DNA of 64,000 bases, taken from the NCBI RefSeq assembly GCF_900119495.1, contig NZ_LT632435.1:515963-579962 (forward strand). The letters are read 5' to 3'. This stretch comes from Arcanobacterium urinimassiliense (lineage in GTDB: Bacteria; Actinomycetota; Actinomycetes; Actinomycetales; Actinomycetaceae). Numbering within the stretch: position 1 is the stretch's first letter; the number at the start of each line of letters is the position of its first letter. The position numbers and the translations under genes are program-made. Of the stretch, positions 1 through 64,000 are shown piece by piece. The notes beneath the pieces are model-generated. The model ran no database searches and had not been told where the DNA came from. It saw only the letters and a list, made by a program, of their open reading frames with translations.

Positions 1-1062
1 GCAATCCCCGGGTCAGATTTACCGGAAGTCTATGGTGCAGCTGATTTCGTATATTGGTACGACGGGCATCCGGATTATCCGCGTACCTGGCCGTTGCAGG
101 CAAAAGAAGTAGCCGTAATCGGTGCCGGAAATGTGGCTTTAGATATTTCGCGTATTCTCGCGAAACATCCAGATGACTTAATGAGCACAGAAATTCCGGA
201 AAATGTAGAGGCAGGATTACGGGAGTCTCCCGTCACTGATGTGCATCTCTTTGCTCGGCGGGGGCCAGCGCAGGTGAAATTTACCCCGATGGAATTGCGG
301 GAACTCGGGCAAGTACCGGATGTAGATATTATTGTCTACGAAGAAGATTTCCAATATGATGCCGCTTCGGAAGAAAAAGTAAATTCGGTGCGGATGACTC
401 GGCAAGTAGTGAGTATTCTTACTGATTATCTATTTGATCAGGAAGAGGAAAAGACTGCTAGTCGCCGTATACATTTACATATGATGTCGCAGCCGGCGGA
501 AATTCTCGGCACGGATCATGTGGAAGGCATCCGGATGGAACGCACTGCTTTGCAGGGCGATGGGAGTGTGAAAGGTACCGGAGAATACGTAGATTATCCA
601 GTACAAGCGGTCTACAGAGCCATTGGCTACTATTCTTCTCCTATTGCCGGAGCTCCATTTGATGCTGAACGCGGCGTAGTTCCCAATGTGGCGGGGCGTA
701 TCTTGGACGAGAATACAGGTGAGCCGCTATCGGGTATGTATGCTACGGGTTGGATTAAGCGCGGACCAGTCGGCCTTATCGGATCTACTAAATCTGATGC
801 GCAGGAAACTATTCAAAATTTAGTTTCTGATTACGAGGCAGGTAAGCTGGCGGCAACTACTACTGATTTGGGCTGGAAAGCTATGCAAAAGCTTTTGGAA
901 GCACGCGATATTCACTACACCACTTGGCACGGATGGGAACTACTGGAAGATTTTGAGAAATCGCTGGGGTCAGCCGTCGGGCGTGAGCGTATAAAGGTAG
1001 TGGAGCGCGATACGATGGCGGCAATATCGCGGGGCGAATCCCATGCTGGAAAGCTTTATTAG
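1..1062 (+). CDS. fprA: Ferredoxin/flavodoxin--NADP reductase, FprA type, 5' truncated
   Basis: The frame is open from base 1, so the gene enters from the left; 353 residues are visible and roughly the first 100 (the FAD-binding GxGxxG) lie outside. The enzyme is a cytosolic flavoprotein that passes electrons between NADPH and ferredoxin. Visible support: the early GHPDYPRTWPL segment typical of FprA/adrenodoxin reductase proteins, the NADP-binding Rossmann motif VIGAGNVALDISRIL at about residues 39-53, the FARRGPAQVKF stretch, and the C-terminal GWIKRGPVGLIGSTKSDA block. The internal ATG at 94 is not the true start. It ends in TAG, 144 bases before tRNA-Tyr. The family call is firm; the physiological electron partner cannot be read from the sequence. 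Confidence 0.9.
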   Translation, partial: AIPGSDLPEVYGAADFVYWYDGHPDYPRTWPLQAKEVAVIGAGNVALDISRILAKHPDDLMSTEIPENVEAGLRESPVTDVHLFARRGPAQVKFTPMELRELGQVPDVDIIVYEEDFQYDAASEEKVNSVRMTRQVVSILTDYLFDQEEEKTASRRIHLHMMSQPAEILGTDHVEGIRMERTALQGDGSVKGTGEYVDYPVQAVYRAIGYYSSPIAGAPFDAERGVVPNVAGRILDENTGEPLSGMYATGWIKRGPVGLIGSTKSDAQETIQNLVSDYEAGKLAATTTDLGWKAMQKLLEARDIHYTTWHGWELLEDFEKSLGSAVGRERIKVVERDTMAAISRGESHAGKLY

Positions 1063-1206
1063 GCAGGAAAAATTAGTAAGTGTGACGATTATGGCATGCG
1101 AATTACGGGATTCGGTTTGAATATAACTGCCTTTACCTGCTAATCTCATTTGTCGTGCACAAGTTGCGGATTGCTCAGTTTCTGAGTGAGAAGCAATATC
1201 TGCCGC

Positions 1207-1290
1207 GGCGGGTTGACAGAGCGGCCAAATGTACCTGACTGTAAATCAGGCGCGTAAGCTACGGGGGTTCGAATCCCTCACCCGCCACCA
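1207..1290 (+). tRNA. tRNA-Tyr (GTA)
   Basis: The acceptor stem GGCGGGT (1207-1213) pairs with ACCCGCC (1280-1286). The anticodon GTA is at 1241-1243 in a CCTGA/TCAGG stem. The variable region is long, as expected for a class II tRNA-Tyr, and the T loop reads TTCGAAT. Discriminator A1287 is followed by an encoded CCA (1288-1290). Confidence 0.95.
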
Positions 1291-1292
1291 GG

Positions 1293-1316
1293 AATTTAAG
1301 AAGTTTTTCTTAAATT
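1293..1316 (+). terminator. AT-rich hairpin after tRNA-Tyr
   Basis: AATTTAAGAA (1293-1302) and TTCTTAAATT (1307-1316) form a perfect 10-bp stem with a GTTT loop three bases after the tRNA CCA end. The position fits a tRNA terminator or 3'-processing signal, but the stem is AT-rich and no U-run longer than three follows. The remaining bases up to tRNA-Thr show no gene. Confidence 0.45.
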
Positions 1317-1400
1317 TCGCAGACTGCGTGACCGGCTTCACCGGAAAATTTTATTGCGCCGTTTCCGGAGCAAAAAATATTTGGTAAGCTGGCAGGCGTT

Positions 1401-1473
1401 GCCCCGATAGCTCAGTCGGCAGAGCGTCTCCATGGTAAGGAGAAGGTCAAGGGTTCGATTCCCTTTCGGGGCT
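1401..1473 (+). tRNA. tRNA-Thr (GGT)
   Basis: The acceptor stem GCCCCGA (1401-1407) pairs with TCGGGGC (1466-1472). The anticodon GGT sits in a TCTCC/GGAGA stem. The T loop is TTCGATT and the discriminator is T1473. No CCA is encoded. The tRNA-Thr, tRNA-Met, rpmG order is conserved upstream of secE in actinobacteria. Confidence 0.95.
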
Positions 1474-1477
1474 CGGT

Positions 1478-1501
1478 GCATTTTCCGCTCGTGGAAAATG
1501 C
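1478..1501 (+). other. Perfect hairpin between tRNA-Thr and tRNA-Met
   Basis: GCATTTTCC (1478-1486) and GGAAAATGC (1493-1501) form a 9-bp stem around GCTCGT, filling nearly all of the 32-base spacer between the two tRNAs. It has no U-run, so a processing or spacing role in a dicistronic tRNA precursor is more likely than termination. The role is inference. Confidence 0.5.
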
Positions 1502-1505
1502 CAGC

Positions 1506-1579
1506 GGCGGGGTAGCTCAGTTGGTCAGAGCGCACGACTCATAATCGTGAGGTCGCGGGTTCAAACCCCGCCTCCGCTA
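1506..1579 (+). tRNA. tRNA-Met (CAT), elongator type
   Basis: The acceptor stem GGCGGGG (1506-1512) pairs with CTCCGCT (1572-1578) through five Watson-Crick and two G-T pairs. The anticodon CAT lies in a CACGA/TCGTG stem. The T arm is GCGGG-TTCAAAC-CCCGC and the discriminator is A1579, with no encoded CCA. The paired first acceptor position (G-T) and the lack of three G-C pairs closing the anticodon stem argue for the elongator rather than the initiator. Confidence 0.92.
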
Positions 1580-1631
1580 CTGGAAAGCAAGGAGCACCCG
1601 CTCCATCCATAACCGAACGTGAGGAAATATC

Positions 1632-1802
1632 GTGGCAAGCAATTCTTCAGACGTTCGCCCCAAGATTACCCTCGCCTGCGAGGTTTGCAAGGAGCGAAAC
1701 TACATTACGCGCAAGAATCGGCGCAACACCCCGGACCGGCTCGAGCTTAAAAAATATTGCCCGCGCTGCCGGAAGTCGACGGTGCATAGAGAGACTCGCT
1801 AG
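1632..1802 (+). CDS. rpmG: 50S ribosomal protein bL33
   Basis: This 56-residue protein starts at GTG 1632 behind a purine-rich GTGAGGAAATATC stretch. It is a zinc-type (C+) bL33: two CxxC pairs are visible, CEVC near residue 16 and CPRC near residue 43, with the usual [18 protein letters not shown] core. It binds 23S rRNA at the E site of the large subunit. It lies 52 bases after tRNA-Met and is probably co-transcribed with the tRNAs. A terminator follows at 1854. Confidence 0.95.
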
Positions 1803-1853
1803 TTAGCTCAGCAGCTGTTTGGCTGCTAGGTGCGGCGAGATATATTACATAGG

Positions 1854-1880
1854 GGAGACTCCTGCGCGGGGTCTCCTTTT
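1854..1880 (+). terminator. Intrinsic terminator after rpmG
   Basis: GGAGAC (1854-1859) pairs with GTCTCC (1871-1876), followed by TTTTCTCTT. It separates the tRNA-rpmG unit from murB. Confidence 0.7.
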
Positions 1881-1884
1881 CTCT

Positions 1885-1898
1885 TATAGAATGAGGAT
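1885..1898 (+). promoter_or_regulatory. Candidate -10 for a leaderless murB transcript
   Basis: TATAGA at 1885-1890 is followed eight bases later by the murB ATG. No Shine-Dalgarno sequence stands at a normal distance (GAGG ends only two bases before the ATG). This fits transcription starting at or next to the start codon, which is common in actinobacteria. I see no good -35. Inference from spacing only. Confidence 0.35.
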
Positions 1899-3074
1899 AT
1901 GTACTGCTATATTCCAGAGCCTAGTGAGCCCACAGATACTATTCCACCGGTATTATCTACTCGTTTTCAGCCGGAGGCTACCTCTTTTGCCCAGATGACC
2001 ACTATCGGTGTAGGGGGCCGGGCTGCGGAAGTAATAGAAACTGATTCGGAAGCAGATTTTATAGCAGCAATTAGTGCTGCCGATAAAGCTGGAAAGCCAC
2101 TTTTAGTAATTGGTGGTGGATCGAATATCTTGGCCGCAGATAGCGAATTTTCCGGGGTAGTGGTGCGCTATACCAAGAGCGATATTACTACCCTAGAAGA
2201 AGATTCCTGTGGGGGAGCCCGTATGCGCGTAGCGGCGGGTACTCCTTGGGATGAAGTGGTAGTTTATGCTATTTCCCATGGCTGGATGGGCATGGAAGCT
2301 CTTTCGGGAATTCCCGGTAGTGCAGGGGCAGCTCCGGTGCAAAATATAGGAGCTTATGGGCAAGAAGTAGCTGGGGTAATTGCCGCTGTGCGCACTTATG
2401 ATCGGGAGACGGCAGCGCAACGTACGCTTTTTTTGAGTGATTTAGAGCTAGGATATCGGAATTCACTTTTGAAGAAATCGATGACGGAAGGAAAATGGGG
2501 GCCTTCTCCGCGCTGGATTGTGCTGAGCGTAGATTTTCATTTGCGCCGTGCCACTCTATCTGCTCCTATTCGCTATCGGCAGCTGGCTGCGGAATTGCAG
2601 GTAGAAGAAGGGGAGCGAGTACCTGCTGCGCAAGTGCGTGCCGCCGTATTGAAATTGCGCCGGCAAAAAGGGATGGTGCTTTCGGCAGATGACCGTGATA
2701 CCTATTCGCTCGGTTCTTTCTTCACTAATCCAGTTCTGCGGGAAGAAGAAGCGCAAAAGTTACCTCCAGAAGCTCCCCGCTATCCATTGCGAGAAGAAGC
2801 TGCCGTAAATCAAATCGGGGGAGAAGCTCCTATAATTCCAGGTTGGCAAAAAACTTCTGCGGCTTGGTTAATTGCACATGCTGGCTATCAGGCGGGATAT
2901 GCGCTACCCGGCCCAGCGGCAATTTCTACTAAGCATTCCTTAGCTTTAACTAATCGAGGCGGGGCCACAGCTGCGCAAATAATGCAGTTAGCTGAGGAGA
3001 TACGGGCAGGAGTGCGTAATAAGTACGGAGTAGAACTGGTGCCAGAGCCCGTACTGGTAGGCTTTAATCACTGA
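1899..3074 (+). CDS. murB: UDP-N-acetylenolpyruvoylglucosamine reductase MurB
   Basis: MurB is the cytosolic FAD enzyme that reduces the enolpyruvyl group to make UDP-N-acetylmuramate for peptidoglycan. The 391-residue protein shows the FAD-binding TTIGVGGRA segment near residue 34, the VIGGGSNILAAD motif near 70, the GIPGSAGAAPVQNIGAYGQE block near 138, the YRNSLLK stretch and the GSFFTNP motif near 272 that carries the catalytic serine region. Other possible starts downstream would remove little before the FAD domain. Its 3' end overlaps the convergent add gene by 7 bases. The murB-add-aspC-secE order is also seen in Streptomyces. Confidence 0.96.
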   Translation: MYCYIPEPSEPTDTIPPVLSTRFQPEATSFAQMTTIGVGGRAAEVIETDSEADFIAAISAADKAGKPLLVIGGGSNILAADSEFSGVVVRYTKSDITTLEEDSCGGARMRVAAGTPWDEVVVYAISHGWMGMEALSGIPGSAGAAPVQNIGAYGQEVAGVIAAVRTYDRETAAQRTLFLSDLELGYRNSLLKKSMTEGKWGPSPRWIVLSVDFHLRRATLSAPIRYRQLAAELQVEEGERVPAAQVRAAVLKLRRQKGMVLSADDRDTYSLGSFFTNPVLREEEAQKLPPEAPRYPLREEAAVNQIGGEAPIIPGWQKTSAAWLIAHAGYQAGYALPGPAAISTKHSLALTNRGGATAAQIMQLAEEIRAGVRNKYGVELVPEPVLVGFNH

Positions 3075-4099
3075 TTTTCAAGGTTTTCATCAGCTAGCCA
3101 GGCGGTGATTTCTTGGTTCCACTGTGCTTTATCTGCTGGTGCAGCTAAAGAAGCTGCTACGGTGGAGCGCGCCAGCTGCGCAATTTCGGTATCGCTTAAT
3201 CCGATTTTGCGGGCATTTTCATACTGGGCAGTGAGGCGGGAGAGGAAAAGCAGCGGATCATCTGCCCCGAGGGCAATTTGCGCTCCGGCGTTTACCAAAG
3301 TGCGCAGCGGTACTTCCTGTAAATCTTTATATACTCCGAGCGAGATATTAGAAGCGGGGCATACTTCTACCGCAATTTCATTTTCTACCAGATATTCCAA
3401 TAAGCGGGGATCTTCTACAGCCCGCACTCCGTGCCCAATCCGGCGCGGATGTAAATAACGAATTACTTCTTTTATATGTTCGGGGCCTAGTAGTTCTCCG
3501 CCGTGTGGCACCGATGCTAAACCAGCGTTACGTGCAATTGTAAAGGCCTTTGCCCAATCGGAAGTTTCTCCGCGGCGCTCGTCGTTGGAAAGTCCAAAAC
3601 CTACTACTTTTCCGGCGCCTTCTCCCGCATGCCGAGCGGCTAGGCGAGCCAGTGTGCACGCATCTAGGGGGTGCTTCATCCGGGATGCTGCCACGATTAT
3701 TGCTACTTGCACTCCAGTTGCATGCGAAGCTTGTTCTGCTTCATCCAGCACTATTTCTAAAGCCGGAGTAATTCCACCTACGAAAGGGGCATAAGAAGTA
3801 GGGTCAATCTGTATCTCTAAACGCCGAGAGCCTTCTTTCGCATCGTCTTCGGCTGCTTCGCGCACAATCCGGCGCATAGCTGCTTCGCTGCGTACCACTT
3901 TTCGAGCGGCATCGTAGGCGCGCTGGAAGCGGAACCAACCGCGTTTATCAGCAGGTACTTGCAGGGCAGTATTGGCAGTTAGATTCTCTGGTAGGCGTAT
4001 ACCCTGCTGCGTAGCTAAATCTTGCAAAGTAGAAAGCCGCATAGAGCCGGTAAAATGCAGATGCAAATGAGTCTTCGGTAAAGCATTAAGATCCCGCAT
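3068..4099 (-). CDS. add: Adenosine deaminase
   Basis: This is a zinc hydrolase that converts adenosine (or deoxyadenosine) to inosine for purine salvage. The 343-residue reading begins at ATG 4099 (MRDLNALPKTHLHLHFTG); a TTG at 4123 would add eight residues but has a poor ribosome site. Support: the metal motif HLHLH near the N-terminus, the HGGE motif mid-protein, the RIGHG motif with the EVCPASN segment after it, and the ALGADDPLLF motif with the metal-binding Asp. The related aminodeoxyfutalosine or adenine deaminases remain possible. It is convergent with murB and divergent from the gene at 4153. Confidence 0.88.
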   Translation of the reverse strand: MRDLNALPKTHLHLHFTGSMRLSTLQDLATQQGIRLPENLTANTALQVPADKRGWFRFQRAYDAARKVVRSEAAMRRIVREAAEDDAKEGSRRLEIQIDPTSYAPFVGGITPALEIVLDEAEQASHATGVQVAIIVAASRMKHPLDACTLARLAARHAGEGAGKVVGFGLSNDERRGETSDWAKAFTIARNAGLASVPHGGELLGPEHIKEVIRYLHPRRIGHGVRAVEDPRLLEYLVENEIAVEVCPASNISLGVYKDLQEVPLRTLVNAGAQIALGADDPLLFLSRLTAQYENARKIGLSDTEIAQLARSTVAASLAAPADKAQWNQEITAWLADENLENQ

Positions 4100-4152
4100 A
4101 TTTCTATTCTGGCAGGTCTGCAAGATTTTTCGTCTTTCATTTGGAAAAAGCA

Positions 4153-5448
4153 GTGAACATCTCTATAAATAGATATGTGGTGAAGAGTATGCAGGAAAGA
4201 GCCGAACGGCGGGCGCTTAGCTTATTGCAGGAGCAGGCTGGCGATATGCTGCGTATGTGCTGCGAGGCAGATGTGGTAGTGCGCTCTTGGAAAGTACACC
4301 GGATTCACCATCGCCCCGGAGCAGGCGTTTCGGTGGGATATAGCGTAATAGTAGACGATACGGCTGCGCGGGAACGGCGCAGTATCTATATGGTGGCTTC
4401 CACTGGGAATATCTCTGATAAGCATCTGCAGCGAGTAGCGGCAAAAAAGCTCCGGTTGGGGGATTTAGAAGTTAAAGTCTGGGAATATCCGGCTGATCCA
4501 GAGTTGCCAGCTTTGCCCTTAGCTTGTAATCAGCAAAAAATGAGCGCTTTCCTAGGAGAATCCGTGGATTTGGAACTACTGGGATATCGTCCTACCCGCC
4601 GCGCAATTTTCCGGATTGATAGGCAGCAGGCCGCACCGCTGTATGGAAAAGTAATTTGCCCCGCGCGGCAAACTGATTTAGAAAGACGCCTGCGGGTGAT
4701 GGAGAAATTCCCCGGAGGTGCTCCGCAGGTTTTTCGCACGGCACCGGGTTTAGTACTCATGACGGCGGTGCCGGGAATTTCGCTGGCTCGTTACTTTATA
4801 ACGCGTGCTACTCTCTTGCCGAATGGTTTGGAAGATACTCTGCAAAGTTTGCACGAGGCGTTAGAATCTCTGCCAGCAGAGGTGATGGATTTTCCGCCGC
4901 GCCCGGCATGGGCGGAAAAATGTGAACATTACGGAGTGGCGGCAGCTTTGCGCTTGCCGGCGGAGGCGCAGCGATGCCGCCAGGCCGCGGCAGATATTCG
5001 GGCGCTGCTTCGATTGGCGGATCTAGGCCCGCTTGCTCCAGTGCACGGCGATTTTTATGAAGCCAATATCTGTATCGATCCGCAGCGCGGGCAGGTGACT
5101 GGGTTATTAGATTTAGATTCGCTCGGTCCGGGCCGGCGGGTATACGACTGGGGTTGTCTGCTAGGGCATATGTCGGTGCTCTATCAGCTGGCACCGCGCC
5201 TCTATCCGCAAGTGCCGCAGTTGCTTCCGCTCTGGTTTAGCGAAATTTCGCAATGGGAAGACGGGGTGGCGCTCGCAGCGGCCGCCGCTGGGGTGACGCT
5301 TTCTTTAATTGCGGGAGCGCGAAAAAATACGCATTTAGGAAAAAATAGTGATGCGGAGGCACAGGCGCGCCTCCGCATCACGGAAGAGTGGATTGCTGCC
5401 GCTTTTGCTTTGCAGCGGGGAAATAAGGCTTATATACCGGGGAAATAA
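4153..5448 (+). CDS. Phosphotransferase-family (APH-like kinase fold) protein
   Basis: This is an aminoglycoside phosphotransferase/choline kinase-like protein; the substrate is unknown. The kinase signature is clear: the catalytic HGDFYEANIC (HxDxxxxN) near residue 303 and the metal-binding LLDLDSLGPG near 322, followed by YDWG. The N-terminal 200 residues resemble the smaller lobe only loosely. I prefer GTG 4153 with GGAAAAAG two bases upstream; TTG 4141 is the longer option. It is divergent from add with only about 53 bases between starts, so promoters must be very close. Maltokinase-like or antibiotic-kinase roles are not supported by anything specific. Its last codons lie in a short tandem duplication (5417-5453). 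Confidence 0.75.
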   Translation: MNISINRYVVKSMQERAERRALSLLQEQAGDMLRMCCEADVVVRSWKVHRIHHRPGAGVSVGYSVIVDDTAARERRSIYMVASTGNISDKHLQRVAAKKLRLGDLEVKVWEYPADPELPALPLACNQQKMSAFLGESVDLELLGYRPTRRAIFRIDRQQAAPLYGKVICPARQTDLERRLRVMEKFPGGAPQVFRTAPGLVLMTAVPGISLARYFITRATLLPNGLEDTLQSLHEALESLPAEVMDFPPRPAWAEKCEHYGVAAALRLPAEAQRCRQAAADIRALLRLADLGPLAPVHGDFYEANICIDPQRGQVTGLLDLDSLGPGRRVYDWGCLLGHMSVLYQLAPRLYPQVPQLLPLWFSEISQWEDGVALAAAAAGVTLSLIAGARKNTHLGKNSDAEAQARLRITEEWIAAAFALQRGNKAYIPGK

Positions 5449-5453
5449 GGCTT
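5417..5453 (+). repeat. Direct repeat across a stop codon
   Basis: A 15-base block, GGGGAAATAAGGCTT, occurs at 5417-5431 and again at 5439-5453, a 22-base period. The first copy is read as coding sequence; the second, shifted by one base, supplies the TAA stop at 5446-5448. The 81 bases between this gene and the convergent aminotransferase hold no convincing terminator. Confidence 0.85.
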
Positions 5454-5529
5454 CGTCTATTTCTAGATTCCAGCTCCTATTTTGCCGGCCGGGCTTTATT
5501 TGCTCTCCGCTGTGCGGCTTTCCATTCGT

Positions 5530-6735
5530 TCAGCAAAATAGTTTTTGCAAGCGGGTAATTCCAGCTACTAAGTCCTCATCCGAGAGTGCATATCCTAGGC
5601 GAATATAGCCGGGGGCTCCGAAAGCTTCGCCTGGCACTACTGCTACCTCTGCTTCTTCCAGAATCAAGGCAGCTAATTCACTACTACTTGTAGCTTTTTT
5701 ACCAGCAAATTCTTTATTTAATAGCCCTTCTACATTCGGGAATACGTAAAAAGCTCCGGTCGGTTCCGGCACATCGAGTTGCGGAATTTCGCGTAGCATT
5801 TTCACAATAGTTTGCCGGCGTCTATCAAATGCTTGGCGCATTTCTTCTACCACGCTCTGATCGCCGTTCAATGCCGCTAACGCAGCCCGTTGCGCCACGT
5901 TATTCACATTGGAAGTGATATGCGATTGGAAATTAGCTACCTGCTTCATCACATCGGCCGGACCATAAATCCAACCAACGCGCCACCCCGTCATCGCGTA
6001 GGTCTTAGCTACCCCATTTACTACGAGGGTTTGATCGGCTAGTTCCGGTACTTCGGCCAGAATATAAGCTGGCTGCCCTTGGTAGACTAAATGCTCATAA
6101 ATTTCATCGCTTATAATCCAGATGCCGTGCTCTAAAGCCCATTTGCCAAGAGCGCGGATTTCTTCTGCGCTATAGACTGCTCCGGTTGGATTAGAGGGGG
6201 AGCAGAGGAGCAGCGCTTTGGTCTTTGCGCTCCGAGCGGCCTCTAATTGTTCGATGCTGACCTTATAGCCTTGGGCAGAACCGGCAAATACTTCTACCGG
6301 AGTGCCGCCGCACAGGCGAATTACCTCGGGATAGGTGGTCCAATAAGGAGCGGGTAAAATTACTTCGTCACCGGGGTCTACTAAAGCGGCAAAGGCTTCG
6401 AAAACTGCTTGTTTTCCGCCGTTAGTTACTACTACGTTATTGGCGTCTATTTTTACTCCGGAATCGCGCGCTGTTTTTGCCACGATTGCTTCCCGTAGCT
6501 CCGGGAGGCCCTTTGCTGGAGTGTATTTATGATTACGGGGATCGCGGGCGGCGGCGAGTGCGGCTTCTACTATAAAATCTGGAGTAGGAAAATTCGGCTC
6601 ACCGGCTCCGAAGCCAATTACGGGTTTTCCGGCCGCCTTTAGGGCTTTAGCTTTCGCGTCGACGGCGAGAGTAGCTGATTCTTTTAATGCGCCAAGGCGG
6701 GCCGATACCCGCCGGGTTACTGTAGTATTACTCAT
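5530..6735 (-). CDS. aspC: Class I aminotransferase (aspartate/aromatic type)
   Basis: This is a cytosolic PLP enzyme moving amino groups between aspartate (or aromatic amino acids) and 2-oxoglutarate. The 401-residue length is normal for the AspC Ib subfamily. Visible: [12 protein letters not shown] near residue 43, the [11 protein letters not shown] cofactor segment, [12 protein letters not shown] with the PLP-ring Asn, [11 protein letters not shown] with the Asp/Tyr pair, and the Schiff-base lysine in [16 protein letters not shown] near 242. The C-terminal [10 protein letters not shown] holds the substrate carboxylate Arg. The exact substrate is inferred from family and from synteny with the aspC next to secE in streptomycetes. 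It starts at ATG 6735, divergent from tRNA-Trp. Confidence 0.9.
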
Positions 6736-6919
6736 GCTTCTATGGTGTCACAAATTCTTAGCAGAGGGCATGATACAAGGCGAAGAGGTGAGAAATACAG
6801 CACGCTTCGGGCAGAAAATTGCCAGCTGCCGGTAAAGCCGACTAGGCTTGTTCAAGCTGTGTATTGCTGTGGAAAATTTACAGCTGCATCGGGCATAATA
6901 GAATATGCCTGCCGACTAT

Positions 6920-6995
6920 AGGGTAGTGGCGCAATTGGTAGCGCACCGGTCTCCAAAACCGGCGGTTGTGGGTTCGAGTCCCTCCTACCCTGCCA
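6920..6995 (+). tRNA. tRNA-Trp (CCA)
   Basis: The acceptor stem AGGGTAG (6920-6926) pairs with CTACCCT (6985-6991). The anticodon CCA is at 6953-6955 within CCGGT/ACCGG. The T loop is TTCGAGT, the discriminator G6992 is as expected for tRNA-Trp, and CCA is encoded at 6993-6995. It immediately precedes secE, a conserved actinobacterial arrangement. Confidence 0.96.
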
Positions 6996-7045
6996 AGAAG
7001 GTGATTCTGCAGGAGAATTATTTTCAGTTTTAGAGAGGATATATC

Positions 7046-7294
7046 GTGGATAACGTAGTAGGAGCGAAAGGGCATTCTTCGCCTGCTGCGCCGCCGCGCA
7101 AGGCGAGCATTTTTACGCGCATTATTACTTTTTTCAAAGAAGTAATTGCCGAATTCAAAAAAGTGCAGCGCCCTACGGCGGAGGAGCTGTGGAATATGTT
7201 TCTCACGGTTATCTCTTTCTTAATTGTGATTATGATTTTTGTCGGTTTGGTAGACGTAGTATTCAGCAAGATGGTCTTCTGGGTATTCGGTTAA
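7046..7294 (+). CDS. secE: Preprotein translocase subunit SecE
   Basis: This 82-residue single-span SecE starts at GTG 7046 after a GAGAGGATAT ribosome site. The amphipathic segment RIITFFKEVIAEFKKVQRPT (about 25-44) is the signature SecE helix. One membrane span follows (TVISFLIVIMIFVGLVDVVF, about 54-73). SecE clamps SecY in the protein-export channel. The next gene is nusG, with 41 bases to its chosen start. Confidence 0.95.
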   Translation: MDNVVGAKGHSSPAAPPRKASIFTRIITFFKEVIAEFKKVQRPTAEELWNMFLTVISFLIVIMIFVGLVDVVFSKMVFWVFG

Positions 7295-7335
7295 ACTGAG
7301 CCGGAATTCTATTTAGTTTGCAGGAAGCAGGGAAA

Positions 7336-8052
7336 ATGTCGGAAAACACCGCCGCGGAAAATTTAGAAGCGGAAGCAGCTGCCGCTGCGCAAGCGGAGAA
7401 TGCAGAGAACGCTGCGGGTGCGGAAAATCAGCCGGAAGAAGTGACGGCGGAAAGTATCCGTGCGCAATTGCGGGGTCTCCCCGGGCGTTGGTATGTGCTG
7501 CATACTTATTCCGGTTATGAAAAGCGCGTAAAGCAAGACTTAGAGACGCGTATTCACTCTATGAATATGGAAGATTATATTTTCCAAATCGAAGTACCGA
7601 TGGAAGAGTTCATAGAAGTGAAGAAGGGGCAAAACAAGGTTATATCGCGGGTGCGGATGCCTGGTTATGCTCTAGTGCGCATGGATCTCACGGATGAATC
7701 TTGGCGGGTAGTGAAAGATACTAACGGCGTCACCGGCTTTGTAGGCAATGGTCGCGAGCCAGTGGCTTTGACCGCTGACGAAGTTGTGGAGATGTTCACC
7801 CCGCTCGTAGAGCAGAAAGCAGCTAAAGAAGCTGTTGCTGCTGGTAAACCAGTGAAAGTGGGAGCTCCGGAGCTCGTAACTGAATACGAAGTAGGCGAGA
7901 CTGTGACCCTTACCACTGAGCCGTGGGTAGGAATGCCCGCTACAATTTCTCAAGTTGATGCGGTAAACCAGCGGCTTACCGTACTCATGACGCTTGTCGG
8001 CCAGGAAACCCCGGTCGATTTGTCGTTCGCGCAAGTACAGAAGATGGACTAG
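7336..8052 (+). CDS. nusG: Transcription termination/antitermination factor NusG
   Basis: NusG binds RNA polymerase beside the clamp and links it to Rho or ribosomes. I choose ATG 7336, which follows GCAGGGAAA; the upstream TTG lacks a site. The 238-residue protein has an Ala/Glu-rich N-terminal extension of about 50 residues (common in actinobacteria), the NGN domain from WYVLHTYSGYEKRVKQDLE onward, and a C-terminal KOW-type region (VGETVTLTTEPWVGMPATIS). The segment between the domains is longer than in E. coli NusG. It leads into rplK 60 bases later. Confidence 0.95.
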   Translation: MSENTAAENLEAEAAAAAQAENAENAAGAENQPEEVTAESIRAQLRGLPGRWYVLHTYSGYEKRVKQDLETRIHSMNMEDYIFQIEVPMEEFIEVKKGQNKVISRVRMPGYALVRMDLTDESWRVVKDTNGVTGFVGNGREPVALTADEVVEMFTPLVEQKAAKEAVAAGKPVKVGAPELVTEYEVGETVTLTTEPWVGMPATISQVDAVNQRLTVLMTLVGQETPVDLSFAQVQKMD

Positions 8053-8112
8053 CGCGGCGGCGCCCGCTGCTATTGCCAGGTAGCGGTTCATTTAATTAAG
8101 TAAAGGATTAAT

Positions 8113-8547
8113 ATGCCACCGAAGAAGAAAGTTGCAGGACTTATTAAACTGCAAATTCAAGCAGGTGCTGCGAATCCAGCTCCGCCGGTCGGCCCTGCTT
8201 TGGGTCAGCACGGCGTGAATATTATGGAGTTCTGCAACGCCTATAATGCGGCCACTGAATCTATGCGCGGAAATGTGGTTCCGGTAGAGATTACGGTATA
8301 CGAAGATCGTTCGTTTACCTTTGTGACCAAAACTCCGCCCGCTGCGGATTTGTTGAAGAAAGCGGCGGGAATTAAGAAGGGCTCCGGCACTCCGCATACC
8401 GATAAGGTTGGGCACGTGAGTGCAGATCAGTTGCGGGAAATCGCCAAGCTGAAAGAGCCGGATTTGAACGCTAACGATATCGATAATGCGGCACGCATTA
8501 TTGCCGGAACTGCCCGGTCTATGGGTATCACAACTGACAATATTTAA
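8113..8547 (+). CDS. rplK: 50S ribosomal protein uL11
   Basis: This 144-residue protein has the normal uL11 length. [20 protein letters not shown] and [19 protein letters not shown] are the N-terminal domain hallmarks, with the proline-rich linker ahead of the thiostrepton-region rRNA-binding C-terminal domain ([12 protein letters not shown]). uL11 forms the GTPase-associated stalk base. The start ATG follows AAAGGATTAAT. It is co-transcribed with rplA, 89 bases downstream. Confidence 0.97.
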
Positions 8548-8636
8548 AGTCTCGTAAGAGGCAGGCGTCTTTTGACGTCGTGGTAGGGCCCGGAGCTGGC
8601 TCGTTTACCACAACTGCAAAATTAAGGAGAAGCAGA

Positions 8637-9344
8637 ATGGCAAAGCGCTCAAAGAAGTATCGCAAAGCTAGTGAGCTTATTCAGGCGGGGGAGAAGTACT
8701 CCGTAGAAGAGGCGCTAGATTTAGCGAAAAAAACTTCTGTAACTAAATTTGATTCCACGGTGGAAGTAATGTTCCGCTTAGGTGTAGACCCACGGAAAGC
8801 CGATCAGATGGTGCGCGGCACGGTATCTTTGCCGCACGGCACGGGTAAGACGGCGCGCGTAATCGTATTCGCAGCTGGCGATAAAGCGAAAGCTGCTTTA
8901 GAGGCTGGAGCCGATGAAGTGGGCGATACCGAACTCATTGAAAAAGTCGCAGGTGGCTGGACTGATTTCGATGCGGCGGTAGCTACTCCCGATATGATGG
9001 GTAAGGTCGGGCGCCTCGGGCGGGTATTAGGCCCCCGCGGGTTAATGCCTAACCCGAAGACGGGTACTGTAACTATGGATACGGCCAAGGCAGTAGCCGA
9101 TATTAAGGGAGGCCGAATCGAGTTCCGGGTGGATAAGCACGGAAATATGCCTTTCATTATTGGCAATACCTCTTTTGATGCGGCGCAGCTGCAGGAAAAT
9201 TTCTGGGCAGCTGTCCAAGAAATTAAGCGCCTAAAGCCCGCTTCTTCGAAAGGTCGCTATATTCTTAAAGCTACTGTTTCTACCACGATGGGGCCGGGAA
9301 TTCCTCTGGATCTGGCCGCGCTAGTGAAGCCAGCAGTAGCTTAA
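8637..9344 (+). CDS. rplA: 50S ribosomal protein uL1
   Basis: uL1 forms the mobile L1 stalk that handles deacylated tRNA. The start is ATG 8637, giving [11 protein letters not shown], after AAGGAGAAGCAGA; the longer frame from 8580 has no homologous N-terminus. The 235-residue protein carries the signature [17 protein letters not shown] near residues 127-143 and [13 protein letters not shown]. It is the last gene before the L10 leader. Confidence 0.97.
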
Positions 9345-9408
9345 GGGAGCTGAAAAAGCTGGTAGTTAAGTACTGCATATATAAGTGAGAATTTGCGATA
9401 AGCATTTG

Positions 9409-9486
9409 ACAGGGCGGCCGGAACCGGTCGCCCTGTTGCATCTCTCACGAAAGGCAGTATTTTCTTGCTGGCTGCCTACAGTTTTT
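9409..9486 (+). terminator. Strong hairpins after rplA
   Basis: ACAGGGCG (9409-9416) pairs with CGCCCTGT (9429-9436), with GCCGG and CCGGT extending the stem inward. No U-run follows it. A second stem, AGGCAG (9452-9457) with CTGCCT (9472-9477), is followed by ACAGTTTTTAT and looks more like the rplKA terminator. They may also form part of the long rplJ leader. Confidence 0.5.
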
Positions 9487-9499
9487 ATATCCTTATATT

Positions 9500-9620
9500 T
9501 GCCCAAGACCGCAGGTCTCCCGTTTTAGACGGGATAAAGCTCAGATAGAGGCCCGCGCAGGCACGGAAATTTTACCGGTTTTTATCCGGATAAGCCTTCG
9601 CGTGCCGCGGAGGCTTTTTG
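9500..9620 (+). promoter_or_regulatory. Ribosomal protein L10 leader with transcription attenuator
   Basis: The 315-base gap between rplA and rplJ holds the L10 leader. The AAGACCGCAGGTC segment (9505-9517) resembles the L10-binding kink-turn region of known leaders. A powerful intrinsic terminator follows: AAGCCTTCGCG (9592-9602), loop TGC, CGCGGAGGCTT (9606-9616), then TTTTTGTTTG, ending about 40 bases before rplJ. A competing pairing is visible: GGCACG (9560-9565) with CGTGCC (9601-9606) and CCGC (9553-9556) with GCGG (9607-9610). It would break the terminator. Autogenous control by L10-L12 is known for this leader class; the switch geometry here is my reading. Confidence 0.75.
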
Positions 9621-9658
9621 TTTGCTTTAATTGCGGCAATGAATCGGAAGGAGGTCCC

Positions 9659-10180
9659 ATGAAAAGGGCCGACAAATCTGCAGCAATTGCAGCGCTTTCG
9701 GATAATTTCCGGGAGTCTACAGCAGTTCTGGTGACTGAGTACCGGGGTTTGACTGTACAGCAGCTCAAAACTCTGCGTCGCTCTCTAGGAGCCGATGCCC
9801 AGTACAAAGTGGCTAAGAATACGCTGGCTCGTATTGCTGCCCAAGAAGTTGGATACGAGGCTCTCTCAGATTCTCTCGTAGGTCCGACTGCGCTGGCCTT
9901 CGTCACCGGCGATGTCGCTTCCGCAGCTAAGGCTCTGAAGGAGTTTACAAAAGATAATCCAGCTCTCGTAGTGAAAGCTGGAGTATTGGAAGGTAACTTC
10001 TTAGATGCTGAAGGTGTCAAGAAGCTTGCCGATCTCGAATCCCGCGAAGTATTGCTGGCTAAGACGGCTGGTGTACTCAAGGCTTCGCTGTACAAGGCAG
10101 CGAATGTAATTAATGCTCCGTTGGTTAAGACGGTGCGCACTGTAGATGCCCTGCGCGAGAAGCAGGAAACTGCCGCTTAA
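9659..10180 (+). CDS. rplJ: 50S ribosomal protein uL10
   Basis: uL10 anchors the bL12 dimers to the stalk base. The start is ATG 9659 after a near-consensus AAGGAGGTCCC; the frame opens upstream only within the leader. The 173-residue protein begins MKRADKSAAIAALSDNFR, carries EYRGLTVQQLKTLRRSL near residue 27 and the YKVAKNTLARIA segment that contacts rRNA. The C-terminal helix region binds bL12. It is cotranscribed with rplL and controlled by the leader upstream. Confidence 0.97.
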   Translation: MKRADKSAAIAALSDNFRESTAVLVTEYRGLTVQQLKTLRRSLGADAQYKVAKNTLARIAAQEVGYEALSDSLVGPTALAFVTGDVASAAKALKEFTKDNPALVVKAGVLEGNFLDAEGVKKLADLESREVLLAKTAGVLKASLYKAANVINAPLVKTVRTVDALREKQETAA

Positions 10181-10237
10181 GGTAGAAACAACTCAAAAAT
10201 AAACAGCCTCGCGTAGGCAAAGGAAGGACGGTCAATC

Positions 10238-10624
10238 ATGGCCAAGCTCAGTGTTGAAGAGCTGATTGATGCTTTTAAGGAACTGACCTTAGTAGAGCTC
10301 AATGATTTCGTAAAGAAGTTTGAAGAAGAATTTGAAGTAGAAGCTAGCGCTCCGGTAGCCGTAGCTGCTGCTCCGGCTGCTGCTGGTGGAGATGCTGCTG
10401 CTGCAGAAGAGAAAGACGAATTTGACGTCATCATCGAAGCAGCTGGCGATAAGAAGATTCAGGTAATTAAGGAAGTACGCGCCCTTACCCCGCTCGGGTT
10501 GAAGGAAGCTAAGGAACTGGTAGATTCCGCTCCGAAGGCACTCCTCGAAGGTGTGAACAAGGAAACCGCCGAAAAGGCGAAGGAGCAGCTCGAAGCAGCC
10601 GGCGCCACCGTTACCGTGAAGTAA
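10238..10624 (+). CDS. rplL: 50S ribosomal protein bL12 (L7/L12)
   Basis: This 128-residue acidic protein has the N-terminal dimerisation helices ([20 protein letters not shown]), an Ala-rich hinge near residues 36-52, and the C-terminal factor-binding domain with [20 protein letters not shown]. It recruits translational GTPases. The start ATG follows AAAGGAAGGACGG. A terminator lies 35 bases after the stop. Confidence 0.98.
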
Positions 10625-10658
10625 GGCAAGCGCAGCATATAACTGTTCTTGAGTTGAG

Positions 10659-10694
10659 AATCGGGAATTGGCAAATTAGCCAGTTCCCGATTTT
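10659..10694 (+). terminator. Intrinsic terminator after rplL
   Basis: AATCGGGAA (10659-10667) pairs with TTCCCGATT (10684-10692), with TGGC/GCCA inside, then TTTTCTATTT. It closes the rplJL unit and makes rpoBC depend on its own promoter or on read-through. Confidence 0.9.
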
Positions 10695-11026
10695 CTATTT
10701 CCAGGAATTTTTACTTCCACAACCCACCGCGGGGAGACTTGCACTGACGGCTCTTTTATGAGAAGGTCATAAACGGTCAAAGAAGTTTTCCTTTGGAAAA
10801 ACTTGACCAGTTAAATTCCGGTTATATCGATGAAACCAGATGGCTGCGACCGCTGCTTGGAGCTTCGAGGATTAGCCGGACATGAGGTGTCGTGACCCCT
10901 TCCACACGGGTAGGGGTAGACTATTTCACCCTTTTTCGGTAGATTTAAAACTTGTGCAGTATATCGGCGCGTCCTGTGCTGAGCTGCTTTTCATAGCCTT
11001 ACCGGAACCCAGGGAAGGAATTACCT
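10695..11026 (+). promoter_or_regulatory. Long upstream region and leader of rpoBC
   Basis: This 332-base stretch has no gene. It contains a strong hairpin: GGTC and AAGTTTTCC (from 10775) pair with GGAAAAACTT and GACC (to 10808), with one bulged A. A second hairpin pairs ACCCCT with AGGGGT around 10898-10918. AAGGAATTACC precedes the rpoB TTG. Promoter and structured leader lie here by position; no clean -35/-10 pair stands out. Confidence 0.5.
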
Positions 11027-14488
<3,462 letters not shown>

Positions 14489-14498
14489 GTCAGATCAT

Positions 14499-14536
14499 CG
14501 GAAACGGGCAGTTAAAACGCCCACTGCCCGCTTCCG
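14499..14536 (+). other. Intercistronic hairpin between rpoB and rpoC
   Basis: CGGAAACGGGCAGT (14499-14512) pairs with ACTGCCCGCTTCCG (14523-14536) with a single A-C mismatch. No U-run follows, so it is more likely an RNA processing or stability element than a terminator. Confidence 0.65.
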
Positions 14537-14588
14537 CTAGATAAAAGAAGTAATACCGGCGTAAAAAGAAACTTTGGAAGTAGGAATC

Positions 14589-17500
14589 TTGCTCGACGTC
14601 AATCTATTTGATCAGCTCCAAATTTCGCTGGCCACATCAGAACAGATTAGAGAATGGTCTTATGGCTCGGTCACGAAGCCAGAAACTATCAATTACCGCA
14701 CTCTGAAGCCGGAAAAAGACGGTCTTTTCGGAGAGCAAATTTTCGGGCCGACCCGGGATTGGGAGTGTGCTTGTGGTAAGTACAAGCGCCCTCGCTACAA
14801 GGGGATAGTCTGTGAACGCTGCGGAGTGGAAGTAACGCGCTCGAAGGTACGCCGCGAGCGGATGGGGCATATTGAATTAGCAGCTCCAGTTACACATATC
14901 TGGTACTTCAAAGGCGTGCCTTCCCGTTTAGGATATCTTTTGGATTTAGCTCCAAAAGATTTAGAGAAGGTAATTTATTTCGCTGCCTATATGGTTACGG
15001 AAGTTGATGAGCAGCGGCGGCATGACGATATGCCGGATTTGACTGCCGAATATGAGCTGGAATATAAGAATCTGGAAAAAGAGCGCGATTTAGCGGTGGA
15101 AAAGTCGCTAAAAGCGGAAGAAGAAGCTCTCGCGCAGGCCGCTACGGAAGATGCAGCTACACGGGCGAAGATTAAGCGAGGTGCAGAAAGCGAAACTCGC
15201 CATATTCGCCGGCGCTATGAGCAAGATCTAGAGCGGCTAGCAGCGGTTTGGGATAAATTTACCAAACTAAAGGTAGGCGACCTGGAAGGCGACGAAGAAA
15301 TCTACCGGGCGATGGAAGCGCGCTGGGGCGATTATTTTGCTGCTTATCGAGGTGCAGAAGCGGTACAGCGCCGCTTGCGTGATTTCGATTTGCAAGCAGA
15401 GCATGATCACTTAGTAGAGCAGATTGAGACGGGTACTTCGCAGCGGAAAACGCGGGCATTAAAGCGCATTAAAGTGGTAAATGCCTTTTTGCAGTCCAAT
15501 ACGAAGCCGGAAGCTATGGTGCTGGATGCCATTCCGGTGATTCCACCGGATTTGCGCCCGATGGTGCAGCTGGATGGCGGGCGTTTCGCCACTTCTGATT
15601 TGAATGATTTATATCGGCGGGTAATTAACCGGAATAATCGCTTAAAGCGCATGATTGATTTGAATGCGCCGGAGATTATGGTCAATAACGAAAAGCGTAT
15701 GCTGCAAGAAGCAGTGGATGCACTTTTCGATAACGGTCGGCGAGGTCGTCCGGTGCAAGGAGCTGGCAACCGCCCCTTGAAATCTATCTCCGACATGCTC
15801 AAAGGTAAGCAGGGTCGTTTCCGGCAGAATCTGCTTGGAAAGCGCGTGGATTACTCCGGGCGTTCCGTAATCGTGGTCGGGCCCAGCTTGAAGCTGCATC
15901 AATGCGGTTTGCCGAAGACGATGGCTTTGGAGCTATTCAAGCCCTTCGTGCAGAAGCGGCTAGTGGATCTAGAGCTGGCGAAGAATATCAAAGCAGCTAA
16001 GCGTTTAATTGAGCGCCAGCGGGTTGAGGTATTCGACGTACTGGAAGAAGTAATTAAAGAGCATCCGGTACTGTTGAACCGTGCTCCTACTTTGCACCGG
16101 CTCGGCATTCAGGCCTTTGAGCCGCAACTGGTAGAAGGAAAAGCGATTCGCCTCCATCCGCTCGTCTGCTCGGCTTTTAACGCCGATTTCGACGGCGACC
16201 AGATGGCTGTGCATTTACCACTTTCGGTAGAAGCTCAAGCTGAGGCGCGGGTGCTGATGCTCTCAGCAAATAATATCTTGAAGCCTTCGGATGGCCGCCC
16301 CGTCACCGTGCCTTCCCAGGATATGATTCTGGGAATGTATGCGCTGACCTTGCTGCGGGAAGGCGGAAAAGGGGAAGGGCGTTACTTCAGTTCCTTAGCC
16401 GAAGCGGAAATGGCCTATGATCTCGGAGAACTAGATCTGAATGCCAAAGTGCATATTCGCTTCTCTGCTGATGAAATTGTGGTGCCGCGCGATTGGCAAG
16501 CACCAGAGGGTTACAGCGAAGGTGATCCAATTTTATTGGAGACCACCTATGGGCGTACGCTCTTCAATGCGGCGTTACCGCCACTTTTCCCCTTTGTAAA
16601 TCGCATCGTGGATAAGAAGACGCTCGGCACAATTGTGAACGAATTGGCAGAGCGGTATCCGAAGGTAGATGTGGGAGCCTCTTTGGATGCTCTGAAAGCA
16701 ACTGGGTTCTTCTGGGGTGGCCGTTCCGGCGTAACCATTGCCGTTTCCGATGTGAAAGTTCCGGAAAATAAAGCGGAGATTCTGGAAAAGGCAGAGAAGA
16801 AAGCCGCTCAGATTGAGATGGAATTCCAAGAAGGAAATATTCGCGACGAAGACCGGCGAAAAGATTTGGTGGCGCTCTGGACGGATGTAACCGATACTAT
16901 TGCCGACGAAATGCGCGATCAGTTCGACGATTGGAACAACATCAATCAGATGGTATCTTCTGGTGCACGTGGTAACTGGATGCAGATTCGCCAGGTGGCA
17001 GGAATGCGTGGCCTGGTGGCTGATCCGAACGGCGAAATTATTCCGCGCCCGATTAAATCTAATTATCGGGAAGGCCTCTCGGCTCTGGAATACTTCACTG
17101 CTACGCACGGTGCTCGTAAAGGCTTGGCCGATACGGCTTTGCGTACTGCCGATTCTGGTTATTTGACGCGGCGTCTGGTAGACGTAGCCCAAGATGTGAT
17201 CGTGCGCGAAGCTGATTGCGGCACTACCCGCGGGCTTACTAAGCAGATTTTAGTCACGGATGAGAATGGTAAGCAGGTACTTTCGGAGGATATCGATACT
17301 TCCGTCTATGCGCGTACCTTGGCCAAAGATGCGGTCGATAAAGACGGCAATGTGATTGTGGAAGCTAATACGGATATTGGCGACGTTGCGCTGGAGAAGT
17401 TGGCGGCGGCCGGAATTTCGGAAATTAGCGTGCGTTCCGTGCTCACCTGTGCATCGCGCGTCGGTACTTGTGCCATGTGCTACGGGCGTTCTCTCGCCAC

Positions 17501-18479
17501 TGGAAAGCTGGTAGATATCGGTGAAGCAGTAGGTATTATTGCTGCACAGTCTATTGGTGAGCCGGGTACCCAGCTGACGATGCGTACTTTCCATACGGGT
17601 GGAGCGGCTTCTGCGGAGGATATTACCCAGGGTCTTCCACGTGTACAGGAGCTTTTCGAAGCGCGTACTCCCAAGGGCGAAGCGCCTTTGGCAGAAGCAG
17701 CGGGCAAGCTAGAGATTGAAGATCTCGAGCGTTCGCGGCGTCTGACCATTAAGCGAGATGATGGGGATGAGGATCTCACTTATCTCGTGAGCAAGCGGGC
17801 GAAGCTGCTGGTGCCAGAAGGAGCACAGGTAGAAGTAGGTCAGCAGTTGGTAGAAGGCTCGATTGATCCGAAGAAAGTATTGCGTATTTCGGGTCGGCGC
17901 AGCGCGCAACTGCACCTAGTTTCGGAAGTACAGCATGTATACCGCTCACAGGGTGTAGAAATTCACGATAAGCATATTGAGGTTATCGTGCGGCAGATGC
18001 TGCGGCGGGTTACGGTGCTCGATTCTGGCGATACCGCTTTCTTGCCGGCTGAACTGGTGGATGTCACGGCATTTGAAGATGCTAATCGGGCAGCCTTAGC
18101 TGCCGGTGGCCGGCCAGCTTCCGGGCGTCCGGAATTGATGGGTATTACCAAGGCTTCTTTGGCCACCGATTCGTGGTTGTCGGCAGCTTCCTTCCAGGAA
18201 ACCACCAAGGTATTGACGGAGGCGGCACTGAACGCCAAGGTAGATTCTCTTTCTGGTCTGAAAGAGAACGTAATTTTGGGCAAGCTGATTCCGGCTGGTA
18301 CCGGCATGGAACAGCTGCACGGAATGAAGGTCGAGCCGACTGCCGAAGCGCGTGCCGATTACGAGCAGCTTAATAATATTATTGGCAACGATTTTGATCC
18401 TTTCGATGATGTATACGGCTATAGCGGAATAGATGACTATGATGCTTCGCTGGGATACGAATTCGGAGGCGGATTCTAA
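14589..18479 (+). CDS. rpoC: DNA-directed RNA polymerase subunit beta'
   Basis: The catalytic beta' subunit is 1296 residues from TTG 14589, which yields the conserved [20 protein letters not shown] start and sits behind GGAAGTAGGA; an earlier TTG at 14574 lies on that ribosome site. The N-terminal zinc ribbon has [20 protein letters not shown] near residue 55. The active-site [16 protein letters not shown] lies near 537, and a second zinc site uses [17 protein letters not shown]-type trigger-loop sequence appears as [17 protein letters not shown]. It is co-transcribed with rpoB and ends at a long terminator. Confidence 0.98.
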
Positions 18480-18500
18480 AATCTGCACTAATTTATGAGA

Positions 18501-18571
18501 AAAGACGGCTATTTCGCCTCCTAAATAGGGAATGTGGGTAGTGCCACGTGGTGAAATAGCCGTCTTTCTTT
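18501..18571 (+). terminator. Terminator after rpoC
   Basis: AAAGACGGCTATTTC (18501-18515) pairs perfectly with GAAATAGCCGTCTTT (18553-18567), giving a 15-bp stem around a 37-base loop that can fold further (GTGGG/CCACG). CTTTG follows. A 219-base gap then leads to rpsL. Confidence 0.85.
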
Positions 18572-18588
18572 GACTGAATAAGTGCTTA

Positions 18589-18606
18589 AACGTTAGTCTT
18601 AACGTT
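18589..18606. promoter_or_regulatory. Inverted repeat upstream of rpsL
   Basis: AACGTTA (18589-18595) and TAACGTT (18600-18606) flank GTCT about 185 bases before rpsL. It could be an operator or chance; no regulator can be named. Confidence 0.3.
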
Positions 18607-18790
18607 GGTGCCCGTTTCGGCATTCCTCACGTTGCTTTTCTAGGGCATTTCGGCGAAAAATCAACTTTTGCCGTTTTTGCTACTTTTGAGGAATATCGGA
18701 CGTCGGAAGAGAACGGTGTCTGTTCCGGCGCAAGTTCATTCGAGCAGGCGGGCTGTTCGATAGTAGTAATCAAATCTAACAGGAGAAATA

Positions 18791-19165
18791 GTGCCAACTA
18801 TTCAGCAGCTGGTCCGTAAAGGACGCAGCACTAAGACGAGTGCCACCAGCACGCGCGCGCTCAAAGGCAGCCCGCAGCGACGGGGAGTATGCACTCGTGT
18901 TTACACCACTACACCGAAGAAACCGAATTCAGCTTTGCGGAAGGTGGCGCGTGTGCGTCTTTCCTCTGGCATCGAGGTTTCAGCTTATATTCCTGGCGAA
19001 GGGCATAACCTGCAGGAGCACTCCATTGTGTTAGTGCGCGGCGGGCGTGTAAAAGACCTTCCTGGTGTTCGTTACCATATCGTCCGTGGAGCTCTAGACA
19101 CGCAGGGCGTGAAAGGGCGTGTGCAGGCGCGTTCTAAGTATGGTGCGAAGAAGGAGAAGAAGTAA
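18791..19165 (+). CDS. rpsL: 30S ribosomal protein uS12
   Basis: This 124-residue decoding-centre protein starts at GTG 18791 after [28 protein letters not shown] contains Lys43, and [13 protein letters not shown] contains Lys88; both are the streptomycin-sensitive residues. The C-terminal KYGAKKEKK is typical. Its TAA overlaps the rpsG ATG by one base. Confidence 0.98.
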
Positions 19166-19635
19166 TGCCACGTAAAGGCCCAGTACGTAAACGTCCGGTT
19201 ATTGGCGATCCGGTTTATGATTCGACTCTAGTCACTAAGCTAATCAATCGAGTGCTCCTTGACGGCAAGAAATCTATTGCGCAAGGTATTGTGTATGGAG
19301 CTCTAGAGCAGGTAGCCGAAAAGACCGGCCAGGATGCTTTGACCGTTTTGAAGCGCGCAGTTGATAATATTCGTCCGCAGTTGGAAGTGAAAGGTCGCCG
19401 AGTAGGCGGTGCTACTTACCAGGTGCCGATGGAAGTAAAAGGAAATCGGGCTACCACCCTGGCACTGCGGTGGTTGGTAGATTATGCGCGGCTACGGCGG
19501 GAAAAGACCATGCTGGAGCGGTTGCAGAATGAGATTATGGATGCGGCCAATGGTTTGGGTGGCGCAGTGAAGAAGCGCGAAGACACTCATCGTATGGCCG
19601 AATCTAACCGGGCATTCGCTCACTATCGTTGGTAA
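19165..19635 (+). CDS. rpsG: 30S ribosomal protein uS7
   Basis: The 156-residue uS7 is the head-assembly primary binder of 16S r[35 protein letters not shown] and [11 protein letters not shown] are family marks, with the [21 protein letters not shown]-terminus. It overlaps rpsL by one base and is followed by fusA after 49 bases, the classical str operon. Confidence 0.98.
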
Positions 19636-19684
19636 ACCCGGCTGCCTAGCAGTCATTTAGAAAAAGAAGAGAGAGTCTGTTTAT

Positions 19685-21808
19685 ATGGCAGAATATAAGG
19701 TACTTTCTGATCTACGGAAAGTTCGTAATATCGGCATTATGGCTCATATTGACGCGGGTAAAACCACGACTACTGAGCGCATCCTCTTTTATACCGGTAT
19801 TAACTACAAGATAGGCGAAACGCATGACGGCGCTTCGACTACGGACTGGATGGAGCAGGAGAAAGAGCGCGGTATTACTATTACTTCCGCAGCTGTGACC
19901 TGTTTCTGGAAGAACAACCAGATTAACATTATTGACACCCCTGGCCACGTGGATTTCACCGTGGAAGTGGAGCGTTCTTTGCGTGTACTCGATGGCGCGG
20001 TAGCGGTATTCGACGGAAAAGAAGGCGTAGAGCCCCAGTCGGAGACGGTATGGCGGCAGGCGGATAAATACAATGTGCCGCGTATCTGCTTCATCAACAA
20101 GATGGATAAGATGGGTGCGGATTTTGAGTTTTCCGTAAAGACCATTAAAGAGCGTCTCAAGGCGGTGCCTTTGGTAATGCAGCTGCCGATTGGAGCAGAA
20201 TCCAATCTGGCGGGAGTTATCGATTTGCTCAGCATGAAAGCGCTGCGTTTCCCCGGAGAAGATAAAGACGGTAATAAGACCTACGGCTCGTTGGTAGTCG
20301 AAGAAGAAATTCCGGCTGATTTACTGGAGAAAGCTAAGCAGTATCGGGCTGATCTGATTGAGCAAGTATGCGAAAATGATGAAGATTTGCTTGAGCAATA
20401 TCTTTCTGGCGAAGAACCGGCAGTAGAAGATCTGAAAAAGGTGATTCGGCGCCTGACTATCTCTAATGAGATATTCCCGGTGTATTGCGGTTCTGCTTAT
20501 AAGAATATCGGTATTCAACCGGTACTCGATGGTGTGGTAGATTTCTTGCCTTCGCCGCTGGATATCGATTGCGTACACGGCACCGATCCGCGCGATGAGA
20601 CTGTGGAGCTGGAGCGGAAGCCTAGCGAAAGCGAGCCTTTCTCCGCTTTGGCATTCAAGATTGCTGCTCATCCTTTCTTCGGGCGTCTTACCTACATTCG
20701 GGTATACTCCGGAAAGATTGAGGCTGGCGGGCAGACTTATAATGCCACCAAGGGCAAGAAAGAGCGCATCAGCAAGATCTTCCAGATGCATTCCAATAAG
20801 GAGCATTCGGTAGACGTGGCGCACGCCGGGCATATTTACGCGGTAGTGGGATTGAAAGAGACCACCACCGGCGATACTCTCTGCGATCCAGCGCATCTGA
20901 TTTCTTTGGAATCCATGACTTTCCCGGATCCAGTGATTCACGTAGCTATTGAGCCGAAGTCGAAGGGCGATCAGGAAAAGCTGGGTCTGGCTATTCAGAA
21001 GCTGGCCGAAGAAGATCCGACCTTTACTGTGAAGCTCGATGATGAAACTGGGCAGACAGTAATTGGCGGTATGGGCGAGCTCCACTTGGATATTCTCGTA
21101 GACCGTATGCGCAGAGAATTCAAGGTAGAAGCAAATGTAGGTGCGCCTATGGTTGCTTATCGCGAAACTATTCGGGCTGCTGCCGAGCATGTGGAATACA
21201 CGCACAAGAAGCAGACCGGTGGTTCCGGGCAGTTTGCAAAGGTGCTCGTCACCTTCGAGCCGCTTCCGGAAAACGAAGAAGGCGCTACTTACGAATTCGT
21301 GGATTCGATTACAGGTGGGCGCATCCCGCGCGAATATATTCCGTCGGTAGATGCTGGTATCCAGTCGGCTATGGAGAACGGCATCCTCGCCGGATTCCCC
21401 ATGGTGGGTGTAAAAGCTACACTGGAAGACGGCGCTTACCACGATGTGGATTCTTCGGAAATGGCATTCAAGATTGCTGGGCAGATGGTATTCCGGGAAG
21501 GCATTAAGCGTGCTAAACCGACCATCCTCGAGCCAATCATGGATGTGGAAGTCCGTACTCCGGAGGAGTACATGGGAGATGTCATCGGCGATCTCAACTC
21601 GCGCCGGGGGCAGATTTCTTCTATGGAGGACGCTACCGGTGTGAAGATCGTCCGCGCTCTCGTACCGCTTTCCGAGATGTTTGGTTATGTAGGCGATTTG
21701 CGTTCTAAGACGCAGGGTCGTGCTGTGTACACCATGCAGTTCGCTAAATATCAAGAAGTTCCGTCGGCAATTGCCGAAGAAATTATTAAGAAAACCCGTG
21801 GCGAGTGA
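19685..21808 (+). CDS. fusA: Elongation factor G
   Basis: This 707-residue GTPase drives ribosomal translocation. G1 [15 protein letters not shown] is near residue 20, the switch region holds [12 protein letters not shown]3 is [17 protein letters not shown] and G4 is [10 protein letters not shown]. The domain IV region with GGSGQFAKV and the C-terminal domain V are complete. The start ATG follows AGAGAGAGTCTG. It sits between rpsG and tuf. Confidence 0.98.
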
Positions 21809-21929
21809 GCTACAGGTCGATTTACAAAAGAAACATTCAACCAGTAGAATTTCACTTAACCATGGAATTGGTATCTGAGATATCATATTCTAGAAGCTGA
21901 AAGAACTACCCGATCCCAGGAGGGAACAA

Positions 21930-23120
21930 GTGGCCAAGGCCAAGTATGATAAGTCCAAGCCGCATATGAATATCGGCACCATCGGTCACGTCGATCACGG
22001 AAAGACGACGACGACCGCCGCAATTACCAAGGTACTTTCTGATAAGTACCCAGAACTCAACGAGTACACCCCCTTCGACAAGGTGGATAACGCTCCAGAA
22101 GAACGTCAGCGTGGTATTACCATTAACGTTTCTCACGTTGAGTACCAGACCGAAAAGCGTCACTATGCACACGTAGACGCCCCCGGGCACGCCGACTACA
22201 TTAAGAACATGATTACCGGTGCTGCACAGATGGACGGCGCTATTCTCGTGGTAGCCGCTACGGACGGCCCGATGGCTCAGACCCGTGAGCACGTACTGCT
22301 CGCTCGTCAGGTGGGCGTGCCGGATATCATCGTCGCCCTGAACAAGTGCGATATGGTAGACGACGAAGAGCTCATCGAGCTCGTAGAAATGGAAGTTCGC
22401 GATCTGCTCTCTTCGCAGGAGTTCGACGGCGATAATGCTCCAGTAGTGCGCATTTCCGCTCTGAAGGCTCTGGAAGGCGATGAGAAGTGGGTAGATTCCA
22501 TTCTCGAGCTTATGAACGAAGTAGATAACTACTTCCCGGATCCGGTACGCGATCTCGATAAGCCCTTCTTGATGCCTATCGAAGACGTCTTCACCATTAC
22601 CGGCCGCGGTACCGTAGTGACCGGCCGTGTAGAGCGTGGCATGCTGAACCTGAATGAGGAAGTAGAAATCCTCGGTATTCGCGATCCGCAGAAGACCACC
22701 GTTACCGGTATCGAGATGTTCCACAAGTCGATGGATCACGCAGACGCTGGCGAAAACTGCGGTCTCTTGCTCCGCGGCACCCGTCGTGAAGATGTAGAGC
22801 GCGGCCAGGTTGTAGCCAAGCCGGGTTCTATTACCCCGCACACCAACTTCGAAGCTCAGGTATACGTGCTGAAGAAGGAAGAAGGCGGCCGTCACAATCC
22901 GTTCTTCTCCAACTACCGCCCGCAGTTCTATTTCCGTACCACGGACGTAACTGGTGTAATCACCCTGCCGGAAGGCACCGAAATGGTTATGCCGGGCGAC
23001 AATACGGAAATGACTGTAGAGCTCATTCAGCCGATTGCTATGGAAGAAGGTCTAGGCTTTGCTATTCGTGAAGGCGGGCACACCGTTGGATCAGGTAAAG
23101 TCACCAAGATCATTAAGTAA
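21930..23120 (+). CDS. tuf: Elongation factor Tu
   Basis: EF-Tu delivers aminoacyl-tRNA to the ribosome. The start is GTG 21930 behind the strong CCCAGGAGGGAACAA. The 396-residue protein has [15 protein letters not shown] near residue 19, [40 protein letters not shown] and the aminoacyl-tRNA-binding C-terminal barrels. Codon choice looks more biased (GTA, CGT, GGC) than in nearby genes, as expected for the most abundant protein. The 121-base gap after fusA may hold its own promoter. Confidence 0.98.
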
Positions 23121-23157
23121 GTGACTTATTGATTTAAGTACAGCTTGCTGAATCTTA

Positions 23158-23193
23158 GGCGGGCACATCGAAAAGATGTGCCCGCCGTTTTTT
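23158..23193 (+). terminator. Intrinsic terminator after tuf
   Basis: GGCGGGCACATC (23158-23169) pairs perfectly with GATGTGCCCGCC (23175-23186) around GAAAA, followed by GTTTTTT. It is a textbook terminator of the str operon. Confidence 0.96.
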
Positions 23194-23620
23194 ATCCTCA
23201 TACTGTTTTTACCTTTATATAGTTTTTGCCCCCAAACTTATATAAAGCGTTAGCCTAATTTTTTTGGGGGGGCAGGGGATAGTGAGCAGTGGGCAGCAGG
23301 GTAAGTCTTTTCACAGCTACTTTACTTGGCAGCGTGAAGCTAGGGGAGTAGAGTAAATATCCGGTTCGTTTTGTACGGACGAGGCCTCTCAGTGCGATAG
23401 ACCACCAAATGCAGCTGTAACTTGCTGAATAATGCGGTAGTTTGTAATACTGATTAGGTTGCTCGGAAAATCCGAGAAGAAACTTTGCCGAAGTGGCAAA
23501 TGCTTCGGTGCATCACAAGGGTGTTCATCAACAATTGCATAGGGCTGAACGTAGTATATCGCGCGACACGCCCGAGTGCGGGGTTCGGTGGCACCGCGGT
23601 ATAGAGAGGGAGACGACGCC
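23194..23620 (+). promoter_or_regulatory. Promoter and structured leader of the S10 operon
   Basis: This 427-base gap has no gene. It holds CTTTATATA and TATATAAAG as a 9-bp inverted repeat (23211-23248 region), whose loop GCCCCCAAA (23228-23236) can pair instead with TTTGGGGGGGC (23263-23273). Nearer rpsJ are CTCGGA-AAA-TCCGAG (23462-23476), TTTGCC/GGCAAA (23484-23500) and an alternative CCGAAG/CTTCGG pairing that overlaps it. An S10-operon leader is expected here; whether S-protein feedback acts on it cannot be read. Confidence 0.5.
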
Positions 23621-23929
23621 ATGGCGGGACAGAAAATCCGCATCCGTCTGAAGTCTTATGACCATGAGGTCATCGACAGTGCAGCGAAAAAGCTCGTCGA
23701 CGAAGTTACCCGTACTGGAGCGTCGGTTGTGGGACCGGTGCCGTTGCCGACTGAGAAAAATGTTTTCACAGTTATTCGCTCGCCCCACAAGTACAAGGAC
23801 AGTCGTGAGCAGTTTGAAATGCGTACGCATAAGCGGCTTATCGATATTGTCGATCCGACTCTGAAGACAATTGACACTTTGCGGCGGCTGGATTTACCGG
23901 CAGACGTAAATGTAGAGATAAAGCTCTGA
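23621..23929 (+). CDS. rpsJ: 30S ribosomal protein uS10
   Basis: This 102-residue protein starts at ATG 23621 ([19 protein letters not shown]) after GAGAGGGAGACGACGCC; the open frame upstream is leader. [20 protein letters not shown] is the family core, and uS10 also pairs with NusB in antitermination. It heads the S10 cluster. Confidence 0.98.
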
Positions 23930-23940
23930 GGTAACGCAGT

Positions 23941-24609
23941 ATGGTTAAGAACATGAAAAGCGCCGCAGCTAAGCCGGTTAAGGCAGTGCTGGGTACGAAG
24001 CTCGGAATGACGCAGGTCTGGGATGAGAACGCTAATCTGATTCCAGTCACCGTCGTACGAGTAGGCAAGAATGTAGTGACTCAGATTCGTACCACTGAGA
24101 AAGATGGCTATGAAGCCATTCAGCTGGCCTCTGGAGAGCTGAAGGGTAAGAACGTCACCAAGCCTTTACAAGGGCATTTTGCGCAGGCTGGGGTAGAACC
24201 TCGCCGCCATGTAGCGGAAGTACGCACAGCAGATGCTTCTACTTATACGCTCGGGCAGGAAATTGGAGTTGAAACTTTTACCGCTGGGCAGTTGGTGGAC
24301 GTAATTGGCAAATCCAAAGGTAAGGGCTTTGCGGGAGTAATGAAGCGGCACGGCTTTGCCGGAGTTTCCGCTTCCCATGGTGCACATCGCAATCACCGGA
24401 AGCCTGGTTCTATTGGAGCTTGTTCTACTCCGTCGCGGGTATTCCGTGGGATGAGAATGGCCGGGCGCATGGGTAATGCGCGCGTTACCACCCAGAATTT
24501 ACAGATTCAATCCATTGATACAGATAACGATTTGCTTTTAGTGAAGGGTGCAGTACCCGGAAATAAAGGCGGCGTTGTTATGATCCGTACCGCCGTGAAG
24601 GGAGCCTGA
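23941..24609 (+). CDS. rplC: 50S ribosomal protein uL3
   Basis: This 222-residue early assembly protein lies near the peptidyl transferase centre. [20 protein letters not shown] is the N-terminal mark, and [19 protein letters not shown] and [19 protein letters not shown] form the long central loop. ATG 23941 is 11 bases after the rpsJ stop, with GAGG upstream; ATG 23953 is a weaker alternative. Confidence 0.97.
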
Positions 24610-24614
24610 TATAA

Positions 24615-25262
24615 ATGGCAGACTTCAAGGTAGATATTCTCGACTATGCCGGTGAAAAAGCCGGTACAGCTACGCTGCCGGCGGAGCTGTTTGACGTCGA
24701 GGTAAATATTCCTTTATTGCATCAAGTAGTAGTGGCGCAGCTGGCAGCAGCTCGCCAGGGCACCCATAAGACGAAGACTCGCGGCGAAGTTCGCGGTGGC
24801 GGTATCAAGCCTTTCCGGCAAAAGGGTACTGGCCGCGCTCGGCAGGGTTCGATTCGCGCTCCGCATTTCACCGGCGGTGGTACTGTGCATGGACCGCGTC
24901 CGCGGGATTACTCGCAGCGCACTCCGAAGAAGATGGTGGCAGCGGCGCTGCGCCAGTCGCTTTCGGATCGTGCTCGCCATGAGCGGATACATATCGTAAA
25001 GGGCTTCGTAGAGGGAGATACTCCGTCCACGAAGACAGCAGTGAAGTTGCTGGAAAAAGTGAACGATCTGCGTAAAGCGCTGGTAGTAGTAGGGCGTACC
25101 GATGAAGTTAATGCGCTTTCTTTGCGCAACCTTCCGCAGGTACAGCTCATTTTCGCCGATCAGCTCAATTCTTATGATGTGCTGGCCGCGGAAGACGTCA
25201 TCTTCGTAGAAGAGGCGTTCACGGCGTGGGTAGCCGCCAATACGAAGGAGGAGACGAAATGA
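24615..25262 (+). CDS. rplD: 50S ribosomal protein uL4
   Basis: This 215-residue protein's extended loop lines the exit tunnel. [20 protein letters not shown] and [17 protein letters not shown] are clear, followed by [15 protein letters not shown]. It follows rplC by five bases and its TGA overlaps the rplW ATG by four. Confidence 0.97.
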
Positions 25263-25576
25263 GTGATTCGCTCGCTGCGCTGAAGAATAAAGATCCGCGC
25301 GATATTATTCTGGCGCCGGTCGCTACGGAAAAATCCACGCGGCTGGAAGACGAAGGTAAATACACTTTTTACGTAGCTCCAGATGCCAATAAGACGGAAA
25401 TTAAAATTGCTATCGAGCAGATTTTCCGGGTGCGGGTAGCTTCGGTTAATACGATTAATCGGGCTGGTAAAAAGCAGCGTACCCGGCAGGGAATTGGACA
25501 GCGGAAAGCTACTAAGCGCGCTATCGTCACCCTGCGTGAAGGCACAATCGATATCTACGGAAATATTGTCGGTTAA
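25259..25576 (+). CDS. rplW: 50S ribosomal protein uL23
   Basis: uL23 sits at the tunnel exit and docks trigger factor and SRP. The start is ATG 25259 in an ATGA overlap with rplD, preceded by GAAGGAGGAGACGA. The 105-residue protein shows [20 protein letters not shown] and [20 protein letters not shown], with the internal [16 protein letters not shown] loop. Confidence 0.96.
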
Positions 25577-25605
25577 TCCGGCGGAGAGATTGAGGATAAG
25601 AACTC

Positions 25606-26442
25606 ATGGGAATTCGTAAGTACAAGCCGACGACTCCTGGTCGTCGCCGTGCGAACGTTGCCGACTTCGCTGAGATCACCCGGTCTACGCCGGAGAAGTC
25701 GCTGGTTCGTCCGCTTTCTAAAACTGGTGGGCGCAATAATAATGGGCGCATTACTACTCGCCATAAGGGCGGTGGCCATAAGCGTCAGTACCGGGTAATT
25801 GATTTCCGTCGTCACGATAAGGACGGAATCTCCGCTCGGGTTGCTCATATTGAATACGATCCAAATCGCAGTGCGCGTATTGCTTTATTGCACTATGTAG
25901 ACGGCGAAAAGCGCTATATTCTCGCTCCGGAAAACCTCCGGCAGGGAATGATGGTGGAGAATGGCCCAGCGGCTGATATTAAGCCCGGCAATAATCTCCA
26001 GCTGCGCAATATCCCCGTAGGTACTGTGGTGCACGCGGTAGAGTTGCGTCCCGGTGGGGGAGCAAAGATTGCGCGTTCGGCAGGCGTATCGGTACAGCTA
26101 GTAGCAAAAGAAGGCAAATATGCACAGTTGCGGATGCCATCTGGCGAAATTCGCAATGTGGAAGCTGCTTGCCGTGCTACGGTAGGTGAAGTTGGAAATG
26201 CTGAGCATTCCAATATGATTTGGGGTAAAGCAGGCCGGAGCCGTTGGCGGGGAATTCGCCCAACTGTTCGTGGTGTTGTAATGAACCCGGTAGACCACCC
26301 GCATGGTGGCGGTGAAGGTAAGACTTCCGGTGGCCGGCATCCGGTTACGCCGTGGGGTCAGAAAGAAAAGCGGACCCGTCATCCTAATCGACCCAGCGAC
26401 AAGCTCATTGTGCGCCGTCGCAAGACCGGTAAGAAGCGCTAA
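25606..26442 (+). CDS. rplB: 50S ribosomal protein uL2
   Basis: This 278-residue protein is needed for subunit joining and peptidyl transfer. [14 protein letters not shown] opens it, with the [20 protein letters not shown] core and the catalytic-loop [20 protein letters not shown] near residue 225 that contains the conserved His. The C-terminus [13 protein letters not shown] is basic. It lies in the S10 cluster. Confidence 0.98.
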
Positions 26443-26459
26443 TCAGGAGGAGATGAGCA

Positions 26460-26741
26460 ATGCCGCGTAGTTTGAAAAAGGGTCCTTTTGTCGATGCCCA
26501 TCTGTTGAAGAAAATCGACGAACAGAACGAAAAGAATACCAAGAACGTGATTAAGACCTGGTCGCGCCGCTCGATGATTACTCCAGATTTTCTGGGGCAC
26601 ACCATTGCAGTGCACGATGGTCGCAAGCACGTGCCAGTATTCATAACTGAATCCATGGTAGGGCACAAGCTAGGAGAATTTGCTCCTACGCGCACTTTCC
26701 GTGGGCACGATAAAGAAGACAAAAAAGGACGCCGCCGCTGA
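26460..26741 (+). CDS. rpsS: 30S ribosomal protein uS19
   Basis: This 93-residue head protein begins [20 protein letters not shown] after [35 protein letters not shown] and [20 protein letters not shown]-type sequence ([20 protein letters not shown]) identify it. It forms a dimer with uS13 at the head and is 17 bases from rplB. Confidence 0.98.
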
Positions 26742-26774
26742 GGGGCGTAGCACGAGAAAGAGATAGGCAAAATT

Positions 26775-27140
26775 ATGGAAGCTAAGGCGCAAGCACGGTT
26801 CGTGCGCGTCACGCCCCAGAAATCGCGCCGCGTGGTGAATGAAATCCGCGGCAAGCGGGCTCTGGATGCCGTCGACGTGCTTACGTATGCACCGCAGGCG
26901 GTAGCTCGGGATGTAAAGAAGATTGTGCTCTCTGCACTTGCTAATGCGCATTATGCCGCCGATCAGGCCGGTGAGCGCTTTGACGAAGCTGATTTTTATA
27001 TCGCAGCTGCGTATGTTGACGAAGGGCCGACTATGAAGCGTATTCGCCCCCGGGCGCAAGGCCGGGCGAACCGCATTCTGAAGCGGACGAGTCATATTAC
27101 CGTCATCGTCAGCAATGAAAAGAACGAGAAAGGAGCCTGA
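26775..27140 (+). CDS. rplV: 50S ribosomal protein uL22
   Basis: This 121-residue tunnel-lining protein has [20 protein letters not shown] at the N-terminus and the beta-hairpin [20 protein letters not shown] near residue 85, the region altered in macrolide resistance; no deletion is visible there. It is two bases from rpsC. Confidence 0.97.
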
Positions 27141-27142
27141 TT

Positions 27143-27997
27143 GTGGGACAGAAAGTAAACCCTACTGGGTTCCGCCTCGGTATCACTACTGATCACCGCG
27201 CTCGGTGGTTTTCCGATTCCGCCAAAGAAGGTCAGCGCTATGCTGATTACTTGGGTGAGGATATTAAAATTCGGGAGCTGCTGACCAAAGGATTAGAGCG
27301 AGCCGGAATGTCCAGAGTACATATTGAGCGCCGCACCGAACGGGTGGTTATCGATATTCATACCGCACGTCCCGGTATCGTAATTGGCCGGCGTGGCGTG
27401 GAAGCCGATCGTCTCCGTACTGATTTGGAGAAATTGACCGGAAAAGCGGTACAGCTGAATATTCTGGAAGTTAAGAATCCGGAAGCGGATGCCCAGTTAG
27501 TGGCGCAAGGAATCGCCGAGCAGCTCTCGGCACGTGTTTCCTTCCGGCGCGCTATGCGTAAAGGTATCCAATCTGCTCAGCGGGCGGGCGCGAAAGGTAT
27601 TCGCGTTCAGTGCTCGGGTCGGCTAGGTGGTGCTGAAATGTCTCGCTCGGAATTCTACAGTGAAGGTAGCGTACCGCTCCATACACTGCGAGCGAATATT
27701 GATTACGGCTTTTTCGAAGCCCGCACTACTTTCGGGCGGATTGGTGTAAAAGTCTGGATCTATCGCGGCGATATGACCGATCAGGAATATTACCGCTCTT
27801 TGGCTGAGAAATCCCAGAAGGGACGGGCTGGCAATGCCCGGCGCGGAAACCGCCGTGGACGGCGCGGAGGCCGCGAGCAAAATAATCAGCAGGTACAGGA
27901 TCAGCAGGTACCGGTAGAAGCCGCTGCCTCGGCAGCAGAAGCTGCTCCGGCCGCTCCGGCTCCGGAAACTGCTCCAACACAGGAAACGGAGGCCTGA
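27143..27997 (+). CDS. rpsC: 30S ribosomal protein uS3
   Basis: uS3 lines the mRNA entry tunnel and carries helicase activity. GTG 27143 follows AAGGAGCCTGATT. The 284-residue protein opens [17 protein letters not shown] and contains the KH domain with [20 protein letters not shown]. The C-terminal 60 residues are unusual in composition: an Arg/Gly block ([18 protein letters not shown]) and then an Ala/Pro/Glu/Gln tail. Such tails occur in actinobacterial uS3. Confidence 0.97.
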
Positions 27998-28002
27998 GTT
28001 TA

Positions 28003-28419
28003 ATGCTCATTCCCCGCCGCACAAAGTATCGTAAGCAGCATCGTCCCGACCGTCATGGCATGTCTAAAGGCGGCAATGAATTGGCGTTCGGCGAATACGG
28101 GGTGCAGGCTCTTGAACATGCCTACATCACCAATCGACAGATTGAAGCTGCGCGTATTGCAATGACCCGCCACGTAAAGCGTGGGGGCAAGATATGGATT
28201 AACATTTTCCCAGATCGCCCGCTTACCAAGAAAGCTCTTGGTCTGCGTATGGGTTCTGGTAAAGGTCCGGTAGAGACTTGGGTTGCCAATGTGAAGCCCG
28301 GGCGCGTTATGTTTGAAATCGCCGGTGTTGAGGAGACCTTAGCGCGGGAAGCTCTTCTGCGCGCTATGCATAAACTCCCAATTAAAACCCGCTTTATCTC
28401 GCGCGAGGAGGGTGAATAA
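28003..28419 (+). CDS. rplP: 50S ribosomal protein uL16
   Basis: This 138-residue protein organises the A-site side of the large subunit. [20 protein letters not shown] and [19 protein letters not shown] are diagnostic. It starts five bases after rpsC and its TAA overlaps the rpmC ATG by one base. Confidence 0.97.
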
Positions 28420-28649
28420 TGGCTAGAGGAATTACCACTGCAGAGCTGGATAAGCTCACTGACAGCGAGTTGGCTGAGAAGCTCAAGGAAGCAAAAGAAG
28501 AGCTTTTCAACCTGCGTTTCTCGGCAGTCACGCACCGTCTGGAAGATTCGGGGCGTTTGCAGGAGGTACGGCGTAATATCGCACGTATCTACACCATTGC
28601 CCGGGAGCGAGAGCTCGGCATCCGTACTGCTCCGACGGCTAAGAAATGA
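28419..28649 (+). CDS. rpmC: 50S ribosomal protein uL29
   Basis: This small helical protein of 76 residues sits beside the tunnel exit. [20 protein letters not shown] and [19 protein letters not shown] match the family. The start overlaps rplP, and its TGA is followed eight bases later by the rpsQ start. Confidence 0.96.
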
Positions 28650-28657
28650 GGTCTAAA

Positions 28658-28936
28658 GTGAGCGAAGAAAATACTCAGCCACTTTCCCGCAATCACCGCA
28701 AAGTGATGCGTGGATACGTGGTAAGCGACAAAATGGATAAGACCGTTGTGGTTGCCGTGGAAGAGCGGCGTAAGCATGGTCTGTATGGAAAAGTACAGAC
28801 GCATACGAAGCGCGTAAAAGCCCACGATGAGAACAACGAAGTGCGCGTAGGCGACCTCGTATCCATTATGGAAACCCGCCCGCTGTCTGCTAATAAGCAT
28901 TTCCGCGTGGCAGAGATTATTGAAAAGGCAAAGTGA
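28658..28936 (+). CDS. rpsQ: 30S ribosomal protein uS17
   Basis: I choose GTG 28658 (92 residues, [20 protein letters not shown]) because GAGG lies seven bases upstream; ATG 28646 overlaps the rpmC stop and would add four residues. [20 protein letters not shown] and the C-terminal [17 protein letters not shown] fit uS17, a primary 16S binder. A hairpin overlaps its stop codon at the S10/spc boundary. Confidence 0.95.
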
Positions 28937-28955
28937 GAGGCTTTTTGCCTCTCAC
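28933..28955 (+). other. Hairpin over the rpsQ stop codon
   Basis: GTGAGAGGC (28933-28941) and GCCTCTCAC (28947-28955) form a perfect 9-bp stem with a TTTTT loop. It includes the rpsQ TGA and has no U-run after it. The site matches the boundary between the S10 and spc operons of E. coli, so partial termination or processing is plausible. Confidence 0.6.
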
Positions 28956-29006
28956 CCGTTCGGCAAGGCTCTTCCTAAGAGAACCAGCACGACGAAGGAG
29001 AAATAA

Positions 29007-29375
29007 ATGATCCAGCAGGAGTCTCGGCTTAAGGTCGCCGACAACACCGGTGCGAAAGAAATTCTTTGCATTCGGGTGCTCGGTGGATCCGGCCGGCGCT
29101 ACGCCGGAATTGGTGATGTAATAGTCGCCACCGTTAAGGACGCTATTCCCGGCGGAAATGTAAAGAAGGGCGATGTGGTGAAAGCCGTAATCGTCCGTGC
29201 GAAAAAAGAAACTCGCCGCATCGATGGTTCATACATCAGCTTTGGTGAAAATGCAGCCGTTTTGATTAAAGACGACCATGAGCCGCGCGGTACCCGTATT
29301 TTCGGGCCGGTGGCGCGGGAACTGCGTGATAAGAAATTCATGCGGATTGTTTCATTGGCACCGGAGGTAATCTGA
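29007..29375 (+). CDS. rplN: 50S ribosomal protein uL14
   Basis: This 122-residue protein forms an intersubunit bridge. [20 protein letters not shown] and [19 protein letters not shown] identify it, with [20 protein letters not shown] at the end. It starts behind GAAGGAGAAATAA and overlaps rplX by one base. Confidence 0.98.
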
Positions 29376-29719
29376 TGGCGAAGATCAAGAAAGGAGACCT
29401 GGTAGAGGTCATTGCTGGGCGCGATAAGGGCCAGCAAGGGCGAGTACTGCAGGTATTTCCGAAGGAAAATCGCGTAATCGTAGAGGGCGTACAGCGAGTA
29501 AAGAAGCACACTCGCGTCGGGCGCACCGAACGTGGAGCAGCTACTGGTGGTATTGAAACTGTAGAAGCTCCTATCCATATTTCTAATGTGGCGCTGCTCG
29601 GCCCGGATAAGAAACCGGTACGAGTAGGCTTCCGGGAAGTGGAAGTAGAACGCAACGGTAGAAAGAAAATTGTGCGGGAGCGGATTGGCCGGCGCGCCGG
29701 AGAGGAGATTGAACTGTGA
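29375..29719 (+). CDS. rplX: 50S ribosomal protein uL24
   Basis: This 114-residue assembly initiator carries a KOW motif: [20 protein letters not shown], followed by [16 protein letters not shown]. Its TGA and the rplE GTG overlap by four bases. Confidence 0.96.
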
Positions 29720-30279
29720 GCACGGAAGTACATCACATGCCTCGTCTCAAGGAGAAATACCGGAAAGAGATTGCACAGAAGATGCAAGATCAGTTCGGCT
29801 ATGCAAACGTAAATAGCGTCCCGCAACTGGTAAAGATAGTGGTGAATATGGGCGTGGGTGAAGCTGCGCACGATTCGAAAGCTATTACCGGTGCAATTGA
29901 AGATTTGAAAGTGATTACCGGGCAGATGCCGCAGGTGACGCGGGCTCGTAAGTCTATTGCGCAGTTTAAACTGCGCGCGGGTGTGCCGATTGGTGCGCAC
30001 GTGACTATGCGTGGCGATAGAATGTGGGAGTTCCTTGACCGGCTTCTTTCCACTGCCCTGCCGCGTATTCGCGATTTTCGCGGACTTTCTCCGAAGCAGT
30101 TTGATGGCAACGGCAACTATACTTTTGGTTTGACCGAGCAGGCGGTATTCCACGAGATTGATCAAGATAAAATTGATCGGGTGCGTGGCATGGATATTAC
30201 CGTAGTTACGACTGCAAAGAACGATGACGAGGGACGCGCTTTGCTGCGTTACCTGGGATTCCCATTCAAGGAGGACTGA
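29716..30279 (+). CDS. rplE: 50S ribosomal protein uL5
   Basis: This 187-residue 5S rRNA-binding protein starts at GTG 29716 within the rplX stop. [36 protein letters not shown] and the [19 protein letters not shown] loop are characteristic. One base separates its stop from the rpsZ start. Confidence 0.96.
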
Positions 30280-30280
30280 G

Positions 30281-30466
30281 ATGGCGAAAACTGCTTTAAA
30301 GAATAAGGCTGCTCGGAAGCCGAAGTTTCAGGTGCGTGCCTATACGCGCTGCCAGCGCTGTGGCCGCCCCCATTCGGTATATCGCAAGTTCGGTTTATGC
30401 CGTATCTGCCTGCGTGAGCTTGCCCATCGGGGCGAACTCCCGGGTGTAAAGAAGTCCAGCTGGTAA
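30281..30466 (+). CDS. rpsZ: 30S ribosomal protein uS14, zinc type Z
   Basis: This 61-residue protein starts at ATG 30281 after AAGGAGGACTGAG. Four cysteines in CQRC and CRIC make the zinc-binding short form found in actinobacteria and Firmicutes. [20 protein letters not shown] and [15 protein letters not shown] are diagnostic. The frame opens upstream only in the overlap with rplE. Confidence 0.97.
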
Positions 30467-30519
30467 GAATCTACGTTATAGGTCCATACGGAAACCATAA
30501 CGGGAAAGGGCTTTGCCCA

Positions 30520-30918
30520 ATGTCAATGACAGACCCGATTGCAGACATGCTGACGCGTCTGCGGAATGCCAATTCAGCATTCCATGAGACGGTATCTATG
30601 CCGTACTCAAAAATGAAGGCGAGTATCGCCGATATCCTCGAGCGCGAAGGATACATTGCTAAATACGAGGTAGAGGATGCGAAAGTTGGTAAGACTCTCA
30701 CCCTCACTCTGAAATTCGGTCCGAACCACGAGCGCTCGCTTGCGGGTATTCGGCGGATTTCCAAGCCAGGACTTCGGGTATATGCGAAGTCTACGAAACT
30801 ACCGCAGGTGCTGGGCGGGCTAGGTGTAGCAATTCTTTCTACATCTTCTGGCGTGCTCACCGACCGCGAAGCTAAGACTCAGGGAGTAGGCGGGGAAGTC
30901 CTTGCCTACGTGTGGTAA
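30520..30918 (+). CDS. rpsH: 30S ribosomal protein uS8
   Basis: This 132-residue primary binder of 16S rRNA begins [23 protein letters not shown] 30526 is the alternative. The C-terminal [20 protein letters not shown] and VLAYVW are typical. In E. coli uS8 represses the spc operon; nothing visible proves this here. Confidence 0.97.
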
Positions 30919-30935
30919 GGGAAGGAAGATACATT

Positions 30936-31472
30936 ATGTCGCGTATTGGTAAACTTCCTGTAGCCATTCCCGCTGGTGTGGAAGTCACCCTGGAAGGGCG
31001 GAATGTGCGGGTAAAAGGGCCGAAAGGTGAACTTACCCAATACATACCGGAACCTATTGAAATTAAGATAGCTGACAACGAAGTAGTAGTCACTCGGCCT
31101 AATGAGGAGCGGGAAACTCGCTCTTTGCACGGTTTAGCGCGCACTCTTATTTACAATAATGTAGTTGGCGTGACTACTGGATATAAGAAAGATCTAGAAA
31201 TCGTGGGCACCGGTTACCGTGTGGTACCGAAAGGCGCTGATTTAGAGTTTTCTCTCGGCTATTCGCATCCTATTCTGGTAAAAGCTCCGGAAGGAATTAC
31301 TTTTCAGGTAGACGGCCAGACGAAACTTTCCGTATCGGGAATTTCTAAAGAGCTCGTAGGCGAGACGGCTGCTCGCATCCGCAAGCTGCGCCTGCCGGAA
31401 CCTTATAAGGGCAAAGGCGTTAAGTACGCTGATGAACACATCCGCCGCAAGGCTGGAAAGGCTGGTAAGTGA
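30936..31472 (+). CDS. rplF: 50S ribosomal protein uL6
   Basis: ATG 30936 ([20 protein letters not shown]) follows GGGAAGGAAGATACATT; the longer frame from 30912 lies in rpsH. The 178-residue protein ends [26 protein letters not shown], the usual uL6 finish. It binds near the factor-binding centre and overlaps the rplR start. Confidence 0.97.
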
Positions 31473-31840
31473 TGGCTGTAATTAAGCATAAGAACAGATT
31501 TACTGCTCGGGCGCGTCGTCATGCCCGCTTACGCAAGCGCATTTCTGGCACCACTGAATGCCCACGTTTAGTAGTCACCCGCTCTAATCGGCATATGGTG
31601 GCGCAGGTAATTGACGATACGGTAGGGCGTACTTTGGCTTCCGCTTCCACTATGGAAGCAGAGCTGCGTGCAAGCACGGCAAATAAAGTAGATAAAGCTA
31701 GTGAAGTTGGCAAGCTGGTAGGAAAGCGAGCCCTCGATGCTGGAGTTACCAAAGTAGTATTTGACCGTGGCGGCAATAAGTATCACGGGCGCGTGGCTGC
31801 AGTAGCAGACGGTGCGCGTGCGGCAGGGCTGGAGCTGTAA
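31472..31840 (+). CDS. rplR: 50S ribosomal protein uL18
   Basis: This 122-residue 5S rRNA-binding protein starts at ATG 31472 ([20 protein letters not shown]); GTG 31469 would add one residue. [18 protein letters not shown] and [20 protein letters not shown] are diagnostic. Its stop is adjacent to rpsE. Confidence 0.96.
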
Positions 31841-31863
31841 TGGCACAACGAGAGGAAGAACTT

Positions 31864-32574
31864 ATGGCTGCTGAAGAGCAGAACAGAGTGGAAAGCTCGG
31901 ATAAGGGAAGCGGGCGCGCAGAGCGCGATAACCGCCGGGGTGACCGGAAAGGCGGCCGCCGCACCAATCGTCGCGCCGAAGAAAAGAATACTTATATCGA
32001 GCGCGTCGTCAGTATTAACCGCGTAGCTAAGACGGTAAAGGGCGGCCGGAGAATGTCGTTCACTGCTCTAGTAGTGGTAGGCGATGGAAATGGTACGCTC
32101 GGCGTAGGATATGGCAAAGCGAAGGAAGTACCGGCAGCAATTGCTAAAGGCACGGAAGACGCAAAGAAGAATTTCTTCACCATTCCACGTATCGGTACCA
32201 CTATTCCGCATATCGTGCAGGGCGAAGATGCAGCGGGAGTAGTTTTGCTGCGTCCAGCTGCCCCCGGTACTGGTGTAATTGCCGGTGGTCCGGTGCGTGC
32301 CGTCATGGAGTGCGCTGGTATTCATGATGTACTCAGCAAATCTCTCGGATCTTCGAATGCGCTGAATATTGTGCGGGGTACTATTGCGGCTTTGCAGAAG
32401 CTGGAACAGCCAGAAGCGGTAGCAGCACGGCGGGGTTTGCCGCTCGATAGAGTAGCACCGGCGTTCATGCTGCGGGCTCGGGCTGAGTATGAAGCAAAAG
32501 AGCGGGAAGACGCAGAAATTGCTGCTGCTCAGGAAGAAAATGAAGCGGCAGCGGCAGGAGTGAGCGCATCATGA
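31864..32574 (+). CDS. rpsE: 30S ribosomal protein uS5
   Basis: I choose ATG 31864 because GAGAGGAAGAACTT stands just before it; ATG 31840 overlaps the rplR stop and adds eight residues. The 236-residue protein has a charged N-terminal extension, the [20 protein letters not shown] motif, the [20 protein letters not shown] segment and an Ala/Glu-rich tail. uS5 helps set decoding accuracy. It overlaps rpmD by four bases. Confidence 0.95.
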
Positions 32575-32750
32575 AATTAAAAATTACGCAGAAGCGCGGT
32601 TTGGTAGGCTCTACAAAGAGCCAGCGCGATACTATGCGCTCGTTGGGGTTGCATAAAATCCACCAGTCCGTGACTCGGGAAGATAATGCAGCTACACGCG
32701 GCATGATTAAGAAAATCGAACATCTCTTAATCGTGGAGGAGGTAGACTAA
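32571..32750 (+). CDS. rpmD: 50S ribosomal protein uL30
   Basis: This 59-residue protein starts at ATG 32571 in an ATGA overlap with rps[21 protein letters not shown] and the [16 protein letters not shown] segment match uL30. Its TAA overlaps the rplO ATG by one base. Confidence 0.96.
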
Positions 32751-33223
32751 TGGCGGAAAAAGAAACTACAGAATCGGTAGATATTCTCCAGCTGCACGAT
32801 TTAGTGCCTGCTCCGGGTGCCAATAAGTCCCGTATACGGGTAGGTCGCGGTGAAGGTTCGAAAGGTAAGACGGCCGGGCGCGGTACTAAGGGTACGAAAG
32901 CTCGGAATACCGTGCGGCGTGGCTTCGAAGGTGGGCAGATGCCTTTGCATATGCGCCTTCCGAAGTTGCGGGGATTCAAGAATCCAGCGCGCGTGGTATA
33001 CCAGGTAGTAAATTTGGATAAGCTTTCTGAGCTTTTCCCCGCGGGTGGCGAAGTCACCGTCGCGGATCTGGTAGCTAAAGGCGCGGTACGCCCGAAGGAA
33101 CCAGTGAAATTACTCGGTGACGGAGAAATTACTGTAAAGGTAAACGTCAAAGTGGATGCTTGGTCTGCTTCAGCGCAGCGCAAAGTAGAAGCAGCTGGCG
33201 GTAGCCTTGAAAAGCAAAGCTAA
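32750..33223 (+). CDS. rplO: 50S ribosomal protein uL15
   Basis: This 157-residue late assembly protein shows [20 protein letters not shown] near residue 16, the Gly-rich [15 protein letters not shown], and [34 protein letters not shown] precedes the start. It is the last gene of the spc cluster before a terminator. Confidence 0.97.
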
Positions 33224-33229
33224 TAATTG

Positions 33230-33275
33230 AGAATCGGCTTCTACTTCAAAAAAGGTAGAAGCCGATTCTTTTTCT
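33230..33275 (+). terminator. Terminator after rplO
   Basis: AGAATCGGCTTCTAC (33230-33244) pairs perfectly with GTAGAAGCCGATTCT (33255-33269) over 15 bp, followed by TTTTTCT. It separates the spc cluster from secY. Confidence 0.95.
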
Positions 33276-33332
33276 ATCCACGGGCGGGTAGTAAATATGT
33301 ACTCCGCAGCTCGAAAATAAATAGAAAAACAC

Positions 33333-33338
33333 TATAAT
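33333..33338 (+). promoter_or_regulatory. Consensus -10 of the secY promoter
   Basis: A perfect TATAAT sits at 33333-33338, 81 bases before the secY start. The expected -35 position (around 33310-33315) reads CTCGAA, far from TTGACA. The region after the terminator is otherwise AT-rich. Confidence 0.6.
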
Positions 33339-33418
33339 ATATAAACGGTATATTTAGTTTCGGCGGCAAAGCCGAATTATGCAGCACCGGTATAACCGGT
33401 TTACGGGGAGGAAAACTC

Positions 33419-34705
33419 TTGCTCAAATCACTAGCAGCGGCGTTCCGCACTCCAGATTTGCGGCGAAAGCTGCTCCTGACGATATTAATCATGGTGATTT
33501 ACCGTTTCGGTACTTATATTCCCGCTCCTTTTGTTTCGTATGTAAATGTGACGAAATGTATTGATGAAGCTGGTAATGCCGATCTATTGACCATGATGAA
33601 TATGTTTGCCGGGGGCGGTATGCTGAAGCTTTCCGTCTTCGCGCTCGGAATCATGCCTTATATTACGTCGTCGATTATTATGCAGCTAATGCGGGTAGTG
33701 ATTCCGCGGCTGGAAGAGCTCCATAAAGAGGGGCAAACCGGCACCGCCAAAATTACTGAATATACCCGCTATCTCACAATCTTCTTAGCGGTATTGCAAT
33801 CCTCAGTGATTGTATCCGTAGCTAATTCGGCTCTTTTCCCCGGTTGTTCTGTGCAACCAATTCCGAATGATTCTGTAATCCGCCGTTTAGCTACTATTTT
33901 AGTGATGACGGTAGGTACGGCTCTCGTAATGTGGCTGGCAGAAGTAATTACCGAACGGGGGGTAGGGAATGGAATGTCACTCCTTATCTTCACTGGTATT
34001 GCGGCTTCTTTCCCGACTTTACTAGGGACTGTATCTAAATCGGCAGGTGGCTGGAGCTACGTAGCGCTAGTAGTGCTGATGTTCCTCGCAATTACTGCAG
34101 TAGTAGTATTCGTAGAGCAATCCCAGCGCAAGATCCCGGTACAGTACGCGAAGCGGGTAGTAGGGCGCCGTACCTACGGAGGTACCTCTACCTATATTCC
34201 GTTGAAAATAAATATGTCGAACGTAATCCCAGTGATTTTCGCTTCTTCTATTCTTTCTTTGCCGCAAATGATAGCGCAATTTGGCAATCCCACCTCAGGC
34301 TGGGTACAGTGGCTCCGCGCGAATTTCACCTGGACTTCTCCGGGATACATGCTGGCGTATGTAGTACTGATTATTTTCTTTGCTTTCTTCTACACGTCGA
34401 TCACTTTCAACCCAGAAGAAATAGCCGATAATATGAAGCGCTACGGAGGATTTATTCCGGGAATTCGCGCCGGGCAACCTACTGCTGATTATTTGCGCTA
34501 CGTAATTAATCGTATTAACTGGGTAGGTGCTATTTATCTGGCAATCGTAGCTCTTATACCCCACGTAGTATTCGTGCAGCTCGGTATTAAATCTGCCAGC
34601 TTTGGCGGTACTTCAATTATTATTTTGGTTGGCGTCGGCCTGCAGACGGTTAAAGATATCAATGCTCAGCTGCAGCAGCGCCACTACGGAGGATTCTTGC
34701 GATGA
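33419..34705 (+). CDS. secY: Preprotein translocase subunit SecY
   Basis: SecY is the ten-span pore of the Sec channel. TTG 33419 follows GGGGAGGAAAACTC. The 428-residue protein starts MLKSLAAAFRTPDLRRKLLL, has the plug-region GGGMLKLSVFALGIMPYITS near residue 64, GTALVMWLAEVITERGVGNG in span 4-5, and the cytosolic QRKIPVQYAKRVVGRRTYGG loop near 240 that contacts ribosomes and SecA. It overlaps adk by four bases. Confidence 0.97.
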   Translation: MLKSLAAAFRTPDLRRKLLLTILIMVIYRFGTYIPAPFVSYVNVTKCIDEAGNADLLTMMNMFAGGGMLKLSVFALGIMPYITSSIIMQLMRVVIPRLEELHKEGQTGTAKITEYTRYLTIFLAVLQSSVIVSVANSALFPGCSVQPIPNDSVIRRLATILVMTVGTALVMWLAEVITERGVGNGMSLLIFTGIAASFPTLLGTVSKSAGGWSYVALVVLMFLAITAVVVFVEQSQRKIPVQYAKRVVGRRTYGGTSTYIPLKINMSNVIPVIFASSILSLPQMIAQFGNPTSGWVQWLRANFTWTSPGYMLAYVVLIIFFAFFYTSITFNPEEIADNMKRYGGFIPGIRAGQPTADYLRYVINRINWVGAIYLAIVALIPHVVFVQLGIKSASFGGTSIIILVGVGLQTVKDINAQLQQRHYGGFLR

Positions 34706-35283
34706 GTTTAAGACTATTATTGGTAGGCCCACCGGGAGCGGGAAAAGGTACGCAGGCAAAGACCATTGCGGAAAAATTTGGAATTGCCAATATCTCTACC
34801 GGAGCTATTTTCCGTTCGCATATTTCTCGCGGTACGGAATTAGGTAAGCAGGCTGCTGCTTATATTGAAGGCGGGAATTTGGTACCGGATGAGCTCACTG
34901 ATGCTTTAGTACGCGCGCGTTTGAGTGAAGCGGATGCACAAAATGGGTTCTTGCTCGACGGTTATCCGCGTAACTTACATCAGGTGGACGCTCTCGATGG
35001 CATATTACAGGATCTACAGTTGCCTCTCTCGGTAGTAGCGGAGCTAGATATTCCCGATGAAGATATTGTGGGGAGGTTGCTGCGCCGGGCTGAAATTGAA
35101 AAGCGCGCCGACGATACGGAAGAAGTAATTCGCCACCGGATAGCGGTGTATCATAGCGAGACTAAGCCGGTCACTGCGGCCTATGCGGAGCGCGGTCTGC
35201 TGTTACGGGTAGATGGCACCGGCACCATTGAGCAGGTAGCACAGAATTTGCAGCTAGCTCTCGCGCCTTTTGCCGAGAAATAA
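34702..35283 (+). CDS. adk: Adenylate kinase (short form)
   Basis: This enzyme converts AMP and ATP to two ADP in the cytosol. The 193-residue length and the lack of a zinc-type LID insert make it the short form usual in actinobacteria. The P-loop GPPGAGKGTQ is at residues 9-18, GFLLDGYPRNLHQVDALD is near 85, and RADDTEEVIRHRI lies in the small LID region. It starts within the secY stop and sits before map, the standard secY-adk-map order. Confidence 0.96.
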   Translation: MSLRLLLVGPPGAGKGTQAKTIAEKFGIANISTGAIFRSHISRGTELGKQAAAYIEGGNLVPDELTDALVRARLSEADAQNGFLLDGYPRNLHQVDALDGILQDLQLPLSVVAELDIPDEDIVGRLLRRAEIEKRADDTEEVIRHRIAVYHSETKPVTAAYAERGLLLRVDGTGTIEQVAQNLQLALAPFAEK

Positions 35284-35357
35284 TTAAAATCGGTTAACTG
35301 AAACGTTAAATTTAAAAGAGCTAATTAGAAAAGATTGGCGATATAGGGGTGTCGGTA

Positions 35358-36194
35358 ATGCGGCGAGAAGCGGGTATTAAATATTGGAATAATACGGAGA
35401 TTCTCGCTATTCGCCGAGCAGCTCTGGTAGTAGCTGATATTCATCAAGCATTGCGAGAAGCAATTCGCCCCGGTATTACAACTGGGGAACTAGACGATAT
35501 TGCGCGGGAAGTTTTAGCAGCGCACGGAGCTAAATCCAATTTTTATGGATACTACGGCTATCCGCGCCAGACCTGCATATCTATAAACGATACGGTAGTA
35601 CACGGAATTCCGGGGGAGGAAGTGCTCCAGCCGGGTGACTTAGTTTCTTTAGATTGTGGAGCTGTATTATCAGGCTGGCATGGAGATGCTTGCTTTACTA
35701 CGGTACTTCCCGGCGGCGATCCGGCGGTGCGGCAGGTGCGCTCGCAGCTTTCTGCTGTTACGGAAGAAGCTCTCTGGTACGGTATAGCCGCTATGGCGCA
35801 GGAAAAATATGTGGGTGATATCGGCCGAGCTATAGATGACTATGTGATGGATATTCCTCCTGCGGAACGCCCCGATATAGTGGAAAATTTTACTGGGCAT
35901 GGCATCGGCACAGCTATGCATATGGAGCCTACTGTGCTTAATTACCGTACTCGTGGCCGGGGCGCTCGTTTACGCCCAGGTATGGTGCTTTGCATTGAAC
36001 CAATTTTCACCGCAGGAAAGCAAGCTAATTATACGCTGAGCGATGAATGGACAGTAAAGACGCAAGATGGTTCAGATGCTTGCCACTGGGAGCATGAGGT
36101 CGCTTTACATGAGGGTGGAATCTGGGTGCTTTCTGCTCCAGATGGTGGAGCGGCAGAGCTAGCTCGGTTTGGAATCACTCCGGTTCCGCTTTAA
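35358..36194 (+). CDS. map: Methionine aminopeptidase, type I
   Basis: This metallo-peptidase removes the initiator methionine from nascent proteins. I choose ATG 35358, eight bases after AGGGG; GTG 35349 lies on that site. The 278-residue protein has the five metal ligands in context: Asp in SLDCGAVLSGWHGDACF (two), His in FTGHGIGTAMHMEP, Glu in LCIEPIF and Glu in WEHEVALH. It is 74 bases downstream of adk. infA would normally follow, but a surface-protein gene intervenes. Confidence 0.95.
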   Translation: MRREAGIKYWNNTEILAIRRAALVVADIHQALREAIRPGITTGELDDIAREVLAAHGAKSNFYGYYGYPRQTCISINDTVVHGIPGEEVLQPGDLVSLDCGAVLSGWHGDACFTTVLPGGDPAVRQVRSQLSAVTEEALWYGIAAMAQEKYVGDIGRAIDDYVMDIPPAERPDIVENFTGHGIGTAMHMEPTVLNYRTRGRGARLRPGMVLCIEPIFTAGKQANYTLSDEWTVKTQDGSDACHWEHEVALHEGGIWVLSAPDGGAAELARFGITPVPL

Positions 36195-36459
36195 TTTCGA
36201 GGAGATCAGCACTTCTATATTTTCTATATTTCGCGAAGCACAGGTATTTCGCGATGTACGAACTTTTCGTGGCAGTTTTGTCGGTTTACTTTCCTTTATT
36301 TTTATCTTGGGCTTTAGTCCTAAATGAGTATTTACTCGTGGGGTAATTCATTAGGCTAGAAGCTCTAAATTAAAGACTTTTCCGCCCGTTATCAGAGTTT
36401 TTATTATGCTGATAGGGATAGAAGAACTTTACTTACAATAAGGTAGGCAAGAAAGTACT
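36195..36459 (+). promoter_or_regulatory. Upstream region of the surface protein gene
   Basis: This 265-base gap is AT-rich. GAGTA (36326-36330) and TACTC (36333-36337) form a short palindrome, and ACAATAAGGTAGGCAAGAAAG just before the gene contains AAGG/AAGAAAG that could serve as ribosome site. No clear -35/-10 pair is visible. It probably carries the promoter of the next gene. Confidence 0.35.
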
Positions 36460-39400
36460 ATGAGAACCTCATCCAAAAAAGCCGGAGCTGTAGCAGCAGT
36501 CGCAGCGCTCACTATTACCGCTCCCGTAGCTATGGCAGATTCGGAAGTTCCCGTTGTAACCAATGAAAATGAAGGAAATGCTCAGCAGACCGTTGATCCG
36601 GCAGCGGAATCAAAGCAAGAGCTAGAAGCTGCTAAGCAAGACGCCGCTCGGGCGCAATCCGATTTTGATGCAAAGAAGCAGGAAGAAGCAGAGGCCGCCA
36701 AAGCAGCTAAACAGCTGCAAGATGATGCGGCTGCGGCGCAAGATAAGGCTAAGAAAAGCGAATCTGCTGCTGTAACTGCTTTGACGCAGGCGCAGGCAGA
36801 TAGTAAGCAGAAAGCCACGGCAGCTGCGCAGAAAGAAGCAGCTACTCGCAGTGCTTTAGAAAGCGCACAGAAAGCTAAAGAGGCAGCTAGTGAGCAAGTA
36901 GATAAGGCGAGCCAAGCCAAGGAAACGGCAGCAAATGAGTTAGCTGCTAATCCAGCTGTAGATGAGGGGAAAATTACCCAGGCCAAAGAAGAAGTAGCTA
37001 AAGCAGAGCAGGCGAAAGCTGATGCAGAAGCTACTCAGAAGCAGGCGGCAGATAAACTAACGCAGCTGCAGAAGGATGCAGCTGCGCAGGCAGAGGCGAG
37101 TAGCCAAGCCGATAAGGATCTGCAAGCTGCCAAGCAAACTCAGGATGCGGCAGATAAGGCTGTGCAAACTGCTCAGAAAAAGGTGGAAGATCTTACCGCG
37201 CAGGTAGCGCAGTTGGAAAGTAGCGCTGGAGCTGCATTACAGCAGGCACAAGCTGAACTGAGTGAAGCACAGAAGCAACTTGCCCAGGCACAAGAAGCTG
37301 AGAAGCAGGCGAAAGCAGACCTAGCTACTTTAAATGAGAAAGCTAGCGCGGCAAAGGCAGATTTAGAGCAGGCTAAGCAGGCGGAAGCAGCGGCGCGCGC
37401 TCAACTTGCCGAGCTGCAAAAGCAGCAGGAAGAAGCGAAAGCTAAACTGGAAGCAGCTACCTCCAAGCGAGATGCTTTACAGGCTAGCTTAGCGGCGGCC
37501 CGGGCTAAAGATGCGGAAGCTAAGCAAAAGGCACAAAATGCGGGCACCACATTAGCGGCGGCGCAGGAAGCTAAGAACGCAGCAGATGCTGCCGTCGCTG
37601 CGGCGGAGCAGCGCGTAGCGGCGGCGAAAGCGGCTGTGGATAACGATACCAGCAAGGCAGATGCCCAAAAACAGTGGGATCGCGGAGCTGCGGGCTTTTA
37701 CGAGGCAATGGGCTCCCAAGAGGCCCTGGAAGTATTAACCAAACCGCAGGGAGTCCACGCTGAGTATAATCCACAAATTTTTGGGAATGATGACGCGCGT
37801 ACTTTGGAGAATATGAAGTTCTCTCTCGAACAAATAGCGGAAATAAATGCTAAGCGGCAAAGGGATGGCGGTATTGATGGCCGCAAGCTTTCCTTGCTGC
37901 AAATTGATGACTATTCCATGGCTATAGCACAAGCAAATGCCAATTACTCTTCGAAGCGTGGTGGGCACTCGCGAGTTTATAGAGATCACTATGAGAATCT
38001 GTTTAGCGCTGCATCTAGTAGTCCTTCTTACAAGCCGACTTCGAAAGACGCTTTAAAAGGTTGGTGGGATGAAGAAAAAGTATTATTTGATAAGTTGCGC
38101 GCCCAAGGAGCAACTAGCCGGAAGCAGATGGACGACATAATTAAGAATGATCCGAATTTGGCAGGGAGAGCAGCCGTAGGGCACTATACCAATCTGGTGG
38201 ATGATCTGATGTGGGGAGATTCCCGCATGTCAGGGCCATATGTAGAAGATAGTAAGGTTATTGGATACGCAGCTCGTTCAGCCGAAACATACAAGGATCC
38301 TCGGATTAAATCTCAATTTGTACATTCGATGGTGCTGAGCTCTAATGTGAAGGGTAAAAGTTTCTCAGTTGAAGAATACACTGCCCGCTTCATGGCATAT
38401 TACAATGATTTGCTGGCGAAGAAGTCGGGCGGAGATCCGCAAGTGCAGCAGGAATATGAGGCGGCACTAAAGGCTTTAGAAACAGCTAAGACGGAGCAAA
38501 GTACGGCGGCGGCCACCTTGGCGGCCCGGCAGAGTGAAAAGAATGCGGCAGATGCTGCCGCAGCTACAGCTGCGCAAACTCTGCAAAAGAATGAAGAAGA
38601 TTTGCGAGTAGCGGAAGCTGCTATTGCCACTGCCCGGGAGGCACAGACGCAGGCGGAAGCTGCCGTCCAGGCGCAGCAGCCGGTAGTTGCTGCGGCCAGT
38701 CAGGCGGTTACGGATAAACAAACCGCAAAGAATGATGCTGATTCTGCTGCCGCTGCAGCACAAGAATTGGTGAATAAAGCAGCAGCAGCTGTGCAGAGCA
38801 AGCAGGCTTTGGTAGATGAAAAAACCAAGGTGATAGAGAACATTGAAGGCGGCACTGCATTGCGGGACGCCAAGGCAAATTTGGAGACTGCGAAAGCAGA
38901 TTTAGCGCAGGCGCAGGCTAAACAGCAGGACGCAATCGCTAAAGTAGAAGATGCCAAGGCGAAGGCGCAGAAAGCCACTGCCGCTAAGGAACAGGCAGCT
39001 GCGGCAGTTCAAACGGCGCAAACGGATGTAAATACTGCACAAGCTGCGGTAGAGCAGGCGGCCAGTCGGTTGCAAGCGGCCCAAGCCCAGTTGACGCCTT
39101 TGCAAGAAGCTCAGGCTAAGCACGAAAAGGCCTTGGCAGCTGTAACAAGCGCAGATGAAGCCCTACAAAAGGCCCAAGCTCAGTTGCAGGCAGCAAAAGA
39201 TGATATTTCGAAGCAAGAAGCGGCAGTTGCTAGTGCACAGCAGGAAGCTCAGGCGGCGAATGCGCGCGCGGAGTACTTGGCAGCGGTAGATTCTGCGGCA
39301 GCTTTACAAAACGGGATGCCAACCGATAATGCGCACTTAAATGCCTACGATTTACCGGCGAAGTTCAATATTGTGCGTAGCGCACAAGAAGCGGCTGCTA

Positions 39401-39966
39401 AGGCCGCAGAAGCTGCTCAGAAAGCACAAGAAAAACTGCAGGTAAAGCAGGAAGAAGTAGCTACTGCGCAGAAACTCTTGCATCAGGCGCAAACGGCACT
39501 GCAAGCAGCGCAGCAACATTATAATGAGTTACATCCGGTAAATATCACGCTTTCTGCCACCCAGATACAGCAGGGAAGTACGATGCTGTTTACTGTCGGC
39601 GGGTTCGATGCCGGTGAACAGGTAGATTTCCATGTGCGTTCTGAGGTTGTCTATGCTGGGCGGGTTGTAGCCGGTGCGGACGGCATGGCGCGTATTGCTT
39701 GGAAGGTTCCAGCCAATTTTGCGCTCGGAAAGCATACGGTAACTGCAACTGGAAAAGAAACTGGCCGGGCCATTAGTAAAGAATTTACCGTGATTGCTGC
39801 TGCAGCTAATGCTTCTGTGGCGGTAGCGCCGGTGAATTCCGCTGATCCGGCAGCGACTAAGCCACTTGCTCAAACTGGTTTCCTTGGATCAGAGTTAGCT
39901 GGTGCGGCACTGATTGCGCTAGCTGGTGGAGCAATGCTGGCAAGGCGCGGCAAGCATCATGCGTAA
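36460..39966 (+). CDS. Sortase-anchored coiled-coil surface protein with SEC10/PgrA-like domain
   Basis: This 1168-residue secreted wall protein has a signal peptide (residues 1-26, cleavage after APVAMA). A first Ala/Gln/Lys/Glu coiled coil covers about 45-400. A globular domain lies at about 406-655, then a second coiled coil at about 660-1020, an Ig-like domain at about 1025-1120, and a sorting signal with LAQTG at 1136-1140, a hydrophobic span and ARRGKHHA. The globular domain has GFYEAMGSQEAL, TLENMKFSLEQIAEINAKR, YSMAIAQANANYSS and GHYTNLVDD. These resemble the SEC10/PgrA surface-exclusion domain, a CAP-like fold known from conjugative plasmids. LAXTG suits a class E sortase. I see no cysteine. 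The ligand is unknown; adhesion or surface exclusion are inferences. It sits between map and infA. Confidence 0.82.
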   Translation: MRTSSKKAGAVAAVAALTITAPVAMADSEVPVVTNENEGNAQQTVDPAAESKQELEAAKQDAARAQSDFDAKKQEEAEAAKAAKQLQDDAAAAQDKAKKSESAAVTALTQAQADSKQKATAAAQKEAATRSALESAQKAKEAASEQVDKASQAKETAANELAANPAVDEGKITQAKEEVAKAEQAKADAEATQKQAADKLTQLQKDAAAQAEASSQADKDLQAAKQTQDAADKAVQTAQKKVEDLTAQVAQLESSAGAALQQAQAELSEAQKQLAQAQEAEKQAKADLATLNEKASAAKADLEQAKQAEAAARAQLAELQKQQEEAKAKLEAATSKRDALQASLAAARAKDAEAKQKAQNAGTTLAAAQEAKNAADAAVAAAEQRVAAAKAAVDNDTSKADAQKQWDRGAAGFYEAMGSQEALEVLTKPQGVHAEYNPQIFGNDDARTLENMKFSLEQIAEINAKRQRDGGIDGRKLSLLQIDDYSMAIAQANANYSSKRGGHSRVYRDHYENLFSAASSSPSYKPTSKDALKGWWDEEKVLFDKLRAQGATSRKQMDDIIKNDPNLAGRAAVGHYTNLVDDLMWGDSRMSGPYVEDSKVIGYAARSAETYKDPRIKSQFVHSMVLSSNVKGKSFSVEEYTARFMAYYNDLLAKKSGGDPQVQQEYEAALKALETAKTEQSTAAATLAARQSEKNAADAAAATAAQTLQKNEEDLRVAEAAIATAREAQTQAEAAVQAQQPVVAAASQAVTDKQTAKNDADSAAAAAQELVNKAAAAVQSKQALVDEKTKVIENIEGGTALRDAKANLETAKADLAQAQAKQQDAIAKVEDAKAKAQKATAAKEQAAAAVQTAQTDVNTAQAAVEQAASRLQAAQAQLTPLQEAQAKHEKALAAVTSADEALQKAQAQLQAAKDDISKQEAAVASAQQEAQAANARAEYLAAVDSAAALQNGMPTDNAHLNAYDLPAKFNIVRSAQEAAAKAAEAAQKAQEKLQVKQEEVATAQKLLHQAQTALQAAQQHYNELHPVNITLSATQIQQGSTMLFTVGGFDAGEQVDFHVRSEVVYAGRVVAGADGMARIAWKVPANFALGKHTVTATGKETGRAISKEFTVIAAAANASVAVAPVNSADPAATKPLAQTGFLGSELAGAALIALAGGAMLARRGKHHA

Positions 39967-40001
39967 GTAAATAGCTTAGCGGAAACTAGTGAACTGCTAG
40001 C

Positions 40002-40060
40002 TGCGGGGTCAGGTAAAGCCAGAAGTAATTGAGGCGGCGTCTGGCCCCGCAACTTTTTAT
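40002..40060 (+). terminator. Terminator after the surface protein gene
   Basis: TGCGGGGTCAG (40002-40012) pairs with CTGGCCCCGCA (40041-40051) over 11 bp with one G-T pair, followed by ACTTTTTATT. The gene is therefore probably its own transcription unit. Confidence 0.8.
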
Positions 40061-40229
40061 TAAGGTGGATTCGGCTATTTGGCGTGATGAGATACACCTC
40101 TTTTCGCCTTTATTTTCCAGCATTTTTTCGGCTAGACTGGAGCATTGGCGCATCTGTATTTAGGCAGTTGTGCATGAGCGGTAGCATTAGCTGCAGTTCA
40201 GAGAAAAAGATAGGAAGTAAGCGGGAAAT

Positions 40230-40451
40230 ATGGCGAAAAAAGAAGGCGTCATCGAAGTAGAAGGCACAGTGCTGGAAGCACTGCCGAATGCGATGTTTCA
40301 GGTGGAGTTGGAGAACGGGCACGTGGTGCTCGCCCACATCTCCGGTAAGATGCGTCAGCACTACATCAAGATCCTTCCGGAAGATCGAGTGGTAGTAGAA
40401 CTTACTCCTTACGATCTTAATCGTGGCCGCATTGTTTACCGATATAAGTAA
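40230..40451 (+). CDS. infA: Translation initiation factor IF-1
   Basis: This 73-residue OB-fold protein blocks the ribosomal A site during initiation. [20 protein letters not shown] and [19 protein letters not shown] are diagnostic; the end [11 protein letters not shown] is typical. AAGCGGGAAAT precedes the ATG. It leads the infA-rpmJ-rpsM-rpsK-rpoA-rplQ run, whose promoter must lie in the 170 bases after the terminator; TAGACT near 40133 is a weak -10 candidate. Confidence 0.98.
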
Positions 40452-40527
40452 ATAGGCGGATTCTCGCAGAGTAAGATCCGTTGCCGGTCTTATCTGCAAA
40501 AGGAACGGCAGCAAAGGAAAGACACAT

Positions 40528-40641
40528 ATGAAGGTCAAACCAAGCGTGAAACGGATTTGTGATAGTTGCAAGATCGTGCGCCGCAAGGGCACGGTGATGG
40601 TAATTTGCACCAATCCGCGGCATAAGCAGCGTCAGGGATAA
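40528..40641 (+). CDS. rpmJ: 50S ribosomal protein bL36
   Basis: This 37-residue protein is [20 protein letters not shown] followed by [17 protein letters not shown]. Cys11, Cys14, Cys27 and His32 form the zinc ribbon of the C+ paralogue. The ATG follows AAAGGAAAGACACAT. Confidence 0.97.
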
Positions 40642-40778
40642 CTGGCGTTTCGCTTAGAAAAAGCAGTAAGAAGCATTGCCGGCGAAATGCAACCCTTAGT
40701 CCGAAGGCTAGGGCTCGTGGTGAAAAACGAGATGGCAGTGCTACACACCTTCGGGATAGAAAATAGGAGCCACATAAT

Positions 40779-41150
40779 ATGGCACGTTTAGCAGGCGTTG
40801 ATTTACCTCGTGAAAAGCGAGTGGAGATTGCGCTCACTTATATTTACGGCATTGGGCGTCCCAGTTCTTTGAAAGCTCTGGCCGCTACAGGGGTGAATCC
40901 AGATACCCGCGTAAAGGATCTCACTGAAGAAGAGCTCGTAAAGCTCAAAGAATTTATCGATGAGAATTTCCAAGTAGAAGGCGATTTGCGCCGCGAAGTG
41001 CAGGCAAATATTCGCCGGAAGGTAGAAATCGGTTGTTACCAGGGCCTGCGGCATCGTCGGGGTCTTCCCGTACATGGGCAGCGTACAAAGACGAACGCGC
41101 GTACCCGCAAGGGGCCAAAGCGTACGGTTGCTGGTAAGAAGAAGGCTTAA
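40779..41150 (+). CDS. rpsM: 30S ribosomal protein uS13
   Basis: This 123-residue protein contacts P-site tRNA and the 50S subunit. [39 protein letters not shown] and [20 protein letters not shown] are signature stretches, with a basic [10 protein letters not shown] tail. The 137-base gap after rpmJ is larger than most here and has no gene. Confidence 0.98.
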
Positions 41151-41194
41151 GAGGAAATCCGGTATTCGGAAAATAGTTTCAGGAGATTATGTAA

Positions 41195-41590
41195 ATGCCA
41201 CCCAAGACTCAGACGCGCAAGCCGCGTCGCAATGTGCGCAAAAATATTACTATTGGTCAGGCTCATATTAAGTCGACCTTCAACAATACGATTGTGTCTA
41301 TAACCGATCCGAACGGAGAAGTAATCGCTTCTTGCTCTGCCGGCATGGTGGGCTTTAAGGGTTCGCGTAAATCTACTCCGTATGCTGCGCAGCTAGCCGC
41401 AGAAAATGCAGCTCGCCGGGCTATGGATCAGGGAGTTAAGAAAGTAGATGTATTCGTAAAAGGCCCCGGTTCTGGCCGGGAAACCGCGATTCGTTCTTTG
41501 ACTGCTTCCGGCTTAGAAGTGACTTCGATATCTGATGTCACTCCGCAAGCTCATAATGGATGCCGTCCTCCCAAGCGCCGTCGCGTTTGA
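41195..41590 (+). CDS. rpsK: 30S ribosomal protein uS11
   Basis: This 131-residue platform protein has [20 protein letters not shown]-like sequence, [20 protein letters not shown], and ends [16 protein letters not shown], the family finish. It starts 44 bases after rpsM. Confidence 0.98.
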
Positions 41591-41594
41591 TATC

Positions 41595-41633
41595 CGGGGC
41601 TTTTTGCCCCTCCTCGGGCTTATTGCCCATCCA
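41595..41633 (+). other. Two small hairpins between rpsK and rpoA
   Basis: GGGGC-TTTTT-GCCCC and then GGGC-TTATT-GCCC lie in tandem just after rpsK. Neither has a U-run, so they may be weak attenuating or processing structures. Confidence 0.4.
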
Positions 41634-41696
41634 ACTGTTAGGCAGATGGAACACTGAGAGGCGTCATATAGCGGGCGCCTGTGAAAGGAAAAAATA

Positions 41697-42698
41697 GTGA
41701 TTATTGAACAGCGGCCTACGCTGACCGAAGATAAAACTTCCGAGATTCGTTCTCGTTTTACTCTGGAACCGCTAGAGCCTGGTTTCGGATATACGCTGGG
41801 TAACTCCCTGCGGCGGACTCTACTGAGCTCCATACCGGGAGCGGCAGTCACCTCGATTAATATCGACGGCGTATTGCACGAATTTTCCACTATTGAAGGC
41901 TGTAAAGAAGATGTAGCGGAAATTATCCTTAATATAAAAGAATTAGTGGTCACTTCCGAGCACGATGAGCCGGTTTCGATGTACTTGCGTAAGCAAGGGC
42001 CGGGGCAGGTGCTAGCTTCGGATATTACTCCGCCCGCGGGCGTAGAAATTCACAATCCAGATTTAGTGATTGCTACTCTGAATGAAAAAGGGAAACTGGA
42101 AATAGATCTCACTGTGGAGCGCGGGCGTGGATACGTATCGGCTGCTCAGAACAATTCTCCTGACTATGAAATCGGGCGAATTCCGGTAGATTCTATTTAC
42201 TCTCCGGTAGTGCGTGTTTCTTATAAAGTAGAGGCTACTCGAGTAGGGCAGCGCACTGATTTCGACCGGTTAATCGTAGATGTAGAAACCAAGCCTTCTA
42301 TGGCGCCGCGGGATGCTTTTGCTTCTGCCGGCAAGACTTTGGTAGAGCTCTTTGGTCTGTGTACCGAGCTCAACGAAGAAGTAGAAGGTCTAGAGCTGAA
42401 AGAACCGCCGGTACCGGAGCAGCAGTCTTCGGATTTACAGCGGCCGATTACGATTCTGAATCTGCCAGCTCGTTCGCAGAACTGCTTACAGCGCGAAGGA
42501 ATTCACACCATCGGTGAGCTAGTGATGCGTTCGGAGGCGGATCTGCTAGATATCCGTAATTTTGGTGCTAAATCTATCGAAGATGTGAAAGCGGAACTGG
42601 AGAAGATGGATTTACATCTGCGGGATACTCCCGGACCTTTCGTTTCCAATTTTGCTGATGACAGCTATTCCATGACTTTTAGTGACGACGTGCAGTAA
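41697..42698 (+). CDS. rpoA: DNA-directed RNA polymerase subunit alpha
   Basis: This 333-residue subunit nucleates polymerase assembly. GTG 41697 follows GAAAGGAAAAAATA. The N-terminal domain has [20 protein letters not shown] and [20 protein letters not shown]. The C-terminal domain, which contacts promoters and activators, has [20 protein letters not shown] and [19 protein letters not shown]. It is followed by rplQ after 29 bases. Confidence 0.98.
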
Positions 42699-42727
42699 AA
42701 CGCACTTAAAATTTGTAGGAGATATAA

Positions 42728-43261
42728 ATGCCTAAGCCCACCAAGGGACCGCGTCTGGGAGGATCGCCAGCGCATGAGCGCCTCATCATTGCCAATCTGT
42801 GCAAGGAGCTCATTTACAACGGATCTATTAAAACCACAGAAGCGAAAGCAAAGCGGGTGCGCCCTCATATTGAAAAGCTGATTACTAAGGCGAAGAAAGG
42901 GGATACCCACAATCGTCGTTTAGCTTTGAAAGTGCTGCGCGACCGGGAAGCTGCTTATATTCTTTTTGAAGAGTTAGCTCCGAAGTTTGCCAATCGCGAC
43001 GGTGGCTACACCCGCACTATTAAATTGCCGAATCGGAAAGGCGATAATGCTCCTTTAGCCGAAATCTCTTTGGTACTAGATGAGATTGCGGATAAGAAAG
43101 AAGCAAAGAAAGCGGCGCCGGCTGATCCGGAGGCCGTGGAAGCACCGGAAGCTGTAGAAGCTACTGGAGAAGCGGCGGAAGTCGTAGAAGAAGTAGAAGC
43201 AGCAGCGGAAGAAGTGGAAGCCGAAAAAGCTGAAGCCGAAGACGCCGATGCGGAAAAATAA
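42728..43261 (+). CDS. rplQ: 50S ribosomal protein bL17
   Basis: The core (about residues 1-120) has [20 protein letters not shown] and [20 protein letters not shown]. The 177-residue length is well above the roughly 120-130 of E. coli because of an acidic Ala/Glu/Val tail after [15 protein letters not shown]. Such tails are frequent in actinobacteria. It is the last gene of the alpha cluster. Confidence 0.96.
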
Positions 43262-43278
43262 TTAAACTCTAAAATTTT

Positions 43279-43313
43279 AGGCGGGGAATCCTCAGTGTTT
43301 CCCCGCCTTTAAT
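43279..43313 (+). terminator. Terminator after rplQ
   Basis: AGGCGGGGAA (43279-43288) pairs with TTCCCCGCCT (43299-43308), followed by TTAATTT. Confidence 0.88.
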
Positions 43314-43357
43314 TTACCTATTTTGACCGAGTTCTGAGAGTGTGGAAAGCTAAATCT

Positions 43358-44293
43358 ATGGGAGAAGAGAGCAGCGAGAAAATGCGGATTCGCTTGCAGA
43401 TTAGCTATCAGGGGCGGCAATTTCACGGTTGGGCCTGCCAGCCCGGGCTTCGTACTGTGCAAGGGGAAATTGAAAAAGTCTTGAGTACAATACTGCGAAT
43501 TCCTATTTCGCTTACAGTAGCTGGGCGCACCGATGCGGGAGTGCATGCGGCTGGGCAAGTAGCACATTTCGATCTCCCAGCTACACTCTGGGAGCAGCTA
43601 CCTGGGAGAGCTAATTACTTGCCTGCAGATGTGCTGCGCCGGCGAGCTAATTCCCTGCTGGCGCGGGCATATTGGGAATATTGCCGAGGCGAGGAAAATA
43701 CGGAACCGGTGGCTGCGGGGGCAGTGGCGGCAAATTTACCTATTCGGGGCTACAGTGATGTGGTGATTACACGGGTAGAAAAAGTGCCGGCTGATTTCGA
43801 TGCGCGGTTTTCGGCGCTGTGGCGTAAATACGTGTATTTACTGGCTGACGGAGTAGAGCATTGGAATCCGGCGCGGCTAGATGTGCTCTGGATACCAGAA
43901 GAACTCGATATAGAGCGGATGAATCGGGCAGCGCTTCCCTTGCTCGGAGAGCATGATTTTACTTCTTTTTGCCGGCCCCGCCCGGGAGCTTCCAGCGTGC
44001 GCACTTTACTAAAATTGCAGTTTTCTCGGCAAGAAAGTGGAATTTTAGCTGCACAGGTGCAGGCTGATGCTTTTTGCCACTCGCAGGTGCGGATGCTGGT
44101 AGGAGCATTAATAGAAGTAGGTAGAGGCCGGCGGGCGGAAGATTGGCCAGCGGAATCTTTGCGCGCTCAGAAGCGTACCGGCGAAACGGTATGTGCGCCG
44201 GCACATGGATTGACTTTAGCGGAAGTGGGCTATCCGCCGCCTTCTGAGTATGCGGCGCAGGCACAGCGCGCGCGGCGCTATCGGGGAGATTAG
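43358..44293 (+). CDS. truA: tRNA pseudouridine synthase A
   Basis: TruA makes pseudouridine at positions 38-40 in the anticodon arm. The catalytic Asp is in AGRTDAGVHAAGQVAHFD, with KYVYLLADG and FTSFCRP as further family motifs. The start is uncertain: ATG 43358 (311 residues) has GGAAAG upstream, GTG 43340 and ATG 43382 are alternatives, and homologous sequence begins at MRIRLQISYQGRQFHGW. It follows the rplQ terminator, as in many bacteria. Confidence 0.93.
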   Translation: MGEESSEKMRIRLQISYQGRQFHGWACQPGLRTVQGEIEKVLSTILRIPISLTVAGRTDAGVHAAGQVAHFDLPATLWEQLPGRANYLPADVLRRRANSLLARAYWEYCRGEENTEPVAAGAVAANLPIRGYSDVVITRVEKVPADFDARFSALWRKYVYLLADGVEHWNPARLDVLWIPEELDIERMNRAALPLLGEHDFTSFCRPRPGASSVRTLLKLQFSRQESGILAAQVQADAFCHSQVRMLVGALIEVGRGRRAEDWPAESLRAQKRTGETVCAPAHGLTLAEVGYPPPSEYAAQAQRARRYRGD

Positions 44294-44301
44294 TATGCGT
44301 G

Positions 44302-44334
44302 GAGAGGTGTAGCTGTTTTAGCATGAAACCTCTC
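44302..44334 (+). terminator. Weak hairpin after truA
   Basis: GAGAGGT (44302-44308) pairs with ACCTCTC (44328-44334), but no U-run follows. The remaining bases up to rplM probably carry its promoter; no strong -35/-10 pair stands out. Confidence 0.35.
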
Positions 44335-44514
44335 ACAGCCTTCTTAGTTTCTTTGACGGGTGGAAGCGGAAAAGATAGAGTTATATATCGTTGTGTATGT
44401 TTGTGGATAATTTCCCACTCGTCCCAAATTAAGCGCAGCAGTTAATCTTGACCATCGGGCAGATATTACTCTTACAGACTCTGCCCACAGACTTAAGAAA
44501 CGAAGGCTACGATA

Positions 44515-44958
44515 GTGCGTACGTATACACCGAAGCCCGGCGATATTGAACACAAGTGGTACATTGTTGATGCTACTGACGTCGTCCTGGGCCGTTTGGC
44601 AGCTCAAGTTGCCCCTCTGCTCCGTGGGAAGCATAAGCCGACATTTGCTCCCCATGCGGATCTTGGCGATTTCGTCATCATTATTAACGCAGATAAGGTG
44701 GCTCTGACTGGTTCTAAGCGCGAGCAGAAAAAGGCTTATCATCACTCGGGGTACCCGGGTGGGTTAAAGGCTACTTCATACGCGGAATTATTGGCAGAGA
44801 ATCCGGAGAAAGCAGTAATAAAAGCAATCGCCGGTATGCTGCCGAAGAATAGATTAGGGCGCAGCCAGATTTCTCGGCTTAAGGTATATCGAGGAGCTGA
44901 GCATCCGCATCAAGCTCAGCAGCCGGTTCCTTTCGAACTGACCAAGATTGCCCAGTAA
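44515..44958 (+). CDS. rplM: 50S ribosomal protein uL13
   Basis: This 147-residue protein starts at GTG 44515 with GAAGG nine bases upstream. [40 protein letters not shown] and [19 protein letters not shown] identify it. It is paired with rpsI, the universal order. Confidence 0.97.
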
Positions 44959-45014
44959 TTATTTTGGAGTCCTCAACGGCTTCGAAAACAACCGTTTAGA
45001 TTTTAAGGAGTACC

Positions 45015-45503
45015 GTGGCTGACACCACCGTAGAAACTGAAGAGCTGGAAGAGAATCTCAGCTCATATACCAGCGAGAGCGAAGCTCCGCAGACTGGTCA
45101 GGGGGTTTCTCTGACTGCTCCCGGGCAAGGATTAGGGCGGCGTAAGAGCGCAGTAGCCCGCGTCCGTTTAGTTCCGGGCACGGGAAATTGGACCATTAAT
45201 GGTCGCACCCTAGAAGATTATTTCCCCAATAAGCTGCATCAGCAGCTCATTAATTCTCCTTTCGTACTGCTCGATTTAGTCGGTCGCTTCGACGTAATCG
45301 CGCGTATCAATGGAGGAGGCCCTTCCGGGCAAGCCGGCGCGGTGCGTCTGGGAATTGCTCGGGCCCTGAACGAAATTGATCGGGAAGCGAATCGTCCGGC
45401 ACTGAAGAAAGCCGGATTCCTTACTCGCGATTCTCGCGCTGTAGAGCGCAAGAAGGCTGGTCTAAAGAAAGCCCGCAAGGCTTCCCAGTTCTCCAAGCGT
45501 TAA
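45015..45503 (+). CDS. rpsI: 30S ribosomal protein uS9
   Basis: This 162-residue protein starts at GTG 45015 after AAGGAGTACC. An acidic N-terminal extension of about 35 residues precedes [39 protein letters not shown] follows, and the C-terminal [12 protein letters not shown] reaches P-site tRNA. A strong terminator follows. Confidence 0.97.
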
Positions 45504-45515
45504 ACAACACTTTTT

Positions 45516-45552
45516 ATTGGGGAGGAGCTGCTGCTCCTCCCCAATTTTTTTA
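45516..45552 (+). terminator. Terminator after rpsI
   Basis: ATTGGGGAGGAGC (45516-45528) pairs perfectly with GCTCCTCCCCAAT (45533-45545) around TGCT, followed by a run of seven T. The following 239 bases before glmM hold TGCATAGTATGCA (45654-45666), an odd-centred palindrome that could be an operator, and no gene. Confidence 0.95.
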
Positions 45553-45790
45553 TTCGGGGCGGAGAATTTTTTAAAGAGGGCAGCGGCATGAGAAATTTGC
45601 CCGCACTTCTGGTGCCACCCGAATTTTCTAAATAGTTAGCCTGCGAAAATATCTGCATAGTATGCAAATGTTTCTTATTGGGCTGTGTCGCGCCCAGAAA
45701 AAGCTCAGAAGTGGAATAATAGTGACGTTGAGTGCGCAAGTGGGCTTATAGAGATTACGCCTAGAACTACCTGCTTATAAAGGAGAAATA

Positions 45791-47122
45791 ATGGCACGTT
45801 TATTTGGAACTGACGGAGTACGGGGATTAGCTAATAAGGATTTAACTGCAGAATTTGCTCTACAGTTAGGTGCAGCTGCTGCCCGGGTCTTGGCGGGGCA
45901 CAGTTCTGGCGGCCGCCGCCGCGCAGTTATCGGGCGCGATACCCGGCAGTCTTCGGCAATGCTTTCTCACGCTATGGCGGCTGGATTGGCGAGTGCGGGA
46001 ATAGATGTGGAGCACGTCAATGAGATTCCCACTCCCGGCGTCGCCTATCTTACTTGCGAACAAGATTACGATTTGGGAGTAGTAATTTCTGCTTCGCACA
46101 ATCCAATGCAAGATAACGGCATTAAGTTCATTAATGGCGATGGCTTCAAACTTGACGATGCGATTGAAGACGAAATTGAAAAAGCGCTTTCCACAGAATG
46201 GGAGCATCCGATTGGGGAGGCCGTAGGGCGCGTAGCTGAAAATGTATTAGTGTCGGATCGTTACTATATGGATCACCTGATTCGTTGTGGTACGCCGCTA
46301 CACGGGCTACGGATTGCTTTGGATTGTGCTAACGGGGCTGCTTCTGATGTAGCTCCGCGCGTATTCCAAAAGTTGGGAGCAGATGTAGTGGTCATCAATG
46401 CGGCTCCCGATGGGAAAAATATTAACGATAACTGCGGCTCTACTCATCCGGAGCAGTTGCAGGCGTTGACTGTAGCTACGCATGCTGATTTTGGTTTCGC
46501 TTTTGACGGGGATGCCGATCGCTGTCTAGCTGTGGATAAGAACGGCGTATTAGTCGATGGCGACCAAATTATGGGTATGCTGGCAGTTACGATGAAAGAA
46601 GAGGGTCGATTAAAGCGCAATACCCTGGTATTGACGGTGATGTCGAATCTCGGGCTGCATCTGGCGATGAAAGATAAAGGAATTAAGACGGTATCCACTA
46701 AGGTAGGAGATCGCTACGTGCTAGAAGAGATGCTGGCAAAAGGCTACAACCTCGGTGGTGAGCAGTCCGGGCATATTATTAATCTCGATCATGCCACCAC
46801 AGGTGACGGCACCCTTACTGCTGTACTAGTAGCTTCGCAAATTGCTCGGCATGGCCAGTCTTTGCATGAGATGGTGGAGTTTGTGAAGAAATTGCCGCAG
46901 AGCTTGGTGAATGTACCTAATGTAGATAAGACGCGGGTATCAGAGTTGGCAAAAGAAGTGGCAGAGGTGGAAAGTGATCTTGGGCAGACCGGGCGAGTAC
47001 TCTTGCGCGCTTCCGGCACCGAACCCTTGGTGCGGGTAATGGTGGAAGCGGAGACGCAGGAGAAATCTGATGCCGCTGCCGCCTACTTGGCCGGGGTCGT
47101 AAAAGAAAAAATTTCTCTCTAA
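45791..47122 (+). CDS. glmM: Phosphoglucosamine mutase
   Basis: GlmM interconverts glucosamine-6-phosphate and glucosamine-1-phosphate on the way to UDP-GlcNAc. The 443-residue protein opens MARLFGTDGVRGLANKDLTA. The phosphoserine loop is VVISASHNPMQDNGIKFING near residue 97, the metal loop DGDADRCLAVD near 240, the sugar loop GGEQSGHI near 325, and the phosphate-binding RASGTEPLVRVMVEA near 408. ATG follows AAAGGAGAAATA. It sits next to rpsI as in mycobacteria. Confidence 0.97.
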   Translation: MARLFGTDGVRGLANKDLTAEFALQLGAAAARVLAGHSSGGRRRAVIGRDTRQSSAMLSHAMAAGLASAGIDVEHVNEIPTPGVAYLTCEQDYDLGVVISASHNPMQDNGIKFINGDGFKLDDAIEDEIEKALSTEWEHPIGEAVGRVAENVLVSDRYYMDHLIRCGTPLHGLRIALDCANGAASDVAPRVFQKLGADVVVINAAPDGKNINDNCGSTHPEQLQALTVATHADFGFAFDGDADRCLAVDKNGVLVDGDQIMGMLAVTMKEEGRLKRNTLVLTVMSNLGLHLAMKDKGIKTVSTKVGDRYVLEEMLAKGYNLGGEQSGHIINLDHATTGDGTLTAVLVASQIARHGQSLHEMVEFVKKLPQSLVNVPNVDKTRVSELAKEVAEVESDLGQTGRVLLRASGTEPLVRVMVEAETQEKSDAAAAYLAGVVKEKISL

Positions 47123-47136
47123 GGTTTGCATATAGC

Positions 47137-47172
47137 TAGGTTCTGCCCAGTATTTATATTGGGCAGAACCTA
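47137..47172. terminator. Shared bidirectional terminator of glmM and coaA
   Basis: TAGGTTCTGCCCA (47137-47149) pairs perfectly with TGGGCAGAACCTA (47160-47172) over 13 bp. It serves glmM on the plus strand, and its right arm overlaps the coaA stop codon (47170-47172). Flanking T-richness is modest on both sides. Confidence 0.75.
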
Positions 47173-48120
47173 AAGTTTGCGCAGCAATACTTCTTCTACG
47201 GAATGATTTGCCCCTTTGCGCAGAATAACCGTAGCTCGGGAACGGGTGGGGGCTATATTTTCGCGCAGGTTTGGCAGATTTATAGTGCGCCACACGTCCC
47301 GCGCCATCTGAGAGGCCTCTTGCGGGGTGAGATGCGTGAAATTGGTGAAGAAAGATTCGTCATTGTGAAGTGCATCTTCCCAAAGCTGGTGAAAACGGCT
47401 CATATACCAATCTTCTAGAGCGGTTTCAGTGGCATCTATATAGATAGAGAAATCGAAATAATCAGAAACAGCTCGAAAATCAGCTGAATCTGCTTTATAT
47501 TTGGGAGGTTGTAATACGTTCAGTCCTTCGATAATGAGAATATCTGGCCTATTTATTTTCAGAGTTTTCCCGGGCAGAATATCGTAAGTGACGTGGTCGT
47601 AGATAGGTACTTCCAGATTTTCTTTTCCGGCTTTTACATCTGCTAAAAAGTTCAGCAGGGCGGGGAAATCATAGGATTCAGGAAATCCTTTTCGGTTGAG
47701 CAGGCCGCGCTCTTCTAAATAACTATTTGGATAGATAAATCCATCGGTAGGCACTAGATCTACGTTCGGTGTATCTGGCCAGCGGCTCATTAAGGCCTGG
47801 AGTAGGCGCGCCGTAGTAGATTTTCCTACTGCTACTGAGCCAGCTATCCCGATTATCCAGGGAGTATGAGGAGAATGTACATTTAGGAAATCGTCAGTTT
47901 CCGCGAGCAGAGAGCGATTATTGCGGGCGTAGCGCTGCATAAGTGCCGAAAGCGGGCGATAGATAGCATCTGCTTCTGCAATTGTGATGGGGTCTCCGAT
48001 AGAAGCGAGTTTTTTTACTTCTGCTGCAGTGATAGGCATTTCCGTAGAAGTAGCTAAAGAGCGCCAATGTTGGCTAGAAATACGCATAAATGGAGCGAAT
48101 TCTTGTGAAAGATTAGGCAT
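47170..48120 (-). CDS. coaA: Pantothenate kinase, type I
   Basis: This enzyme catalyses the ATP-dependent first step of coenzyme A synthesis. The 316-residue protein has the P-loop IIGIAGSVAVGKSTTARLLQ near residue 90, the VPTDGFIYPNSYLEERGLL block, SYDFPALLNFLADVKAG and PDILIIEGLNVLQ. ATG 48120 has GAGGAAATT upstream. It points away from nnr, with about 200 purine-rich, gene-free bases between. Confidence 0.96.
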   Translation of the reverse strand: MPNLSQEFAPFMRISSQHWRSLATSTEMPITAAEVKKLASIGDPITIAEADAIYRPLSALMQRYARNNRSLLAETDDFLNVHSPHTPWIIGIAGSVAVGKSTTARLLQALMSRWPDTPNVDLVPTDGFIYPNSYLEERGLLNRKGFPESYDFPALLNFLADVKAGKENLEVPIYDHVTYDILPGKTLKINRPDILIIEGLNVLQPPKYKADSADFRAVSDYFDFSIYIDATETALEDWYMSRFHQLWEDALHNDESFFTNFTHLTPQEASQMARDVWRTINLPNLRENIAPTRSRATVILRKGANHSVEEVLLRKL

Positions 48121-48322
48121 AATTTCCTCAATTTTAGGCGTGGCTCGGGGTTATCCCGCTACTTTTTATCTCTACCTCGTAGTTTAACTTGCTAGAAAAA
48201 AAGGAGCGAACTGGGAGGAGAAGCGGGAGGAGGGGAAAGCAAAAAGTAATGAAGTGAGAACGGGTGGAGGATACGCAGTAGGGTATTCTATAAAGGAAGA
48301 AAATAAAAAAGAAAGTCATAGA

Positions 48323-49954
48323 ATGCAGTGCAGTTACTCCACTTCGCAGGTGCGGGCCGCTGAAGCTCCGCTTTTAGCTCAGGGGCGCCCGCTTATGCAG
48401 GAAGCTGCTTATATTGCTGCCCAGCACGTCATTCGGCACTGTAAAAAAACTAATCTCACTCTCGCGCAGCAATCTGTACTAATTCTGGCGGGGAAAGGAA
48501 ATAACGGGGGCGATGCTCTCTATGCCGGTGCTTATTTAGCGCGGCGTGGAATGCCGGTAGCGGCCGCAGTAGTAGCACCTGGCCATCAGGAGGCAATCGT
48601 GGCGGCGCGGCGTGCCGGAGTGCAAATACTGGAAAATCCCCCTGCGGTGCAGCTGAAAAAAATGGCACAGCGAGCTGCAATTTGGCTAGATGGTTTGCTG
48701 GGGATTGGAGCAAAAGGATCCCCTCGTCCTCCTATTGCCGATTGGTTAGAAATTCTAAATTCGGAGAGAAGAGATTTAGTTTCTAAGACGCCCCCGTATA
48801 TTGTGGCAATAGATATCCCCTCTGGAATTGACGCCGATACGGGGGAGATACCTGGTCAATATTTACCAGCTGCCGCTACTATCGCTATGGGATGCCTGAA
48901 GCCAGGGTTATTACTGCCGCCGGCTGCATATTATGCAGGCGAAATAGAAATTGCTGATTTGGGTTTCGCCCCCTATTTAACTGGTGCACCGGCAGTAATA
49001 CAGTTTGAAAAAACAGATATGAAGCGATTCTTTTCTGTGCCGAGTATTGCCGATAATAAATATACGCGCGGAGTGGTGGGTATTTACGCGGGGTCTCGGC
49101 AATATCCGGGGGCAGGAGTGCTTTGCACCCAAGGCGCACAAGCAGTGGGTGCCGGTATGGTGCGTTACTTAGGGGAGAGCCCTTTGGTGGCGAGTGCTTG
49201 CCCAGAAGTAGTGCCGGTGGCCGGAAAAATAGATGCCGCAGTGATCGGCAGTGGAATAGTGGAAATTGCTCCGCTGCAAGAAGTCTTTTCCGAGCTACGC
49301 ACCCGCGGGATACCAACAGTTTTAGATGCGGGTGGCTTGCAATTATTGACAGAGAGAGCCGGTCTACCGGATGCGGTGGTGACCCCAACTATTTTGACTC
49401 CGCACACCGGCGAACTATGCCGGCTGCTGCGTGCCTATGGGGAAAACCTAAGTGTGGAGGATATTCTGGCGCAGCCTCGGAAGTGGGCGCAGCAAGCAGC
49501 GCTGTATACGCAGGCAATAGTGGTATTAAAAGGAGCAGTAACCTTAATAGCGAGCCCGAGCGGATACTTAGCCGCGCAAGGAGATTCCTCCGGCTGGTTG
49601 GCGACTGCTGGCTCTGGCGATGTGCTAGCGGGAATATTAGGGGGAATACTCGGGCAGTTGGCGGCTCGGCAGCGCGTGGCAGGACAGCACCGAATGGCGG
49701 AGGCGCGCGCGCAAGAAAGCGCGGTAAATTCTTCTGAGCAACTCTTGGTAGAAGCAGCTGCGGCGGCGGTGTATCTGCACTCTACCGCGGGAAAAATAGC
49801 CGCCGGGCAGTTGGAGCTAGATAAAGAAGTAAAATTGATAGGGCGATATCAGCCACACCACTTAGCTAAATCAGGCAAACCTATAAAAGCCAGCGATATT
49901 ATCGGTGCTGTGCCTTTTGCACTAGCAGATTCGCCGAAAGGAAGGATTTATTAA
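48323..49954 (+). CDS. nnr: Bifunctional NAD(P)H-hydrate epimerase/dehydratase Nnr
   Basis: Nnr repairs hydrated NADH and NADPH. I choose ATG 48323 (543 residues, MQCSYSTSQVRAAEAPLLAQ); the frame opens further upstream at GTG 48254 without homologous sequence. The N-terminal YjeF-type epimerase has ILAGKGNNGGDALYAGAYLA. The C-terminal ribokinase-like dehydratase has LTPHTGELCRLL and GWLATAGSGDVLAGILGGIL with the catalytic-base Asp. The nnr-alr-tsaE order matches other actinobacteria. Its stop overlaps the alr ATG by one base. Confidence 0.93.
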   Translation: MQCSYSTSQVRAAEAPLLAQGRPLMQEAAYIAAQHVIRHCKKTNLTLAQQSVLILAGKGNNGGDALYAGAYLARRGMPVAAAVVAPGHQEAIVAARRAGVQILENPPAVQLKKMAQRAAIWLDGLLGIGAKGSPRPPIADWLEILNSERRDLVSKTPPYIVAIDIPSGIDADTGEIPGQYLPAAATIAMGCLKPGLLLPPAAYYAGEIEIADLGFAPYLTGAPAVIQFEKTDMKRFFSVPSIADNKYTRGVVGIYAGSRQYPGAGVLCTQGAQAVGAGMVRYLGESPLVASACPEVVPVAGKIDAAVIGSGIVEIAPLQEVFSELRTRGIPTVLDAGGLQLLTERAGLPDAVVTPTILTPHTGELCRLLRAYGENLSVEDILAQPRKWAQQAALYTQAIVVLKGAVTLIASPSGYLAAQGDSSGWLATAGSGDVLAGILGGILGQLAARQRVAGQHRMAEARAQESAVNSSEQLLVEAAAAAVYLHSTAGKIAAGQLELDKEVKLIGRYQPHHLAKSGKPIKASDIIGAVPFALADSPKGRIY

Positions 49955-51099
49955 TGCCAGATTCAAGCATTCAAGACGGTTATTATCCTTCGCGCGCGCT
50001 CATCTCTCGCTCAGCGTTTTTACATAATTTGCAGCGAGCTCGGGATTTAGCAGGGGATACCGAGATTCTTGCGATTGTGAAAGCAGATGCCTATGGGCAC
50101 GGGAAAGAACAAATCAGCCGGTGGGCCTTAGATGCGGGAATTAATTGGCTAGGTGTGGCTCAGCTAGGTGAAGCTATCCAATTGCGCAAGACCTTGCAAC
50201 AGCGTGGGCGAATGTTGGCTTTAATCGCAGAACCAGGTTCACCTTTTGCCGAAGCGCTTACGCTCGGTATTGATCTTTCGGTCGGTGCGAAGTGGACCTT
50301 GGATGAAATAATAGCGGCGGCGGAGAAGCTCAATGTAGCAGCGCGGGTGCATATAGAAGTAGATACCGGTATGGCGCGGAGTGGATTCTTGCTAGAGGAA
50401 TTTCGGCAAATAGTGCCGAAATTAGTAGAGTACCGCCGGCGTGGTCTGCTGGAAATGGTGGGGCTGTGGTCGCATCTAGCTCGCGCAGATGAACTTTCTT
50501 CTCCTACTACTGACCAACAGGTAGCTATTTTTGAAGAAGCTCGCCAAGTTTTGGAAGCTGCCGGCCTCGAAGTGCAATTTTGTCACTTAGCTGCTTCAGC
50601 TGGGTTGCTTTGGCATCCGGAAACGCGATACTCGATGGTGCGGCTCGGGGCTATGCTCTACGGATTGAGTCCAAATCCGGAATTAGCTACCGCGGAAGAG
50701 TTAGATTTACATCCGGTAATGCAGCTAGAGGCGGATATTGTGTCTACGCGCGATGTACCAGCCGGCACCGGTATTAGCTACGGGCACACCGTCACTCTCG
50801 GGAAAGCGGCGCACCTAGGCACGGTGCCACTGGGATATGCAGACGGGGTACCGCGTCATGCCTCTAATAGTGCAAGTGTGGTGATTAATGGGCAAGATTG
50901 CCCGATTCTGGGGCGAATTTGTATGGATCAGTTCGTCGTAGATGCTCCCGGGGTGCAGCCTGGAGATATTGCAGTGCTTTTTGGTGATTCGGCAAAAGGA
51001 TATGCGACTGCGGACGATTGGGCAGCCGATTCCGGCACTATTGGATATGAAATTATTTGCCGTTTAGGAGCCCGTATTCCTCGCCAGTATATGGAATGA
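49954..51099 (+). CDS. alr: Alanine racemase
   Basis: This PLP enzyme makes D-alanine for peptidoglycan. The 381-residue protein has the Schiff-base Lys43 in AIVKADAYGHG and the second catalytic residue, Tyr, in GTGISYGHTVT. MVRLGAMLYGLSP and LGYADGVPRHASN are further marks, along with CMDQFVVDAPG. It overlaps nnr by one base, preceded by AAAGGAAGGATTTA. Confidence 0.96.
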   Translation: MPDSSIQDGYYPSRALISRSAFLHNLQRARDLAGDTEILAIVKADAYGHGKEQISRWALDAGINWLGVAQLGEAIQLRKTLQQRGRMLALIAEPGSPFAEALTLGIDLSVGAKWTLDEIIAAAEKLNVAARVHIEVDTGMARSGFLLEEFRQIVPKLVEYRRRGLLEMVGLWSHLARADELSSPTTDQQVAIFEEARQVLEAAGLEVQFCHLAASAGLLWHPETRYSMVRLGAMLYGLSPNPELATAEELDLHPVMQLEADIVSTRDVPAGTGISYGHTVTLGKAAHLGTVPLGYADGVPRHASNSASVVINGQDCPILGRICMDQFVVDAPGVQPGDIAVLFGDSAKGYATADDWAADSGTIGYEIICRLGARIPRQYME

Positions 51100-51164
51100 C
51101 GAGTACGGAGTAGATATTCCGCGTTTAAGTTGAATAATAGGCGGTTGGAAAAGGAGAAATAGAA

Positions 51165-51710
51165 ATGCAGCTTGCTTTACACGTACCGCTTGCAGAAGAT
51201 ATACAGGCAGTTGGTGCCGTCCTGGGGAGTAATGCGCGGGGTGGAGATTTTATAATGCTAAATGGCCCTCTAGGGGCGGGAAAGACCACCCTGACCCAGG
51301 GGATTGCACGCGGTATGGGAGTGCGCACGAGCGTATCTTCTCCTACTTTCGTAATTGCCCAGATTTATCGCGGCAGTAATTTAGATTTAGTGCACGTAGA
51401 CGCCTACCGGCTCACTTCCTTAGAAGAGCTCGACGCGTTGGATTTAGATACCACTTTCGATACCGCTTTGACGGTGGTGGAGTGGGGAAAGGGAAAGACG
51501 GAAGTACTTTCCACCGATCGCTTAGAGATTCAAATTTCCCGCCCGGAAGGCAGTGCTTTAGGGGCAGAGCCTGCTGATCTCTACGGAGATGCACCGCGGG
51601 AACTCTTACTTACTTCTTATGGCTCGCGTAGCACGGAATTAGTAGAGATTATTACGCAAGCTGCAGAATTGCAAAAATTACAGCTCCCTCCGGCTGCTAC
51701 AGTAGAGTAA
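51165..51710 (+). CDS. tsaE: tRNA t6A biosynthesis ATPase TsaE
   Basis: TsaE is the ATPase that works with TsaB and TsaD to add threonylcarbamoyl to A37 of ANN-decoding tRNAs. The Walker A is NGPLGAGKTTLTQGIARGMG near residue 34; SSPTFVIAQIY and LVHVDAYRLTSLEELDALDL follow, then VVEWGKG. At 181 residues it has a C-terminal extension of about 30 residues over the E. coli protein. ATG follows AAAAGGAGAAATAGAA. Confidence 0.95.
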   Translation: MQLALHVPLAEDIQAVGAVLGSNARGGDFIMLNGPLGAGKTTLTQGIARGMGVRTSVSSPTFVIAQIYRGSNLDLVHVDAYRLTSLEELDALDLDTTFDTALTVVEWGKGKTEVLSTDRLEIQISRPEGSALGAEPADLYGDAPRELLLTSYGSRSTELVEIITQAAELQKLQLPPAATVE

Positions 51711-51754
51711 AGTACACGGAGAATAAAGCGGCGCTAGAAGCGGAGTAGAGAGAT

Positions 51755-52813
51755 ATGCGGGTGAAAAAAATAGGGAGTGTGCTGGGGATACTGTGCCTCA
51801 GTTTGCTCTCTGCCTGTGCTACCCCTTCAACTAGTTCATCGGTAGATGCGCAGGTAGCTGCTTCGTCGAGTAGTGCAGCAGCATCTGATCTGCGCCAGGC
51901 TGTGCCGCGTACTAGTAATGGATCTGAGCCGATTTCTGAATTTGATCAGTGGTTAGCGCAGCGCGGGTCGGCAATACTACAATCTTTTGCGCCGGAAGTT
52001 TTTCCTGACTTTACAGCTGCACAAGTGCGAAATTTTCAGATTGGTAATTCGGTGCCGGTAGCTACGGTGCCGCAGCTGAAAGATGATAAACCGACCGCTA
52101 AAATTTTGCCCGGAAGGATAGCGCCGCTATTTTGGGAAGGCAAAGCTGTCGGTGCTTTATATGTGGAATTGGACGGGAAAGAAGCCGTCGATAAAAAAGT
52201 ATTTAGTGATGAAAAATTAGGAAAGATTGTGGCGGAGTATCAGCCTGCCCAAATAATCTTTTTTGATTCTCGCCTTGATTCTTGGTTCATAGCTGAAGAT
52301 GGCACAGTGCGGGCAGCGTGCCGCACTGGAGAAAAAATTGTCTTGGGGAAGATTCCCCTCCCAGATTTTTTGCATCAGCGTTCTCAGCTTTTGGCAGAGA
52401 ACCCGAAGATAAAAGAGATAACTGGAGAGAGTAGGCAGTTTTCGGCGGGGCGCCACGCACTCTGGCAGTTAATTTTAGTTGGGGCAGGAGCGCTTTCCCT
52501 AGTGGCAATTTCGCTGCTGTGGCTGCGTTGGGAAGTTTCTTATTTAGCTGATCGCCCCCAGGGAGAAGAGGCAGAGACGAGAAGAGAGAAAAAAGTAAAA
52601 GAAACTACTAAAAACCGTTTTCGCCGCGCTACTGCGCCGGTTTCTCTCTATCGGGCTGATTCTCTGCAGCGGAAAAAACCTCCGCCTCCGCCGCCGCATG
52701 CTGCCACCGCCGGCGATGCTAGTAGCGGGGAAAAGAGCGAGGGAAATAAGGGAAAGAATTTAGAATCTCAGCAGAAAGACGGCGAGAAAAATGACGAATT
52801 TTTTAACGATTGA
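51755..52813 (+). CDS. Unrecognised lipoprotein with a second membrane span
   Basis: I do not recognise a family for this 352-residue protein. The N-terminus has a type II signal with lipobox LSAC (Cys21), then a Ser/Ala-rich linker to about residue 45 and a mixed domain of about 180 residues. A hydrophobic span lies at about 236-257 (LWQLILVGAGALSLVAISLL). The C-terminal 90 residues are highly charged and Lys/Glu-rich, with a KKPPPPPPH run. If Cys21 is lipidated outside, the tail would face the cytosol. It sits between tsaE and tsaB, overlapping tsaB by 23 bases, so the two are translationally close. Function unknown. Confidence 0.7.
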   Translation: MRVKKIGSVLGILCLSLLSACATPSTSSSVDAQVAASSSSAAASDLRQAVPRTSNGSEPISEFDQWLAQRGSAILQSFAPEVFPDFTAAQVRNFQIGNSVPVATVPQLKDDKPTAKILPGRIAPLFWEGKAVGALYVELDGKEAVDKKVFSDEKLGKIVAEYQPAQIIFFDSRLDSWFIAEDGTVRAACRTGEKIVLGKIPLPDFLHQRSQLLAENPKIKEITGESRQFSAGRHALWQLILVGAGALSLVAISLLWLRWEVSYLADRPQGEEAETRREKKVKETTKNRFRRATAPVSLYRADSLQRKKPPPPPPHAATAGDASSGEKSEGNKGKNLESQQKDGEKNDEFFND

Positions 52814-53504
52814 TACTTCTGCCCAAGTAATAGTGGGTATTTGCGCAGAGAGACTCGGAGAAGTTAGCGAATTAGCCGTGGCACGTTCGGCAGATACGCG
52901 CCACCATGTGGAGGTGCTGACTCCGTTAGTGAAAACAGTTTTAGAGCAGGCAGATATCGCAAAGCCAGACGCGATAATTGCCGGCACTGGCCCAGCGCCT
53001 TTTACCGGTTTACGCGCTGGCTTGGTAACGGCGCGGACGCTGGCTGCCGCTTGGGATGTGCCTATCTACGGTCTTTCTTCTGCGGAAGTGTTGGCGCTAG
53101 CGGGCGCTAAAGCGGGCGGCAATATTGTAGAGTCGATAATCGATGCCCGCCGGAAAGAAGTTTACGCTTTGCGCGCGCGGGCTTTAGGCGCGGACGATAT
53201 TGAGGTGCTGCAGGAAGTGCGGGTGATTTCTCCGCAGTTATTGGCGGGCGAGTTGGAAAAAGATCCTGCTTTAGTGGTGTGTGCGGAAGCTGATCTCTAT
53301 GCTGATGAACTTCCTGGAGAGCGCATCGTAGCTGCGTGCACTCCAGCGGTCATGGTGCGTTTGTTGCGTTCGCGGCAGGCGCGAAGTGAAGCGGGAGAAA
53401 ATATTACTTTTTCGTTGCAGCCCCAGTATTTACGCCGCCCCGATGTGCAAGGTGGCAAAGCGCAGCCGCATTCTGCGGGCAACCCTTATGAGTTAAATAA
53501 TTAA
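52791..53504 (+). CDS. tsaB: tRNA t6A biosynthesis protein TsaB
   Basis: TsaB is the inactive Kae1-like partner that scaffolds TsaD and TsaE. The 237-residue protein opens MTNFLTIDTSAQVIVGICAE and has ADTRHHVEVLTPLVKTVLEQ and GTGPAPFTGLRAGLVTARTL, the family signature, near residue 67, then DARRKEVYALRAR. It overlaps the lipoprotein gene by 23 bases. tsaD does not follow here. Confidence 0.94.
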   Translation: MTNFLTIDTSAQVIVGICAERLGEVSELAVARSADTRHHVEVLTPLVKTVLEQADIAKPDAIIAGTGPAPFTGLRAGLVTARTLAAAWDVPIYGLSSAEVLALAGAKAGGNIVESIIDARRKEVYALRARALGADDIEVLQEVRVISPQLLAGELEKDPALVVCAEADLYADELPGERIVAACTPAVMVRLLRSRQARSEAGENITFSLQPQYLRRPDVQGGKAQPHSAGNPYELNN

Positions 53505-53547
53505 TCTGCGTGCCGGGGTGCGTAATACTCGCTAGATTGGGCAGCAA

Positions 53548-54030
53548 ATGCAGATAAAAAAAGTGGGGGCAGAATGGGCAGAAAGGTGTGCGCGTTTTGA
53601 TGCGCAGAATTTTGCTGCCGCTGCTTGGCCACTTTCTATTTGGGAAGCAGAATTACGTGCCCCACAAAGGCGCTATTTGATGATTCTAGATCCTCCCGCT
53701 CCTCATCAGAGTGTTGGGCGCTTAATTGCCTTAGGAGGAATCACTCTCAGTCCAGATGCTGATTTGCTTACTTTGAGTGTGGCGGCAGATAAACGGCGGC
53801 AGGGCTTAGCTACCCAATTACTGCATGCCTTATTGGCGGAGGCTGGGGCAGCGGGTACTGAGCAAGTATTTCTCGAAGTGCGCAAAAAAGATACCGGCGC
53901 CCAGCGTCTTTATCAGTCTTTCGGCTTTGAGAAAATCCATATCCGGCCGCATTATTATCCCGATGATGACGCGCTAATAATGCGTTTGCTGCTTTCTGGA
54001 AAATACGCAACTAAACTCTCACAGAATTAA
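53548..54030 (+). CDS. rimI: GNAT N-acetyltransferase, RimI-like
   Basis: This is probably the ribosomal protein bS18 N-terminal alanine acetyltransferase. The acetyl-CoA motif is VAADKRRQGLATQLLHALLA near residue 75, followed by VFLEVRKKDTGAQRLYQSFG and then FEKIHIRPHYYPDDDALIM, the RimI ending. The 160-residue length fits. It lies 43 bases after tsaB in the conserved tsaB-rimI order. Some actinobacterial RimI are fused to TsaD; this one is not. Confidence 0.88.
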   Translation: MQIKKVGAEWAERCARFDAQNFAAAAWPLSIWEAELRAPQRRYLMILDPPAPHQSVGRLIALGGITLSPDADLLTLSVAADKRRQGLATQLLHALLAEAGAAGTEQVFLEVRKKDTGAQRLYQSFGFEKIHIRPHYYPDDDALIMRLLLSGKYATKLSQN

Positions 54031-54084
54031 ATGTGATATTGGCCGGGTGGGCTCACCTCTATGAATGCCAGAGTTCAGGCTGAA

Positions 54085-54149
54085 AAAAGTGCCTAAGCTC
54101 TCTCATTTCGGCTCTGTACACCGTTCTTTTCCTTGATTTAGGCGCTTTT
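54085..54149 (+). terminator. Long-range inverted repeat between rimI and sdhC
   Basis: AAAAGTGCCTAA (54085-54096) pairs with TTAGGCGCTTTT (54138-54149) over 12 bp with one G-T, enclosing 41 bases. It could be the terminator of the nnr-rimI run or a control element for sdhC. No U-run beyond TTTT is present. Confidence 0.4.
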
Positions 54150-54188
54150 ACCTAGGTCAGAAGGCCAAAAATCTGATATTTTCAAGAT

Positions 54189-54902
54189 GTGTCTAATTCA
54201 TCTGTAACTAAACGTCGTGGCAAGCAAACCACAGTAGCACTTAAGGTGCTCATGGCTGCCACTGGTCTGATTTTTGTATTCTTTTTACTATTCCATATGT
54301 ATGGCAACTTAAAGGTGTTGGCCGGAGCAGAAGTTTACAATCACTATGCGGAATGGCTACATCAAGATTTGCTTTACCCGATTTTGCCTCATAAAGGCTT
54401 CCTTTGGATTATGCGGGTCACTTTGCTGCTCTGCATAGTGCTGCATATGTACTCTGCTATTACCCTCTGGCTTCGCGCTTCGAAAGCGCGCGGTAGCGCC
54501 TATAAAGTGCGCAGCGGTAAGAAGGTACGGGCAGGTAAATCCTATACGGCAGTGGTAATGCGCTGGGGTGGAGTAATAATCGCATTGTTTATTATCTTCC
54601 ACTTACTGCAGTTCACTACGCTTAATATCAGCGTGGGAGCAGAGAATTATGCGCTTATGACTCCTTATGAGCGGATGGTAGCGGCTTTCAATGTGCCGTG
54701 GCTCTACGCCTTCTATTTCATCGCTTTAGCAGCGGTAGGCCTACACATTCGTCATGGTGTGTGGTCGGCGCTGGCCACTCTTGGTCTTTCTTCCCGCACG
54801 AGAGAGCGTGCATTTAAGATAATTTCGGATATTGCTGCGCTCATGGTTTTCGTAGGCTTTATGGTGCCTCCGACGATGATCCTCACCGGGTTGATTTCTT
54901 AA
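54189..54902 (+). CDS. sdhC: Succinate dehydrogenase/fumarate reductase cytochrome b subunit
   Basis: This 237-residue membrane protein of five predicted spans anchors the complex and carries haem and menaquinone sites. Histidines in [30 protein letters not shown] and [10 protein letters not shown] lie in or by helices, as in the b558 family. GTG 54189 has no Shine-Dalgarno sequence; a TGATAT lies 11-16 bases upstream, so a leaderless start is possible. It is followed by sdhA after 14 bases. Confidence 0.92.
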
Positions 54903-54916
54903 GGACGGATTTACAA

Positions 54917-56887
54917 ATGAATGAAAATTTAGTGCAGGGTTTATACCGCGAGGGTGAAGCCTTAAAAGATACGAAAGTACCGACGGGTCCCTTGGAGAAG
55001 CGCTGGCAGCAGCGGCAGTTTACGGCTAAGCTGGTGAATCCCGCTAACCGCCGGAAGCGTTCAATTATTATGGTTGGCACCGGCCTTGCTGGTGGTGCTG
55101 GAGCAGCTTCGCTCGGAGAAATGGGCTATCACGTAAAAGCCTTCTTCTACCAGGATTCGGCGCGCCGTGCCCACTCCATTGCGGCACAGGGCGGAATAAA
55201 TGCTGCTAAGAACTATAAGAACGACAACGATTCCACTTATCGGCTTTTCTACGACACGATTAAAGGTGGCGATTTCCGGGCGCGGGAATCTAATGTATAC
55301 CGCTTAGCGGAAGTTTCAGCCAATATTATTGATCAGTGCGTAGCACAGGGAGTACCTTTCGCTCGTGAATACGGCGGCTTATTAGATAACCGCTCTTTCG
55401 GTGGCGTGCAGGTATCTCGTACTTTCTATGCCCGTGGCCAGACCGGTCAGCAGCTGTTGATTGGCGCTTATCAGGCATTGATGCGCCAAGCACATGCTGG
55501 TACGGTAGAGCTCTTTAGCCGCCACGAAATGATTGATTTAGTGGTTATTGACGGCCGGGCGCGCGGTATCGTGGCGCGCGATATGGTCACTGGAGAAATT
55601 GAGACGCATATTGCTGATGCGGTAGTACTCGCTACCGGCGGATATGGCAATGTATTCTTCCTCTCCACCAACGCCATGGGCTGCAATGCGACTGCAATTT
55701 GGCGGGCACACCGGCGCGGCGCTTATTTCGCCAACCCGTGCTACACCCAGATTCACCCCACCTGTATTCCCCAGCACGGAGAATCGCAATCGAAGCTGAC
55801 CTTGATGTCGGAGTCGCTGCGTAACGACGGGCGGATTTGGGTGCCGAAGAAGGCAGAAGATTGTAAGAAGGATCCGCGTGATATTCCGGAAGAAGATCGC
55901 GATTACTACTTGGAGCGCATCTATCCTTCGTTCGGAAATCTGGTACCCCGCGATATTGCTTCGCGGCAGGCAAAGAATATGTGCGACGAAGGTCGTGGTG
56001 TGGGTCCGGAGATCGGAGGAGTTTCCCGCGGCGTTTACTTAGATTTCGCAGAGCCAATTGCTCGGCTCGGCAAAGAGCAAGTATCGGCTAAGTACGGCAA
56101 CCTCTTCGATATGTATGAGCGTATTACCGGCGAAGATCCTTATGAAGTACCGATGCGTATTTACCCGGCTGTTCACTACACGATGGGCGGCCTGTGGGTA
56201 GATTACGATCTGGAATCCACTATTCCGGGCTTGTACGTGGCGGGCGAAGCTAACTTCTCCGATCACGGAGCAAACCGGCTGGGAGCTTCGGCTCTTATGC
56301 AGGGGCTAGCGGATGGATACTTCGTACTTCCGAATACGATTAATGATTATCTGGCAAATAATAGCTTCCCCGAAGTAGCGCCGGATAATCCGGAGTTGCA
56401 AGAGATTCTGAAAGAAAATAAGGAACGTTTCGATCACCTCATTTCTAATGAGGGCAATCGTTCGGTGGATTCTTTCCACAAAGAACTCGGCCACATTATG
56501 TGGGAATACTGCGGTATGGAGCGTAATGAAGCTGGCTTGAAGAAAGCTATTGCCGAGATTCGGAAGTTGCGTGCAGAGTTCTGGAAGAATGTGCGCGTAC
56601 CGGGCGGTAAATTTGAGCTCAACCAGTCTTTGGAGAAAGCCGGCCGCGTAGCTGATTTCTTCGAGCTGGGCGAGTTAATGTGTATCGATGCTCTCCATCG
56701 GAACGAATCGTGTGGCGGTCATTTCCGCTCCGAATCGCAGACGGAAGAGGGTGAAGCTCTGCGGCATGATGATGAATATGCATACGTAGCCGCGTGGGAG
56801 TGGGCGGGTGAAAATGAGGCACCTGTCTTACACAAGGAAGATCTCAACTACGAATTTGTCGAAATGAAGCAGCGGAGTTACAAGTGA
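54917..56887 (+). CDS. sdhA: Succinate dehydrogenase/fumarate reductase flavoprotein subunit
   Basis: This catalytic subunit oxidises succinate or reduces fumarate with covalent FAD. The 656-residue protein has the FAD fold [19 protein letters not shown] near residue 52, the flavinylation region with His in [15 protein letters not shown] near 88, and the active-site segments [12 protein letters not shown] and [12 protein letters not shown]. The C-terminal [19 protein letters not shown] is typical. The three-gene CAB order resembles the B. subtilis and Wolinella type. Direction of the reaction cannot be told from sequence. It overlaps sdhB by four bases. Confidence 0.95.
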
Positions 56888-57618
56888 AAATTAATCTCGA
56901 ATACTGGCGGCAAAACGGACCTGCTGATAAGGGTCATTTTGAAACGCATACGATTGAAAACGTCGATGAGACAGCCTCTTTCCTCGAAATGCTCGATCAG
57001 CTGAACGAAGAGCTTTTCGCGGAAGGAAAAGAGCCGGTAGCTTTCGACTCTGACTGTCGTGAAGGCATTTGCGGGCAGTGTGGATTAGTAATAAACGGCG
57101 ATCCGCATGGTCCAGAAGTGACTACTACTTGCCAGCTACATATGCGGCATTTCCAAGATGGCGACACCATTACTATTGAGCCGTGGCGTTCTACCGGTTT
57201 CCCGGTGCTGCGCGATTTGGTAGTAGACCGGACTGCTTTTGACCGCATCGTGCAGGCTGGTGGATATATTTCTGTAAATACGGGAGCTGCGCCGGATGCA
57301 CACGCTACCCCGGTGGCGAAGCCTAAGGCAGATAAAGCTTTTGAAGTAGCTGCTTGTATTGGCTGTGGCGCGTGCGTGGCAGCTTGCCCGAATGGTTCGG
57401 CAATGCTTTTCACCTCGGCAAAGGTAGTGCATTTAGGTCTGCTTCCGCAGGGGCAACCCGAGCGGAAAGAGCGTGTAGTAAATATGCTCGCGCAGCATGA
57501 TGCAGAAGGCTTTGGTGGTTGTACTAATGTGGGTGCTTGTGCAGAGGCTTGCCCCAAGCAGGTGCCACTAGAGTTTATCTCGATGTTGAATCGTGATTTG
57601 ATTTGCGCCTCGGTATAG
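56884..57618 (+). CDS. sdhB: Succinate dehydrogenase/fumarate reductase iron-sulfur subunit
   Basis: This 244-residue electron-transfer subunit starts at GTG 56884 inside the sdhA stop. The 2Fe-2S site is [10 protein letters not shown] with a later Cys in TTTCQLH. Two further clusters use [12 protein letters not shown] near residue 157 and [20 protein letters not shown] near 211. The order and spacing match the b558-type complex. A perfect terminator follows. Confidence 0.96.
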
Positions 57619-57677
57619 AGAAGCATTTCTGAGCAAACTGGTACTGCCATATAGGCGGTAAAAGATTGCTGATTCTT

Positions 57678-57711
57678 CTGGAGGGCGAGCGGTGTACCGC
57701 TCGCCCTCCAG
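57678..57711. terminator. Palindromic terminator between sdhB and the convergent methyltransferase gene
   Basis: CTGGAGGGCGAGCGGT (57678-57693) pairs perfectly with ACCGCTCGCCCTCCAG (57696-57711), 16 bp. It lies between converging genes and could act both ways; the T-runs are short (CATTTAC). Confidence 0.85.
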
Positions 57712-57728
57712 CATTTACAGGCGGTAGT

Positions 57729-58922
57729 TTAGACCTGCAGCCGGCTACAGAGCAAAATATGCGGCTTTCCAGCTAGTGGAGTGGAGATTAAAGTGGCGCT
57801 CCCTGGGAGGGAAGAATCTAAATGTAGCTGCCGTCGATATTCTTCCGGCACGAGCGCAGTGCCACGCTTCTTTATTTCTACTCTTCCTATGCCGTGGGAG
57901 CGCAGTGCCGCTTGCACTATTTTAGGCCGCGGTTTGAGCACTTCTTGGATACGGAAACCACTTAAAAAAGGTGAAAAAATCGGATCTGCTCCAGTTAGAT
58001 AAGCAATCTGGGCGGATACCGGCCGCAGCTGCTGCGCTTTTGCTAGAGAGGCAATCGCTCCGGCGCGAATAATAGCCGGATCTGGTTCGTAAATAAATTC
58101 TGCGAGGGGAGCTGGCTCTAGCATTTCTGCTGGTTGCTGTGGATTTTTTCCATCTGCCTGGTAGGAATATTCGCCATCAGGAGTAATTACGAGTGCGCTC
58201 CGCCCAGGTTCTATACCTGCTCCCATCCAAATCACAGCTTCTGCCAGTTCCCGCGTTTCACTAATCCACTGCACATGGGCAGACGCAGGTAGTAAGGCAT
58301 AATCAATACCGGGAGCTACTTTTATTCCCGAAAGTGGATAGCGCTGTGCAAGCGCAATTGCGTGTTCTAAACTGGGTTGCCAGTGAGCTGGATTTTTTAT
58401 ACGCTTTCCAGCGGCTCGGCGAGCAGGGTCTATCCAAATCGTATCTGCTCCGAGAGCAGCTAAATCTAAATCATTGGCATCTGCTTCGATTACGCGAGCA
58501 GTGGGGAAAGCCGCTAAATTGTGCCGCGCTGCGGCCGCTGCTTCGCCGTCTTTTTCAATTGCCGTTACAGCAATTCCAGCGGCAGCAAAGCTCCGTGCGT
58601 CGGCGCCAATTCCACAGCCAAAATCGAGCAGTTTCTGGGCGCCGTGCTTCCGCAAAAAATCTGCATGTGCAGTTGCTATGCTGGCGCGAGTCGCCTGTTC
58701 TAATCCGGCTGCGGTAAAGAGCATCTGCGCTGCCGAATCTCCAAATTTCTCGGTGGCACGGGCGCGGAGCCGAGATTGTGTGAGCGCAGCAGAAATTAAA
58801 TCGCTATCGAAGCCGCGCTTTCGTAATTGATTGTGGAGCGAAAATACTTGCGCCGCATCGTATACCGGTAACTCGGCGAGAAGTTGCTGCCCTGGTGCGC
58901 TAGCTAAATCCTGAATATGCAC
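57729..58922 (-). CDS. Class I SAM-dependent methyltransferase with THUMP-like C-terminus
   Basis: This 397-residue protein has the SAM motif LLDFGCGIGADARSFAAAG near residue 97, VTAIEKDGEAAAAARHNLA (motif II, acidic end) and TIWIDPARRAAGKRI, a DPAR catalytic-type loop. The C-terminal 100 residues (LKPRPKIVQAALRSHGIGRV, then EIKKRGTALVPEEYRR) match the THUMP-like domain seen in actinobacterial proteins of this kind. RNA is a likely substrate but the target is unknown. It is convergent with sdhB, and it reads away from groES. Confidence 0.85.
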   Translation of the reverse strand: MHIQDLASAPGQQLLAELPVYDAAQVFSLHNQLRKRGFDSDLISAALTQSRLRARATEKFGDSAAQMLFTAAGLEQATRASIATAHADFLRKHGAQKLLDFGCGIGADARSFAAAGIAVTAIEKDGEAAAAARHNLAAFPTARVIEADANDLDLAALGADTIWIDPARRAAGKRIKNPAHWQPSLEHAIALAQRYPLSGIKVAPGIDYALLPASAHVQWISETRELAEAVIWMGAGIEPGRSALVITPDGEYSYQADGKNPQQPAEMLEPAPLAEFIYEPDPAIIRAGAIASLAKAQQLRPVSAQIAYLTGADPIFSPFLSGFRIQEVLKPRPKIVQAALRSHGIGRVEIKKRGTALVPEEYRRQLHLDSSLPGSATLISTPLAGKPHILLCSRLQV

Positions 58923-59088
58923 AATTCTATTTTCGCATATACGAGAAGAATTTTTATTTAGTGCTGTTTAGGGTACGGGGTGTATTGGGGCAGGGAGGTG
59001 TTATTGAGGTGGGGAGGTGTTATTGAGGTGGGGGGATGTTGTTGAAGATAGGAAGGCGTTCGCAGATAGCGAGTTTTTCCGCATTTTC
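58923..59088 (+). repeat. Region upstream of groES with 19-bp tandem repeats
   Basis: The gene-free stretch between the methyltransferase start and the CIRCE element holds a G-rich tandem repeat. A 19-base unit beginning GGGAGGTGTTATTGAGGTG occurs at 58993-59011 and exactly again at 59012-59030; a third, degenerate copy (GGGGGATGTTGTTGAAG) follows to about 59049. Confidence 0.85.
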
Positions 59089-59113
59089 TGGCACTCAAAT
59101 TGACCGAGTGCCA
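59089..59113. promoter_or_regulatory. CIRCE operator upstream of groES
   Basis: TGGCACTC (59089-59096), nine bases, then GAGTGCCA (59106-59113) matches the CIRCE consensus (TTAGCACTC-N9-GAGTGCTAA) except at the arm ends. HrcA binds this element to repress chaperone genes under normal conditions. It lies 117 bases before the groES start. Confidence 0.9.
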
Positions 59114-59230
59114 ATTTCCGCTTAGAGTAAGTTATGTAGCAAGTGCTACGCCCTGGATTGGGCTCGGCCCCCGCGACGGCGGGTCCACTAGGTTCGTTAA
59201 AAAGATACGAGTTTAGAAAAGGGGGACCGC

Positions 59231-59527
59231 ATGTCGGTATCCATTAAGCCCCTCGAGGATCGGATTGTTATCCAACAAGTCGAGGCTGAAGAAAAGACTG
59301 CTTCGGGAATTGTGCTTCCGGGTAGCGCGCAGGAAAAGCCACAGGAAGGTGTAGTCATTGCTGTAGGCCCCGGCCGCATCGATGACAATGGCAACCGCGT
59401 ACCGTTAGATATCGCAGCTGGCGATACGGTGATTTATTCCCGTTACGGCGGTACGGAAATCAAGTACGGAGAAGACGAATACATTATTCTTTCCGCACGC
59501 GATATCCTCGCTAAGGTAGAGCACTAA
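59231..59527 (+). CDS. groES: Co-chaperonin GroES
   Basis: This 98-residue heptameric lid for GroEL starts at ATG 59231 after [33 protein letters not shown], the mobile loop [17 protein letters not shown] and [17 protein letters not shown] are diagnostic. The gene stands alone: a strong terminator follows at once and groEL is not here. HrcA control is expected from the CIRCE element. Confidence 0.97.
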
Positions 59528-59536
59528 AAATTTTTT

Positions 59537-59573
59537 ATGGGGGCAGAGCTTCTCGCTCTGCCCCCATTTTTTA
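59537..59573. terminator. Terminator after groES, also usable by the SGNH hydrolase gene
   Basis: ATGGGGGCAGAGC (59537-59549) pairs perfectly with GCTCTGCCCCCAT (59555-59567), followed by TTTTTT; the left flank AAAAATTTTTT gives a U-run for the minus strand too. It is a bidirectional terminator between convergent genes. Confidence 0.95.
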
Positions 59574-59601
59574 TGCCCAAAATTGCGCTATTCGCAGTTT
59601 A

Positions 59602-60705
59602 TTAGCGATGGGTACGTAGGTATTCGCTCAGCACCGCTGCTTCTGCATCCCAGCCAGCTTGATTCGGGTGGATATATCCCATAATTGGCCCGCCTTGGAA
59701 AGGTGGATTAATCCAGGTATTAGCTTGGGAACCATAACGATATGGATTCATGCCGTGCCCGGCAAAAGCCGTGCGTATATCCACTAGATGGTAGCGCTGT
59801 GAAGCAGTTTTTTGATTCATATCGGCGATTAGATTGCTTTGCATTTGCGTATAGTCTTGCTGCATCTTCTGCAGTTTTGCGCCGAAATCGTACCAAGCGA
59901 AAGCATTTTCTGGCACTAGATAGTTGCCAGTATTAATTAAATCCGGGTAGGAGAGAAGATATACCTCTGCATTACCTTGCGAATTTTTCTCTATCGCATC
60001 TAGTACAGCTGTGACGCGCTGTCCAGCTTCGTTACGCAATATATTCTCCGAATAGTTCATCTGCTTATCGCAAAGCTGCCCCGAACGCATTACCAAGCAC
60101 TTAACCGCAATGCCGAAGAAATCAGCATCGTTGCCGCCGATGGTTAAAAATACTATATCCGTATCGGGAGTAACGGCTTCTATCTGCATCTTATTGTGCA
60201 GGCGGCACTCCAAGGTAGCGGTGTAGATATTACCAGCGGGGGCCGGAGCTACCCGCCGGTATTCCCATTCTCCGTTCTCAAGTGGTACTTCGCCACACAT
60301 CTGCGCTGCTTCTACGCGTTTTTGCCACTCAGCGCTTTGGTCGGGATATTCCGAGCGTGGCAGGTAATAAGCCTTAGTAATGCTCTTCTTCGCCATTCCT
60401 AAAGTGGAGATATCTTGGGCTCTTTCCACTAAATCGGCAGCTACTGCACCAGAGCAAGCCACATTCTTATAGGAGGCACCTAACTCCTTTGCCACCTGTG
60501 CTCCATAATTGGTAGTAGAGCGGGAGCAATCACTCTCGTATACTCCAGCCGAACCGTTTCCGGCTGAATAAGAATCGCCCAGCTGGACAATATTCAGTGG
60601 TTCCGCTCCTTGGGCACTGCTGGCTACTACTCCCAGCCCGATAGTCATTCCGAACAGAGCTAGAGTGGAAATTCCGGCTCCGAAAATTTTAGTTTTTTTC
60701 TGCAT
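59602..60705 (-). CDS. Secreted SGNH/GDSL hydrolase
   Basis: This 367-residue exported esterase/lipase-like protein has a signal peptide (about 1-33, hydrophobic core then SSAQGA). The nucleophile block is IVQLGDSYSAGNGSAG near residue 40, block III is TIGGNDADFF near 187, and the catalytic His is in GYIHPNQAGWDAEA near 350. Cysteines in ESDCSRS and NVACSGA may pair. The substrate is unknown; lipid or wall-polymer acyl esters are possible. GGGAG precedes the ATG and TTTATA on the plus strand (60744-60749) gives a minus -10 TATAAA. Confidence 0.88.
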   Translation of the reverse strand: MQKKTKIFGAGISTLALFGMTIGLGVVASSAQGAEPLNIVQLGDSYSAGNGSAGVYESDCSRSTTNYGAQVAKELGASYKNVACSGAVAADLVERAQDISTLGMAKKSITKAYYLPRSEYPDQSAEWQKRVEAAQMCGEVPLENGEWEYRRVAPAPAGNIYTATLECRLHNKMQIEAVTPDTDIVFLTIGGNDADFFGIAVKCLVMRSGQLCDKQMNYSENILRNEAGQRVTAVLDAIEKNSQGNAEVYLLSYPDLINTGNYLVPENAFAWYDFGAKLQKMQQDYTQMQSNLIADMNQKTASQRYHLVDIRTAFAGHGMNPYRYGSQANTWINPPFQGGPIMGYIHPNQAGWDAEAAVLSEYLRTHR

Positions 60706-60836
60706 TTATGCTCCCTTGCTGCAGATAAAGAAAATTTCATTGCTTTATACTACAGATAGTACTAGGTAGCGCAAAAAAATGGTAAATATACAGGGAGTAT
60801 TTAGCCAATACTCGGCTTACATATATTAATTTCGGG

Positions 60837-60884
60837 TATTGCCTTTATTTCAGTATTAAATATTGCCCTTATTCTGGAATTAAA
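60837..60884 (+). repeat. Imperfect 24-bp tandem duplication
   Basis: The two adjacent 24-base units at 60837-60860 and 60861-60884 both start TATTGCC and end ATTAAA, with 19 of 24 positions equal. They lie in the 211-base AT-rich gap between the SGNH gene start and whiB. No gene or clear terminator is seen there. Confidence 0.75.
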
Positions 60885-60896
60885 TTAGGTACTTAC

Positions 60897-60938
60897 TAAG
60901 CGCTGCGGGAATGACGTTAAGCGCTGCGGGAATGACGG
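60897..60938 (+). repeat. 21-bp tandem duplication over the whiB 3' end
   Basis: A 21-base unit starting TAAGCGCTGCGGGAATGACG occurs at 60897-60917 and 60918-60938 with one final-base difference. Read on the minus strand, it repeats the last codons (RHSRSA) and a stop, so a second copy of the gene end lies just after the real stop. Confidence 0.9.
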
Positions 60939-61213
60939 CGTTGGCGCACCACTCGGCTGCGTTCTTCTTCCGACATTCCTCCCCACACTCCGTAGGGTTC
61001 GCGATGCTCGAGCGCGTATTCACGGCATTCTAAAATTACGGGGCAGTGCTGGCAGATACGCTTCGCTCGTTCAATTCGCCGCCGCCGCGGACCGCCGCGC
61101 TCGCCTTCGGGATGAAAGAAAAACTCTGGATCCATAGTGCTGCAGGTACCTTTTACCTGCCAATCCCAAAAATCCACGAGCGCTCTATCAACATCTCTAA
61201 TACGTGCGACCAA
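60917..61213 (-). CDS. WhiB-family iron-sulfur transcription factor (WhiB3/WhiD type)
   Basis: This 98-residue protein starts at TTG 61213 behind AGGGAAGGACGCAGCC. Four cysteines fit the 4Fe-4S ligand set: one in KGTCSTMDPEFFFHPEGERG and three in CQHCPVILEC. The beta-turn PYGVWGGMSEEER and a basic C-terminus follow. WhiB proteins bind sigma-A region 4 and sense redox or NO. Both the FFHPEGERG/PYGVWGG sequence and the position between groES and guaB match M. tuberculosis whiB3 and Streptomyces whiD, so I call that type; targets are unknown. Confidence 0.92.
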   Translation of the reverse strand: MVARIRDVDRALVDFWDWQVKGTCSTMDPEFFFHPEGERGGPRRRRIERAKRICQHCPVILECREYALEHREPYGVWGGMSEEERSRVVRQRRHSRSA

Positions 61214-61271
61214 GGCTGCGTCCTTCCCTGCTGTAGCCTACCGGCTAGAGCTCTTTACTGAAAATATGTAA

Positions 61272-62948
<1,677 letters not shown>

Positions 62949-62974
62949 ACTGAGCATCGAAATCTTAAATAATT

Positions 62975-63023
62975 AAATCGAGCGCCCGGCTCTTGATTAA
63001 TTGAGCGGGGCGCTCGATTTTTA
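62975..63023. terminator. Terminator after guaB, shared with the convergent exonuclease
   Basis: AAATCGAGCGCCC (62975-62987) pairs with GGGCGCTCGATTT; the inner GCTC/GAGC extends it around TTGATTAATT. TTTTT follows. It separates the convergent guaB and exonuclease genes. Confidence 0.88.
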
Positions 63024-63057
63024 TGGATTGACTTGGGTATTGGTACCCAATTTCAGC

Positions 63058-63756
63058 CTATTCTCGCACCAAGGGCCAGCCGGTCTTTTCCGTATATGCT
63101 TGCCCACGCTCAGCTGCTTTTTTCCGGAAGTACTCTGCGGTTTCGTTATATCTTTCGAGTTGTTGCTCCATCAACACCTCGAGACTTTCTTGCGCAATCT
63201 TTGGATAACGCCGGAGCATTGCTCCGAGCACGCGCAGCGTAACCAGTACATCTGCTTCTGCATTATGAAAATCATCTGCATCCCATACTTCATAGTGCTG
63301 AGCTACGCTCTCTAAATTGCGCTTTCCTTTCCGATATTTATCGACTACTTTATCGAGCAGATATGGATCTATTATGGGGGCTAAATTACGCCCTAAACGC
63401 TCCTCTAAAGTAGGTAAATCGTGGCGGCGTAACTCCGCTTCTAAAAGCGTCAAATCGTAGGAAGCGTTAAAGGCTACCAGCACGTGATTCTGCTTCAGAT
63501 GCTCATACAGCAGCTGTGCTACTTCTTCTAATACTTCTTCAATAGGCCGCCCCTCTTTCTGGGCCTGCTCAGTAGAAATGCCATGCACTTTTTGCGAAGC
63601 TTCCGGTATTTCCACTCCCGGGTCAGCTAGCCAATAGTGTTTTTCTATTTCTGTTTCGTTCACCACTACAATCGAAGCGGTGACTAGCCGAGCTGCCTGC
63701 GGATTTACACCGGTAGTTTCCGTATCGAAACCAATTATGGGCTTTTCACTCCACAT
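63058..63756 (-). CDS. DEDDh 3'-5' exonuclease (DNA polymerase III epsilon-like)
   Basis: This 232-residue protein is an exonuclease of the DnaQ fold. The Exo I motif is IGFDTETTGVNPQAARLVTA near residue 8, Exo II is HVLVAFNASYDLTLLEAELR near 92, and Exo III reads DADDFHNAEADVLVTLRVL near 159, with His five residues before Asp. Length and lack of a polymerase fusion fit the actinobacterial stand-alone exonuclease used in repair or nucleic-acid trimming. A weak AAGAAAAG precedes ATG 63756. Confidence 0.9.
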   Translation of the reverse strand: MWSEKPIIGFDTETTGVNPQAARLVTASIVVVNETEIEKHYWLADPGVEIPEASQKVHGISTEQAQKEGRPIEEVLEEVAQLLYEHLKQNHVLVAFNASYDLTLLEAELRRHDLPTLEERLGRNLAPIIDPYLLDKVVDKYRKGKRNLESVAQHYEVWDADDFHNAEADVLVTLRVLGAMLRRYPKIAQESLEVLMEQQLERYNETAEYFRKKAAERGQAYTEKTGWPLVRE

Positions 63757-64000
63757 AGTTACTCTTTTCTTTTCGCAGCTACTTCGCTGCCCTAGTGCTG
63801 CTTCCGGCCTTAGTGCGGGCGATTCGCTTTTAATACGTTTTCGGTACAGAAATTATTTCTGCCGGCTGCGGGCGTATTTTGCCCGCGCCAGCAAAGGAGT
63901 ATCTGCAGTTTCTAGTATAGAGGGCACCTCCGAAAAATTTTATTCCTTTAGTTATGGGTATAGATTCTCCCTTCACTAAAGTTGGGAGCGCCCGGCTTGC
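63757..64000. other. Gene-free window end
   Basis: These 244 bases show no supported gene. GCGGGC and GCCCGC flank GTATTTT near 63867-63886. On the minus strand, TATACT near 63910 could be a -10 for the exonuclease. The plus-strand open frame from 63680 is mostly antisense to the exonuclease and has no family features. Confidence 0.4.

Follow-up and report, generated by a model that had tools for sequence, protein, structure and literature searches.

The gene lying between map and infA in the 64,000-nucleotide stretch of Arcanobacterium urinimassiliense DNA analyzed here (the window) encodes a 1168-residue wall protein whose central domain is a CAP domain. On balance, we lean toward a model in which this protein is a sortase-anchored, lollipop-shaped contact or adhesion protein, probably expressed as its own transcription unit from a gene that is an old resident of the map-infA joint. 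The features of the region are as follows.

35349..36194, + strand: map (methionine aminopeptidase), upstream neighbor; open reading frame, matched in 150/151 family genomes.
36195..36459, + strand: AT-rich spacer of 265 bp, 5′ of the wall-protein gene; from the sequence, GC 0.366.
36460..39966, + strand: wall-protein gene, 1168 amino acids, ATG start; open reading frame with relatives alike over most of its length.
36460..36537, + strand: signal-peptide-like N terminus, residues 1-26; translation inspected by eye.
36613..37641, + strand: putative outgoing Ala-rich helix, residues 52-394, with breaks near 163-170 and 252-258; full-length AF2 model of low confidence.
37651..38430, + strand: CAP domain, about residues 398-657, with H503, E512, E539, and H575; PF00188, AF2 model, and PDB fold matches.
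38437..39528, + strand: putative returning Ala-rich helix (residues 660-1023), hinged near 945-966; AF2 model.
39541..39795, + strand: Ig-like beta domain, residues 1028-1112; modeled by AF2 with eight strands.
39865..39963, + strand: LAQTG sorting signal, residues 1136-1168; sequence, with TIGR01167 at 11.9 bits, under the cut-off of 15.9.
39999..40060, + strand: terminator-like hairpin and T run, 3′ of the wall-protein gene; fold energy of -29.2 kcal/mol.
40084..40138, + strand: conserved pre-infA region with a GTGA-N7-CAC word and a TAGACT -10-like box; comparison by eye and word position.
40230..40451, + strand: infA, downstream neighbor; open reading frame, matched in 149/151 family genomes.

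The preliminary description of this DNA had placed a 1168-residue open reading frame between map and infA, and our analysis confirmed it at these coordinates; the frame is not a chance one, since relatives alike over most of its length occur in other genomes. The parts then named (two coils, a central domain, an Ig-like domain, and LAQTG) are present, the coils being taken from a low-confidence model and the anchor being recognized by eye. The N terminus, also read by eye, is signal-like and ends in APVAMA-D, and residues 45-394 comprise 117 alanines, 2 prolines, and 3 glycines. The full-length AF2 model is poor (pLDDT, 62.5; pTM, 0.33) and at this low confidence predicts two helices, the central domain between them, and the beta domain, with ~350 residues in each arm of the putative stalk and with segments of similar length (258-394 and 660-793) on either side of the CAP domain. 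The Ig-like domain had no Pfam match, and such a module is present in many wall proteins of the family.

The central domain joins the CAP superfamily by its Pfam score, its fold, and its His/Glu/Glu/His site. The preliminary description had named CAP families as candidates for this domain, and PF00188 matched the central stretches above its Pfam cut-off of 21.1 (26.6 and 27.3 bits), as did a six-frame scan of the genome (28.3 bits), in which it was the sole CAP match found; 9 of the 15 members of an alignment of relatives (A1) likewise matched PF00188. No family was assigned when the full-length protein served as the Pfam query, and the central domain alone matched no PDB sequence at E values up to 1. 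The AF2 model of the domain (pLDDT, 86.3; pTM, 0.88) retrieved a Foldseek list headed by CAP structures (probability, 1.00; best E value, 1.0e-3), with Zn- and Co-bound CAP structures among the matches, and the VIA structure comparison was headed by the CAP folds Ves v 5 (Z, 11.1) and GAPR-1 (Z, 10.7). Residues H503, E512, E539, and H575, which we take to be the four-residue CAP His/Glu site, fall on GAPR-1 positions in a profile alignment. All four are invariant across the 29 rows of a second alignment (A2) spanning two phyla, but in A1, H503 and E512 are only nearly so; the rows of both alignments were selected through their GHY motif, so that H575 is invariant in part because of how the rows were chosen. 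Members of this superfamily such as GAPR-1, PR-1, Ves v 5, and Pry1 share the fold and the His/Glu residues but are small separate proteins, whereas here the CAP domain is held between two coils in a wall-anchored chain.

At the C terminus, LAQTG at residue 1136 is followed by a hydrophobic stretch and then by RRGKHHA, as judged by eye. LAXTG is the motif taken by class E sortases, and the genome encodes a class E sortase (218.1 bits, against a cut-off of 160), which may anchor the protein to the wall. The LPXTG anchor profile TIGR01167 scored the protein under its cut-off and did not count it among its 10 matches in this genome.

The preliminary description had stressed that the gene sits inside a highly conserved gene order. 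As outlined for Gammaproteobacteria and Bacilli in PMC8046335, adk, map, and infA belong to the ancestral proteobacterial spc operon. The flanking by map and infA holds, but the joint is often wide in this family: among the 139 measurable genomes, 34 have a gap of >1.5 kb (G005, whose map and infA are on different contigs, was left out). The wide gaps of other genomes have contents that look mutually unrelated, as far as they were listed, from open reading frames viewed by eye and family searches on a few. Strong CAP matches occur in 31/213 family genomes, 3 of them at the map-infA joint according to coordinates and flanks, and full-length CAP relatives occupy the joint in 3/139 genomes (the window gene, a second Arcanobacterium, and one other genus); the gene is therefore not a fixture of this site in nearly all relatives, which had been raised as the observation that would make it ordinary. 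Since the joint is permissive, the placement is less startling than first claimed.

Several signals bear on expression, and the wall-protein gene is probably its own transcription unit. The hairpin at 39999..40060 has a z of -2.8, with 2/200 shuffles folding equally well, and each of the three same-joint copies has a strong hairpin 3′ of it (-29.2, -57.4, and -38.6 kcal/mol), that of the other genus (G125) having no T run after it. A pattern scan for terminators did not pick up the window hairpin, and the number of terminator-like sites in the region was not clearly above that in shuffles (12 versus 7.6; sd, 2.7). A sigma-70-type consensus scan found no promoter 5′ of infA or in the 265-bp spacer 5′ of the wall-protein gene. 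The conserved pre-infA region may act as a promoter, and elements similar by eye occur in relatives both with and without the insert; the wall-protein gene would likewise have a promoter of its own.

We infer that the gene is an old resident of the joint that was often lost or remodeled. The G125 copy matches at 37% over the coil-CAP part and at 41% over the hinge, Ig-like domain, and anchor, and it is the best match for both the hinge and the Ig-anchor part among the 149 loci compared, some of which overlap. The next genome for the Ig-anchor part is G159, whose 271-amino-acid wall protein occupies the same joint; the hinge is common to G125 and some Varibaculum copies, and the G004 copy had no hinge or Ig match. 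A rather unlikely alternative would be a recent, independent insertion in each carrier through a mobile or recombining surface-protein cassette. Such events would fit the CAP trees, in which no group unites the three same-joint copies and CAP relatives from Anaerococcus (Bacillota) nest in the same tree group, as well as the nearest CAP domain by identity (L093, probably Varibaculum), which is at another site. Nevertheless, the GC3 of the gene (0.448) is in the range of the neighboring genes, no direct-repeat family pairs its two flanking spacers among the 20 of 35 families listed, and the hinge and Ig-anchor matches lead to another genus's copy at the same joint. A single clade of same-joint copies is neither rejected nor shown by the AU test (p, 0.10 for the three, 0.31 for window and G004, and 0.08 for window and G125). 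The coil-CAP-coil proteins of Anaerococcus (L095, L097, L098, L100, and L101), Actinomyces (L094), and L093 have the same layout, with CAP domains 39-50% identical, but are sited elsewhere. When 65 loci, many of them with flanks of 1.5 kb only, were tested for secY, map, infA, rpsM, rplO, and rpoA, such flanks were confined to L096 (the S3PF19 copy), apart from a 36% map-like gene at L146.

Under the model of an old, anchored contact protein, the gene, located where the secY-adk-map run meets the infA-rpsM run, would yield a product that is exported and relieved of its signal peptide, before a class E sortase cuts at LAQTG and attaches the new C terminus to the wall. The Ig-like domain would then be positioned at the wall, and the two long Ala-rich helices, one leading outward and the other returning, could form a single antiparallel stalk, a proposal resting on the layout and on the enterococcal protein PrgA, as the full-length model is poor. 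The stalk would hold the CAP domain with its His/Glu site tens of nanometers off the cell. Contact or adhesion would be the likeliest job, because the distal CAP domain could bind, and possibly cut, a partner on the host surface or on a neighboring cell. It seems unlikely that the CAP domain instead works as an enzyme or as a lipid or metal binder on the cell's own surface, e.g., by clipping wall proteins: the invariance of the site across the GHY-selected rows and the metal-bound structures among the fold matches would suit this role, but arms of the predicted length would place the domain far from its own envelope. Moreover, we know of no proven enzyme activity for many CAP proteins bearing the His/Glu site.

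The plan of coil, CAP, coil, and anchor is PrgA-like, the central domain of PrgA being itself a CAP domain. PrgA/Sea1 of plasmid pCF10 (PDB 6z9l and 6z9k) has the same order of parts, and its solved domain, which the PDB titles "CAP domain of Enterococcal PrgA," can be aligned with our CAP model at a Z of 7.9-8.2 and 15-16% identity across the fold. It was absent among the best 50 of 110 Foldseek rows and seen only in the VIA comparison, so that the link to PrgA is one of fold and layout. PrgA differs in lying on a plasmid next to the aggregation substance gene prgB, whereas the wall-protein gene is chromosomal with map and infA as neighbors, and in its anchor motif, LPQTG versus LAQTG; the Ig-like domain is that of the wall protein. 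Thus, the earlier description as SEC10/PgrA-like holds for the kind of domain and the layout, and membership in the family was rejected on the TIGR04320 score of 20.1 bits, against a cut-off of 70, with the best stretch in the coil. The central domain alone had no match to TIGR04320, relatives scored 21.0-31.0 bits (five distinct proteins, with no score listed for L031 or L036), and PrgA itself scored 237.6 bits. SpyAD and similar adhesins contain the SEC10/PgrA domain (PMC4667477), a likeness drawn here from the description in that source and one that speaks for an adhesive role of the wall protein.

PrgA is outlined in PMC10588982 as a conjugation regulator that confers surface exclusion and whose protease domain, borne on a stalk of ~40 nm, is the likely agent of PrgB cleavage. 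A chromosomal counterpart whose outstretched CAP domain blocks or clips mating aggregates, thereby limiting the entry of conjugative elements, is improbable here: the shared layout and a TIGR04320 alignment spanning the GHY motif in three relatives (L002, L032/L093, and L094) would agree with it, but the TIGR04320 score is low, PrgA similarity is weak (BLAST, 28.1 bits, E value of 0.003, mostly coil; profile comparison, probability of 10%, E value of 0.003), and the 98%-complete genome has neither the PF02534 coupling protein nor the PF03432 relaxase, an absence of these two profiles that is compatible with other transfer systems or with the exclusion of incoming elements. The exclusion or mating control once suggested was thus unsupported, and contact or adhesion, the latter also named in the preliminary description, would be the likelier role. 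When the central domain was searched against plasmids, 5 records were returned (3 Bifidobacterium and 2 Collinsella), all classed as non-mobilizable and none of them PrgA, and in a limited literature search no title or abstract dealt with wall proteins of Arcanobacterium that carry a CAP domain. Altogether, with a PrgA-like build and nothing found that ties the protein to conjugation, what is unusual here is the placement, the protein itself being of a fairly ordinary kind.

Different wall proteins lie in the ribosomal-protein cluster of Arcanobacterium, at map-infA in 2 genomes, at adk-map in 2, and just upstream of secY in 3, which makes 7/10 genomes with a wall protein in this stretch. The number of separate events behind them is about three or four. 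The three genomes that carry one upstream of secY are closely related. The anchor scan gave 86 matches in the 10 genomes, 5 of them in this stretch, as a plain count with no enrichment claimed, to which the window gene and the G003 gene, missed by the scan, were added by eye. It is a speculative and doubtful idea that in these bacteria the joints of this cluster are sites at which wall-protein genes land or are exchanged. If true, surface genes could be swapped between lineages through homology in the near-universal flanking genes, and the strong expression of the neighborhood would keep the inserted genes on.

Our study corrects the earlier idea of the map-infA joint, which is not untouchable in this family. 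It also indicates that PrgA-like wall proteins presenting a CAP domain on a stalk are not bound to conjugative plasmids and are spread through Actinomycetaceae and Anaerococcus genomes. As such proteins are spread in this way and their CAP site is well kept, it becomes easier to test whether bacterial CAP domains have a general role in contact.

The reading frame at 36460..39966 (+), flanked by map and infA in a genome of two contigs (1.68 Mb), encodes a wall protein of 1168 residues that matched no Pfam family at full length. Its residues 381-667 alone matched the CAP family (PF00188) at 26.6 bits and residues 396-670 at 27.3 bits (cut-off, 21.1), and a six-frame scan of the genome gave 28.3 bits for the wall protein. 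Among the 15 relatives in alignment A1, 9 matched PF00188, and profile comparison of A1 with solved CAP proteins retrieved GAPR-1 (E, 4.8e-5). A CAP-domain model built from alignment A2 (29 members) reached a pLDDT of 86.3 and a pTM of 0.88; its nearest folds are CAP proteins, though Foldseek returned no match at E < 0.001 for it. Residues H503, E512, E539, and H575, which coincide with GAPR-1 positions in the A1 profile alignment, are invariant in the 29 rows of A2 and the 14 rows of the full-length alignment A3; since rows were picked via a GHY motif, the invariance of H575 partly reflects that selection. At least 90% of the A1 rows, but not all, retain H503 and E512.

The preliminary description had likened this central domain to the surface-exclusion domain (SEC10/PgrA) and suggested a check against TIGR04320 and CAP families, of which CAP is matched. 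PrgA of plasmid pCF10, whose solved central part is titled "CAP domain of Enterococcal PrgA," scores 237.6 bits against TIGR04320 over residues 280-636, whereas the wall protein reaches 20.1 bits for a cut-off of 70, and its membership was rejected. Profile comparison with PrgA gave a probability of 10% (E, 0.003), and direct BLAST gave 28.1 bits, for the most part over coil. The CAP-domain model aligned with PrgA structure 6z9l at Z 8.2 (140 residues, rmsd 3.8, 16% identity) and with 6z9k at Z 7.9, middling values on the tool's own scale and below those for GAPR-1 (10.7) and Ves v 5 (11.1). Judged by fold alignment on the one hand and the TIGR04320 failure on the other, the wall protein shares the building plan of PrgA, yet is a nonmember by the curated test.

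In the full-length model, which is weak (pLDDT, 62.5; pTM, 0.33), predicted helices at residues 52-394 and 660-1023 frame the CAP domain. The domain-adjacent segments would be nearly equal (258-394, 137 residues; 660-793, 134 residues), as would be expected of an antiparallel hairpin, while the predicted outer breaks (163-170 versus 950-965) mirror each other less well. A beta domain is predicted at residues 1028-1112, after the second helix, and the module from about residue 1025 onward recurs in many Actinomycetaceae wall proteins. The LAQTG signal fell under the cut-off of the curated LPXTG model; the genome encodes class C and class E sortases. It also carries a pilus-type cluster, read by eye except for the sortase:
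L127:165-3184, LPLTG protein, class C sortase, and LGKTG protein

Neither a PF03432 relaxase nor a PF02534 coupling protein was found in this genome, which weakens, without eliminating, the role in surface exclusion or mating control proposed initially. PrgA is described as a stalked protease domain that likely cuts PrgB (PMC10588982), and adhesins, SpyAD among them, are reported to contain the SEC10/PgrA domain (PMC4667477). We infer that the likeliest role of the wall protein is contact or adhesion.

Of 151 Actinomycetaceae genomes searched for map and infA, 139 had listed matches to both that share a contig and strand; the other 12 had them on different contigs or strands (6) or lacked a listed map match (4) or an infA match (2). 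The map-infA distance was ≤300 bp in 80 genomes, 301-600 in 14, 601-1500 in 11, 1501-5000 in 13, and >5000 in 21. The gene had been presented as an insert in a highly conserved order: it is indeed no fixture of this site among relatives (3/139), but the joint itself is wide (>1500 bp) in 34/139. Full-length CAP relatives lie there in the window, in G004 (probably Arcanobacterium sp. S3PF19, whose gene, L096, has the same size), and in G125, from another genus. CAP genes occupy the joint in 2 of the 9 Arcanobacterium genomes measured (out of 10), and the remaining 7 gaps span 184-1082 bp. In a third genus, G159 carries at this joint a 271-residue LANTG protein sharing 42% with the Ig and anchor part of the wall protein. 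In one genus, all four fetched members have a similar gene pair (221-226 and 749-895 aa), which is another stable occupancy of the joint:
L058-L061 (G103, G080, G029, and G120), gene pair between map and infA

Different wall proteins were also observed nearby: three Arcanobacterium genomes that are related to one another have one directly upstream of secY (rplO presumably being the other neighbor), and two genomes have one, with a 325-342 aa protein, between adk and map. The secY-side proteins carry LAKTG in all three, with TSP3 repeats in G008 and G009, the G007 copy being seen in part only; the adk-map proteins bear LPKTG/LSKTG, and the G002 companion had no Pfam match.
L087:73-2703 (G009), wall protein upstream of secY
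L089:4024-6435 (G008), wall protein upstream of secY
L088:4062-4469 (G007), wall protein upstream of secY, read in part
L092:5167-8567 (G002), wall protein and companion between adk and map
L130:1379-4742 (G003), wall protein and companion between adk and map

Hairpin folding covered four stretches picked by eye, the fourth lying between map and the CAP gene in G004 (-20.7 kcal/mol; z, -3.5).
Window, hairpin 3' of the wall-protein gene, -29.2 kcal/mol, z -2.8
G004, hairpin 3' of the same-joint copy, -57.4 kcal/mol, z -9.5
G125, hairpin 3' of the same-joint copy, -38.6 kcal/mol, z -5.4
40084-40097 and equivalent place in relatives, GTGA-N7-CAC near-palindrome ahead of the infA -10-like box
A T run follows the hairpin in the window and G004, not in G125. 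The terminator pattern scan (12 sites versus 7.6 in shuffles; sd, 2.7) gave no + strand site just past the wall-protein gene, probably missing the hairpin because of its long loop. A sigma-70-type promoter scan (2 sites versus 5.5 in shuffles) found none before this gene or infA. By eye, a TAGAAT-like box precedes infA in most stretches read, and the near-palindrome, which we take to be CRP/GlxR-like, lies upstream of infA in 8 of 9 readable stretches (absent in G001; G003, with its longer gap, and G005 set aside); with 9 occurrences in the window on both strands, the word alone proves little. The infA promoter was probably left untouched by the insert.

The A2 profile matched 35/151 family genomes at E 0.001 and 31/213 at 1e-20. 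Of those 31, 26 belong to the distance sample, and by coordinates their CAP matches lie away from map save in the three same-joint genomes; the other 5 showed no infA and no close map in the fetched flanks, one having a 36% map-like gene and another a contig that stops soon past the gene. In the named collection, 32 of 77 stretches fitting the search pattern were confirmed, including Varibaculum, Actinotignum, Mobiluncus, Actinomyces, Cutibacterium, Bifidobacterium, Coriobacteriaceae, and several Bacillota, with five Anaerococcus loci (39-44% identity). The gene of L093 agrees with that of G074, from the Actinomycetaceae sample, in length, motif place, and C terminus; it looks the same, so the record title Tissierella sp. 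Marseille-P2918 is doubtful.

Some findings speak against the wall-protein gene being an old resident of the joint: the same-joint copies fall apart in the CAP trees (although a single clade is not rejected; p 0.10), the G004 copy has no hinge or Ig match, and the hinge is also present in Varibaculum copies at other sites. The species tree did not resolve the placements of the window and G004. In favor of an old resident, GC3 (0.448) falls inside the neighbors' range (0.409-0.575), the copy in the window resembles that of G125 in both the coil-CAP part (37%) and the hinge-Ig-anchor part (41%), and the two best genomes for the Ig-anchor part (149 loci, some overlapping) both carry their match at map-infA. 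Altogether, we lean, with low certainty, toward the wall-protein gene being an old, often-lost, and remodeled resident of the map-infA joint.
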